Shown here: one piece after another, positions 1 to 46,133 of the stretch
Layout: the number at the start of each line of letters is the position of its first letter
How positions within the stretch are numbered: the stretch's first letter is position 1
NCBI GenBank assembly: GCA_016868915.1
Contig: VGFL01000009.1
Location: 1-46,133, forward strand
Reading direction: 5' to 3'
Length of the DNA stretch: 46,133 nucleotides
Source: Bacteroidota bacterium
Lineage (GTDB): Bacteria > Bacteroidota > Bacteroidia > Flavobacteriales_D > Crocinitomicaceae
Position numbers and translations under genes: made by a program
Notes under the pieces: generated by a model
Databases searched by the model: none
What the model saw: the letters and a program-made list of their open reading frames with translations, nothing else
Told to the model about the DNA's origin: nothing

Positions 1-626
<626 letters not shown>

Positions 627-1397
627 TTGAAAACAAAAAAGGAAATAGTTGAGAATTGGCTTCCGCGTTACACAGGAAAACCACTTGAAGAATTTGGTAA
701 ATATATTCTTCTCACAAATTTTTCTAAATATATCAATATCTTTTCTGAATGGAATAAAGTTGAAATTGAAGGGAAAGATAGTCCTATGCAGTCTGCCACC
801 AAAGATTGTATTACAATAATTAATTTTAGTATGGGAAGTGCCATGGCGGCGACCATTATGGATTTACTTTCAGCAATCGAACCAAAAGCAGTTTTGTTTT
901 TAGGAAAATGTGGTGGTTTGAAAAAGAAAAACCAAGTAGGAGATCTTATTCTCCCGATAGCTGCAATTCGAGGAGAGGGGACATCTAACGATTATTTTCC
1001 CCCTGAGGTGCCGGCCTTACCCTCTTTTAATCTTCAAAAAGCAATTTCACATACCATTCGATTAAGTGGGAGAGATTATTGGACAGGTACAGTTTACACA
1101 ACGAATAGAAGGGTGTGGGAACACGATGAACATTTTAAGGATTATTTGAAGGCCATCAGGGCTATGGCAATAGATATGGAAACAGCAACAATTTTCACCG
1201 TTGGATTTGCAAACGAAATTCCCGTTGGAGCATTATTATTAGTGAGTGATCAACCAATGATTCCGGAAGGAGTAAAAACAGAAAAAAGTGACCAAAAGGT
1301 AAATGATGATTTTGTCAAAGGCCATCTTAGAGTCGGGATTGATTCACTTAAAGAACTCCAAAGCACAGGCGTTTCTGTTAAGCATCTAAAGTTCTAA
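627..1397 (+). CDS. amn: AMP nucleosidase (short Bacteroidota type)
   Basis: The enzyme hydrolyses AMP to adenine and ribose 5-phosphate and so takes part in purine salvage and AMP control. The 256-aa protein is a nucleoside phosphorylase-fold enzyme: INFSMGSAMAATIMDLL, then VLFLGKCGGLKKKNQVGDLILP (phosphate/ribose-binding region), and AIDMETATIFTVGF with the conserved Met-Glu ribose-binding pair, then LLLVSDQPM. It has the short architecture common in Bacteroidota and lacks the extra N-terminal domain of E. coli Amn. The start is TTG at 627, directly abutting the lysS TAA. No ATG lies nearby and the N-terminus MKTKKEIVENWLPRYTGKP fits the family, so the TTG is accepted and translational coupling to lysS is likely. 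A related purine nucleoside phosphorylase activity cannot be excluded by eye. Confidence 0.9.
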   Translation: MKTKKEIVENWLPRYTGKPLEEFGKYILLTNFSKYINIFSEWNKVEIEGKDSPMQSATKDCITIINFSMGSAMAATIMDLLSAIEPKAVLFLGKCGGLKKKNQVGDLILPIAAIRGEGTSNDYFPPEVPALPSFNLQKAISHTIRLSGRDYWTGTVYTTNRRVWEHDEHFKDYLKAIRAMAIDMETATIFTVGFANEIPVGALLLVSDQPMIPEGVKTEKSDQKVNDDFVKGHLRVGIDSLKELQSTGVSVKHLKF

Positions 1398-1454
1398 TTC
1401 CGATTTAGAGCATTAAGCTTCAATTGTCAAAATTTATTTAGTCGAACTAATGTA

Positions 1455-1462
1455 TATCTTTG
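1455..1462 (+). promoter_or_regulatory. -7 promoter element TATCTTTG, 4 nt before the ABC exporter ATG
   Basis: The octamer matches the Bacteroidota -7 consensus TAnnTTTG exactly and is followed by C. The start codon begins at 1467. Transcription normally starts only a few bases after this box, so the mRNA would begin at or very near the AUG. No clear TTG -33 box at the usual spacing was found. Confidence 0.6.
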
Positions 1463-1466
1463 CAAG

Positions 1467-3311
1467 ATGAAATCATTTCGGGAAATTTTTGGATTTGGAT
1501 TCAGATATAAGACATTAGCTTTTCTGACTATTCTTGGGAATTTATCCTTTACCGTATTTAACTTATTTTCACTGGTTCTTTTTATTCCTTTTCTTCAAAT
1601 AATATTTAAAACAAAAGCGGTTGTAATTCAAACACCTGCGCCAATATACTCCGGAAAACTTTCTGACTTACTTGATTTTATCTCAGATTGGTATAACTAT
1701 ACAATGAACCAATTGGCTATACAAGATCCATTAGGAGCACTTTTTTTAGTTTGTATACTTGTTTTTCTCGCTTTTTTTATGAAAAATGCTTCGCGTTATT
1801 TTGCTGTTTGGTTTCAATCTGAATATCGAGCTCGGATAGTTCGTGATATTAGAAATGATTTGTTCAACAAAGTATTAAAGTTGCCAATGGTATATCATTC
1901 AAATGAACGAAAAGGGGATATACTTACTCGAGCCGGACATGATGTTGGAGAGGTCGAAAATGCAGTGGTTTGTTCCCTAGAACTTATTTTTAGAGATCCA
2001 ATTTCGATTGCTATCCATGTTGTGACTTTATTGATGATAAGTGTTGAACTAACACTTTTTTCGTTCTTCCTTTTACCAATTTCTGCTTTTGTGATTTCAC
2101 GCATTGGTAAAAGTTTAAAAAGAACAGCCAAGCAAGGTCAGGAGCAATTGGGTTTACTGACATCGTCGCTCGATGAAAGTATTAGTGGTGTTAGGATTAT
2201 AAAATCTTTTAATGCAGTACAATTCATGTCGGCAGTTTTCAGGGCAATAAATTTTCGTCATCAAAAATTAACAACAAAAACATTTCGAAAAAAAGATGTT
2301 TCCTCATTAATAAATGAAACAATTGGTGCAGGTGTGTTGATGTGTTTGGTTTGGTTTGGTGGAAAGCAGATTCTTATCAGTGGTGGCCAAGATCAAGAAT
2401 TAACAGGGGAATTATTTATAACTTTTATCATTGTATTTTCACAATTACTTCGTCCAATTAATTCAATTTCGAATGGAATTTCAACCATTAATAAAGGTAG
2501 GGTTTCTCTTGATCGAATCAATGAGATACTTCACTGTGATGAAAAAATACATGAAAAGAGCAATGCTCAGTCAAAAGTTTCTCTAGAAAACAGTATTGAA
2601 TTTAAAGATGTTCATTTTAAGTACAATAGCGACTCTATTCTTAGAGGGATTAACTGGGCAGTTAAAAAAGGTTCATCGGTTGCCATAGTTGGAGAATCTG
2701 GAAGCGGGAAATCAACTTTAATGGACTTATTAGTTCGATTTTACGATGTATCACAAGGAGAGCTTTTAATTGATGGAATTGATATTAGGGATTTAAAAAT
2801 TTATGATTTAAGACAATTAATTGGAATTGTATCACAGGAATCCATTTTATTTAATGTTTCAGTTTCTGAAAATATTTCATTCGGTGATGATGACCCGGAT
2901 ATTGAAAAAATAAAGTATGCCGCTCAAGTAGCCAATGCACAATCATTTATTGACGACTTGGAAAATGGATATGATACTATTATTGGTGAACGGGGGAATA
3001 AATTATCAGGTGGCCAAAAACAACGTTTGGCTATAGCTCGTGCAATATATAAAAATCCAGATATTTTAATTTTAGATGAGGCAACCTCCGCGTTGGATAC
3101 AGAATCTGAAAAATTAGTTCAAGAGGCAGTTGAAAAACTGATGCAAAATCGCACTTCTTTTATTATTGCTCATCGATTGAGTACGATTATTAATTGCGAT
3201 GAAATAATTGTTTTATCTAAAGGAGTAATTTCCGAAAAAGGTACGCATCAGGATTTATTTAGCAGGAAGGGGATTTATTATCGCTTGTGTCGACTGCAGG
3301 GATTAGTTTGA
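1467..3311 (+). CDS. ABC transporter, fused permease and ATPase (MsbA-like lipid exporter family)
   Basis: This 614-aa half-transporter has an N-terminal six-helix membrane domain (about residues 15-340) and a C-terminal ATPase domain (about 370-610). The Walker A motif GESGSGKST lies near residue 408, the signature LSGGQKQR near 513 and the Walker B/D-loop ILILDEATSALD near 533, with the switch His in FIIAHRLST. Architecture and length match MsbA and other type IV exporters, which work as dimers in the inner membrane and flip lipids such as lipid A-core or export drugs. The substrate cannot be read from the sequence. The gene has its own promoter just upstream and converges with anmK, whose stop is 3 bp away. 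The first Met is kept because the next one is about 80 codons downstream. Confidence 0.93.
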   Translation: MKSFREIFGFGFRYKTLAFLTILGNLSFTVFNLFSLVLFIPFLQIIFKTKAVVIQTPAPIYSGKLSDLLDFISDWYNYTMNQLAIQDPLGALFLVCILVFLAFFMKNASRYFAVWFQSEYRARIVRDIRNDLFNKVLKLPMVYHSNERKGDILTRAGHDVGEVENAVVCSLELIFRDPISIAIHVVTLLMISVELTLFSFFLLPISAFVISRIGKSLKRTAKQGQEQLGLLTSSLDESISGVRIIKSFNAVQFMSAVFRAINFRHQKLTTKTFRKKDVSSLINETIGAGVLMCLVWFGGKQILISGGQDQELTGELFITFIIVFSQLLRPINSISNGISTINKGRVSLDRINEILHCDEKIHEKSNAQSKVSLENSIEFKDVHFKYNSDSILRGINWAVKKGSSVAIVGESGSGKSTLMDLLVRFYDVSQGELLIDGIDIRDLKIYDLRQLIGIVSQESILFNVSVSENISFGDDDPDIEKIKYAAQVANAQSFIDDLENGYDTIIGERGNKLSGGQKQRLAIARAIYKNPDILILDEATSALDTESEKLVQEAVEKLMQNRTSFIIAHRLSTIINCDEIIVLSKGVISEKGTHQDLFSRKGIYYRLCRLQGLV

Positions 3312-3314
3312 TGC

Positions 3315-4388
3315 TCAAAGGGTTTTGTGAAGACAACCCCCTATGACTGATTTCTTTGCTCCAGTCACTGAATCTATACAGTTAGTTTGGTTTATTAAAA
3401 ATAATGCACCCAAGTAAGCAAAAATAATTGCTTCTTTAAAGTCGGAAAGAGATGTCTCAGGGATTATTATTTGCGCTTTGGAAAGTGCTGTAATACGTTC
3501 CATCAAAAATTGGTTTTTTGTTCCTCCGCCTGTTGCAAGAATTTTTTTATAATTTAACTTATTAATGACTGAGGATATCTGATATGCTATATGTTCAGAA
3601 ATGGTAGCGAGCTGATCAGCTTCAGAAATTGAATATTTTTCGATTGTTGGATAGAACTCGTTCTCGAGCCATTCCGTCCCTAGAGATTTAGGAGCTGAAA
3701 GCGAATAGAAAGATAAATTATTTAAATCCTTGAATAGTTTATCGTTCAACATTCCACTTCTGGCCAATGAGCCATTTGTATCATACAACATCGAAAGTTT
3801 CTGTACAATTTTATTCAAGGGTAGATTAGCTGGACTAATATCAAAAGCAATAATCTTACTATTTTCCATTAAACTGATATTTGCGAAACCCCCCAAATTT
3901 AAAAAGGCATCAGCTTGGTTTGAAAACAAATCAAAGTCTCCTTTCGGTACTAACGGCGCACCTTGACCACCAGCAATGACGTCCATTATTCTAAAATCAT
4001 TGATTACTTGAACTTTTGTATGAAACGCAATACTAGCACCACAACCTATTTGAACCGTTATACCTTTTTCTGGTTGATGATATATGGTTTGTCCATGAGA
4101 GGCAATGGCATCAATTTTATTTCGATCCAAATGATTTTCTTGAATAAAACTATTTATGTGAGTTGCGAATATTTTCCCAATTTTTTTATCTAGTTTAAAG
4201 AGCTCAAGGGCTGAAAGATTCGTTGCATTTCTGATTTCGTTCTGAAAGCTCTCTGAATAATTGAATGTTTTGAAATTGAGTAGTTGAAAATGTTTTTTAT
4301 CCTCAAATAAAGTAAACTTTACGTGAGCAATATCAAGGCCGTCAAGAGAGGTGCCTGACATAACACCAATAATTTCTAATTCAACCAT
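3315..4388 (-). CDS. anmK: Anhydro-N-acetylmuramic acid kinase
   Basis: AnmK phosphorylates and hydrolyses 1,6-anhydro-MurNAc to MurNAc-6-phosphate during recycling of peptidoglycan fragments. The 357-aa protein starts with the family hallmark IGVMSGTSLDGLDIAHVKF, then has IASHGQTIYHQP, IDFRIMDV-like IADVIAGGQGAPLVP region (here NDFRIMDVIAGGQGAPLVP), LNLGGFANIS, and a C-terminal ATGGGTKN segment, in the order expected for the ASKHA-fold kinase. Length is typical. It is read from ATG at 4388 towards the ABC exporter and is divergent from the acyl-CoA dehydrogenase gene, 71 bp away. No N-acetylmuramic acid etherase (murQ) lies beside it, so the rest of the recycling route must be encoded elsewhere. 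Confidence 0.96.
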   Translation of the reverse strand: MVELEIIGVMSGTSLDGLDIAHVKFTLFEDKKHFQLLNFKTFNYSESFQNEIRNATNLSALELFKLDKKIGKIFATHINSFIQENHLDRNKIDAIASHGQTIYHQPEKGITVQIGCGASIAFHTKVQVINDFRIMDVIAGGQGAPLVPKGDFDLFSNQADAFLNLGGFANISLMENSKIIAFDISPANLPLNKIVQKLSMLYDTNGSLARSGMLNDKLFKDLNNLSFYSLSAPKSLGTEWLENEFYPTIEKYSISEADQLATISEHIAYQISSVINKLNYKKILATGGGTKNQFLMERITALSKAQIIIPETSLSDFKEAIIFAYLGALFLINQTNCIDSVTGAKKSVIGGCLHKTL

Positions 4389-4396
4389 ATTTTATT

Positions 4397-4428
4397 TTGG
4401 GATTTCACAAATGAAACTATTAATTTTG
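4397..4428 (+). promoter_or_regulatory. Promoter of acyl-CoA dehydrogenase gene (TTG-N21-TAATTTTG)
   Basis: TTG at 4397-4399 and TAATTTTG at 4421-4428 are separated by 21 bp, within the 17-23 bp range of Bacteroidota housekeeping promoters. The start codon at 4460 leaves a short leader of roughly 25 nt with no Shine-Dalgarno sequence. Confidence 0.7.
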
Positions 4429-4459
4429 TAGCAAATTAACAATTAAAACTTCATAAACA

Positions 4460-5602
4460 ATGAATTTTGAATTAACAGAGGAGCATATTGCCGTTAGGGA
4501 TGCTGCAAGAGATTTTGCTCAAAACGTGTTAAAATCAGGTGTTATCGAACGTGATAATCTACAAAAATTTCCTACTGAAGAGATCAAACAACTCGCCGAG
4601 CTTGGGTTTATGGGAATGATGGTTGATCCAAAATATGGAGGTAGTGGAATGGATACCTTATCATACGTTTTGGCGATGGAAGAAATTTCAAAGGTTGATG
4701 CTTCAACATCTGTATGTATGTCGGTTAATAACTCATTGGTTTGTTGGGGTCTTGAGGTATTCGGGACAGAGGAACAGAAGCAAAAATATTTAGTTCCTCT
4801 CGCAACAGGAGAGAAAATTGGTGCCTTTTGTCTTTCTGAACCTGAGGCAGGTTCGGATGCAACATCGCAAAAAACTACCGCAATTGATATGGGAGACCAC
4901 TATTTATTAAACGGAACTAAAAACTGGATTACAAATGGTTCCTCTGCGTCTGTTTATTTAGTTATTGCGCAAACAAATTTAGAGTTAGGACATAAAGGAA
5001 TCAATGCGTTGATTGTTGAAAGAGGAATGGACGGGTTCATTGTTGGAGCAAAAGAGGATAAGTTAGGAATTCGTGGAAGTGATACGCATACTTTATTATT
5101 CAATGATGTAAAGGTTCCAAAAGAAAATAGAATTGGCGAGGATGGATTTGGATTCAAGTTTGCTATGAAAGTATTGTCTGGTGGAAGAATAGGAATAGCG
5201 GCACAAGCACTGGGAATTGCAGCTGGAGCATTTGAATTGTCTACTGAATATTCAAAACAACGAAAAGCATTTGGAAAAGAAATCTACAAACATCAAGCAA
5301 TTGCATTCAAATTAGCTGATATGGCTACTGAAATTGAAGCGGCTCGTTTGTTGGTTTATAAGTCGGCCATGGACAAAGATCAAGGAAGAAACTACGATCA
5401 ATCCTCGGCAATGGCAAAATTGTATGCGTCAAAAGTAGCGATGGAACAAACTGTTGAAGCTGTTCAAATTCACGGTGGTTATGGCTTTGTGAAAGAATAC
5501 CATGTAGAACGATTGATGCGTGATGCAAAAATTACTCAGATATATGAAGGAACTTCTGAGGTTCAGAAAATTGTTATTTCTCGTGGAGTTTTAAATGCGT
5601 AG
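4460..5602 (+). CDS. Acyl-CoA dehydrogenase (short-chain/butyryl-CoA type)
   Basis: This 380-aa FAD flavoprotein oxidises acyl-CoA to trans-2-enoyl-CoA in fatty-acid or branched-chain amino-acid breakdown and passes electrons to electron-transfer flavoprotein. The three ACAD domains appear in order: helical N-terminal domain (MNFELTEEHIAVRDAARDFA), beta domain with the FAD signature GAFCLSEPEAGSDA, and helical C-terminal domain with RKAFGKEIYKHQ, VQIHGGYGF and IYEGTSEVQ. The Glu in YEGT (E363) is at the catalytic-base position of short- and medium-chain enzymes. Exact chain-length preference is not readable. The gene is monocistronic, with its own promoter, and converges with ftsE. Confidence 0.93.
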   Translation: MNFELTEEHIAVRDAARDFAQNVLKSGVIERDNLQKFPTEEIKQLAELGFMGMMVDPKYGGSGMDTLSYVLAMEEISKVDASTSVCMSVNNSLVCWGLEVFGTEEQKQKYLVPLATGEKIGAFCLSEPEAGSDATSQKTTAIDMGDHYLLNGTKNWITNGSSASVYLVIAQTNLELGHKGINALIVERGMDGFIVGAKEDKLGIRGSDTHTLLFNDVKVPKENRIGEDGFGFKFAMKVLSGGRIGIAAQALGIAAGAFELSTEYSKQRKAFGKEIYKHQAIAFKLADMATEIEAARLLVYKSAMDKDQGRNYDQSSAMAKLYASKVAMEQTVEAVQIHGGYGFVKEYHVERLMRDAKITQIYEGTSEVQKIVISRGVLNA

Positions 5603-5603
5603 A

Positions 5604-5629
5604 TTCAATAAATAAGCTCATTTATTGAA
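5604..5629. terminator. AT-rich hairpin between convergent acd and ftsE
   Basis: There is a perfect 10-bp inverted repeat, TTCAATAAAT and ATTTATTGAA, with a 6-nt loop, starting 2 bp after the dehydrogenase stop and ending 8 bp before the ftsE stop. Its position between convergent genes suggests a bidirectional terminator. The stem is AT-rich and has no clear T-tract on the plus strand, so support is modest. Confidence 0.4.
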
Positions 5630-5637
5630 GGAATTAA

Positions 5638-6312
5638 TTAAATATTTACCTCTGTCACTGAACCATTTCCAACCCGCAATACTTTTGCAGGGAACTTCCT
5701 CACCATATTTAAGTCATGCGTTGCCATTAGAATTGCTGATTTCTCCTCTTTGGCAACTGCTATTAATAAGTGCATAATTTCTTCAGAAGTTTCGGGATCT
5801 AAATTTCCAGTTGGCTCATCAGCTAATAACAGTTCCGGTTGATTTAACAAGGCACGAGCAATCGCAACCCGTTGTTGTTCACCGCCTGAAAGTGCATGAG
5901 GCATTACATTCGCTTTTTGTTCAACACCCACTAATTGCAATACACTCAGTGCTCTTTTCTGAATTAATTTTTTATCTTTCCACCCAGTGGCACCCAAAAC
6001 GAAAGTCATATTTTGAATGACTGTTCGATCCATCAAAAGCTGAAAGTCTTGGAAGACAATGCCAATTTTACGCCTTAACATTGGAATATCTTTTAGCGAG
6101 ATAGTTTTTAAATTAAAACCAATTACATTTCCTTCCCCGTTAATCAAAGGAAGTTCACCATATAATATTTTTAGAAGACTACTTTTACCACTTCCTGTTT
6201 TACCAATTAAATATGCAAATTCTGTTTCATTTAATTTTAGATTTACATTCTCTAAAATCATTTTTTTTGATTGATATATGCTGACTTTATTTAATTCAAT
6301 TATTACTGACAC
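5638..6312 (-). CDS. ftsE: Cell division ATP-binding protein FtsE
   Basis: FtsE is the cytoplasmic ATPase partner of the membrane protein FtsX. The pair controls peptidoglycan hydrolase activity at the septum. The protein is about 224 aa with Walker A GKTGSGKSS, Q-loop VFQDFQLL, signature LSGGEQQR, Walker B LLLADEPTGNLD and switch His in LMATHDLN. The Q-loop text VFQDFxLL and DEPTGNLDP are typical of FtsE rather than general importers. The frame extends to a TTG at 6330, but a GTG at 6312 gives MSVIIELNKVSIYQ, which matches the usual FtsE N-terminus, so that start is preferred. No ftsX is adjacent; separate ftsE and ftsX loci are usual in Bacteroidota. Confidence 0.88.
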   Translation of the reverse strand: MSVIIELNKVSIYQSKKMILENVNLKLNETEFAYLIGKTGSGKSSLLKILYGELPLINGEGNVIGFNLKTISLKDIPMLRRKIGIVFQDFQLLMDRTVIQNMTFVLGATGWKDKKLIQKRALSVLQLVGVEQKANVMPHALSGGEQQRVAIARALLNQPELLLADEPTGNLDPETSEEIMHLLIAVAKEEKSAILMATHDLNMVRKFPAKVLRVGNGSVTEVNI

Positions 6313-6462
6313 TTTCACAAATTTCTTCAAAGTTCCAAAAAATTGTAACCTTTTTAATGATGTAGATTATTTTCTCTTAACAGAATTGAGTTTAAAACTT
6401 TTCAATTTTCAAAAATTTTTAAACGAACACCAAATTAATTTAGCTTTTTTTAAGCTGTTTTA

Positions 6463-9400
6463 ATGAAATATATACTATTAATTTTTACTGTTTTATCTTT
6501 AGAAAGAGTCCATTCACAAGTCACTCAAAAATATGCGAGTGAATATGAAGGATTCTACAGAGCAGAGGAATTGTATGCTAAGAAGGAGTTTAGCTCAGCA
6601 AAATTTGAATTCGAATCTTTTTTGAGTGCTTGTAAAAATAGTAATGATCCATTTTATGTAAAAGCACAGTATTATGTTGCACTCAGCGCACTGAGTCTAA
6701 ATCACGATGATGAAGCCATTCGTTTATTTGTGCGGTTCAACAAAGATTACCCAGAGAATATTTATAAGAATGATATTTATTTTAAATTGGGAAATTATTA
6801 TTTCTCAAAACAAAATAAAAAAGGCACAAAACTATGGTTTGAGAAGGTAATCGTGGCCGACCTAAATGAAACCGAAAAAGATGAGTACTATTTCAAATAC
6901 GGTTATAATTTTCATTTATTGAATGAGAATATAAAGGCCAAAACCTCTTTTATTAGTTCAAAGGAGAATAAAACTAAATTTGGTTTTGCTTCAAAATTTT
7001 ATTTCGGAATAATTTGTTTTGCTGAGGATAGTACTTCAATGGAGGCATATAAAAGTTTCAATAGTTTAAAAGATGATGGGCAATATTTAGATCAAGTTTA
7101 TAACTATTTGGTTCAGATTAAACATAATCTCAAAAATTATCAGGAGTGTACGGATAAGTATTCGTCGAAAGAAGTGATTGAAAAACTTAGTTACGATAAT
7201 CGTTACCTCATTGGAAATGCCTACTATCAACAAAAAGAATATCAAAAGGCAATTCCGTTTTACGAGGAATATGACTCAGTCTTAAGAGTTCAAAAAAATA
7301 GAACCTCAGATCGTGATTTCAATTATGCTTTTGGAAATGCTTTATACAAAATCGGGAATTTAAAAAAAGCAATCGAAAAATTCAATTTAGTGTTAACAAA
7401 ACGAGATAGCCTATCTCAAATCGTATATTATCAAATTGCAGATATCTTTAAACAAGAATATGAAAAAACGAGAGATGTAGCTAAATTAATTAACGCGAGA
7501 ACTGCTTTTGAGAAAGCCTCTGAAATAAGTTTTAATCCCTCACTTCAAGAAGATGCACTGTATAATGCTGCAGTCATAGCATTCAATGTTGATGACAGTC
7601 CGTATAATCAATCTATCCAAATTTTTGAAAAATTTTTGAAGTTATTTTCAAATTCTGAACGGAAAAATCAAATCTATCAATTTTTAGTAGAAGTGTATAG
7701 ACGAACAGATAACTATGATTTAGCCCTTTCAACTATAGAAAATATTTCACTGAAAGACACAAAATTAAAAATGATTTATCAATCAATTGCCTACAATTAC
7801 GGTGTTACATTATTTTTAAATTCAAATTACAAAGGCGCAATAGAGAAATTCAATTTGGTAGAAAAATATCCGGAGGATGTACGTTTAAAAAGTTTGTCTA
7901 AGTTTTGGATTGCAGAATCCTGTCTTCGCCAATTTGAATCAAAATCTTCCAAAAGTGTAAAAGATTCCTTATTGCTGGATGATGCGATGGAAGCATTTCG
8001 TTCATTTATAAAAGACCCTTCAGGAAGTACTGCTGAGAAAAGACACGAGGCATATTATCAAATGGGATACATTCTACTTCGACAGAAAAATTTCATTGAT
8101 GCAATCGAAACGCTAAGAATTTTTGTTTCCTCAGGGACCAAGGATACTAAAAAACTTGTAGATGCAAATTTACGTATCGGAGATTCTTATTATGTAATGC
8201 GTAAAGATGAAGATGCAATTAAATTTTACAAAAACGCACTCGATTTGAATTCGGGTAGCGAGGATATTGCGCTTTATTACATGTCAAAATCGCACGGGTT
8301 TTTAGAAGAGAACGACAAAAAAATTGAGTTGCTAAATAAATTGATATCAAACTATAAAAAATCAAGTTTTCTTCAATGGGCGCTATATGATTTAGCATTG
8401 GCTTATAAAGATGAAAAAGCTGATTATACAAGCGCACTACTTTATTTTAATAGGATTTTGAAAGAGTTTCCTTCGGTGACATTTCATTTAGATTGTCAGA
8501 TCGAGGTAGCAGATATATTCTTTTTACGAAATGAATACGATAAAGCAGAAGCTGAATATCAACGAATTTTAGATGCAAATATAAATAATAATAGTATTTG
8601 TTTGAAAGCAGCAACTGGGCTTAAAAATGTGTTTTCAGCTAAAGGAGAAGTTGATAAAATAGTTGGGTTAGTAAACAAATATCCTTGTGCACAAATTAGC
8701 TCAGATGAAATAGAAAATTTATACTTCGCACCAGCTGAAAAAAGCTATACCGATAGTTTATTTTCCGCTGCCATCCCTCAATTTGAGATGTATTTGTCTA
8801 AATTTTCAAAAGGGCGTTATACCACCGAAGTATTATATTACCTCGGAGATTGTTACGCAAGAAGCGGTAATAATCAGAAAAAAATAGAGCTGTATAAACA
8901 ACTTTTGAGCTTACCAGTTAGTCCATATACCGAGACAGCGGCGGCATTTATTTCACAACAAGCTTATAATTCAGGTGAATATGATCAGGCAATTATTTAC
9001 TATTTGCAATTGGAAAAAGTATCAACCAAACCGACATCAGTTTATTCTGCAAGACTAGGATTAATGCGTTCTAGCTTTCTCCTTCAAAAATACGATACAG
9101 CTGCTATTTATTCCGAATTATTGTTAGAGTCAGGGAATTTGAGCAATTCCATAAAAGTGGAAGTAGAATATTCAAAAGGAATTTCGAATTTTAAAATGTT
9201 AAATTATGAAAAGGCTCTTCCATCGTTATCCTGGATTTCGAAAAATACAACTACTTCATGGGCATCTGAGGCACAATACGTTATTGCAGAAATTTATTTT
9301 ATAAAGAACGACTACACACAAGCAGACATAGAGGCAAGAGTTCTATTGAAAATGAAACCTGGCTATAATTTTTGGATCGCAAAAACCTTGATTTTACAAT

Positions 9401-9561
9401 CTAGAGTTTGTTTAAGACAAAATAATTTATTTCAGGCAGAGGAGACAATCAATTCTGTATTGAACCATTATCCTGAAAAGGATGATGGCATAATTGACGA
9501 AGCAAATAGCGTGAATCAAGAAATTGAACAATTAAAAAATGGAGGAAATGAAAATGAATAA
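6463..9561 (+). CDS. Large secreted tetratricopeptide-repeat protein
   Basis: The 1032-aa protein has a signal peptide (MKYILLIFTVLSLERVHSQ) and then helical TPR repeats along nearly its whole length, recognisable as repeated A-Y-x-x-G and A-I-x-x-Y/F-x-x patterns, for example YYVALSALSLNHDDEAIRLF, YYQQKEYQKAIPFYEEY and YYLGDCYARSGNNQKKIELY. It is therefore a periplasmic or outer-membrane-associated scaffold, with no catalytic domain visible. The gene overlaps the following beta-barrel gene by 8 bp, so the two are translated together and probably act together. The promoter must lie in the very AT-rich 150 bp between this gene and ftsE, but I could not place a good consensus there. In related Bacteroidota this TPR/barrel pair sits before zapA and rny; that conservation is from memory. 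Confidence 0.88.
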   Translation: MKYILLIFTVLSLERVHSQVTQKYASEYEGFYRAEELYAKKEFSSAKFEFESFLSACKNSNDPFYVKAQYYVALSALSLNHDDEAIRLFVRFNKDYPENIYKNDIYFKLGNYYFSKQNKKGTKLWFEKVIVADLNETEKDEYYFKYGYNFHLLNENIKAKTSFISSKENKTKFGFASKFYFGIICFAEDSTSMEAYKSFNSLKDDGQYLDQVYNYLVQIKHNLKNYQECTDKYSSKEVIEKLSYDNRYLIGNAYYQQKEYQKAIPFYEEYDSVLRVQKNRTSDRDFNYAFGNALYKIGNLKKAIEKFNLVLTKRDSLSQIVYYQIADIFKQEYEKTRDVAKLINARTAFEKASEISFNPSLQEDALYNAAVIAFNVDDSPYNQSIQIFEKFLKLFSNSERKNQIYQFLVEVYRRTDNYDLALSTIENISLKDTKLKMIYQSIAYNYGVTLFLNSNYKGAIEKFNLVEKYPEDVRLKSLSKFWIAESCLRQFESKSSKSVKDSLLLDDAMEAFRSFIKDPSGSTAEKRHEAYYQMGYILLRQKNFIDAIETLRIFVSSGTKDTKKLVDANLRIGDSYYVMRKDEDAIKFYKNALDLNSGSEDIALYYMSKSHGFLEENDKKIELLNKLISNYKKSSFLQWALYDLALAYKDEKADYTSALLYFNRILKEFPSVTFHLDCQIEVADIFFLRNEYDKAEAEYQRILDANINNNSICLKAATGLKNVFSAKGEVDKIVGLVNKYPCAQISSDEIENLYFAPAEKSYTDSLFSAAIPQFEMYLSKFSKGRYTTEVLYYLGDCYARSGNNQKKIELYKQLLSLPVSPYTETAAAFISQQAYNSGEYDQAIIYYLQLEKVSTKPTSVYSARLGLMRSSFLLQKYDTAAIYSELLLESGNLSNSIKVEVEYSKGISNFKMLNYEKALPSLSWISKNTTTSWASEAQYVIAEIYFIKNDYTQADIEARVLLKMKPGYNFWIAKTLILQSRVCLRQNNLFQAEETINSVLNHYPEKDDGIIDEANSVNQEIEQLKNGGNENE

Positions 9562-11308
9562 TCACTGGTTGATTAAAATTTGTTTAGTATTGATTGTTTT
9601 AATGAGTCATTCACTTAAATCGTATGCTCAACCAGGGGATAATGGCAATGTAATTATCATCCAGGGTATTGGTCTTCGCGAAGTTTCACCTGCGTCAAGA
9701 CTTTATTCTATTCCCGTAATAATTGATACAAATATTGTGGCTACACTTCAAGAGTATCCTTTATTATTTCCAAGCTATTCACCAAAAGCGAATGGATTAA
9801 AAATAGAGGAGCAAAAATATCCGAGAAATGATCCAGATAAGTTTAAGGTATCGCCATTTTACGCTAAAGTAGGTATCGGTTCTCAAATAATGCCATTGGG
9901 AGAATTTTATTTCAATTCGATCGGTAAATCAAATTTTCAATTTGGTGTTTATGGAAAACACATAAGTAGTTTCCAAAAAATGAAAGACTACGCTCCATCT
10001 TATTTTGATCGAACTCATTCTGGAGCTTTCGTTTCTTATTACGCCAAAAAGTTCACAATCAGCAGTTCAGGGCATTATTCCAATTATGGATTTAATTATT
10101 ATGGGTTACGGGATTCATTGGGTCTTATAAATCGAAAAGACATTGCTCAACGTTTTCAAGATGCAGGAGGAGATATGCTATTTAATTTACACCAAGGACA
10201 ACGTGATTCTTCCAAACTTAATCTAAAGCTGGGGTTTAACTATAATTATTTTTTAACTAAACGTCCTTTTGAAGATAGTTTGGCAAAATGGAGGGCGGGT
10301 GAAAATTACGTTGCCTTTACTTCAGAACTTTCATATCGTTTAGGAAGAGAAAAGTTTTTTGTGAATTTGAATGTATTTAATAACAACTACAAATATGGCA
10401 TCCCAGGAGATTCATTGAGTTTGATTGATACTGGATTTGTTATGAATGATTTGATTTTACAGTTTAATCCGGGTGTTGTTACCCAAATGATGAACGATAA
10501 ATTGCGAGTTGCGGTTGGTGTTGATGTTTCAGCAAATATTCGTGAAACAACAAAACCTTATATTTATCCACAAGTAGAAATCAAATACTCTATGTTTGAC
10601 AACATTTTCATTCCTTACGTAGGAATCAAAGGTGGTTTGAAGCAAAATACCTTGAGGAGTTTAACCCGCCAAAATGAATTTATGCTTCCTAATTCTAGAT
10701 TGTTAAATGAAAGTACAGTCTTTGACGCATACGTTGGATTTAAAGGAGTTTTAAGTAAACGGTTAAGCTTTAATATTGGAGCTAATTATGCGCGAGTGAA
10801 CAATAAAGCACTCTTTGTTAGTGATACTGTGTTTTCAAATTTAAACAAGTTCGCGATAGTTTATGATTCAATGAATATTATGACAATTGAAGGTTCATTA
10901 TCATATCAAATGAATGAGAAACTAAAAATAGATGCGATTAGTCGATTTTTCTCCTATGAAACTACTAACCAAGCCTTTGCATGGAATTTACCTCAGTTAC
11001 AGTTTAAAGTTCGTGGGAATTACGTGCTTAACAATAAATTTATTTTCAATTTGGATGTTACACTTGAAACCGGAAGGAGGGCACTTGTTTTTGACTCAAC
11101 AATTACTGGAGCGCTTATTGAAAATAATCAAATCTCGGCCCCATTGAAAACTTTTGCGGATATCAATTTAAGCACCGAATATAAATTCAATGATATGATT
11201 TCAGGGTTTATTCAATTCAACAATCTAACCGCTCAACGTTATTTGCGTTGGTACAATTACCCCCTAACCGGATTTCAAGTAATGGGGGGAGCAACATTTA
11301 AGTTTTAG
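9554..11308 (+). CDS. Outer-membrane beta-barrel protein (porin/TonB-receptor-like), partner of TPR protein
   Basis: The 584-aa protein begins with a signal peptide ending near SLKSYAQPG and continues with many alternating amphipathic strands (SPFYAKVGIGSQIMPLGEFY, NFQFGVYGKHISSF, YNYFLTKRPF and similar), ending in a strand that finishes with Phe (GGATFKF), the usual outer-membrane barrel signature. No TonB box or plug domain is evident, so it is called a barrel rather than a receptor. The start at 9554 is chosen over 9539 because GGAGG at 9541-9545 stands 8 nt before it and the signal peptide is then compact. The start overlaps the TPR stop codon (ATGAATAA), indicating translational coupling. 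Specific cargo is unknown. Confidence 0.82.
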   Translation: MNNHWLIKICLVLIVLMSHSLKSYAQPGDNGNVIIIQGIGLREVSPASRLYSIPVIIDTNIVATLQEYPLLFPSYSPKANGLKIEEQKYPRNDPDKFKVSPFYAKVGIGSQIMPLGEFYFNSIGKSNFQFGVYGKHISSFQKMKDYAPSYFDRTHSGAFVSYYAKKFTISSSGHYSNYGFNYYGLRDSLGLINRKDIAQRFQDAGGDMLFNLHQGQRDSSKLNLKLGFNYNYFLTKRPFEDSLAKWRAGENYVAFTSELSYRLGREKFFVNLNVFNNNYKYGIPGDSLSLIDTGFVMNDLILQFNPGVVTQMMNDKLRVAVGVDVSANIRETTKPYIYPQVEIKYSMFDNIFIPYVGIKGGLKQNTLRSLTRQNEFMLPNSRLLNESTVFDAYVGFKGVLSKRLSFNIGANYARVNNKALFVSDTVFSNLNKFAIVYDSMNIMTIEGSLSYQMNEKLKIDAISRFFSYETTNQAFAWNLPQLQFKVRGNYVLNNKFIFNLDVTLETGRRALVFDSTITGALIENNQISAPLKTFADINLSTEYKFNDMISGFIQFNNLTAQRYLRWYNYPLTGFQVMGGATFKF

Positions 11309-11349
11309 ACTTAAATTTCTTACATCTTGTAAAAAATATTTGTGGAAAA

Positions 11350-11381
11350 TTGAAAAGATGTTAGTCTGATTGCTAACTTTG
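11350..11381 (+). promoter_or_regulatory. Promoter of the coiled-coil/zapA operon (TTG-N21-TAACTTTG)
   Basis: TTG at 11350-11352 and TAACTTTG at 11374-11381 are 21 bp apart, a good match to the Bacteroidota promoter. The first ATG downstream is at 11397. Confidence 0.7.
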
Positions 11382-11396
11382 TAAAAAGCTTAATTC

Positions 11397-11708
11397 ATGA
11401 ATGAAAAATTGCGGAACAGTGTTCACAGTATAAATGCAAAAATCAATTCTTTGACACAGAGAATGGAGGCACTAAAAACACAAAACTCCACATTGACTGA
11501 TGAAATTCAAGCCTTAAAAGGACAGTTAATTGAGTACTCTCAAAATGAGTCTCAATTTAAGGAAACGCTTGATAAATTGAATAATGATTTGAATTTAGCT
11601 AATAAGCAAATTATCGAATTTTCGCAGGGACCAACGGGTCGGTCTGTTGAAGAAATTGATGAATTGGTAAAAGAAATAGATTATTGTATTGAACAACTCA
11701 AGAAATAG
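11397..11708 (+). CDS. Small coiled-coil protein upstream of zapA
   Basis: This is a 103-aa soluble protein with no signal peptide. Residues about 10-75 form a continuous heptad pattern (INSLTQRMEALKTQNSTL, DEIQALKGQLIEYSQ, FKETLDKLNNDLNLANKQI), followed by GPTGRSVEEIDELVKEIDYC and a charged end. No enzymatic motif is seen and no named family is recognised. It is separated from zapA by 3 bp and shares its promoter, so a role in Z-ring function is the natural guess. E. coli ZapB, a small coiled-coil that binds ZapA, is a structural analogue, but there is no demonstrable homology. Confidence 0.85.
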   Translation: MNEKLRNSVHSINAKINSLTQRMEALKTQNSTLTDEIQALKGQLIEYSQNESQFKETLDKLNNDLNLANKQIIEFSQGPTGRSVEEIDELVKEIDYCIEQLKK

Positions 11709-11711
11709 TTC

Positions 11712-12002
11712 ATGGAGAAATTGTCTTTAAATATTATTATCGGGGGGAGAAATTATCCCTTAAAAGTAAATGCTGGAGAGGAAATACTAATCCAGAAAGC
11801 AGCCGAAGATATCAATCGTGCAATTCGCCTACTTCAAGAGAATTATGCTGTAAAAGATATGCAGGACTTATTGGCAATGTCTTCATTACAATTATTATCA
11901 AAAGCATCTTCAAAACTAAAACCAACTAAAGTAGTTGAAGCCGACTATTCGGAAGTAGAAATCGCTTTAGAGGATATTGAAAAGAAACTTTCTGAAATCT
12001 GA
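11712..12002 (+). CDS. zapA: Cell division protein ZapA
   Basis: ZapA binds FtsZ and cross-links protofilaments to stabilise the Z ring. The 96-aa protein has the ZapA layout: N-terminal beta segment with [20 protein letters not shown], then helix [21 protein letters not shown], the conserved central segment [20 protein letters not shown], and a C-terminal coiled coil ([15 protein letters not shown]). The length is typical. It lies 3 bp after a coiled-coil gene and 53 bp before rny. The arrangement zapA-rny is one I associate with Bacteroidota. Confidence 0.9.
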
Positions 12003-12055
12003 TCTTACCACATCAGTCGATAGCTTTTAATTTTTTTAAACTAATAAAAGTTGAT

Positions 12056-13588
12056 ATGGAAATTTTAATTGGCCTGTTAGGGGGTCTTATTGGGGGTGGG
12101 GTAGTAATGGCAATTGTTCAACAGACATTGCTGAAATCCAAACGAGAAAAATTAATCAAAGATGCAGAATTAGAGGGAGAAAATATCAAAAAGGATAAAC
12201 TTCTGCAAGCGAAGGAGAATTTTTTAAAATTAAAAGAGGAGCACGAAAATACAATTAAAGAAAAGGATCGCAGAATTCAATCAGGAGAGGATAGAATTCG
12301 GAACAAAGAAAAGTCGTTAAATCAGAAGATGGAGGACTTTGGGCGGAAGGAAAAAGAGATTGAGAAAAAGCATACTGAACTTAATGCAAAAATGCAATCC
12401 TTGGAGGTTAAAAGTCAGGAGCTGGATAAGATGCAACAGAAGCGTGTTGCTGAATTATCAAAAATAAGTGGCCTTCCGGCTGAAGATGCTAAATCTATGC
12501 TGATGGAGGCACTGAAAGATGAGGCAAGAACAAATGCTCATGCTCATATTAAGGAAATCGTTGAGGAAGCAAAATTAAATGCAAATAAGGAGGCGCGAAA
12601 AATTGTTATTCAATCCATACAGCGCGTCGCTACTGAGCAAGCAGTTGAAAATGCTGTTTCTGTTTTCAATATTGAGACAGACGAAATCAAGGGAAGAATT
12701 ATCGGTAGAGAAGGCCGTAACATTCGAGCGCTCGAGGCATCAACGGGGGTTGAAATTGTTGTTGATGATACACCTGAAGCCATTATTTTATCGTGTTTTG
12801 ATCCAGTAAGAAGAGAAATAGCGCGCTTAGCCCTACATCAATTGGTTTCAGACGGGAGAATTCATCCGGCCCGAATTGAAGAGATAGTTGCAAAAACTAG
12901 AAAACAACTGGAGGAAGAAATAGCTGAAACAGGCAGAAGAACCTGTATTGATTTGGGTATTCATGGCTTACACCCTGAATTAACGAGAATGGTTGGTCGA
13001 ATGAAATACCGTTCTTCGTACGGCCAAAACTTATTACAACACTCCCGAGAAGTTGCCAATCTTTGTGCTATTATGGCTGCCGAACTTGGTCTCAACGTTA
13101 AAATTGCAAAACGAGCAGGATTATTACATGATATTGGTAAAGTTCCCGATGAGGAACCTGAATTGCCACATGCTATCTTAGGAATGAAGTTGGCGGAAAA
13201 ATTTGGTGAAAAACCAGAGGTCTTAAATGCAATTGGTGCGCACCATGATGAAATTGAAATGACATCATTAATTTCACCCATTGTCCAAGTTTGTGATGCA
13301 GTTTCAGGAGCCAGACCGGGCGCTCGTAGAGAAATTGTTGACGCATATATTAAGCGTATTAAAGACCTAGAAGCATTGGCATTGTCGTATGACGGAGTTG
13401 CAAGTGCCTTTGCCATTCAGGCGGGTCGAGAATTGCGAGTTATGGTTGAAGCTGAAAAAGTTTCTGATTCCAAAGCCGATGAGTTATCATTTACTATATC
13501 TCATCGAATACAAACTGAAATGACTTATCCGGGACAGGTCAAAGTAACCGTAATTCGCGAAAAGAGATCAATTAATTATGCAAAGTAA
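12056..13588 (+). CDS. rny: Ribonuclease Y
   Basis: RNase Y is a membrane-anchored endoribonuclease that starts mRNA decay. The 510-aa protein has the full family order: an N-terminal membrane helix (about residues 3-24), a long charged coiled coil (about 25-190), a KH RNA-binding domain with [15 protein letters not shown] around residue 215, and an HD domain with [14 protein letters not shown], where the His-Asp pair is near residues 359-360, preceded by [10 protein letters not shown]. The glycine-rich N-terminus ([13 protein letters not shown]) is usual. It follows zapA closely and may be read through from the same promoter. No truncation or missing motif was noticed. Confidence 0.96.
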
Positions 13589-13659
13589 ATAGAACTCTTC
13601 TAAGGACAGTTAAAAAACAATTTGATTTTCGATGTGTTTTTTATAAATAATCTTTCTTC

Positions 13660-14670
13660 ATGATACAAACAGATATCATTATCATCGGTGCCGGTCCTGT
13701 CGGTCTTTTCACAGTTTTTGAGGCAGGCTTGCTAAAGTTAAAATGTCATATGATTGACTCATTACCCCAACCGGGCGGTCAATGTTCAGAAATTTACCCT
13801 AAAAAACCAATTTACGATATACCTGGTTTTCCAACTATTTTAGCAGGTGAATTAATTGATAATTTAATGGAACAAGCTTCCCCGTTTAAGCCGGGGTTCA
13901 CTCTTGGAGAGGCGGCAAGTACGATTGAAAAAAAAGAGGATGGGAAATTTATAGTCACTACTGTAAAGGGAACGAAACACGAAGCGTCAGTTGTAATTAT
14001 TGCAGGGGGACTGGGGGTATTTGAACCTAGAAAGCCACCTATTGAAGGAATAGAAGCGTTTGAAGATAAGGGGATTGAATATATTATCAAAGATCCAAAT
14101 TTTTACAAAGGTAAGCGCTGTGTAATTGCAGGTGGAGGAGATTCAGCTCTTGACTGGTCCATCTTTTTAGCTGAAAATAATATTGCCGCCGAAGTTGTAT
14201 TAGTTCATAGAAATAGTTCATTCCGAGGGCATTTAGATTCTGTTCAAAAGGTAATTGATATGGCTGAAAAAGGAAAAATAACACTGATTACCGAGGCAGA
14301 GGTCACAGGTTTGTATGGAAACGGAAAATTAGCCAAAGTTCAAATTACTCATCAAGCAAATGGGTTAATTGAAAGAGAAACGGATCATTTCATTCCACTT
14401 TTTGGCCTTAAGCCAAGTTTAGGTCCGATTGCCGATTGGGGACTCGAAATTGAAAAGAGCGCAATCAAGGTGAATACTCTAGATTATTCTACAAACATCC
14501 CGGGGATTTACGCCATTGGTGATGTTAATACCTACGAGAATAAATTGAAATTAATTTTGTGTGGTTTTCACGAAGGAACATTGGCCGTTCAATCTGCTTT
14601 TGCGCGCATTCATCCTGACAAAAAGAATGTACTGAAATATACCACCGTAAATGGCGTACAGGGATTCTAA
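13660..14670 (+). CDS. Ferredoxin/flavodoxin-NADP+ reductase, thioredoxin-reductase-like
   Basis: The 336-aa FAD enzyme transfers electrons between NADPH and ferredoxin or flavodoxin. The FAD-binding motif IIIGAGPVGLFTVFEAGLL is at residues 6-24, followed by PQPGGQCSEIYPKKPIYDIPGFP, which is characteristic of the TrxR-like FNR group. The NADPH-binding motif CVIAGGGDSALDW lies around 154-166, and the second FAD motif is IPGIYAIGDVN. The CxxC redox pair of true thioredoxin reductases is absent: there is a single Cys in the GGQCSE segment and none near GGGDSALDW. The gene is directly followed by rdgB with no intergenic base. Confidence 0.9.
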   Translation: MIQTDIIIIGAGPVGLFTVFEAGLLKLKCHMIDSLPQPGGQCSEIYPKKPIYDIPGFPTILAGELIDNLMEQASPFKPGFTLGEAASTIEKKEDGKFIVTTVKGTKHEASVVIIAGGLGVFEPRKPPIEGIEAFEDKGIEYIIKDPNFYKGKRCVIAGGGDSALDWSIFLAENNIAAEVVLVHRNSSFRGHLDSVQKVIDMAEKGKITLITEAEVTGLYGNGKLAKVQITHQANGLIERETDHFIPLFGLKPSLGPIADWGLEIEKSAIKVNTLDYSTNIPGIYAIGDVNTYENKLKLILCGFHEGTLAVQSAFARIHPDKKNVLKYTTVNGVQGF

Positions 14671-15261
14671 ATGACACTTGTTTTTGCCAGTCACAACCAG
14701 AATAAGGTCAACGAAATTAAATCGCTCCTTCCACATACTTTTGAGATTCTTTCACTTACTGATATAGGATTTTCTGATGAAATTGAAGAAACAGGACGCA
14801 CGTTGGATGAAAATTCTAAGATTAAAGCGCAAGCTGTCTTTGATAAAACCGGTTATTTCTGCTTTGCCGATGATACTGGACTTGAGATAGAAGCACTAAA
14901 TTTTGAACCAGGTGTGTTTTCGGCAAGATATGCCGGAAATCAAAAAAATGATTCAGACAATATTGAAAAAGTATTGTCAAAACTTTATGGAATGGCCAAT
15001 CGCAATGCGTGTTTTAGAACGGTAATCACTTTACTTATCGAACAAGAGGAATATACCTTTGAAGGAAGAGTAGATGGAAAAATCATTACGGAAAAAAGAG
15101 GAGAGTTTGGTTTTGGGTATGATCCAATTTTCATCCCTGAAAATGAATATAGAACGTTTGCTGAAATGCCAATGGAGGAGAAAAATCTCTATAGTCATCG
15201 GGCACGTGCGTTTCAAAAAATGATTGAGTTTCTCTTGAAAAATCAGTTTAAACTTTCTTGA
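14671..15261 (+). CDS. rdgB: Non-canonical purine NTP pyrophosphatase (RdgB/HAM1)
   Basis: RdgB hydrolyses ITP, dITP and XTP to the monophosphates, which keeps deaminated purines out of DNA and RNA. The 196-aa protein has FASHNQNKVNEIKSLL at the N-terminus (substrate loop), EETGRTLDENSKIKA, CFADDTGLEIEAL with the catalytic/metal Asp pair, PGVFSARYAG, GFGYDPIFIPE, and a late YSHRARAFQKM helix, all in HAM1 order. The ATG immediately follows the TAA of the reductase gene, indicating coupling. Its 3' end overlaps the convergent rhodanese gene by 19 bp. Confidence 0.95.
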   Translation: MTLVFASHNQNKVNEIKSLLPHTFEILSLTDIGFSDEIEETGRTLDENSKIKAQAVFDKTGYFCFADDTGLEIEALNFEPGVFSARYAGNQKNDSDNIEKVLSKLYGMANRNACFRTVITLLIEQEEYTFEGRVDGKIITEKRGEFGFGYDPIFIPENEYRTFAEMPMEEKNLYSHRARAFQKMIEFLLKNQFKLS

Positions 15262-15500
15262 ACTTCCATCCAAGAACCACCGTTTTCGCAATTAACGCCA
15301 AGTGATTTAAAATAATGAGCAGCTTGTCCGCTTCTATTTCCACTTGCGCAGCAGAAAATGATAGGATCTTTCATTTGTTTAATTTCCTCGACGTGTTCGA
15401 TGATGTTTTGTAATGGAATATTTAATGAGCCAACGACATGTCCACCCATAAATTCTGCAGGGGTACGAACATCGATTATAGTTCCTTCAAATGAATTCAT
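15243..15500 (-). CDS. Single-domain rhodanese-like protein
   Basis: This is an 85-aa stand-alone rhodanese domain with IIDVRTPAEFMGGHVVGSLN near the N-terminus and the active-site loop CASGNRSG, so C51 is the expected persulfide-carrying cysteine. Such proteins move sulfane sulfur to cyanide, thioredoxin or other acceptors. There is no signal peptide, so it is cytoplasmic. The longer in-frame start at 15545 is rejected because it would lie inside the upstream DUF6132 gene and adds a non-homologous N-terminus; the ATG at 15500 is 1 bp after that gene's stop. Its own 3' end overlaps rdgB on the other strand. Confidence 0.9.
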   Translation of the reverse strand: MNSFEGTIIDVRTPAEFMGGHVVGSLNIPLQNIIEHVEEIKQMKDPIIFCCASGNRSGQAAHYFKSLGVNCENGGSWMEVQESLN

Positions 15501-15501
15501 A

Positions 15502-15705
15502 TTATTTTTTTTTCGGTTTAACAATAGAGAAAAGTAGTGACGCACCGGTTCCTCCCATTATTCCACCATAAATTGATATTAAGAAGTGATATGATTTTAT
15601 GGGACAACCATTTTCACAACCAATGAAATAAAAGTAAAGGAATTCAAGTATGGTATTTGCAGTACCCCCAGCTAAAACTAATTTATAATCAGTTGATAGT
15701 TTCAT
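15502..15705 (-). CDS. Small membrane protein, DUF6132-like
   Basis: The 67-aa protein has two probable membrane segments: VLAGGTANTILEFLYFYFIG and a glycine-rich one, IYGGIMGGTGASLLFSIV. Between them is the signature CENGCPIKS with two cysteines, and a basic tail KPKKK follows. This pattern fits the small Bacteroidota family I know as DUF6132, of unknown function. The gene is 1 bp upstream of the rhodanese gene and surely co-transcribed. The paired cysteines beside a sulfurtransferase suggest a sulfur or redox role at the membrane, which is inference only. Confidence 0.75.
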   Translation of the reverse strand: MKLSTDYKLVLAGGTANTILEFLYFYFIGCENGCPIKSYHFLISIYGGIMGGTGASLLFSIVKPKKK

Positions 15706-15751
15706 TGATTTACTTCAATTTGGTAAAAATACTCATTTTGTATTTATCCAT

Positions 15752-15771
15752 TTTGTAGCAATTGTTACAAA
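15752..15771. promoter_or_regulatory. 20-bp near-perfect palindrome, candidate operator
   Basis: TTTGTAGCAATTGTTACAAA is two-fold symmetric with a single mismatched pair. It contains GTA-N8-TAC, similar to sites of CRP/FNR-superfamily regulators. It lies in the 114-bp divergent region between the DUF6132/rhodanese pair and the response-regulator gene. Relative to a candidate -7 box (TATCTTTA, 15794-15801) its centre would be near -45, a position typical for an activator. The binding protein is unknown. Confidence 0.45.
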
Positions 15772-15819
15772 TCAGTAAATCGCATTTTTACATTATCTTT
15801 ACCACACAAAATAGACAAA

Positions 15820-16989
15820 ATGAGTCGTATTCTTATCATAGATGATGAACGAGCCATAAGACGCGCTTTACGTGAAATTTTAGAATTTGAAGAGTTTGAA
15901 GTTGATGAAGCTGAAAACGGTAAAGAGGGACTAGAAAAAGCATTGGTTAAAGCGTATGACATTATTTTTTGCGACATTAAAATGCCGATTCTTGATGGAA
16001 TGGAGGTATTGGATGAATTGATAAAGGCAAAATGTGAATCGCCGATAATCATGATTAGTGGTCATGGAAATATTGATACCGCTGTTCAAGCAATTAAGAA
16101 AGGTGCATTTGATTTTATAGAAAAACCGTTGGATTTAAATCGAATCTTGGTTACCATTCGAAATGCAAAAGATAAAACTCGGTTTGTTGAAGAAACAAAA
16201 GTGTTAAAAACAACGGTTAAGCGATTGAAAGGGAGTTCCATTATTGGTGAAACTGAAGAAATTCAGAAAATCAAGGAAATGATTCAAAAAGTTGCTCCTT
16301 CAGATGCCCGTGTTCTCATTACCGGAGCCAATGGAACCGGTAAAGAATTGGTAGCTCGTGCTTTGCACGAAAATTCGAACCGCAACAAGATGCCTTTCAT
16401 CGAAGTTAATTGTGCTGCTATTCCGTCTGAACTTATTGAAAGTGAATTGTTTGGACATGAAAAGGGAGCATTTACTTCAGCAGTTAAAGATAAAAAAGGG
16501 AAATTTGAAATTGCTTCTGGCGGTACACTTTTCTTGGATGAAATCGGAGATATGTCTGCAAGTGCGCAAGCAAAAGTACTTCGTGCTTTACAAGAAAATG
16601 TAATTCAACGTGTTGGAAGTGAGCGAGATGTAAAAGTGGATTGTCGAGTTGTGGCTGCAACAAATAAAGATTTGCGAAAAGAAATTAACGAAGGTCGTTT
16701 CAGAGAAGATTTATACCATCGGTTGGCCGTAATTTTAATTCACGTACCTAGTTTAAATGATCGAAAATTAGATATTCCACTGCTTGCAGAACATTTCTTA
16801 ACACACATTTGTACTGACCAAGGAATTACTAGAAAGCAGTTTGATTCTTGGGCGTTGGTTGCCTTGCAAGAAATTGATTGGACTGGAAATATTCGTGAAT
16901 TGCGAAATATCGTTGAACGCTTGGTGATTTTGTGTGATGCTGTCATCACTGCAAATGATGTTAAACTATTTGCTAATCCGAGAGTTTAA
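15820..16989 (+). CDS. NtrC-family response regulator lacking a DNA-binding domain
   Basis: The 389-aa protein has a receiver domain (residues 1-120) with acidic pair D8/D9, phosphoacceptor D52 in YDIIFCDIKMP and lysine in FIEKPLD, followed by an AAA+ sigma-54-activator domain (about 140-370) with Walker A ITGANGTGKE, ELFGHEKGAFTSA, Walker B GGTLFLDEIGDM and RALQENVIQRVG. The chain ends about 20 residues after ELRNIVERLV, so the usual Fis-type helix-turn-helix is missing. The sigma-54 contact loop is GAFTSA, not the canonical GAFTGA. As far as I recall Bacteroidota orthologues share both traits. No partner histidine kinase is adjacent; gpsA follows after 3 bp. Confidence 0.9.
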   Translation: MSRILIIDDERAIRRALREILEFEEFEVDEAENGKEGLEKALVKAYDIIFCDIKMPILDGMEVLDELIKAKCESPIIMISGHGNIDTAVQAIKKGAFDFIEKPLDLNRILVTIRNAKDKTRFVEETKVLKTTVKRLKGSSIIGETEEIQKIKEMIQKVAPSDARVLITGANGTGKELVARALHENSNRNKMPFIEVNCAAIPSELIESELFGHEKGAFTSAVKDKKGKFEIASGGTLFLDEIGDMSASAQAKVLRALQENVIQRVGSERDVKVDCRVVAATNKDLRKEINEGRFREDLYHRLAVILIHVPSLNDRKLDIPLLAEHFLTHICTDQGITRKQFDSWALVALQEIDWTGNIRELRNIVERLVILCDAVITANDVKLFANPRV

Positions 16990-16992
16990 TTC

Positions 16993-18003
16993 ATGAATGA
17001 TCAACAGAATAAAAATAATATTATTGCCGTCATTGGTGGCGGAAGTTGGGCAACAGCTTTAGTGAAACTTCTGACCAATAATGTTTCAACGGTACATTGG
17101 TGGATGAGAAGTGAGGAGGCAGTAAGTCATATTCTTCGTTACAAACACAATCCCCGCTATTTACAATCTGTTCAATTTGATTTGGATAAAGTTCATGTAA
17201 GTACAGATTTAGAACAAACTATTTTGAATGCGAATTATGTGATTTTAGCGACTCCGGCAGCATTTCTTCACCAAAGTTTGAGTTCGATTTCACCAGATTT
17301 ATTAAAAGATAAAATTGTTTTTTCTGCAGTTAAAGGAATTATTCCTGAATTTCATGCCATTCCAGCAAGATATATTCACAAAACTTTTGGAACACCCTAC
17401 ACAAATATTGGAATCATTTGCGGGCCGTGTCACGCTGAGGAAGTTGCGCTTGAAAGATTGTCCTATTTGACGATTGCTTGTAGCGAAGAAACGCATGCGA
17501 ATAAAATTGCAAATCTCTTAGCTTGTCGCTATTTGAAAACCGCTTTATCAGACGATTTATTTGGGACTGAAATATCTGCAATTCTGAAGAATGTTTACGC
17601 TTTGGCGGCAGGAATTTGTTCTGGATTGGGGTATGGTGATAATTTTCAAGCAGTATTAATTTCAAATGCCATTCAAGAAATTGAACGATTTATTGATGCT
17701 ATTCACGAGGTACATCGCGATACCAAAACAACTGCCTATTTAGGAGACTTACTGGTAACTGCGTATTCCAATTTTTCCAGAAATAGAACTTTTGGTTTCA
17801 TGATCGGAAAGGGGTATTCTGTGAAGTCTGCTCAGTTGGAAATGAATATGGTTGCTGAAGGATACTATGCTACCAAGAGTTTAATGGAGGTAAATAAAAA
17901 ATTTGATGTTGAAATGCCTATTCTACATGCAGTTTATAATATTTTATACAACAACCGGCCTCCTTCTTTAGAAATCCGCATGCTTTGCGGGCAATTAAGT
18001 TAG
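16993..18003 (+). CDS. gpsA: Glycerol-3-phosphate dehydrogenase [NAD(P)+]
   Basis: GpsA reduces dihydroxyacetone phosphate to sn-glycerol 3-phosphate, the backbone for phospholipids. The 336-aa protein has the dinucleotide-binding motif IAVIGGGSWATALVKLL, VILATPAAFL, FSAVKGIIPE, GIICGPCHAEEVALER (usual form GPSFA with variation), the catalytic-lysine helix ISAILKNVYALAAGICSGLGYGDN, and LGDLLVTAYSNFSRNRTFG. These are in family order, and length is typical. It lies 3 bp after the response-regulator gene, probably one transcript. Confidence 0.94.
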   Translation: MNDQQNKNNIIAVIGGGSWATALVKLLTNNVSTVHWWMRSEEAVSHILRYKHNPRYLQSVQFDLDKVHVSTDLEQTILNANYVILATPAAFLHQSLSSISPDLLKDKIVFSAVKGIIPEFHAIPARYIHKTFGTPYTNIGIICGPCHAEEVALERLSYLTIACSEETHANKIANLLACRYLKTALSDDLFGTEISAILKNVYALAAGICSGLGYGDNFQAVLISNAIQEIERFIDAIHEVHRDTKTTAYLGDLLVTAYSNFSRNRTFGFMIGKGYSVKSAQLEMNMVAEGYYATKSLMEVNKKFDVEMPILHAVYNILYNNRPPSLEIRMLCGQLS

Positions 18004-18076
18004 CTAAATACTCTTTTTAAGGAATATCACTTAAATGGGTGGCAAAATATTCTGTTACACTTAATATAAAAAATTA

Positions 18077-18084
18077 TACATTTG
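18077..18084 (+). promoter_or_regulatory. -7 promoter element TACATTTG
   Basis: This is an exact TAnnTTTG match upstream of the gene starting at 18142. It shows that translation cannot begin at the TTG at 18082, since that codon overlaps the promoter. The predicted leader is about 50 nt. No good TTG -33 box was found. Confidence 0.5.
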
Positions 18085-18141
18085 TTTGTGATTTACACAC
18101 TTAACTTCTTAAAGTTTAATGCAATTAAAAACACTAAGAAA

Positions 18142-18990
18142 ATGATATTAAAAAAGATTTTATTTTTTTCTCTACTATTTCTCTCTACCATCGATTCATA
18201 TTCTCAAACCCCAATCGACACAATCAAAAATTCGGAACGTGTCGTTGTTAAAATGAATAATGGAGATGAGTTTCGAGGAAAAATTTTAAGTCGGGATCAA
18301 AATACAATTGTTTTGGAAACGACTAACGGAACGTTAAACCTAATTTCCTCCAATGTGAGATCCATTAACATAGATTCTTATAAAGGGAAATACCGCTTTC
18401 CAAACTCCAATGAAACACGTTACTTTTTTGGACCGTCGGCCATTCCAATTAAACAAGGGAAAGGTTATTATCAAAATGTGGTATTAACGACCAATTTTAT
18501 TAATTATGGTCTTTTCAAAAACGTTTCAATTGGCGGAGGTGTTGAGTTTATTTCACTACTTCTAGGAAATCCAATTTGGTTTTTAACTCCAAAAGTTGGT
18601 TTTAAAGTTGGAGAATACTCTCACATAGGGGGAGGGTTCATTATGGCAGGTTATGCTGGAGAAGGAACTGCAACATTAGGTTATGGAGTTTATACTATTG
18701 GAAGTAGTGAGACAAATTTGACCATTGGTGCGGGATATGGTCTTTTTTCAGGTCAATTTTCAAATCGACCGCCTATCATGGTTAGTGGCACACATAGAGT
18801 AGGAAATAATTTTGCACTGTTAACTGAAAACTATTTCATTCCTATTGGTACTTCTACCAACTATACCGGAACTTTTGGATTTCGTATACTTGCTCCGAAA
18901 AATTCATTCGATTTTGGACTAATCGTAATACCTGAAATAACTGATGTAATACCAGCGCTTCCTTTTATAGGTTACACTCGATCATTTTAA
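18142..18990 (+). CDS. Secreted protein with small beta domain and probable outer-membrane barrel; function unknown
   Basis: Using the ATG at 18142, the protein has 282 aa and a clear signal peptide (MILKKILFFSLLFLSTIDSYSQ). Next comes a compact beta-rich segment (RVVVKMNNGDEFRGKILSRD through RSINIDSY) that resembles an SH3/LSm-like fold, then about 200 residues of alternating short strands rich in Gly and aromatic residues (NVSIGGGVEFISLL, TLGYGVYTIGSS, NLTIGAGYGLFSG) ending in GYTRSF, with a C-terminal Phe as in outer-membrane proteins. No family name is recognised. An upstream TTG frame extension to 18082 is rejected because it would cover the promoter. Confidence 0.75.
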   Translation: MILKKILFFSLLFLSTIDSYSQTPIDTIKNSERVVVKMNNGDEFRGKILSRDQNTIVLETTNGTLNLISSNVRSINIDSYKGKYRFPNSNETRYFFGPSAIPIKQGKGYYQNVVLTTNFINYGLFKNVSIGGGVEFISLLLGNPIWFLTPKVGFKVGEYSHIGGGFIMAGYAGEGTATLGYGVYTIGSSETNLTIGAGYGLFSGQFSNRPPIMVSGTHRVGNNFALLTENYFIPIGTSTNYTGTFGFRILAPKNSFDFGLIVIPEITDVIPALPFIGYTRSF

Positions 18991-19033
18991 GCTAATCTGA
19001 TACAATATTTATCAATCATCTTTTTAGAAAAAC

Positions 19034-19041
19034 TATCTTTG
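19034..19041 (+). promoter_or_regulatory. -7 promoter element TATCTTTG, 4 nt before glyS ATG
   Basis: This exact consensus box is followed by CAGC and the glyS start codon at 19046. The spacing is the same as for the ABC exporter gene at 1455-1467. It predicts a leaderless or nearly leaderless mRNA. Confidence 0.6.
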
Positions 19042-19045
19042 CAGC

Positions 19046-20578
19046 ATGGAACAACGTGAAGATAAATTGAAGGATATTATTTCGCATGCAAAGGAATATG
19101 GTTTCGTTTTCCCTTCTTCTGAGATATATGATGGATTATCAGCAACTTATGACTACGGTCAACTAGGTGCTGAACTAAAAAATAACATCAAAACCTATTG
19201 GTGGAAATCCATGGTTCAAATGCATGAAAACATTGTAGGAATTGACGCTGCGATTTTCATGCACCCAACAACCTGGAAAGCTTCTGGTCACGTTGATGCT
19301 TTTAACGATCCTTTAATCGATAACAAAGAATCAAAAAAACGCTATCGCGCGGATGTTCTAATTGAGGAATACGTAGAAAAACAACGCCAGAAAATTGAAA
19401 AGGAAATTGAAAAAGGGATCAAAAGATTCGGTGAAGACTTCGATGAGAAGCAATTTCGGGCTACAAATCCAAATGTGCTTCGAAGTCAAGAGAAAATTGA
19501 TAGTGTTGAAAAACGCATGAAAGAAAGTTTGGAAGCAAATGATTTGGAAGCGGTTTATCAATTAATTGTCGATTTAGAAATTACGTGTCCCATTTCAGGA
19601 TCTAAAAACTGGACTGAGGTTCGCCAATTCAATTTGATGTTTTCTACCGAGTTAGGTTCTGTTTCAGGAGAAGCAGCCACTATTTATTTACGACCAGAGA
19701 CAGCACAAGGAATTTTTGTAAACTTTTTGAATGTACAAAAATCAGGAAGGATGAAAATTCCATTTGGGATTGCTCAAATTGGAAAAGCATTTAGAAATGA
19801 GATAGTTGCACGCCAATTCATCTTTAGAATGCGTGAATTCGAACAGATGGAAATGCAATTTTTTGTTCGTCCTGGCGAAGAAATGAAATGGTACAACTAC
19901 TGGAAAGAATTTCGTTTGAAGTGGCATAAAGCATTGAATCTTGGTGAACAAAGATACCGTTACCACGACCATTTAAAACTTGCACATTACGCGAACGCAG
20001 CATGCGATATTGAATTTGATTTTCCAATGGGATTTAAGGAATTAGAAGGAATTCACTCACGAACTGATTTTGATTTAAAACAGCACGAACAGCATTCAGG
20101 AAAAAAACTTCAATATTTTGATCCGGAACTTAATCAAAGTTATGTTCCTTATGTAATTGAAACTTCAATCGGATTAGATCGGATGTTTTTAGCAGTATTG
20201 AGTGCCTCGTATAAGAATGAAATGTTGGAAGATGGCTCAGATCGCGTAGTTTTGAATATTCCACCTGCACTTGCTCCGTATAAAGCTTGTATAATGCCAT
20301 TGGTTAAGAAAGATGGATTACCAGAGAAGGCGCGTGAAATTATTCAAAAACTGCAACTAGATTTCATGGTACAGTACGATGAGAAAGATTCGATTGGTAA
20401 GCGTTACAGAAGACAAGATGCGATTGGAACTCCGTACTCGATTACAGTTGATCACCAATCTTTAGAGGATAATATGGTAACAATTAGGGATCGAGACACG
20501 ATGGAGCAACAGCGAGTTTCTATTTCAGAACTTAGTGCCATTTTACAAAATAAATGTAATTGGTCAAGCTTGTTTTAG
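19046..20578 (+). CDS. glyS: Glycyl-tRNA synthetase (single-chain, homodimeric type)
   Basis: The enzyme charges tRNA-Gly. The 510-aa class II enzyme is of the alpha2 type, not the alpha/beta tetramer type. It begins REDKLKDIISHAKEYGFVFPSSEIY, contains RPETAQGIFVNF, motif 2 IGKAFRNEIVARQFIFRMREFEQMEMQ, and motif 3 IETSIGLDRMFLAVL. The anticodon-binding domain follows (VVLNIPPALAPYKACIMPL) and ends DTMEQQRVSISEL. An insertion with charged helices lies around residues 110-180 (VEKQRQKIEKEIEKGIKRFG), as in other bacterial alpha2 enzymes. It converges with an M23 peptidase gene 7 bp away; no terminator hairpin is visible between them. Confidence 0.96.
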   Translation: MEQREDKLKDIISHAKEYGFVFPSSEIYDGLSATYDYGQLGAELKNNIKTYWWKSMVQMHENIVGIDAAIFMHPTTWKASGHVDAFNDPLIDNKESKKRYRADVLIEEYVEKQRQKIEKEIEKGIKRFGEDFDEKQFRATNPNVLRSQEKIDSVEKRMKESLEANDLEAVYQLIVDLEITCPISGSKNWTEVRQFNLMFSTELGSVSGEAATIYLRPETAQGIFVNFLNVQKSGRMKIPFGIAQIGKAFRNEIVARQFIFRMREFEQMEMQFFVRPGEEMKWYNYWKEFRLKWHKALNLGEQRYRYHDHLKLAHYANAACDIEFDFPMGFKELEGIHSRTDFDLKQHEQHSGKKLQYFDPELNQSYVPYVIETSIGLDRMFLAVLSASYKNEMLEDGSDRVVLNIPPALAPYKACIMPLVKKDGLPEKAREIIQKLQLDFMVQYDEKDSIGKRYRRQDAIGTPYSITVDHQSLEDNMVTIRDRDTMEQQRVSISELSAILQNKCNWSSLF

Positions 20579-20585
20579 TAGCACG

Positions 20586-21590
20586 TTAATGAAAATAAAA
20601 GGTTGGATCAATTCCTTCTTTAATTTTAGAGAGGAACTTTTCTGTATCCCCCGTTAAATTTCCTTCGATTTCTCCTCCACATTTTGAAGCAAATCCCGAA
20701 AAGTTTTCTTTTTCGTTCAACCAAGTTTTTATGGTGATGCTCGTTCCTCCGGTACAACCTTTTTCATGAGTTACCTCTTTTTTATTTTTAATCCCACAAT
20801 TTAAAAAAGCAGTTTTACATTGTTCCCATTTTTCTAATGAAATTTGTTGTGTGGTATCCTTCAATACTGTTCCATATGAATTTGCAACATAGCGAATACT
20901 TGATTCGGTAATTATCCAACTGTAGCTTTTGTGGTATTCCGGCGGAACGGAGGCACCTTGAAAATGGTATTCGATTTTGTTGAAGTTTTTAGGTATCGTG
21001 TTTTTGTCGTTTTGATCAATTATTAGAGTAGGTTTTTTGTATCGCCGGTATACTTTAAGTTGCTTTATTCCTTTGTGTGTTTCAAATTTTGTTGGAATAG
21101 TAATTTGTTTACCATTTGAAAAATAATAAACATCAAAGTGTAAATGTGGCCAGGAAGAAAAGCCGGTATTTCCAGAGTATCCAATTATTTCACCTTTTTG
21201 AACGGTTTGACCAACTTTTACAAGCACCCCTTTATTTTTCAAATGCCAATAAGCGGCATAGGAGCCATCTGAATGCTTAATAATGATATGATTACCTTTA
21301 TTTAAGTATTTTTTTTTTGGACCTCCCTTTTTAAATTGATCTTCCACTTTATATACTATCCCTTCTCTAGCAGCACTCACAGCACTTCCTTTTTTTAACT
21401 TGAAATCTAATGCATAATCACCTTTATGGGAGTACAATCCATTGTATCCCTGAATAACTAATACTCTTTTAGATGAATATATGGGAAGTTCGTAAATATA
21501 GTTTGTATCAATTGATAAGGGAGTTTTTTGGCTATTTACATCAAATGATAGATACAAACACGTTAAAATGAGAAAAAGAAATCGATACAA
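20586..21590 (-). CDS. Secreted M23-family (LytM-like) peptidase with unknown C-terminal domain
   Basis: The 334-aa protein has a signal peptide (MYRFLFLILTCLYLSFDVNSQ) and a zinc metallopeptidase domain at about residues 45-165. The expected ligands are visible in SHKGDYALDF (His and Asp), YWHLKN, and WPHLHFDVYY (HxH). M23 enzymes cut peptide cross-links in peptidoglycan. The spacing between the first His and Asp is of the HxxxxYAxDF subtype, not the shorter HxxxD. Residues about 190-334 form a second, Cys-containing domain I do not recognise (CKTAFLNCGIK, EKGCTGGTSITIKTW, FASKCGGEIEG). The start codon is TTG at 21590; no ATG is available before the signal peptide. Confidence 0.87.
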   Translation of the reverse strand: MYRFLFLILTCLYLSFDVNSQKTPLSIDTNYIYELPIYSSKRVLVIQGYNGLYSHKGDYALDFKLKKGSAVSAAREGIVYKVEDQFKKGGPKKKYLNKGNHIIIKHSDGSYAAYWHLKNKGVLVKVGQTVQKGEIIGYSGNTGFSSWPHLHFDVYYFSNGKQITIPTKFETHKGIKQLKVYRRYKKPTLIIDQNDKNTIPKNFNKIEYHFQGASVPPEYHKSYSWIITESSIRYVANSYGTVLKDTTQQISLEKWEQCKTAFLNCGIKNKKEVTHEKGCTGGTSITIKTWLNEKENFSGFASKCGGEIEGNLTGDTEKFLSKIKEGIDPTFYFH

Positions 21591-21687
21591 TATAAAAGAA
21601 AATAAGATTTATCATATAAAAATACTTAAAATATATAAGTCAAAATATTGATATTATTGTGTTTTTAGTAATTAAAAGGAAATTAAG

Positions 21688-21695
21688 TAAATTTG
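21688..21695 (+). promoter_or_regulatory. -7 promoter element TAAATTTG, 3 nt before RlpA-like gene ATG
   Basis: An exact TAnnTTTG match followed by C lies in the region between the M23 peptidase and the RlpA-like gene. The ATG is at 21699. This is the third case in the window where the -7 box almost touches the start codon. Confidence 0.55.
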
Positions 21696-21698
21696 CTT

Positions 21699-22064
21699 AT
21701 GAAAAAATTAACCATTTCTTTCGTATACATTTTGTTTTGTATTGGTTTACTATCCTTTTCATTTAAAAATATTGAAAAGGGCATAGCAAGCTATTATGCT
21801 AATTCATTTGAGGGACGAAAAACTGCATCGGGTGAAATATTTCGCAACGACAGTTTAACTGCGGCACACAAAACAATAAAATTTGGGACAGTAGTTAAAG
21901 TAACGAATCTAAAAAATGATTCTATTGTTGTTGTTAAAATAAATGATCGTCTACCGAAAAGTTCAACTCGTGTAATTGATTTAACAGTCGCAGCAGCTAA
22001 AAAGCTCAATTTTATAAAAGCTGGACTGACTCCAGTAACGCTTGAGATACTCGAAAAAAAGTGA
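21699..22064 (+). CDS. Short RlpA-like double-psi beta-barrel protein
   Basis: This 121-aa exported protein has a hydrophobic N-terminal signal or anchor (MKKLTISFVYILFCIGLLSF) followed by a single double-psi beta-barrel domain: GIASYYANSFEGRKTASGE, TAAHKTIKFGTVVKVTNLKN, and VKINDRLPKSSTRVIDLT, where the Asp in NDR corresponds to the catalytic Asp of RlpA lytic transglycosylases. The SPOR domain of E. coli RlpA is absent, so septal targeting by denuded glycans is not expected. A TTG two codons upstream (21693) is inside the promoter and is rejected. It is divergent from the M23 peptidase gene, and both would act on the cell wall. Confidence 0.88.
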   Translation: MKKLTISFVYILFCIGLLSFSFKNIEKGIASYYANSFEGRKTASGEIFRNDSLTAAHKTIKFGTVVKVTNLKNDSIVVVKINDRLPKSSTRVIDLTVAAAKKLNFIKAGLTPVTLEILEKK

Positions 22065-22121
22065 ATTAAATTCTAATAAAGAGAGATGTTTAAGTGACTG
22101 TTATAGTTTCTTCTTATTTTT

Positions 22122-23183
22122 ATGAATTTCCAGGAATTAAAAATTATAGATCTTTCAACCGTTTTAGCAGGCCCATCTGTTGGTACCTTTTTTGCTGAAC
22201 TGGGGGCAGAAGTCATTAAGATCGAAAGTCCAAATATTCCTGATGTTACTCGCTCTTGGAAGTTGCCTTCAGAGAATTCAGAGTCTGAGGTGAGCGCATA
22301 TTTTTCATCGGTAAATTACCATAAAAAGTACCTTAAACTCGATTTTACATCATCTACTGATTTGGAAAAATTAATGAAACTACTTGAAAGTACTGACATT
22401 CTTCTATCCAATTTCAAAACAAGTACTGAAGACAGGTTTGGATTGAACTCTGAATCACTTTTAAAAAAGTTTCCAAAACTTATTATCGGAAAAGTAAGTG
22501 GTTTTGGAGAAGAAAATGATCGAATTGCCTACGATTTGATTTTACAGGCTGAAACAGGGTTTATGTCGATGAATGGAATGCCTAATTCCGGTCCGGTGAA
22601 GATGCCCGTGGCTTTAATTGATATTTTAGCAGCCCATCATTTGAAAGAGGGACTGTTAATCTCGCTTTTGGAACGAATTAAAACAAAGAAAGGAAGAAAA
22701 GTAAGTGTTTCATTATATGATGCTGCCATTTCGAGTCTTGTAAATCAGGCATCAAATTTTTTAATGGAAAAGCATATCCCAAAACGAATTGGTAGTTTAC
22801 ATCCAAATATTGCCCCTTATGGCGAGATCTTTCAGACAAAAGATCAATTTTTGGTTACTTTTGCAATTGGCAGTGATTTGCATTTCCAAAAATTGGCCTC
22901 TTTATTAAGTCTCTCTTCACTTGTTAATGACCAAAGATTTAGTTCGAATCAAAACCGTGTGATAAATCGGATTGAATTGGCGGATATACTACAAAGTGAG
23001 ATTTTAAAAAGCGATGCTCAAACAATCCTAGATAGTTGTCATAAAAACTTTATTCCTGTTGCACGAATTAAAAATTTAAAAGAAGTTTTTGAAGATCGGG
23101 ATGCACAGAGTTTAATTCGTGAAGAGGAAATTTCGGGTAAATCCACAAAACGAGTAACTTCAATTGCCTTCAAATGGAAGTAG
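22122..23183 (+). CDS. CaiB/BaiF-type (class III) CoA-transferase
   Basis: The 353-aa protein opens with the family hallmark LKIIDLSTVLAGPSVGTFFAELGAEVIKIESP, continues NYHKKYLKLDF, YDLILQAETGFMSMNG, and PVALIDILAAHHLKEGLL; D167 in LIDILAA is at the position of the catalytic Asp that forms the acyl-anhydride intermediate. Class III enzymes move CoA between carboxylic acids, often in amino-acid or steroid catabolism, or act as racemases. The substrates cannot be told from sequence. At 353 aa it is somewhat shorter than the usual 390-400. Its end overlaps the next gene by 10 bp, so they form an operon. Confidence 0.88.
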   Translation: MNFQELKIIDLSTVLAGPSVGTFFAELGAEVIKIESPNIPDVTRSWKLPSENSESEVSAYFSSVNYHKKYLKLDFTSSTDLEKLMKLLESTDILLSNFKTSTEDRFGLNSESLLKKFPKLIIGKVSGFGEENDRIAYDLILQAETGFMSMNGMPNSGPVKMPVALIDILAAHHLKEGLLISLLERIKTKKGRKVSVSLYDAAISSLVNQASNFLMEKHIPKRIGSLHPNIAPYGEIFQTKDQFLVTFAIGSDLHFQKLASLLSLSSLVNDQRFSSNQNRVINRIELADILQSEILKSDAQTILDSCHKNFIPVARIKNLKEVFEDRDAQSLIREEEISGKSTKRVTSIAFKWK

Positions 23184-23626
23184 AAATTCGCTTTCCAACA
23201 ACCGATAAAGAATGGCAGGAGTATTATGATTTACGCTATCGAATTTTAAGAGAACCTTGGAACCAACCAAAGGGTTCTGAACGAAATGATGGTGATAATA
23301 CAGGAATGCATTTTGCTTTATTTGAATCGGAGAAAATTAGAGCTGTCGCACGCTTAGATCATTCAGGTGTAAAAGAATCCCAAGTTCGTTTTGTAGCCGT
23401 TGAATTCAATGAACAAGGTCGCGGTTATGGTAGATTAATCATGGAAGCTTGTGAAAATGCAGCGCGAGACAGAGGAGACCAAAAAGTAATTTTGCATGCA
23501 AGGGAGGGGGCTTTAGAATTTTATGAACGAATAGGTTATCAAATTATCGAAAAGACCTATCTATTATTTGGTCAAATCCAACATTTTCTGATGGAAAAAA
23601 AATTGAATAATCTTCCGAAAAGTTAA
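23174..23626 (+). CDS. GNAT-family N-acetyltransferase
   Basis: This 150-aa protein consists of a single GNAT fold. Motif A, which binds acetyl-CoA, is visible as RFVAVEFNEQGRGYGRLIMEACENAARDRG, with the QxxGxG/A loop QGRGYG, and is followed by motif B, REGALEFYERIGYQII. The N-terminal part (EWQEYYDLRYRILREPWNQP) resembles the ElaA/YitI-like branch of small acetyltransferases. The substrate is unknown. The ATG lies within the last codons of the CoA-transferase gene (10-bp overlap), which indicates translational coupling and perhaps a shared acyl-CoA-related role. Confidence 0.87.
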   Translation: MEVEIRFPTTDKEWQEYYDLRYRILREPWNQPKGSERNDGDNTGMHFALFESEKIRAVARLDHSGVKESQVRFVAVEFNEQGRGYGRLIMEACENAARDRGDQKVILHAREGALEFYERIGYQIIEKTYLLFGQIQHFLMEKKLNNLPKS

Positions 23627-23652
23627 TGAGATTATATTATTGATTTAAAGTC

Positions 23653-23682
23653 TTGATAATTCGATTGTTTTACCTATCTTTG
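23653..23682 (+). promoter_or_regulatory. rpsA promoter (TTG-N19-TATCTTTG)
   Basis: TTG at 23653-23655 and TATCTTTG at 23675-23682 with 19-bp spacing give one of the best consensus promoters in the window. The start codon is at 23776, leaving an unusually long leader of about 85 nt. Confidence 0.75.
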
Positions 23683-23694
23683 CACCCCTTAAAA

Positions 23695-23749
23695 TGCTAT
23701 TTCTCTACAATTGATAGCAATTATAAATAATCTTTCAGAGCAGTAGAGA
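23695..23749 (+). promoter_or_regulatory. Structured rpsA leader: two interlocking inverted repeats (possible pseudoknot)
   Basis: TGCTAT (23695-23700) can pair with ATAGCA (23714-23719), and the loop sequence TCTCTAC (23702-23708) can pair with GTAGAGA (23743-23749). The arms interleave, so the RNA could form an H-type pseudoknot with a 1-nt first loop, or two alternative hairpins. rpsA is autogenously controlled at the leader in E. coli; a similar role here is inference. Confidence 0.4.
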
Positions 23750-23775
23750 CTTTGAAATACAAATAATTAAGCCAT

Positions 23776-25566
23776 ATGGCAAAAACAAAAGAAAAAGCAA
23801 AACCAGCTGAAGGCATTGCTGATTTTAATTGGGAGGCACTTGAATTACAAGGCTATACTCAAATCGAGCGCTCTGAATTATCCGATCGTTATGAAAAAAC
23901 CTTAACATCCATCAATGAAAAAGAAGTAATTGAAGGAACTGTTATGATGATTACAAAAAAAGAGGTAATTATCAATCTCGGGTACAAATCTGAAGGAGTT
24001 GTTCCTTCAAATGAATTCCGCTACAATCCAGATTTAAAAGTCGGTGATAGGGTAGACGTCTATGTTGAATGTCAAGAAGACAAAACAGGTCAATTGGTTG
24101 TTTCCCACAGAACTGCCCGTATGCACAGTGCTTGGATTCGTGTTAACGATGTTCTTCGTTCAGGGGAAATAATCACCGGATACGTAAAATGTCGAACGAA
24201 AGGGGGATTAATAGTTGATGTTTTTGGAATTGAAGCATTTTTACCGGGTTCGCAAATTGATGTTAAACCTATTCGAGACTATGATGTATACGTTGGTAAA
24301 AATATGGAATTCAAGGTTGTTAAAATCAATGAAGAATTTAGAAATGTCGTTGTATCTCACAAAGCACTTATTGAAGCTGAGCTTGAGGAGCAGAAAAAAT
24401 TAATTATTTCAGGTCTTGAAAAAGGTCAGGTTTTGGAAGGAATTGTGAAAAATGTTACTTCATATGGTGTTTTTATCGATTTAGGCGGGGTAGATGGACT
24501 AATTCATATTACAGATCTTTCATGGGGTCGAGTAACACATCCTGAAGAGATGCTTGAATTAGATCAAAGATTAAATGTAGTTATTCTTGATTTTGACGAT
24601 GATAAAAAACGAATCGCCCTTGGATTAAAACAACTTCAACCTCATCCGTGGGACGCACTAGACATTAAATTAAATGTAGGTGATAAAGTATCCGGAAAAG
24701 TTGTTGTTATGGCCGATTATGGTGCATTCATTGAAATTGCAGCTGGTGTTGAAGGCCTAATCCACGTTTCAGAGATGAGTTGGTCACAACACTTACGTTC
24801 TGCTCAAGATTTTATGAAAGTTGGCGATACCATTGAAGCGGTAATTTTAACTTTAGATAGGGGTGAAAGGAAAATGTCTTTGGGAATTAAACAATTAGTT
24901 CCTGATCCATGGGCAGCAATTGAAGCAAAGTACTCTGTAGATTCGAAGCACAATGCTAAAATAAGAAATTTCACAAATTTTGGAGTTTTTGTTGAGCTAG
25001 AAGAAGGAGTAGACGGACTAATACATATTTCAGATCTTTCTTGGCAAAAGAAAATTAAACATCCATCGGAATTCTGCAAAGTTGGTGAAGATATTGAAGT
25101 AATTGTACTTGAAATTGATCGTGAAAGTAGGAGGATTTCATTAGGCCATAAGCAACTAGAGGAAAATCCGTGGGATGTATTTGAAACAACTTTTTCCGAA
25201 GGCACTGTTCATCAAGGAACAATTATCGATATGAAAGACAAGTCTGGTATTGTTCTACTTCCATACGGTGTTGAGGGTATTTGTCCTTTTAAACACTTAA
25301 AAAAGGAGGATGGTGCGCAAGCCAAAGTAGACGAAACTTTAGATTTCAAAGTAATAGAGTTCAATAAAGAGGCAAAGAAAATAGTTGTATCTCATATTAG
25401 AACGCATGAGGAAGGAACTGAGAAGCCTGTAACTCCCAAAAAGGGTGCAAAAGCATCTTCCTCTGATAATTCGGTTAAAAATTTGAATCAAAATTCTGAA
25501 AAATCAACATTGGGTGATATAGATGCTCTTGCTGAATTAAAGGAAAAAATGGATAAGGGGAATTAA
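23776..25566 (+). CDS. rpsA: 30S ribosomal protein S1
   Basis: The 596-aa protein has six S1/OB-type repeats, recognisable at about residues 55, 135, 220, 305, 395 and 480. Repeats 3 to 5 carry the classic form GVFIDLGGVDGLIHITDLSW, GAFIEIAAGVEGLIHVSEMSW and GVFVELEEGVDGLIHISDLSW. N-terminal repeats are divergent, as in bS1 proteins that dock on the ribosome. An acidic/lysine-rich, low-complexity tail follows (KPVTPKKGAKASSSDNS onward). S1 recruits mRNAs that lack strong Shine-Dalgarno sites, which suits a genome like this one. It has a strong own promoter, a structured leader and a strong terminator, so it is monocistronic. Confidence 0.96.
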   Translation: MAKTKEKAKPAEGIADFNWEALELQGYTQIERSELSDRYEKTLTSINEKEVIEGTVMMITKKEVIINLGYKSEGVVPSNEFRYNPDLKVGDRVDVYVECQEDKTGQLVVSHRTARMHSAWIRVNDVLRSGEIITGYVKCRTKGGLIVDVFGIEAFLPGSQIDVKPIRDYDVYVGKNMEFKVVKINEEFRNVVVSHKALIEAELEEQKKLIISGLEKGQVLEGIVKNVTSYGVFIDLGGVDGLIHITDLSWGRVTHPEEMLELDQRLNVVILDFDDDKKRIALGLKQLQPHPWDALDIKLNVGDKVSGKVVVMADYGAFIEIAAGVEGLIHVSEMSWSQHLRSAQDFMKVGDTIEAVILTLDRGERKMSLGIKQLVPDPWAAIEAKYSVDSKHNAKIRNFTNFGVFVELEEGVDGLIHISDLSWQKKIKHPSEFCKVGEDIEVIVLEIDRESRRISLGHKQLEENPWDVFETTFSEGTVHQGTIIDMKDKSGIVLLPYGVEGICPFKHLKKEDGAQAKVDETLDFKVIEFNKEAKKIVVSHIRTHEEGTEKPVTPKKGAKASSSDNSVKNLNQNSEKSTLGDIDALAELKEKMDKGN

Positions 25567-25587
25567 TTTCCTGTCTACTATTTTATG

Positions 25588-25620
25588 AACGGCTGCTTTC
25601 ATAAAGCAGCCGTTTTCATT
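25588..25620. terminator. Strong bidirectional Rho-independent terminator after rpsA
   Basis: A perfect 12-bp stem, AACGGCTGCTTT and AAAGCAGCCGTT, with a 3-nt loop (CAT) is followed on the plus strand by TTCATTTT. It is located between convergent rpsA and the FKBP gene, directly at the FKBP stop codon, and would serve both. Confidence 0.9.
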
Positions 25621-26062
25621 TTACACCAATTACTTTCATTTCAAAAATTAATATTGAATTTTCAGGAATTTTATCTCTTTTGGTTCTTCCATATGCCATA
25701 TGAGGTGGGCAAATAAATCGTATTTCACAACCTACCTTCTTTCCAACTAATACTTCTTTCCAACCCGCAATCAATGAAGATAGAGGTAATTCAATAGGCT
25801 TTGTAGTTTTATCGAAAATAGTTCCATTCGGCAATGATCCAGTGTATTCGACAACTAAAATATCACCCAAATGAATTTCATTACCCGTTCCCTTTTTTAG
25901 TACTTGTTCACATACGCCGGATTCTGATTTTATCATAATCCATTGTTTTTTATTAATAATTGTTTGTATTTCATTATCGAATTGGAATTTTTCTTCTTTC
26001 GAATAAGTACCGCAAGAAACCAATAGAACAGAAGATAAGAAAAATAGATAAATAGTTCTCAT
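25616..26062 (-). CDS. FKBP-type peptidyl-prolyl cis-trans isomerase lipoprotein
   Basis: The 148-aa protein has a lipoprotein signal (SSVLLVSC, modified Cys at 17) and an FKBP domain: LGDILVVEYTGSLPNGTIFDKTTKP, then LIAGWKEVLVGKKVGCEIRFICPPHMAYG, then IPENSILIFEMKVIGV. It is expected to catalyse proline isomerisation in periplasmic or outer-membrane proteins. It resembles the small FKBP lipoproteins common in Flavobacteriales, including GldI-like ones, but an assignment to GldI is not justified without a search. Its promoter diverges from that of the arginase gene. Confidence 0.9.
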   Translation of the reverse strand: MRTIYLFFLSSVLLVSCGTYSKEEKFQFDNEIQTIINKKQWIMIKSESGVCEQVLKKGTGNEIHLGDILVVEYTGSLPNGTIFDKTTKPIELPLSSLIAGWKEVLVGKKVGCEIRFICPPHMAYGRTKRDKIPENSILIFEMKVIGVK

Positions 26063-26082
26063 GAATAAAAATTATTTAGTTA

Positions 26083-26090
26083 CAAAGATA
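26083..26090 (-). promoter_or_regulatory. -7 element TATCTTTG of the FKBP gene
   Basis: CAAAGATA on the plus strand reads TATCTTTG on the minus strand, an exact consensus match 20 bp upstream of the FKBP start codon at 26062. No clear -33 TTG was found. Confidence 0.55.
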
Positions 26091-26121
26091 TACTTCTACC
26101 CTGCTAATTGAGTTAAAAGAG

Positions 26122-26129
26122 TAAATTTG
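26122..26129 (+). promoter_or_regulatory. -7 element TAAATTTG of the arginase-argS operon
   Basis: This exact consensus match ends 1 bp before an ATG at 26131 and 22 bp before the ATG at 26152. Since transcription would start after 26131, the downstream ATG is the likely start of arginase. Confidence 0.55.
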
Positions 26130-26151
26130 TATGCTAAGTCACCCTCATTTT

Positions 26152-27105
26152 ATGCCTAAAAAAATTCAATTTATTTTTAATACCTCAGAATTAGGAGCAG
26201 GTACTTTTGGAGCATCACTAGGGCCATTTGCAATTCAAACAGCTGCCCGCAAATTAAAAAATGACTTATTTGGGAAATATGATATCCAAAAAATTGAGGA
26301 TAAAAATTATTTATTAGATATACCCACTTCATTTACTTTTGCCAAGAGAATTGACGCGTTTAAAGAAATTGCGGTTAGCGTATCGCAAAAAGTATCAAAT
26401 GCGATCAAAAATAGTACATTCCCTCTCATTATTTCCGGGGACCATTCCTGCGGTGCCTTTACCATAGCTGGTATTCGAAAAGCATTTCCTGATAAAAGAT
26501 TGGGTGTTATCTGGATTGATGCGCATGGAGACATACATTCTCCCTTTACTACTCCTTCGGGAAATTTACATGGTATGCCTTTGGCATTAGCATTAGGTCA
26601 AGATAATATTGAGGCACAAAAAAATAATCCTGATGAGCTCACTCTAAAGTACTGGAATGAGTTTAAAAATTATGCGGGTGTAAGTCCTATGATTCAACCG
26701 GAGGATTTGGTTTATGTTGGGGTCCGTGATACTGAGAAAGAAGAAGATTTTTTAATAAATAAGCTTGGAATTCGCAATATTCGAGTTGAAGAAGTTAGGA
26801 AAAATGGTGTCCAAGAAACGCTATCTGAAATAAATATGTTATTGAAAAGTTGTGACATTTTTTATGTCTCATTAGATGTTGACTCAATGGATCCTGATGA
26901 AACATCTTATGGAACAGGTACACCTGTGAAGAATGGATTGACTGCGAAAGAAGTAAAACATCTCTTAATTGGTTTGGCACAGGATATTCGAATGACTTGT
27001 ATTGAGTTTGTTGAGATAAATCCTTGTTTGGATAATAAAATAAATAAAATGGCTGAAATTTCTTTTGAGCTAATCGAATCAATCGTAAAAACTATCGAGA
27101 GCTAA
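26152..27105 (+). CDS. Arginase-family ureohydrolase, probable arginase
   Basis: The 317-aa binuclear manganese hydrolase probably converts arginine to ornithine and urea. Metal-binding motifs are ISGDHSCGAF, WIDAHGDIHSP and YVSLDVDSMDP, with SGNLHGMPLA and CIEFVEINPCLD as in arginases. The residue after DAHGDI is His where classical arginases have Asn (DINTP), so the alpha-carboxylate contact differs. Agmatinase or formimidoylglutamase activity is a less likely alternative, because SGNxHGxP and VEINPxLD favour arginase. The start at 26152 (MPKKIQFIFNTSELGAG) is preferred over 26131, which lies next to the -7 box. argS follows after 4 bp. Confidence 0.88.
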   Translation: MPKKIQFIFNTSELGAGTFGASLGPFAIQTAARKLKNDLFGKYDIQKIEDKNYLLDIPTSFTFAKRIDAFKEIAVSVSQKVSNAIKNSTFPLIISGDHSCGAFTIAGIRKAFPDKRLGVIWIDAHGDIHSPFTTPSGNLHGMPLALALGQDNIEAQKNNPDELTLKYWNEFKNYAGVSPMIQPEDLVYVGVRDTEKEEDFLINKLGIRNIRVEEVRKNGVQETLSEINMLLKSCDIFYVSLDVDSMDPDETSYGTGTPVKNGLTAKEVKHLLIGLAQDIRMTCIEFVEINPCLDNKINKMAEISFELIESIVKTIES

Positions 27106-27109
27106 TAAA

Positions 27110-29008
27110 ATGGAAAGCGAGATTAAGAAATTATTGATTAAGAACGGTCAAGCCCTATTCGGATCGGAATTAATTGAAAATGTTATTCAATTTCAACCAA
27201 CAAGAAAAGATGTAGAAGGCGATTTCACGCTTGTCGTTTTTCCGTTTGTCAAATTATTGAAATGTTCTCCAGAAGAAGCAGGCGAGAAGATTGGTTCTTT
27301 CCTAATTTCACACATTTCTGAAATTGATTCTTATGAGGTTATAAAAGGTTTCTTAAATATAAAACTAACGGATTCGTATTGGTTAAATGAACTGAAAAAA
27401 GCTGCCTCTAAAAAAGATTTTGGTTTTTTCGAACTTGAATCTAAACCAATGGTAATGGTTGAATATTCTTCACCCAACACAAATAAGCCGTTGCATTTAG
27501 GCCATTTGAGAAATATTTTCTTGGGGTATTCTGTTTCTGAAATTCTGAAAGCAGCAGGCCATTCTGTTGTTAAAACCCAAATCATTAATGACCGAGGCAT
27601 TCATATTTGTAAAAGTATGTTGGCTTGGTTGAAGTATTCGCCACTAAATGAAGTTGGTGAAAGAGAAAATCCCGCAAACACAGGTCTGAAAGGAGATAAA
27701 TTAGTGGGAAAATATTACGTGGAATTCGATAAACACCTGAAAATTGAAACCGAGGCCATACTCAATCTATGGAATAAACTCGAATTTGAAGGCTTTGATG
27801 TTACTGTCGTAACAGAAATTCAGCGACTTCAAGCAGCTCGAGTAGGTAAAGATGAAAAAGCTCAGGAAACAATTATAGATAAAATCAAGGAAATTGCCCG
27901 CAACCAAACGGATTTAATGCGAGAAGCAAAGAATATGTTGGTTCGATGGGAAGCAAGAGACCCTGAAGTGTATTTATTGTGGCAAACCATGAACGGTTGG
28001 GTGTATGAAGGTTTTGAGCAAACGTATTCTAAAATGGAAGTTGATTTTGATAAATATTATTACGAATCAGACACGTATTTGTTGGGAAAAGAGGTTGTGA
28101 CTCAAGGATTGAATGATGGAGTATTCTACCAAAAAGAGGATGGTTCTGTTTGGATTGACTTAACAGATGAAGGACTTGATGAAAAATTACTACTTCGCTC
28201 TGACGGCACAGCCGTATATATCACGCAAGATATTGGGACAGCTATCGAACGTTTTAGAGATTATCCTGAATTACAAGGAATGGTTTACACCGTTGGAAAT
28301 GAGCAAGATTATCATTTCAAAGTATTGTTCTTGATTCTTCAAAAAATGGGTTACAAGTGGGCGCAAAATTGTTTCCATTTATCGTATGGAATGGTAGATT
28401 TACCGTCGGGAAAGATGAAGTCACGCGAAGGGACTGTTGTTGATGCGGATGATTTAATGGATGAAGTAATTCAATCTGCGACCGAAATGACAAAAGAACG
28501 CGGGCATTTAGAAGGAATGAGTCTGGAGGATAAAGATAAATTATACTCAACCATCGGTCTTGGTGGACTAAAATATTACTTATTGAAAGTAGATCCTAAA
28601 AAACGAATGTTGTTTAACCCAGCAGAATCTATCGAATTAAATGGACATACAGGCCCGTTCATTCAATATGCGCATGCTCGTATCAAATCACTTTTGGCTA
28701 AATCTTCAGAGGACTTTACTAATTGGGCTGAACCTAAGCTAGGTCAATCAGAAAAGCAGATTATTAAAACACTTTGTTTGTTTCCCGAAATCATTCAGTC
28801 TGCGGCTTCTGAGTATTCACCTGCGATTTTAGCGAATTATCTGTATGAATTAGTGAAGGAATACAACCATTTTTATCAAAGTGTTTCGATATTAACCGAG
28901 GAACATTCTGATACACGTAAACTGCGATTGACCATTAGCTCGTCAGTTGCTCAAGTTGCATCTAATGGAATGCGTCTATTGGGGATTCATGTCCCCGAAA
29001 GGATGTAA
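27110..29008 (+). CDS. argS: Arginyl-tRNA synthetase
   Basis: ArgRS charges tRNA-Arg. The 632-aa class I enzyme has an N-terminal Add1-like domain (about 1-110), the HIGH signature as HLGHLRNIFLG after VEYSSPNTNKPLH, the KMSKS equivalent GKMKSREGTVVDADDL, and the C-terminal DALR helical domain (GPFIQYAHARIKSLL and onward) ending GIHVPERM. It is about 40 residues longer than most bacterial ArgRS. The extra length appears to lie between FDKH (about residue 206) and WEARDPEVYLLW, where a charged helical insert (about residues 220-265) is present. It is downstream of arginase in a two-gene operon. Confidence 0.96.
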   Translation: MESEIKKLLIKNGQALFGSELIENVIQFQPTRKDVEGDFTLVVFPFVKLLKCSPEEAGEKIGSFLISHISEIDSYEVIKGFLNIKLTDSYWLNELKKAASKKDFGFFELESKPMVMVEYSSPNTNKPLHLGHLRNIFLGYSVSEILKAAGHSVVKTQIINDRGIHICKSMLAWLKYSPLNEVGERENPANTGLKGDKLVGKYYVEFDKHLKIETEAILNLWNKLEFEGFDVTVVTEIQRLQAARVGKDEKAQETIIDKIKEIARNQTDLMREAKNMLVRWEARDPEVYLLWQTMNGWVYEGFEQTYSKMEVDFDKYYYESDTYLLGKEVVTQGLNDGVFYQKEDGSVWIDLTDEGLDEKLLLRSDGTAVYITQDIGTAIERFRDYPELQGMVYTVGNEQDYHFKVLFLILQKMGYKWAQNCFHLSYGMVDLPSGKMKSREGTVVDADDLMDEVIQSATEMTKERGHLEGMSLEDKDKLYSTIGLGGLKYYLLKVDPKKRMLFNPAESIELNGHTGPFIQYAHARIKSLLAKSSEDFTNWAEPKLGQSEKQIIKTLCLFPEIIQSAASEYSPAILANYLYELVKEYNHFYQSVSILTEEHSDTRKLRLTISSSVAQVASNGMRLLGIHVPERM

Positions 29009-29068
29009 GAATTTTCAATCTCTCACAATAATTAAATTGCAAAATTTCAGCTGAATAGAACGAGGCCA

Positions 29069-30331
29069 TTAATTTCCATTCATTATTTCTTTTAATAAAT
29101 TGAAATAATCGTAAGAGGAAAGCGACTGCTCTGGAGAAGTTTTTGAAAGTGACTCTTGAATAATACGCGTAAAGTTAGCAATGAAAGGCCGCGCTATTTT
29201 GCTATATTCATAAACGTTATCATTTACAACATCATCGTCATTTACATAGATACTAATAGAAAAAAGAAAGTCTTTCTGATTTTCAAAATCAACTATATAA
29301 GCTGATTCTGTTACAAATCCATAAGCAATACCGATTTTACTAAAAATTCGATAGCGGCCACTTGAGGCTAATTCAGGTTTATTTCCAATTATAGAGTATT
29401 TGTAATAATTGTCGGGATAAAGGTTTTTATCATGGTAGGCTTTGTTTTTCATTTCTCGAGGAAAATTACCCATGCACCTAAGTAAATATTTTCGTGAATC
29501 AAATGAAATTTGGAATCGCTCCTTTGAAGTGACTTTCTGAGGGAAAACCAATCGAAATACCGTTTGATGAATATCCATCAGTGGATAATCTAAAAATGAA
29601 TTAAAATCATACGGTTTTTCTACCTTTTTTCCATTTTCCATTTGGTATTTACCAATAAGTTTTCTAGATGTGAAAGGCAATCGATACATAAATTCACTTG
29701 AATCTAAAATAGACTTAGGATAACTTGCTTTTAGAGTTCCATCAGGTGAGAAAATAGAGTATGAGTGGGTTTCTAATAATTTTGCCCTCGGACAACCTGT
29801 AAATCCGCCATAGATATTTGTTTTATACAATTGTCTTTCGGTAAGTTTATAATTTAATAATTTGGGCGTGACGATATTAAAAAATAAGGAGTAATAGGCA
29901 TTGTCGCTGATAGATAACATGTCTTCAATTGCCAGACTTATTGGAATATTTCGTTTTAACGTTAAATCAACAAAACCACTGCTGCCGCAATTAAAATCTT
30001 TGTTCATTTTTACATAAGAATCTCGTGAGATATTCAATGAATCAAGAATCTCAAACATTGCCACCGCAGTTGGTAATTTAACCATACTTGCAGGATAAAA
30101 ATATTCATTCGTAGTGAAATCATAGGTTTTAAATTCCTCCTGACCATCTTGATCTCGTTGGATATCCGTGACAATAAATTGAAGCCGATATTTGTCGCGA
30201 TTTGTGAGAACAAAGTCAACTAATGAATCTTTTCCGATCAACGATTTATAGAATTCTTCTTTTGTTTTTTGAGCAGAGACACCAAAAATTGGAGAAAAAA
30301 AGAATGCTATCGCGACTAAAATTTTGATCAT
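29069..30331 (-). CDS. Secreted SxxK serine hydrolase (beta-lactamase/PBP-like fold)
   Basis: The 420-aa protein has a signal peptide (MIKILVAIAFFFSPIFGVSA) and the three active-site motifs of class A-type penicillin-recognising enzymes: SMVK (S82, K85), SDN (S142-N144) and KIG (K332-G334) in place of KTG. About 190 residues separate SDN from KIG, far more than in class A beta-lactamases (near 100), and no Glu166-type omega loop is obvious. It is therefore called a serine hydrolase, not a beta-lactamase; a peptidase or amidohydrolase activity is possible. Its start overlaps the APC permease stop by 4 bp (ATGA), making it the last gene of a three-gene operon. Confidence 0.83.
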   Translation of the reverse strand: MIKILVAIAFFFSPIFGVSAQKTKEEFYKSLIGKDSLVDFVLTNRDKYRLQFIVTDIQRDQDGQEEFKTYDFTTNEYFYPASMVKLPTAVAMFEILDSLNISRDSYVKMNKDFNCGSSGFVDLTLKRNIPISLAIEDMLSISDNAYYSLFFNIVTPKLLNYKLTERQLYKTNIYGGFTGCPRAKLLETHSYSIFSPDGTLKASYPKSILDSSEFMYRLPFTSRKLIGKYQMENGKKVEKPYDFNSFLDYPLMDIHQTVFRLVFPQKVTSKERFQISFDSRKYLLRCMGNFPREMKNKAYHDKNLYPDNYYKYSIIGNKPELASSGRYRIFSKIGIAYGFVTESAYIVDFENQKDFLFSISIYVNDDDVVNDNVYEYSKIARPFIANFTRIIQESLSKTSPEQSLSSYDYFNLLKEIMNGN

Positions 30332-31665
30332 TCAGAATTTTTCGGAGATAAAAAGTAAATAACTACTGAAGACAAAATAGTAATTAGGGTCCAAAATAAT
30401 CTCATCGGTTCTAAATGGGCGAAATAGAAAATCATCCACAAGGTAACGCCAATAAATAATAAAGGGGTAAAAGGATAACCCCAAGTTTTAATCGTTGATT
30501 CATCCCCAAGTTTTCGAGCGCGAATTACAAATACACCTGTAACTGTAAGTAAGCAAAATAAGGATAGCGTTAATTCAATGTATTGCAAAATCATTCGAAA
30601 ATCAAACAATAAGATAATTGCAACCGAAATGCATGTTTGTAACAAGATTGCATTAACTGGAGCTCCCTTTGTCGATTGACCTTTTAAAAATGAGAAAATT
30701 CGATAATCATGGCCCATTCGTTGCGCTACGCGAGGACCCGCAATAAACATGGCATTTATTCCAGAAATGAGTGCTACGGCAAAAAGCCCTGCGAAAACTA
30801 ATGTGGCTTGTTCGTTAAAAACTTTACTTATTACAATGTTTCCAATGGCAATTTTTCCTTTTAATTCTTCAAACGTACAAACGTACATAAAGACGCCAGT
30901 CAATAAAAGATAAATTATCGTTACAACCGCAGTTCCTGTTACTAATGAAAAAGGCAAGTTTTTTTTCGGATTTTCCATATTGCCTGCAATGTAAGAAGAT
31001 GAATTCCACCCACTGTATGCAAACATAACGTATACAAGGGAACCCGCAAAAGGCAAACTCAATATTGTGTTCCAACTAGATTCAGTTGGGAAAAAGCTTA
31101 CATTGCTCTTGGTTGCGTTTGATAAAAAGAAAAAAGGTGTAACAATTAACACGAGGATAAATAGCAGTTTAATAGCAGTAATTACATTTTGAAATAATCC
31201 ACCAGTTACAACACCCCCAAGTTGTATCAGAGTCACTAGAAGAAGTAATAAAGTAGCAATTAGTTTTGGCGTAAAATCAGGTAAATTAGTTCCGAAAATT
31301 TTATTCATGATTGGCATTAAGTAATCTCCAGAGGCTAAAGCTAAAGCCGCAATTGCAGCGGAAAACCCAACTATCAGAGAAACCCACCCGCTTGCAAAGC
31401 CAACAATTGGATGATAAATTTTACTTAAAAAAGTATATTCACCACCAGACTCGCGAAACGTTGTTGCAACCTCAGCATAAGCCGTCGCACCGCATAACGC
31501 AAAAATCCCGCCAATAAGCCAAATGAACATTATAGCAAAGGGATCTGGAATTCCGATGGGCGGGCTCATTACTTGAAATCCAATCGAAGTAAAAATTCCA
31601 GTGCCAATCATGTTGGCAATAACCATATTCGTAGCTACACTACGCGAATATTTTTTAAAAGTCAT
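30328..31665 (-). CDS. APC-superfamily amino-acid permease
   Basis: The 445-aa integral membrane protein has about 12 hydrophobic segments. The family entry motif is visible at the N-terminus as NMVIANMIGTGIFTSIGF (TM1 with the unwound GxG substrate loop), followed by IWLIGGIFALCGATAYAEVATTF and GGEYTFLSKIYHP, both typical of LAT/YfnA-like amino-acid transporters, then VMFAYSGWNSSSYIAGNMENPKKNLP. Substrate is an amino acid or amine not determinable by eye. It begins 3 bp after a lipoprotein gene and overlaps the serine hydrolase gene. Confidence 0.9.
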   Translation of the reverse strand: MTFKKYSRSVATNMVIANMIGTGIFTSIGFQVMSPPIGIPDPFAIMFIWLIGGIFALCGATAYAEVATTFRESGGEYTFLSKIYHPIVGFASGWVSLIVGFSAAIAALALASGDYLMPIMNKIFGTNLPDFTPKLIATLLLLLVTLIQLGGVVTGGLFQNVITAIKLLFILVLIVTPFFFLSNATKSNVSFFPTESSWNTILSLPFAGSLVYVMFAYSGWNSSSYIAGNMENPKKNLPFSLVTGTAVVTIIYLLLTGVFMYVCTFEELKGKIAIGNIVISKVFNEQATLVFAGLFAVALISGINAMFIAGPRVAQRMGHDYRIFSFLKGQSTKGAPVNAILLQTCISVAIILLFDFRMILQYIELTLSLFCLLTVTGVFVIRARKLGDESTIKTWGYPFTPLLFIGVTLWMIFYFAHLEPMRLFWTLITILSSVVIYFLSPKNSE

Positions 31666-31668
31666 GAA

Positions 31669-32829
31669 TTACTTTTTAACGGCAATCATCTGATTTTGAT
31701 CCTTCGTTTGCCAGTGGTAGCCTAAAGAGAACGGTAAGACACCCATAAATTCTCTCGTTTTATAAGCGTCAACCATTTCTTTCTGATAGAGATTTTCACT
31801 AAAGTCAGAAACTGGCTTAACATAATTTCCATATAGTTCCATTTTAAACTTAGTTTTATCAAAATACCTATACGGAATACCTGTATCATCTTGAACTAAA
31901 TAAATTGCTTTATCTAAAACTGTATTTCGAATTTTCGTAAAAGTTTCATAATGCATCAAATATGAAGCAGATTTCACGAAACAATTGGAAGGAGGTAACG
32001 CTTCTAAGGTGGCAGCAAGGGCCTTATCTTTTTCTATTCCAGGATCTGAAATATCACAAGAATAATATGTTAAAGTCTTTAGAATCCCCTTTTCCTTGTT
32101 CCCAAAAGAAATTCGTACGGCTTTTGCAGAATTTTGGCCAACCTTAAATGGAGTGTAGGTCTTCTTTCCATTTTCATCAACCGATACTTCATCAACCGCA
32201 GTGACAGTATGGCCCGTTTTAGAAACAGACCAAAGTAAAACAGGTAACATTCCATTGACAGGAGATGATTTCGTATCCTTGATCATATTCATCGTTATAA
32301 AATAACTCTTAGCGTAAATATCTCTCAAAATGAAATCTGCAGCTTTGATGTATTCTTTCGTTTGAACCTTATCCATTTTTGTTAAGTCTGGAATAGAACC
32401 AACACTTTCTTGAGCCATCATCACATAATGATTCGCATTCGGATACAATGAATTTACGTGCAAGAAATCTCCTCCAGAAAATGGATAAAAAACAGAGGTT
32501 GTATCTGATTTAGCATTGCGATTCAGCGCAGCTTGATTCCAGTTTGTAATTGGACTTAGTCGTGTTTTTTCGATTTCTTCTAGCTTTGGATTTAATTGTT
32601 TTGAAAAGGAATCGTAATACGTTTGATCAACATTAGCAGGTATTTTTTCAATATTTCCTGAAATTAATTTGGCAAAACCATCAAATAACTCATCTGGTTT
32701 AATTTCCGATTTTGTAGAATTTGAAATAGGACTTTTTGTTACAGCATTTCCTGTTTGACTTGAGTTGTTACATGAACAAATGAAAACAAAAAAAATAAAT
32801 CCACTTAGGGTGTAAAAAGTAATCTTCAT
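31669..32829 (-). CDS. Lipoprotein of unknown function, first gene of permease operon
   Basis: The 386-aa protein has a lipoprotein signal peptide with ICSC (modified Cys 20, or 18) followed by an Asn/Ser/Thr-rich linker to about residue 45. The mature part contains NWNQAALNRNAKSDTTSVFYPFSGGDFLHVNSLYP, YVMMAQESVGSIPDL, SYFITMNMIKDTK, LLWSVSKTGHTV, and a late GIPYRYFDKTKFKMELYGNY. I do not recognise a named family. The order of motifs, and in particular YPFSGGDFL, suggests a conserved globular domain and not a repeat protein. It is co-transcribed with an amino-acid permease and a serine hydrolase. An 8-bp inverted repeat sits immediately before its start codon. Confidence 0.8.
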   Translation of the reverse strand: MKITFYTLSGFIFFVFICSCNNSSQTGNAVTKSPISNSTKSEIKPDELFDGFAKLISGNIEKIPANVDQTYYDSFSKQLNPKLEEIEKTRLSPITNWNQAALNRNAKSDTTSVFYPFSGGDFLHVNSLYPNANHYVMMAQESVGSIPDLTKMDKVQTKEYIKAADFILRDIYAKSYFITMNMIKDTKSSPVNGMLPVLLWSVSKTGHTVTAVDEVSVDENGKKTYTPFKVGQNSAKAVRISFGNKEKGILKTLTYYSCDISDPGIEKDKALAATLEALPPSNCFVKSASYLMHYETFTKIRNTVLDKAIYLVQDDTGIPYRYFDKTKFKMELYGNYVKPVSDFSENLYQKEMVDAYKTREFMGVLPFSLGYHWQTKDQNQMIAVKK

Positions 32830-32830
32830 A

Positions 32831-32854
32831 ATCGATATCTTGATTCATATCGAT
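32831..32854. repeat. 8-bp inverted repeat just upstream of the lipoprotein operon start codon
   Basis: ATCGATAT (32831-32838) and ATATCGAT (32847-32854) are perfect inverted copies separated by 8 bp, 1 bp before the ATG on the minus strand. They could be a repressor operator or, in RNA, a hairpin hiding the start region. Confidence 0.5.
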
Positions 32855-32889
32855 ATACTTAAATATTAAAAATTTGGTTACATTTTAAA

Positions 32890-35800
32890 TTAAATAGAGG
32901 TTATAACCCATTTTCTGTCCCTATATATAGAGAGTAGAGTTTTTATTGCAAGAATATTCTGATTGTTCCTTAGGAGATCCTTTAAATGAATTGAGCATGA
33001 ATCTGAAATGTTAGTATTATTAATTTCATCCATTTTTCTGAACCATTTACGAAGAATTTCAACTGATTCATTAGAGCTCTGTTTAAAATCATTATGACTC
33101 ACACTTGCGAAAAATGTGATTTTTTTTCGTGCCCGAGTGAAAAGTACATTTAATCTTTTGGATCCGGAGTTTAAATTTATAGGACCAAATCGGTGTGCAA
33201 AAACACCATCGGTAACTGAGTAGCCATAACCAAAACTAATTATTAATTCATCGCACTCATCGCCTTGAACATTTTCAACTGACTTAAAGAAAATCTGATC
33301 TGATTCAATTTTTTCCTGAAGAATTTCTTTTGTTTTTTTTGATAAAAAAGACCCTATTTCTTGTAATTGACTTTCTGAAAATGCCACGATTCCTAACGTG
33401 TCCTTTGAAGATATTTTGGAGGAAATATAATTTGCTACTTCCTCGGCCTCAACAGAATTCACTCGATTATCAAATCGACCTTTATCAGTATTTATAAAAA
33501 CTATGGGGTCACCTGAATAGTTTGCGTGTTTAAATGCAGTAAGTCTGTTTTGATAGAAATGTAAATTGGAAAAGGAAATTAGTTCTGGATGAAGGCTTCT
33601 ATAATGATAGGATAAAAATTTACTTGAAAGATAAAAGGACGCCTGATGAAGTAAATCAATACTTTCAGTAGTATTTGAAAAATAAGAACTTGGGCTCATT
33701 TGCTGAGGATCACCTGCAATTACAATTCTTTCAGAACGTTGTAGTGCACCAAATGCATTTTCCAGGGGGATTTGACTCGCCTCATCAAAAATAACCATCG
33801 GGAACATATTTTTTTGTAAAGGAAAACAAGCGGATATTCGTGAGGGATTCATTAACCAAATCGGTTTTAATAGTTCAATCCATATTTTTGCAGGCGAATC
33901 AATTAATTGACGTATGGATAAGTGACTTCTACTTTTCGAAAATTCTTTTACCAAAATTCTTTTACCTGCCTTTAGTTCCTGCTTTAGTTCCTTTGCCGAC
34001 CCTGTTAATTTTTGAGCAGAGGTTACTAATAATTCATGGAAATAGTCAAATTTATTTTTTTGTTTATGTCGTAAAAATGAGGCAAAATTCTGTCTTTCTT
34101 TTTCACTCTGTAAAATCCAGTCATTTATTTTTTGATAGAATGTGTCCCAGGAAAAATCAACTAATTGAGGAAAATCCATTTTCAATTTGGACCAGGTACT
34201 ATGCATAATTGCCTCTTCTATTTCGTCATTTGAATTGTATTTTTTGGAGAGTACGGATAGATATTTAGAACCTTTTAAAATGGATTCGCAATTTTCTAAA
34301 ATAATAGAAAGGGTTTTGTCCAAACGTTCAAAATAATTCACTAAATCTGTATGATTTTCAAAACGGAAATACAATTTAAATTCATTAATTATGCCGGCTA
34401 AAATTTTTTGTTTCGTTTCAAAAAAGTTTTTCTCGGTTTGTGATATTGATTGAAAATCTCTTATTTCCTCCGTTGAAATCATTTTTGATAGCTGAATTAT
34501 TTCCTCTAAATCGTTGGTGTTATCAACACCAAGTTTTAGTAATTCAATTTGAATATTTTGCAGATTATCCTCAACATCGAGTTGTTTAAGGCGCATATCG
34601 AGCGAGGATAAAGGATCTAAAAATGATGATCTTGTCCATTTTTTCCAAGTTTTTTTCTTTGAAATCAGTGTAAAAATGGATGTTTTTTTAAAGTATTGAA
34701 GAAGTTCTTTAACCTCCTCTCTATTCGGAGTTATTCGCCAATGAGAATTTTTTATTTCACACTGGGTTGCTTCAATCTTTAACGTTGAAAATTCTTTTTT
34801 TAATTTGGTTAACTTTTTTAAAAGTGTTGGGTTGTCATGGTAATTGGTACCGTATTTTTTAAATATAACAGTATTGAATTTGTTGTATGTAACGGATTTT
34901 CTAATTAACTCATATAGTTCTTCATAATTAAACGACTTTTTACTTCCGCTAAGTTCAGAAAGTGTTTTTTGCCACCCTTGAATTTTTGATTCAATAGAGA
35001 GTAAAAATGATTTTTCAAGAAGTTCGGTTTTTATCTGTGAGAATAAGTATTGTAGTCTATTTTTAAAAATTAAGTTGAAACTTGGTTTAAGTTTGTTCCA
35101 TTCATCCAAAGAGGGCAGGCTACTAGAATATCCGGAATTATTTTTTCTTTCAATTGATTCATATTGAATTAGAAATTCTAAAATTGTTTTTCCATTTGCC
35201 AGTTTAGGTTGATGTAAAAGATTAAGCGTATTTTGAAGTTGATTCTGAATTAATTCGCTTCTTGTATTTTGTTCAGCTTGAATTTGTTCAGCGATTTCTA
35301 GTCGTCCCCATTCTTTTTTTAGATCATTTATAAAATCAGTGTTTGAAAAATGCTGCGTTGAGGTATAACATAGCCCCCCCAATCCTAATGCACTCATCTT
35401 TTTGTGAATGACATCCAAAGCAACGCGCTTCTCAGAAACAACCAAAGTCGATTTATCTAACTCAAGCAATTTACCGATTAGATTTACAATAACTTGGGAT
35501 TTTCCGGTACCAGGAGGACCTTGAGTTACACAATTTTGATTGCGTAATTCAGTAATTACTTCGATTTGATCAGGGTCAGCAGGGACCAGCTCATGAGCAG
35601 AAAATGGAAGATTTATAGGTTTTTCATCTTCGGAAATACCAATAAGTTGATTCAATGCAATTGAGTAGGAGTCAGCTTGAATAAGTTGTTCAATTTCCCG
35701 GAACATCTCAAATCTATGAGGATGAAAATTACCAACAAACTGCTTACTTTCGTCTAGTTCAATGGTTGTATATGAGGATAATTGTTTTACTATTTCTTCT

Positions 35801-36210
35801 GATGTTTCCTCTAAAATAATTGAAAATTCACGCTCGAAAAACCAAGATAAAAAGGGATTTAAATACGCTTCATCTCTATTATCAAGCACAACCTCATTGC
35901 TTAACTTATTCAGGCTTAGATTTACTTCCTGAAGGAATATGGGAATGGAGTATTTTGTTTCTTTCCACGTCAGACGAACAATACCTTTAGCAATGCATAA
36001 TGGATTAATTCCAAATTCTTTTCGAAAAGAATTAACCGATCTGTATAGCTTTTCCCAAGATTGTTCAATAACCAATGGGCTGGGGGGCAGTTCTAAAATA
36101 CCTGAAGCGTAAACATTTACCAAAGGGTCATTTTTTGCAAATTGAAAAGTATTTTTTACATACGACTGAAGCAATTCTTTCATTTCAGTATTTAGTATGT
36201 TTTCACTCAT
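32890..36210 (-). CDS. Large SF1 (Upf1/DNA2-like) helicase with long central insertion
   Basis: The 1106-aa protein has helicase motif I (Walker A) QGPPGTGKSQ near residue 231, motif II VIFDEASQIP near 804, motif III VIAGDPQQMSPSS, motif IV/V region LGIVAFSESQ and SVENVQGDECDELIISFGYG, and motif VI LNVLFTRARKKI near 1015. About 570 residues separate motifs I and II and are rich in Lys/Glu/Leu helices, likely coiled coil. The N-terminal 220 residues carry no named domain I recognise (no clear DUF4011), and no C-terminal nuclease (Vsr/DUF559-like) follows the helicase core. ATP-dependent nucleic-acid or RNP remodelling is the safe call. A repair or defence role is possible but unsupported by neighbours. 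It follows metK and its terminator. Confidence 0.88.
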   Translation of the reverse strand: MSENILNTEMKELLQSYVKNTFQFAKNDPLVNVYASGILELPPSPLVIEQSWEKLYRSVNSFRKEFGINPLCIAKGIVRLTWKETKYSIPIFLQEVNLSLNKLSNEVVLDNRDEAYLNPFLSWFFEREFSIILEETSEEIVKQLSSYTTIELDESKQFVGNFHPHRFEMFREIEQLIQADSYSIALNQLIGISEDEKPINLPFSAHELVPADPDQIEVITELRNQNCVTQGPPGTGKSQVIVNLIGKLLELDKSTLVVSEKRVALDVIHKKMSALGLGGLCYTSTQHFSNTDFINDLKKEWGRLEIAEQIQAEQNTRSELIQNQLQNTLNLLHQPKLANGKTILEFLIQYESIERKNNSGYSSSLPSLDEWNKLKPSFNLIFKNRLQYLFSQIKTELLEKSFLLSIESKIQGWQKTLSELSGSKKSFNYEELYELIRKSVTYNKFNTVIFKKYGTNYHDNPTLLKKLTKLKKEFSTLKIEATQCEIKNSHWRITPNREEVKELLQYFKKTSIFTLISKKKTWKKWTRSSFLDPLSSLDMRLKQLDVEDNLQNIQIELLKLGVDNTNDLEEIIQLSKMISTEEIRDFQSISQTEKNFFETKQKILAGIINEFKLYFRFENHTDLVNYFERLDKTLSIILENCESILKGSKYLSVLSKKYNSNDEIEEAIMHSTWSKLKMDFPQLVDFSWDTFYQKINDWILQSEKERQNFASFLRHKQKNKFDYFHELLVTSAQKLTGSAKELKQELKAGKRILVKEFSKSRSHLSIRQLIDSPAKIWIELLKPIWLMNPSRISACFPLQKNMFPMVIFDEASQIPLENAFGALQRSERIVIAGDPQQMSPSSYFSNTTESIDLLHQASFYLSSKFLSYHYRSLHPELISFSNLHFYQNRLTAFKHANYSGDPIVFINTDKGRFDNRVNSVEAEEVANYISSKISSKDTLGIVAFSESQLQEIGSFLSKKTKEILQEKIESDQIFFKSVENVQGDECDELIISFGYGYSVTDGVFAHRFGPINLNSGSKRLNVLFTRARKKITFFASVSHNDFKQSSNESVEILRKWFRKMDEINNTNISDSCSIHLKDLLRNNQNILAIKTLLSIYRDRKWVITSI

Positions 36211-36222
36211 TGTTCTGCAAAT

Positions 36223-36254
36223 AAAAATCCCGGAATCAAGTAGATACCGGGATT
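36223..36254 (-). terminator. Rho-independent terminator of metK
   Basis: The perfect 8-bp stem AATCCCGG and CCGGGATT (36226-36233 and 36247-36254) with a 13-nt loop is followed, in the minus-strand direction, by TTTTTATTT. It lies between the metK stop and the helicase start, so the helicase needs its own promoter or read-through. Confidence 0.85.
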
Positions 36255-36273
36255 GAAATGAACGGATAAATAT

Positions 36274-37530
36274 TTATAAATCAAAGGCTTGCTTTACTTT
36301 GTCGACGTAATCTAACTTTTCCCAAGTGAATAATTCAACTTCCCTCGTAATAATCTTCCCTTCAGGTGATGTAAAAGATTTGGTTACTTTTTCATTCTTT
36401 CTTCCCATGTGGCCGTATGCAGCCGTTTCTTGATAAATTGGATTTCTCAATTTAAGACGCTGCTCGATAAAGTAAGGCCGCATATCAAAAATTTCTGAGA
36501 CTTTTTCTGCAATTTGACCATCCGTGAGGTTTACTTTGCACGTACCATATGTATTAACATATAAACCGCATGGTTTTGCAACACCAATTGCATAAGAGAC
36601 TTGAACTAAAATTTCATCGCACAATCCTGCAGCCACTAAATTTTTTGCGATATGACGTGTGGCGTATGCAGCAGATCGATCCACTTTAGAAGGATCTTTT
36701 CCGGAGAATGCACCACCCCCGTGTGCACCTTTTCCGCCATATGTATCAACGATAATTTTCCTTCCTGTTAATCCTGTGTCACCGTGTGGTCCTCCAATAA
36801 CAAATTTCCCAGTTGGATTTATGTGGTATTGAATTTTTTCATTGAATAAATCTTGAAGTTCAGGATTTAACTTGGATTTAACCCTTGGAATAACGATTTG
36901 GATAATATCGGTTTTAATTTTTGACAACATTTCATTTTCTGAGGCAAAGTCGTCGTGTTGTGTCGAAACAACAATTGTATCGATGCGCTGAGGTACATTA
37001 TCATCGGAGTATTCGATGGTTACCTGAGATTTAGCATCTGGACGTAAGTATGGAATTAACTGGGATTCATTATTTCTTATATTCGAAAGTTCTTGCAGAA
37101 TCTTATGTGCCAAATCCAAAGCAAGAGGCATATAATTTTCAGTTTCTCGGGTTGCATATCCGAACATCATCCCTTGATCTCCTGCGCCTTGTTCCTCAGG
37201 GTTTGTTCTCTCAACTCCTTGATTTATGTCTGATGATTGTTCATGTAAGGCAGAAAAAATTCCACATGAGTTTGCGTCGAACATATACTCAGATTTGGTA
37301 TATCCAATTTGCCTGATGGTTTCTCTTGCGATCGATTGCACGTCAAGATACGACTTTGTCTTAATTTCACCAGCTAAAACTACTTGGCCGGTTGTTACAA
37401 GGGTCTCACAAGCGACTTTTGATGTTGGATCAAAAGCCATGAAATGATCAATAAGAGCATCGGATATTTGGTCAGAAACTTTATCAGGATGTCCTTCGGA
37501 AACAGATTCAGAAGTAAATAAATAAGGCAT
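36274..37530 (-). CDS. metK: S-adenosylmethionine synthetase
   Basis: MetK makes S-adenosylmethionine from methionine and ATP. The 418-aa protein has the expected [22 protein letters not shown] at the N-terminus, the signature [12 protein letters not shown], the P-loop-like [19 protein letters not shown], and [11 protein letters not shown], all in order. It carries a slightly longer central region (about residues 170-240), as in other Bacteroidota. No SAM-I or SAM-II riboswitch-like sequence was recognised in the short AT-rich leader. It is read away from the cobalamin riboswitch, so the 431-bp intergenic region between them holds divergent control elements. Confidence 0.97.
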
Positions 37531-37676
37531 TATGTGAATGATTTAAAACATAAAAATAATAAATATACCTTTAAGGCCATACAGTACAAAAAATTTATTT
37601 TTGAATAATTTGAATTCATTAGTTTTAAATTCTCTTTTTAAAATGGGTATAATTAGTTTTTGAAATGATTAATTTG

Positions 37677-37684
37677 TAATTTTG
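37677..37684 (+). promoter_or_regulatory. Candidate -7 element TAATTTTG upstream of the cobalamin riboswitch
   Basis: There is an exact TAnnTTTG match directly before the riboswitch. It leaves little room before the 5' arm of helix P1, so transcription may begin within P1, or a promoter further upstream (region 37640-37662) may be used. The rest of 37531-37676 is AT-rich with no other feature I can support. Confidence 0.4.
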
Positions 37685-37685
37685 A

Positions 37686-37843
37686 CCGTTCTTTGGTGTT
37701 CGTTCGTGCGAAATTAAAAAGGAATCCGGTGTAAATCCGGAGCTGTATCTGCAGCTGTAAGCACTGTAAGCGGTTGATAAACCACTGTGAAAACGGGAAG
37801 GTGACCAGCGTTGGTGTGAGCCAGAAGACTTGCCTATGAATGG
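37686..37843 (+). ncRNA. Cobalamin (B12) riboswitch
   Basis: The region contains the conserved core of the cobalamin aptamer in the right order: AAAAGGAATCCGGTGTAAAT with CCGGAGCTG (the GGTGxAAxTCC core), GCACTGTAAGCGG, AACCACTGTGA, CGGGAAGGTGACC, and the B12-box end GTGAGCCAGAAGACTTGCC. CCGTTC at 37686-37691 can pair with GAATGG at 37838-37843 as helix P1. The aptamer binds adenosyl- or other cobalamins and shuts down downstream expression when B12 is plentiful. It faces the gene at 37962. Confidence 0.93.
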
Positions 37844-37875
37844 AGAGAAGACTTCAGAATAAAGTCGGACTCGTT

Positions 37876-37905
37876 AATGGGTTGAGGTGCACCCGTTCGT
37901 TTCCT
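37876..37905 (+). terminator. Terminator-type expression platform of the B12 riboswitch
   Basis: AATGGGT (37876-37882) and ACCCGTT (37891-37897) form a 7-bp stem with one G-U pair and an 8-nt loop, followed by CGTTTCCTTCTTTTTT. It ends about 60 bp before the start codon. This suggests B12-dependent transcription termination. The 3' arm CCCGTT is also complementary to AACGGG at 37792-37797 inside the aptamer, which may be chance or an alternative fold. Confidence 0.65.
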
Positions 37906-37961
37906 TCTTTTTTCTTCTTCTTGTTTTTAGTGTATTTAGTAACCGTTTAAAAACAGAATGA

Positions 37962-39215
37962 ATGAAAAAGGTTTTATTAACAGTAGGATTATTCCTAAGT
38001 ATTAGTGCACAAGCACAAAATTATTTACATCAAGCCATCATATTAAATGAAGGCTATTTTGATTATCAAACAAATGAAATTATTGAGCCTGCTACTATCG
38101 GAAAATATGATCCGGTATCACAAGCATATTCAGTGGTTGATACACTGGAGGGAATGCGTTTTTCCTCTGATTTGATCATTGATGGAAACTTCTATTACGT
38201 TGCAGCAGATTCAAAAATCTTTAAAATGGATTTGAATTCACACCAAGAAATTTTATCGGTTTCGTGTCCTGGAGTCCGAAATCTCGGGATTTATCAAAAT
38301 AAATTGGTGGCAACAAGAGGCGAATACATGGCCAATTACAACGCGTATTTGCATGTTTACAATGCCCAAACGCTGGAGTTGATAGCAGAAATAGATACCA
38401 TGCAAGGACCTAAATGGCCTGCTCAAAATATCGTAATTGATGGCAACTTCGCTTACATTGCTGTAAATAATGGATTTGACTGGGGAAATGAAAAGGGAAT
38501 CATCGGAAAATTAGATTTGAATGCGTTGACCTACGGAAATGAAATTGATTTAGGACCCGATGGGAAAAATCCAGATAATTTGGTGAAACTTGGTACTTTT
38601 TTATATTCAGTAAACAATAAAGACTGGTCAGGTGCTTCGATATCCAAAGTTGCTCTCGATGGCTCTTCTAATTCCACAATTAATATTGCAGCAGCATCTA
38701 CAGGATGTGGAACTTCTGCATTGCGAGATGATAAATTGGTATATCAGGTTTCCATGGAAACAACCTTGAATGAATTTGATCTAAACATGATGAACAATGT
38801 TGGACCAGTGATTGGTCATTCATTGAACTATTATGAATTGGCTCAAGAGCCAGTTTCGGGAAATTTATTCACAAGTGAAACGGATTTCTTTTCTTTTGGA
38901 AAAGTACATGTTTTTGATGCAAATAATAATGAATTGAGCAATTTCAATGTGGGAATTTCACCGGGAACAATTGTTTTTGATGTACGTCCAGGATCTGCAA
39001 ATTTGAATGAGTTACCCTCTTCCAACATTACCGTTTTCCCAAATCCAACTACTGATTTTTTGAATGTCAATATTGAAGGAACGAAACAAGTTTTGGATTT
39101 GAATGGAAAAGTGTTAATTTCTTCTGATGTGAATAACATTGATGTTAGCAGTTTAAATTCTGGTATTTATTTTCTTGAGGTTGAAGGAAAGAAAGTTTCT
39201 TTTATAAAGAGATAA
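37962..39215 (+). CDS. B12-regulated, T9SS-exported beta-propeller protein (BtuG-like candidate)
   Basis: The 417-aa protein has a signal peptide (MKKVLLTVGLFLSISAQAQ), a beta-propeller region (about residues 20-345) of the YncE/DUF5074 type with repeated blades such as IGKYDPVSQAYSVVDTLEGM, LIIDGNFYYVAADSKIFKMD, LHVYNAQTLELIAEIDT and VIDGNFAYIAVNNG, and a C-terminal type IX sorting domain starting VFPNPTTDFLNV and ending KKVSFIKR. It is the only gene behind the cobalamin riboswitch. In Bacteroides, BtuG is a B12-regulated surface beta-propeller lipoprotein with very high corrinoid affinity. The fold type, regulation and surface delivery here suggest an analogous B12 scavenger, but sequence homology to BtuG has not been tested. 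Confidence 0.85.
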   Translation: MKKVLLTVGLFLSISAQAQNYLHQAIILNEGYFDYQTNEIIEPATIGKYDPVSQAYSVVDTLEGMRFSSDLIIDGNFYYVAADSKIFKMDLNSHQEILSVSCPGVRNLGIYQNKLVATRGEYMANYNAYLHVYNAQTLELIAEIDTMQGPKWPAQNIVIDGNFAYIAVNNGFDWGNEKGIIGKLDLNALTYGNEIDLGPDGKNPDNLVKLGTFLYSVNNKDWSGASISKVALDGSSNSTINIAAASTGCGTSALRDDKLVYQVSMETTLNEFDLNMMNNVGPVIGHSLNYYELAQEPVSGNLFTSETDFFSFGKVHVFDANNNELSNFNVGISPGTIVFDVRPGSANLNELPSSNITVFPNPTTDFLNVNIEGTKQVLDLNGKVLISSDVNNIDVSSLNSGIYFLEVEGKKVSFIKR

Positions 39216-39234
39216 GTTTAACATCTGCTTTTAT

Positions 39235-39266
39235 AAATCCCGGGTGCCTTTGTATTCGGGATTTTT
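39235..39266. terminator. Terminator between the propeller gene and yaaA
   Basis: The stem AAATCCCG and CGGGATTT (8 bp, 14-nt loop) is followed by TT-GTTG on the plus strand, 20 bp after the propeller stop codon. The two flanking genes converge, so it may stop both transcripts. Confidence 0.75.
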
Positions 39267-39309
39267 GTTGTGAGAAATATTTATTTCGTAACTAAATCAG
39301 AAAATTTGT

Positions 39310-40068
39310 CTATCGAACAAAAACCCATTCATTTTCAGAAGATTGAGCTTCGTTGAATTCGTAATTATCTACGTTGTACGTTTTGAGTTGTTCGATATCT
39401 TCAAAATCATTTTCGATGAGGTAACGACTCATGCTTCCTCGGGCGTGTTTAGCAAAAATCATCACCGTTGAAAATTTGCCGTTTTTAAATTCTTTGAAGG
39501 TAGGTGTGATTACACGATTTTTCAGTTTTTTGAAATCAAGCGCCTTACTGTATTCTGCGGATGCCAGATTAATGATAATTTCATCAGAACTTAATTCACT
39601 TGCCAGCGATTTGGTAAGTTTTGGTCGCCAGAACGAATAAAGTGATATTTCTTTTGGAGTTACTTGAAAAGGAGTTCCCATCTCCAAACGGTAGGGTAAA
39701 ATCAAATCGGCTGGTTTGAGTAAGCCATACAATCCAGATAAAATTCGCAAGCGTTCTTGTGCTCTTTTTTTATTGCTTTCCGAAAGCTCATTGAAGTTCA
39801 ATCCTTTGTAGGCTTCACCAGTGAAAATTGCAGCTACCGGTAACCACTCCTCCTTACGTTCAATAGACCATTGCTGAAATCGTGAATGATTCAAATTTGC
39901 TAAATCCATGGAAATATCCATTAGTGTAGCCAATACTTTCGGCTTTAATTTTTTCAGCTTTTTCACCAATTTTTCGGAATCTGAGACAAAACGAGGCATT
40001 TCCGAAAAAACTTCCGCTTGAATGCCTTCCGTTTGAATAGATTTAGCAGGAGAAAGTAGAATTTTCAT
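39310..40068 (-). CDS. yaaA: Peroxide stress protein YaaA (UPF0246/DUF328)
   Basis: The 252-aa protein starts MKILLSPAKSIQTEG and has LMDISMDLANLNHSRFQQW, AIFTGEAYKGLN, RLRILSGLYGLLKPADLILPYRLEMGT, INLASAEYSKAL and MIFAKHARGSMSRYLI, the characteristic segments of the YaaA family in order. E. coli YaaA lowers free intracellular iron during hydrogen peroxide stress and binds DNA; the Bacteroidota protein is assumed to act similarly. The start is ATG at 40068; a TTG two codons upstream is ignored. It follows the methyltransferase gene by 15 bp on the same strand. Confidence 0.95.
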   Translation of the reverse strand: MKILLSPAKSIQTEGIQAEVFSEMPRFVSDSEKLVKKLKKLKPKVLATLMDISMDLANLNHSRFQQWSIERKEEWLPVAAIFTGEAYKGLNFNELSESNKKRAQERLRILSGLYGLLKPADLILPYRLEMGTPFQVTPKEISLYSFWRPKLTKSLASELSSDEIIINLASAEYSKALDFKKLKNRVITPTFKEFKNGKFSTVMIFAKHARGSMSRYLIENDFEDIEQLKTYNVDNYEFNEAQSSENEWVFVR

Positions 40069-40083
40069 TACCAAAAGGATAAA

Positions 40084-41256
40084 TTATTCAGTGATTTCTT
40101 GTTGTTTTTTGCTTCCGGCGTAGATTTCAAACTTGCGAAAACTACACTCTAAGTCTCCGTTAAACACTTTATTGCGAACAGATGTTTTCAAGCCCAGCGA
40201 TTTTAACGCATCTTCATTGGACGAAATAATCCAACAAACTGAATTAGTCATGGAGTGTTTTAACCAATTTCCAATAGCTTCATACAACTCATTTATTCTA
40301 TCTCCCATTCGTTCTCCGTAAGGGGGATTGGTAATGATGAAAACAGGTTCGTCATTCGATTTCACCTGATTGAAGTTCATTCCATTTATTTCAACAGAGC
40401 GTGAAAAAGCAAAATTTCGAATGTTTCTTCGTGCTTTCAATACCATCGTGTCATTGATGTCAGAACCCATGATTCTACAGGGTAAATTTCTGATTTTATA
40501 CTCAACAGCATCATAAATTGAATTCCACAATTCGCTGTCGTAATTCTTTAAATTTTTAAACGCATAAAATTGGCGTTCAATATTCGATGGAATTCCGCTT
40601 GCTAACAGAGCTGCTTCTGCAACTAGGGTTCCTGAACCACAAAATGGATCGAGAAAAGTTGTTTTTCTATCCCAGCCCGACATACGAATGAGGCATGCTG
40701 CAACGACTTCATTCATTGGCGCTAACCCTGTTTCTTTTCGGTATTCGCGCTGAAATAAGGGAGCTCCACTCGTGTTGATTGAAATGGTCGCTTGATTTTC
40801 ACGCACATACAAATCAATGAGAACGTCAGGTTTGGATATTTCAACATTTGGTCGGTCTCCGTAATTGTCTCTAAACGTATCGGTTATAGCATCTTTTACC
40901 AAGAGCATGGGATACTTGGTATTTGAGAAAATCGTTGAAAAAACGGCGCCTTTCACGGCAAATGATTTTTTAATATCAAACCATTCCGTCCATGGAATCT
41001 GCTTTGCTTTTTTATAGATGTCTTTTTCTTCTTTGATTGTAAATCTGGCGATTTCAACTAAAACGGAAAGGGCACAGCGACTATGGAGATTCAAATAATA
41101 AATGTCTTTCCAGGTCCCCTTCATTTGAACCGCCCGATTTAGCAATGTTAAGTCTTTGTAGCCAAATTCGCTAAGTTCAGCAGCTAAAGTTTGTTCAAAA
41201 CCGTAAAATGTTTTTAAGGTGATTGTTTGAATACTATTTGTTAAATTTTCTTTCAT
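40084..41256 (-). CDS. THUMP-domain class I SAM-dependent RNA methyltransferase (RlmL N-terminal-like)
   Basis: The 390-aa protein has an N-terminal ferredoxin-like/THUMP region (about 10-160; LKTFYGFEQTLAAELSEFGY, then DVLIDLYVRENQATISINTSG) and a Rossmann methyltransferase domain with motif I FLDPFCGSGTLVAEAALLASG and motif IV IITNPPYGERMG. NPPY marks amino-group methylation of a base. The closest characterised relative is the N-terminal half of E. coli RlmL, which makes m2G2445 in 23S rRNA; the C-terminal RlmK-like half is absent. The exact target nucleotide here is inferred, not shown. The gene is divergent from the patatin gene and upstream of yaaA. Confidence 0.9.
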   Translation of the reverse strand: MKENLTNSIQTITLKTFYGFEQTLAAELSEFGYKDLTLLNRAVQMKGTWKDIYYLNLHSRCALSVLVEIARFTIKEEKDIYKKAKQIPWTEWFDIKKSFAVKGAVFSTIFSNTKYPMLLVKDAITDTFRDNYGDRPNVEISKPDVLIDLYVRENQATISINTSGAPLFQREYRKETGLAPMNEVVAACLIRMSGWDRKTTFLDPFCGSGTLVAEAALLASGIPSNIERQFYAFKNLKNYDSELWNSIYDAVEYKIRNLPCRIMGSDINDTMVLKARRNIRNFAFSRSVEINGMNFNQVKSNDEPVFIITNPPYGERMGDRINELYEAIGNWLKHSMTNSVCWIISSNEDALKSLGLKTSVRNKVFNGDLECSFRKFEIYAGSKKQQEITE

Positions 41257-41270
41257 TTATTTTTGGGTGA

Positions 41271-41300
41271 TTGTAGTCTGCCGACAATGACTTATTTTTG
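41271..41300 (+). promoter_or_regulatory. Promoter of the patatin gene (TTG-N19-TATTTTTG)
   Basis: TTG at 41271-41273 and TATTTTTG at 41293-41300 with 19-bp spacing fit the Bacteroidota promoter well. The TTG start codon is at 41318. This supports translation from the TTG despite the absence of an ATG. Confidence 0.7.
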
Positions 41301-41317
41301 TTTGCAAAGGAACAAAA

Positions 41318-43612
41318 TTGAGCCGAATTAAACTCCCTTTTTTGCTATTTATTATTCAATTCGTGAATATCCATTTGCTGATTTCACAGGAGCGGGTTGG
41401 CCTCGTTTTAAGTGGCGGAGGTGCTTCAGGATTGGCGCACATCGGAGTACTAAAAGCACTTGAAGAAAATGGAATTCCAATTGATTACATTACGGGCACT
41501 TCTGCTGGAGCTTTAACAGGAGTAATGTATGCCGCAGGATATTCACCAACTGAAATTGAGGCCTTTGTCTTGTCCGATGAATTTCAACAAATGACTTCAG
41601 GAGAACTAGATGCTTCCAAGAGATTTCTATTTCGTGAGCCTGATCAACATGCTGGGACCGTAGATTTTTCTTTTTCGAAGGACAGTTTATTGAGGCGATC
41701 AATTCCATTAAATTTGGTGAGTCCCGCGCTTTTGGATTTTAAAATGATGCAAATCATGGGAACTGTTGGAGCATCCAGAAATAATGACTTTAATAATTTA
41801 TTTGTCCCTTTTCGCTGCGTGGCCTCTGATTTTCAAAACAAAAAAAGTGTGATTTTTTCGAAGGGAAATTTGAATGAAGCAGTTCGTGCCTCCATGACGT
41901 ATCCTTTGTATGTAAATCCAATACGAATAAATGGAACGCTTTTTTTTGACGGCGGGTTATACAATAACTTCCCTGCTGATGTAATGTATAATGAATTTCA
42001 TCCTGATTTTATCATTGGAAGTAATGTGTCTGGAAATGCTGCTGCACCTGATGAGCAAGATTTTATTGGGGTTTTACAAACTATGTTGGTGAGTTATTCT
42101 AATTTTGATCTTCCTTGTGCAGATGGATTGATAATTCAGCCAAAATCGGATGTTGGCACCTTTGATTTTAAAGACGCTAAATCAGCTATTCAATCGGGTT
42201 ATTTAGCAACAATTGATATAATAGATTCACTAAAATTGAAAATTAATAAACGAATTTCAATAGAAGAATTGACTGAACGAAGAAAAGTGTTTCGTAATTC
42301 TGTTCTGCCCTTGAATATTAGTTCTGTGGAACAGGGTGATCAAAAGAGTAAGGGAGTAAAATTTGCCAAGAAAACCATCATTGGCAATAATTCAAAAAGG
42401 GTCTTGTCTTTGGATACCTTTGAAAAAAGATATTTTCGATTGTATTCAACGCCACAAATAGATTTTATTTATCCAACCCTTTCCTTGAAAAACGATTCTA
42501 CCTATAATTTAAAACTATTTGTCCGTAAGGCGCGTGATTTTCAGTTGGACATTGGAGGTCATCTTTCATCGAGGGCAGTAAATACTGGTTATGTTGGGCT
42601 CACATATAAGATGGTCGGTTCTGTGGCATCGAGCTTTCGTGCAGAATCGTATTTTGGTAAGTTTTATGGTTCTGTTAAAACGGATGTGAACATTGAATTG
42701 CCTAGTATTTATCCCTTATCTGCATCAGCTTATTTTGTGATGAATCGTTGGGATTATTTCAGAAGTTTTGCTACTTTTTTTGAAGATGTTCAGCCGTCTT
42801 TTTTGATTCAAAATGAAATGTATGCCGGTGTGCAATTTAAACATCCTATCGGTAATAACTCTAAATCAACGTTTAATTTTCGGTATTTTGAATTAGATGA
42901 TGAATATTATCAAAATACAAATTTCACAAATAAAGATACTGCTGATTTAACCTCATTTTTTGGAAGTTCAATAAGCTGGGAATTTACTCAGAATAGTTTG
43001 AACAGGAAGCAATTTGCAAATTCAGGGCATTATTTTCAATTTCAAGTTAGATTAGTTGAAGGAAGAGAAAATACAGCCCCAGGATCAACCTCCACATTTG
43101 AAGAAACATTTCGCAAGTACCATTCATGGTTCAACGTAACCTCTGAAATTCAATCATATATTTATTCAGACAAAATTTTTCATTTGGGAATTCATGGTAA
43201 AGGACAGTTGACATCTCAATCTTTATTTGCAAATTACACCGCCTCATTACTCACACTTCCTGCATTTTCGATTATTCCAGATCAAGAGACTTATTTTTTA
43301 CCCGAGTTTCGTTCACATCAGCATGTTGGGGGTGGTCTAAATTTAGTTTTTAGTATCCGTAAAAACATCGACTATCGAATAGACGCATATTACTATCAAC
43401 CTTTTCTTCAACTACAGAAAAATGACGATGGATCTATTCAATATATTAAACCATTTAAAGGTGAAACATTTTTAGCTTCAACATCATTAATTTTTCATTC
43501 ATTGTTAGGTCCAATAAGAGCCACACTAAATTATTTCCCAACCCAAAAATATCAATTTGCTTTTCAATTGAGTTATGGCTATGTTTTGTTTAATCAACGA
43601 GCAATTCGTTGA
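41318..43612 (+). CDS. Patatin-like phospholipase with C-terminal outer-membrane barrel (type Vd-like)
   Basis: The 764-aa protein has a signal peptide (ending near LLISQE) and a patatin domain at about residues 27-310: oxyanion loop SGGGASGLAHIG, nucleophile S62 in GTSAG, and the dyad Asp D211 in DGGLYNNFP. Residues about 320-764 look like a POTRA-type linker followed by a 16-strand barrel of the Omp85 type (IGGHLSSRAVNTGYVGLTYK, MYAGVQFKHPIG, and last strand FAFQLSYGYVLF). This is the layout of PlpD/FplA type Vd autotransporters, which place a phospholipase at the surface or in the periplasm. The start is TTG at 41318; no ATG precedes the signal peptide. A terminator stem overlaps the last codons. 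Confidence 0.9.
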   Translation: MSRIKLPFLLFIIQFVNIHLLISQERVGLVLSGGGASGLAHIGVLKALEENGIPIDYITGTSAGALTGVMYAAGYSPTEIEAFVLSDEFQQMTSGELDASKRFLFREPDQHAGTVDFSFSKDSLLRRSIPLNLVSPALLDFKMMQIMGTVGASRNNDFNNLFVPFRCVASDFQNKKSVIFSKGNLNEAVRASMTYPLYVNPIRINGTLFFDGGLYNNFPADVMYNEFHPDFIIGSNVSGNAAAPDEQDFIGVLQTMLVSYSNFDLPCADGLIIQPKSDVGTFDFKDAKSAIQSGYLATIDIIDSLKLKINKRISIEELTERRKVFRNSVLPLNISSVEQGDQKSKGVKFAKKTIIGNNSKRVLSLDTFEKRYFRLYSTPQIDFIYPTLSLKNDSTYNLKLFVRKARDFQLDIGGHLSSRAVNTGYVGLTYKMVGSVASSFRAESYFGKFYGSVKTDVNIELPSIYPLSASAYFVMNRWDYFRSFATFFEDVQPSFLIQNEMYAGVQFKHPIGNNSKSTFNFRYFELDDEYYQNTNFTNKDTADLTSFFGSSISWEFTQNSLNRKQFANSGHYFQFQVRLVEGRENTAPGSTSTFEETFRKYHSWFNVTSEIQSYIYSDKIFHLGIHGKGQLTSQSLFANYTASLLTLPAFSIIPDQETYFLPEFRSHQHVGGGLNLVFSIRKNIDYRIDAYYYQPFLQLQKNDDGSIQYIKPFKGETFLASTSLIFHSLLGPIRATLNYFPTQKYQFAFQLSYGYVLFNQRAIR

Positions 43613-43619
43613 TTTTTTG
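43592..43619 (+). terminator. Terminator overlapping the end of the patatin gene
   Basis: AATCAACG (43592-43599) and CGTTGATT (43607-43614) form a perfect 8-bp stem with a 7-nt loop, followed by a T-run to 43617. The patatin stop codon (43610-43612) lies within the 3' arm, so the terminator is partly coding. Confidence 0.75.
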
Positions 43620-43644
43620 TAACTTCAACAAAAAAATTAAATCT

Positions 43645-45033
43645 ATGAAATTAGTATTTACTTTCTTTTTTTTGCTTCCCATTTTTTGTTCTATTGCCCA
43701 ATTCCAAGTTGGTCATACCACGATAACATTCAATGATCCAGCACGAACGGGTGGATTTGGCTCCGGTGGAGGTTCAGGACGTCAAATACAAACGGAGATT
43801 TACTATCCAGCGATAACAGCCGGAGATAATGTGGCACTTGCATCTGGTCAATTTCCTGTTATCACCTTCGGTCATGGTTTTGCGATGGCATGGGATGCCT
43901 ATTCTAACATCTGGCAACATTATGTTGCGAGAGGATACATATTAGCTTTTCCAAGAACAGAGGGAGGATTAATACCAGGGCCTAGTCACGGCGATTTTGG
44001 AACGGATTTAAAGCAAGTATCCGATAAAATGTTGGCTTTGAACACCAATGCGAGTTCTATTTTTAACGGAAAAATTTTACAAAAAGCCGCCATTATTGGA
44101 CATTCCATGGGAGGTGGAGCGTCTTTTTTAGCAGCTGCTAATAATACGAATATTGAAACGGTCATTGGCTTTGCTCCTGCAGAGACGAACCCTTCAGCCA
44201 TCGATGCGGCAGCAAATGTTTCGTGTCCAGCACTTGTTTTTTCAGGAAGTGCAGACGGCGTTACTCCGCCGGCAAATCATCATATCCCCATTTATAATAG
44301 CGCCTCAAGTATTTGTAAAAGTTTTGTTTCAATTACAGGCGGAGCGCACTGTTATTATGCCAATACGAATTTCAATTGTGATTTTGGGGAAAATACTTCT
44401 TCACAAAATATTTCGATCACGCGAGCGGAACAACAAACTGCTACATATGGAATTCTTGATCCTTGGTTAGATTTTAAGTTAAAAGGGATTTGCAATGCTT
44501 ACGGAGCATTTTTATTAGCTATCGAATCTCAACCAGGAACCATAAATGAAACGCTTTGCCCCTCTTTACCTACAGTGACAATAATAAACGATCCAAATCA
44601 AGGTTCAGATGTGTATTGTTCCTCCCTGCAGGGTAATTCATATCAATGGTACATGGACAATCAGCCAATAGTTGGTGAAACATCTCAATGCTACAACATA
44701 CCTACAGATTTGGGGGCAACTTACCAGGTTGAAGTGTTTTTTGAAAATGGCTGTGTGTTTAGTCAACCGATTACGTTTACTTCAGGATTGAATGATTTGA
44801 CTTCTTCTCAGGTAAAACTTTATCCGAATCCAGCCAATCAATTTGTTACAATCGAATCGGATAAAAATGAAATCAACTACCTTCTTTTGGATTTAAATGG
44901 AAGAGTAATACAGGCTAATCAAACGTATTCAAAAATTCATTTAATCGAAATATCCACATTAAATAAAGGTGTTTATCACCTCACAATTTCAGATGGGTTA
45001 AATAAAATCACAAAACAATTTATAAAAGAATAA
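43645..45033 (+). CDS. Secreted alpha/beta hydrolase with T9SS sorting domain
   Basis: Using ATG 43645, the 462-aa protein has a signal peptide (MKLVFTFFFLLPIFCSIAQ), an alpha/beta-hydrolase domain (about 20-280) with FPVITFGHGFAMAWDAYSN as oxyanion region, nucleophile S154 in IIGHSMGGGAS, an Asp in FSGSADGVTPP and a His in ITGGAHCYY. A short Ig/PKD-like segment (SYQWYMDNQPIVGETSQCY) follows, then a type A T9SS sorting domain (LYPNPANQFVTIES to KQFIKE). It resembles chlorophyllase/PAF-acetylhydrolase or lipase-like esterases; substrate unknown. The longer frame to 43609 is rejected since it starts within the patatin stop and lacks a signal peptide. The next gene follows after 1 bp. Confidence 0.87.
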   Translation: MKLVFTFFFLLPIFCSIAQFQVGHTTITFNDPARTGGFGSGGGSGRQIQTEIYYPAITAGDNVALASGQFPVITFGHGFAMAWDAYSNIWQHYVARGYILAFPRTEGGLIPGPSHGDFGTDLKQVSDKMLALNTNASSIFNGKILQKAAIIGHSMGGGASFLAAANNTNIETVIGFAPAETNPSAIDAAANVSCPALVFSGSADGVTPPANHHIPIYNSASSICKSFVSITGGAHCYYANTNFNCDFGENTSSQNISITRAEQQTATYGILDPWLDFKLKGICNAYGAFLLAIESQPGTINETLCPSLPTVTIINDPNQGSDVYCSSLQGNSYQWYMDNQPIVGETSQCYNIPTDLGATYQVEVFFENGCVFSQPITFTSGLNDLTSSQVKLYPNPANQFVTIESDKNEINYLLLDLNGRVIQANQTYSKIHLIEISTLNKGVYHLTISDGLNKITKQFIKE

Positions 45034-45034
45034 G

Positions 45035-46133
45035 ATGAAAAAAACAATTCTGTTATTCACTTTTTTAAGTAGTTTAATAATCAATTTTGCCCAAGATACA
45101 ACATGGGTTCAAACATTCACATTTGACTCAATTACGACACGTCGAGCAAATTTTAATTTCCCTCAAGAATTAAATACCAAACGTTTTGAAAAAGTACTAA
45201 TGTATTACAAACTAAAATGTAGTCCATTAACAACGTGGGATCAATACAATTGTGGAGAGTGGGATTATTTGACCTATACACGAGTTTTTGATCACACTGG
45301 AATTTATGATTCAATACGCAAAGATGGAAATCGTTTTTTGGCAAATTGGGCAAGTCCCGGAACCATAGATTATACGCCAGCACCTAATGTCATTTTTGAC
45401 ACCTATACGCGAATAGAACATGAGAGAACCGCCTCCGGATTAAGCGCATCCCCTTTAAATTCAGGTTCAAGTAGTTCATCGGTAATTTTCAATACGGCAA
45501 GCAAAGGTTCACACTTTCAGCAACTATTGACAGCAAATGAATTGATTGCGGCCGGAATCCAAGCAGGAGATATTCAAGGAATGATGTTGGAAATCTTGAA
45601 TATTGGTTCAAACGGTCAGTTGTTGAGTCCGCGAATTTCGATTAAAGCAACAACAGCGACAACATTAACATCTTTCCAAACTTCCGGATTTTTAGAAGTG
45701 TATAACAGAACAAGAAATGCAGAAAATCCACTTGTTATTGGAGCAAACGAATTTTTGTTCTATCAACCTTTTGCGTGGGATGGAATAAGTAATTTAATAA
45801 TTGAATTTAATTACGCATCTGATGAGCCATCTTCAAACGGTCTGGTCTTTACTACGGAAAATGTAGCTGGAAATCAAGCATTATCCTATCCAGATCGAAA
45901 TGGGTATTTGAATTTATCGGGAACAAATTTTACAATGACTGAATTGTCCGATTTTACGGTTGGACAGGAGTTAACTGTTGAATTTTGGGCAAAAGGAAAT
46001 GGAACAGCAGGAACAAACACAACTTTGCTGGAAGCTTTTGATACGCTAAACAATAGAATCCTCAATATTCACATGCCGTGGAGTGATAATAACATCTATT
46101 TTGATGCGGGGATTTCCTCTGGATTTGATCGAA
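45035..46133 (+). CDS. Large secreted protein, PNGase F-like and LamG-like regions (3' end outside window)
   Basis: An ATG at 45035, one base after the stop of the hydrolase gene, opens a frame that stays open for 366 codons to the end of the window. It starts with a signal peptide (MKKTILLFTFLSSLIINFAQ). Residues about 25-90 (FEKVLMYYKLKCSP, then CGEWDYLTYTRVFDHTG) resemble the peptide-N-glycosidase F-type domain found at the start of many Bacteroidota secreted proteins, and residues about 195-265 look like the second half of such a jelly roll. From about residue 300 (DRNGYLNLSGTNFTM, then TVEFWAKGNG) a concanavalin/LamG-like domain begins. A C-terminal T9SS domain is expected but lies outside the window. 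Confidence 0.85.
   Translation, partial: MKKTILLFTFLSSLIINFAQDTTWVQTFTFDSITTRRANFNFPQELNTKRFEKVLMYYKLKCSPLTTWDQYNCGEWDYLTYTRVFDHTGIYDSIRKDGNRFLANWASPGTIDYTPAPNVIFDTYTRIEHERTASGLSASPLNSGSSSSSVIFNTASKGSHFQQLLTANELIAAGIQAGDIQGMMLEILNIGSNGQLLSPRISIKATTATTLTSFQTSGFLEVYNRTRNAENPLVIGANEFLFYQPFAWDGISNLIIEFNYASDEPSSNGLVFTTENVAGNQALSYPDRNGYLNLSGTNFTMTELSDFTVGQELTVEFWAKGNGTAGTNTTLLEAFDTLNNRILNIHMPWSDNNIYFDAGISSGFDR

Follow-up and report, generated by a model that had tools for sequence, protein, structure and literature searches.

What does a cobalamin riboswitch govern when the only gene behind it encodes an exported β-propeller and not BtuB, the textbook B12 gate of Gram-negative bacteria? This question is raised by a locus on the plus strand (37677-39215) of a 46,133-nucleotide stretch of Crocinitomicaceae DNA (contig VGFL01000009.1), hereafter the window, in which Rfam, open-reading-frame and Pfam evidence delineates an aptamer, a hairpin and a lone propeller gene. 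A first-pass annotation, made from the sequence alone, took the product to be a possible new type of B12 capture protein. The best explanation, which we regard as probable when the scheme is taken as a whole, is that a riboswitch-controlled, T9SS-delivered BtuG-like propeller is used for corrinoid acquisition in place of an operon.

The aptamer (37677-37851, plus strand) matches the cobalamin riboswitch family RF00174 over the full model (1-189) at 99.4 bits, well above the gathering score of 31.5 bits. The covariance-model search that the first-pass annotation had called for thus bears out its reading of a complete cobalamin aptamer. It is the sole RF00174 element in the 2.2-Mb source genome. 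The start of the propeller gene, which we call class A, lies 111 nt past the aptamer end in the window and 95-122 nt past it in 18/18 propeller genomes of a family sample, and a separate Rfam scan placed RF00174 before the propeller gene in 8/8 relatives. Chance co-occurrence of aptamer and propeller gene is ruled out by this adjacency, seen in 18/18 genomes here and in 22 of 24 genomes of a second set.

An expression platform comprising two hairpins and then a T-rich run occupies positions 37850-37930 (plus strand). The first hairpin, GACTT-cagaata-AAGTC (37850-37866, plus strand), lies directly 3′ of the aptamer, and its five pairs form in 18/18 aligned leaders of propeller loci; because it is nearly invariant in these 18 leaders, it shows little covariation. 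Its loop CAGA could pair with a TCTG in the aptamer, presumably as a kissing loop of the kind found in class I cobalamin riboswitches. Across the 18-leader alignment, 37 of the 42 predicted pairs fall within the aptamer, and for 19 of the 42, one or more sequences keep the pairing although both sides have changed. The second hairpin (37876-37897, plus strand), followed by the T-rich run, is terminator-like and a plausible platform. Of the terminator platform proposed earlier, the first hairpin is conserved and the second is plausible; taken as a whole, however, 37830-37962 does not stand out in stability from shuffled sequences (z -1.45), and the 1.8 kb scanned contained 3 terminator-like sites versus 1.2 expected.

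The gene behind this leader (37962-39215, plus strand) encodes a 417-aa T9SS-tailed BtuG-like β-propeller. Its product begins with a Sec-type signal peptide, MKKVLLTVGLFLSISAQAQ (37962-38018, plus strand), recognised by eye and lacking a lipobox Cys; residues 1-20 have a pLDDT below 50 in the structure model. The propeller body, as delimited in that model, spans residues about 20-345 (38019-38996, plus strand), and a T9SS type A C-terminal sorting domain covers residues 358-417 (39033-39212, plus strand), with PF18962 and TIGR04183 both matching residues 358-416 (44.6 bits against a cut-off of 27 and 37.7 bits against a cut-off of 23, respectively). The protein thus combines the by-eye signal peptide with the TIGR04183/PF18962 tail that together mark type A T9SS cargo, in agreement with the original description of a lone exported gene product. 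The PF18962 tail recurs in 18/18 aligned class A relatives. Close relatives were found at 29 loci, all in metagenome-assembled genomes and several of them in Crocinitomicaceae. The YncE/DUF5074-like blades of the first reading fared less evenly. The propeller fold stands, with BtuG-type chains nearest, but Pfam returned an LVIVD match and no DUF5074 (PF16819) for the window protein, DUF5074 was found in 0/18 aligned class A proteins, and NCBIfam gave no YncE-type match for the window propeller. Because the family models yield no such match, these labels describe a fold and not a family.

Around the gene, a terminator-like hairpin with a 13-pair stem and T tail (39235-39264, plus strand) follows the coding sequence, and the next gene (39310-40074) lies on the opposite strand, suggesting that the propeller transcript is probably monocistronic. 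No receptor gene was found among the 20 window open reading frames scanned with Pfam. We considered metK (36274-37530) as a functional partner and dropped it because it lies near 0/61 of the propeller or operon loci compared; yaaA, the neighbour on the other side, was found at 1/61. Elsewhere in the window, positions 43609-45033 (plus strand) encode a PETase-like hydrolase with a T9SS tail.

We examined the fold of the propeller with an AlphaFold2 model (mean pLDDT 81.8), whose best structural matches are seven-bladed chains of the BtuG type, the Bacteroides surface lipoprotein (PDB 8blw, 8bai, 8okv, 3dsm). The first 11 rows of a Foldseek search are all BtuG-type (E 1.6e-16 to 1.3e-14), with designed and other propellers following from E 1.6e-12. 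The first 11 rows of VIA-align are likewise all BtuG-type (Z 31.7-34.2, 294-305 residues aligned, rmsd 2.1-2.5), and the first row of another type has a Z of 29.4. The predicted structure therefore supports the kinship to BtuG suggested at the outset. BtuK1 (PDB 9s6c), described in the available text of PMC12751083 as a B12-binding lipoprotein, also appears in the fold comparison, at Z 26.9, but is structurally more distant from the window propeller than BtuG is and differs from it in being a lipoprotein. At the sequence level, the class A profile matches Crocinitomicaceae BtuG-like lipoproteins (probability 97.4%, E 1e-11, 300 columns, 19% identity), which in turn match BtuG1 of B. thetaiotaomicron at E 3e-97. 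Sequence matches of class A to BtuG-type PDB chains are limited to residues 287-339 (E 1e-5 to 2e-3), and its remaining PDB sequence matches are T9SS-type tails.

A putative corrinoid pocket was mapped by aligning class A with BtuG1-3 at about 17% identity, with residue numbers after PMC10404256, the available part of which reports that the BtuG2 loop Asn54-Thr64 grips B12. At this level of identity, the start of that loop, N54-E55-G56 (NEG), corresponds to N29-E30-G31 in 18/18 class A proteins, Tyr316 to Y291 in 18/18, Tyr239 to W222 (W in 17, F in 1) and Tyr335 to F309 (F in 16, Y in 2). Trp194 falls beside W174, which is invariant in class A, and W272 has no class A counterpart. The computed net charge of the window propeller is -20; that of BtuG2 is given as -18 in the same partial source. 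The aligned residues are suggestive of a B12 pocket without being proof of one. Strong negative charge and cobalamin riboswitch control are shared with BtuG, and the NEG loop and several pocket aromatics align with it, at this low identity. In contrast to the lipid-anchored BtuG, the window propeller carries a Sec signal and a T9SS tail, stands without an adjacent btuB (none was detected in the propeller genomes checked) and is only about 17% identical. It also lacks the DUF5074 match that two Crocinitomicaceae BtuG lipoproteins have. With no lipobox, no linked btuB and no DUF5074 match, the window protein is not a BtuG by membership.

The riboswitch offers a point of comparison with the rest of the family, in which RF00174 was found in 112/120 genomes, including 96/96 of those with completeness of 90% or more and contamination of 5% or less. 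The 40 riboswitch loci that we read, 39 of them new, revealed a standard order of RF00174, a DUF4465-like gene (T9SS), BtuB, a BtuG-like lipoprotein and orf4, the products of the last three measuring about 655 aa (a BtuB-type receptor), about 350 aa and about 325 aa, respectively. A complete receptor was recovered at 20/40 loci, and a profile of the standard-operon receptors matches the solved BtuB1 at E 3e-147. In the two operons scanned with Pfam, the first gene product bears DUF4465 and a T9SS tail and the BtuG lipoprotein bears DUF5074 (2/2). The product of orf4 (L109:4907-5893 and L232:3831-4790 (-)) has a T9SS-type tail that scores over the cut-off in L109 and just under it in L232, and otherwise no Pfam match.

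The first genes after 31 aptamers, assigned to classes by eye from motifs, comprised 4 class A, 11 class B ('EGNFG', longer), 9 DUF4465-like, 5 class D, 1 receptor and 1 thioesterase-like gene; Pfam confirms two of the DUF4465 proteins and the T9SS tail of one class D protein. Class B proteins are secreted-looking, with the motif 'EGNFG..N.DVF' near the start (L002, L003, L007, L009, L012, L015, L016, L017, L021, L027, L030); 10 of the 11 reading frames reach no stop codon before the retrieved DNA ends, and the L003 and L002 proteins have no Pfam match. Class D, marked by 'Y..GSGPD.A...DF.D' (L004, L008, L024, L025, L029, L114), is a candidate new B12-linked exported family, Pfam finding no domain in the L008 protein and a T9SS tail only in that of L114. 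RF00174 also lies upstream of a small thioesterase-like gene (L120, L125, L128, L131, L135) and, in Crocinitomicaceae, before class I ribonucleotide reductase-like subunit genes, with which L124 and L129 are listed; these genes were named by eye.

To locate btuB itself, we scored the best 10 candidates per genome against a BtuB profile across the 120 Crocinitomicaceae genomes of the family sample, at a cut-off of E 1e-30. A full-length or near-full-length class A protein is encoded by 18/120 genomes, namely 11/11 of the source genus, g1, in the sample and 7 of g18. BtuB was found in 97/120 genomes, and thus in 97/102 of those without a propeller. Both together were found in 0/120, BtuB absence in G113 and G119 meaning that it was not among the matches listed. 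Five of the 120 genomes, 76-87% complete, have neither. More widely, class A or its homologues occur in 127/399 genomes of the order.

A second check of BtuB and RF00174 covered 80 genomes, made up of 24 with class A (15 of g1, 7 of g18 and 2 of g66), 45 of the distant group f9 and 11 of g1 without class A; it used at most the best 15 BtuB candidates per genome, and 40 more g1 class A genomes lie outside it. The RF00174 scans of both genome sets used stricter filters that can miss weak matches. Exactly one RF00174 was present in 24/24 class A genomes, directly before the propeller in 22 and on another contig in 2 (G375, G219). No BtuB better than E 6e-21 was found in these 24, 5 of which have weak BtuB-profile matches (E 6e-21 to 2e-12). 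Over both sets, the riboswitch-bearing propeller genomes checked have exactly one RF00174 in 42/42 and BtuB at E 1e-30 in 0/42. The observation that the locus lacks btuB holds for the 20 window open reading frames scanned, and at E 1e-30 BtuB was likewise undetected in all 18 propeller genomes of the sample and all 24 of the second set. BtuB (E 1e-148 to 1e-219) follows RF00174 in 7 of the 11 g1 genomes that lack class A; the other 4 (G228, G278, G372, G388) show neither RF00174 nor a strong BtuB match, and G228 and G278 are 98-99% complete. Neither system is therefore indispensable in these four, which have possibly lost this B12 system.

Comparing flanking genes at 30 loci, we found that, at two chromosomal sites in two genera, a single propeller gene and the four-gene operon have been exchanged behind RF00174. 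In g1, both states share a frame of rpsO/PNPase upstream and a pyrR-like gene plus murQ downstream. Both flanks are visible around the operon in G311, G291, G340 and G360 and around the propeller in G022, G040, G065, G084, G092, G194 and G256; the downstream flank only is visible for the operon in G230 and G371 and for the propeller in G053, G108, G254 and G329; and in G331 the upstream flank is visible and the contig ends inside BtuB. The g18 frame consists of a gene for an 800-aa TonB receptor and a methyltransferase gene. Both enclose the operon in G051, G082 and G106 and the propeller in G090 and G119; the receptor flank only is seen in G037 (operon) and in G063, G113 and G017 (propeller), and the methyltransferase flank only in G074 (propeller). 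Propeller loci off these frames are G205 (no flanks kept), G235 (upstream pair only) and the window, with metK and yaaA. The question of where btuB lies is thus answered on both sides: none was detected in the propeller genomes checked, and relatives hold a btuB operon at the site of the propeller in two genera. As a separate observation, the riboswitch locus in L034, L040, L049, L051 and L052 is preceded by an S15-Flavobacteria ribosomal leader (RF03161) in divergent orientation.

In a FastTree phylogeny of the flanking genes (17 loci), the six g1 BtuB loci form one clade with support 1.0, which would fit one switch in g1. The corresponding g18 tree (9 loci) separates the two states with a weak support of 0.53. 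In the propeller tree, g18 proteins fall among g1 proteins, mostly with weak support, so transfer of the propeller between genera is possible.

These exchanges bear directly on function. Since relatives keep a four-gene uptake set where this genome has a lone propeller under a B12 switch, the propeller probably replaces that set; and since propeller and operon are exchanged behind the same riboswitch, they very likely serve the same end, corrinoid acquisition. The window protein is most likely a T9SS-delivered BtuG-like corrinoid-capture protein doing the job of the DUF4465-BtuB-BtuG-orf4 operon. Riboswitch, BtuG-type fold and T9SS tail together support the first-pass inference of a BtuG-kind propeller exported from a locus that has no btuB.

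Could the propeller instead bind no corrinoid and be a B12-repressed protein of another kind, such as an adhesin or an enzyme that obtains B12 from a partner organism? We judge this unlikely. Propeller folds are versatile, and the thioesterase-like and ribonucleotide reductase-like genes named by eye show that family riboswitches also precede non-uptake genes. The f9 homologues stand without a riboswitch: RF00174 was found in 0/45 f9 genomes with propeller homologues under the stricter filters, BtuB better than E 2e-12 in 0/45, B12 genes recognisable by eye at none of the 17 f9 loci read and a recognised T9SS tail in 0/3 homologues scanned, so the propeller family is not always tied to the riboswitch. 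Many f9 homologues (L214-L230) lie beside a gene for a long secreted repeat protein and UbiA-like and asparaginase-like genes, as named by eye, and all 17 homologues read keep E30, Y291 and an aromatic at 222. Against a non-binding role, the nearest solved folds of the window propeller are BtuG-type with a gap to other propellers, the NEG loop and pocket aromatics are conserved, and propeller and BtuB-BtuG operon substitute for each other in place. A further alternative is that the protein is a regular BtuG and that its BtuB escaped detection through divergence or an assembly gap. The source assembly is split into 128 contigs, C34 among its 15 Plug places is a fragment cut off at a contig end and lies outside the comparison, and 5 of the 24 additional propeller genomes have weak BtuB-profile matches. 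But BtuB at E 1e-30 is found in 0/18 propeller genomes, including G084, which is 99% complete in about 10 contigs; 14/15 source Plug places have no BtuB-profile match at E 1 or better; and BtuB was exchanged in place along with BtuG. We therefore consider a missed partner highly improbable.

Gene content suggests uses for the vitamin in the source genome. MetH and methylmalonyl-CoA mutase are both encoded there with scores above cut-off; an IcmF-type mutase, truncated where its contig ends, scores below cut-off. CobS was not found in it; the gene occurs in 5/120 family genomes and in 1/18 propeller genomes (G053). One FecCD-type permease adjoins a periplasmic binding protein and an ATPase, and its nearest model is BtuC, at a score below that model's cut-off. 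We then compared receptors of four propeller genomes (G000, G115, G017 and 7/21 Plug places of G074) with those of the BtuB genome G037, G082 lying outside the comparison, and saw none present in all four yet missing from G037. Two partial leads emerged. A 743-aa receptor with ZnuD as its best solved match is present in G000, G115 and G074 (L086). A 616-aa TonB receptor is encoded in two g18 propeller genomes, G017 (L149:1104-2954) and G074 (L165); among solved structures it matches E. coli BtuB best, over the plug (E 8.5e-17), and the receptors read in G000 and G115 include no counterpart.

These observations suggest how the replacement might work. A fall in cellular cobalamin would, by the usual behaviour of this riboswitch class, permit expression of the propeller gene; the product, given its signal peptide and type A tail, would cross the inner membrane through Sec and the outer membrane through the T9SS. 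Displayed at or near the cell surface, it may bind corrinoids in its central pocket, as the fold and aligned residues suggest, and pass them to a non-BtuB outer-membrane transporter encoded elsewhere. From gene content, a BtuF/BtuC/BtuD-like ABC transporter would then import them for MetH, methylmalonyl-CoA mutase and the IcmF-type mutase. In evolution, as the flanks in two genera show, the single propeller gene and the DUF4465-BtuB-BtuG-orf4 operon have replaced each other behind the riboswitch. The specific proposal of B12 uptake without BtuB, in which the secreted propeller captures corrinoids and docks on or releases them to another transporter, replacing the operon in at least two genera, we advance tentatively, as a possibility that falls short of even expectation. 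A variant in which the propeller is released in the manner of a siderophore, picks up corrinoids afar and brings them back to a receptor, with no A-LPS tether to the surface, seems to us rather doubtful. A-LPS commonly anchors type A T9SS cargo, which speaks against release, and free diffusion would be costly in dilute water. On the other side, the propeller has no lipobox and no receptor was found among the window open reading frames scanned; BtuG, according to the available text of PMC10404256, is lipid-anchored and sits on BtuB, whereas the propeller has no known dock; and the accessible part of PMC12751083 describes a similar use of B12-binding vesicles by Bacteroides thetaiotaomicron.

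The preferred reading, a surface-delivered propeller replacing the operon, has partial parallels. BtuH and BtuJ (DUF4465) are also riboswitch-controlled exported corrinoid binders, and the available text of PMC13398666 reports B12 binding by eight tested DUF4465 members. They differ in being jelly rolls, not propellers (same partial source), and in Crocinitomicaceae, where the two DUF4465 proteins scanned have T9SS tails, DUF4465 comes first in the operon that replaces the propeller and is followed by BtuB. The cobalamin riboswitch of F. psychrophilum belongs to the same class in Flavobacteriales, but, in the accessible portion of PMC9723704, it controls a TonB receptor near cob genes, and not a lone secreted propeller as here. 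Among open-licence PMC articles, that paper was the only match for a cobalamin riboswitch combined with type IX secretion, and no riboswitch-controlled T9SS propeller was seen among the articles listed there for BtuG, BtuK and BtuB; descriptions may exist elsewhere.

In human gut bacteria, btuG occurs in 106/109 btuB operons according to the available text of PMC6143338. The lineages described here would be B12-using Bacteroidota that keep the riboswitch and have one secreted propeller where their relatives have a DUF4465 protein, BtuB and BtuG. Sister genomes that differ in state at a single locus offer a ready comparative test. If this scheme is true, a second outer-membrane corrinoid route awaits discovery, and natural competition for the vitamin may involve secreted scavengers that are now annotated only as T9SS cargo.
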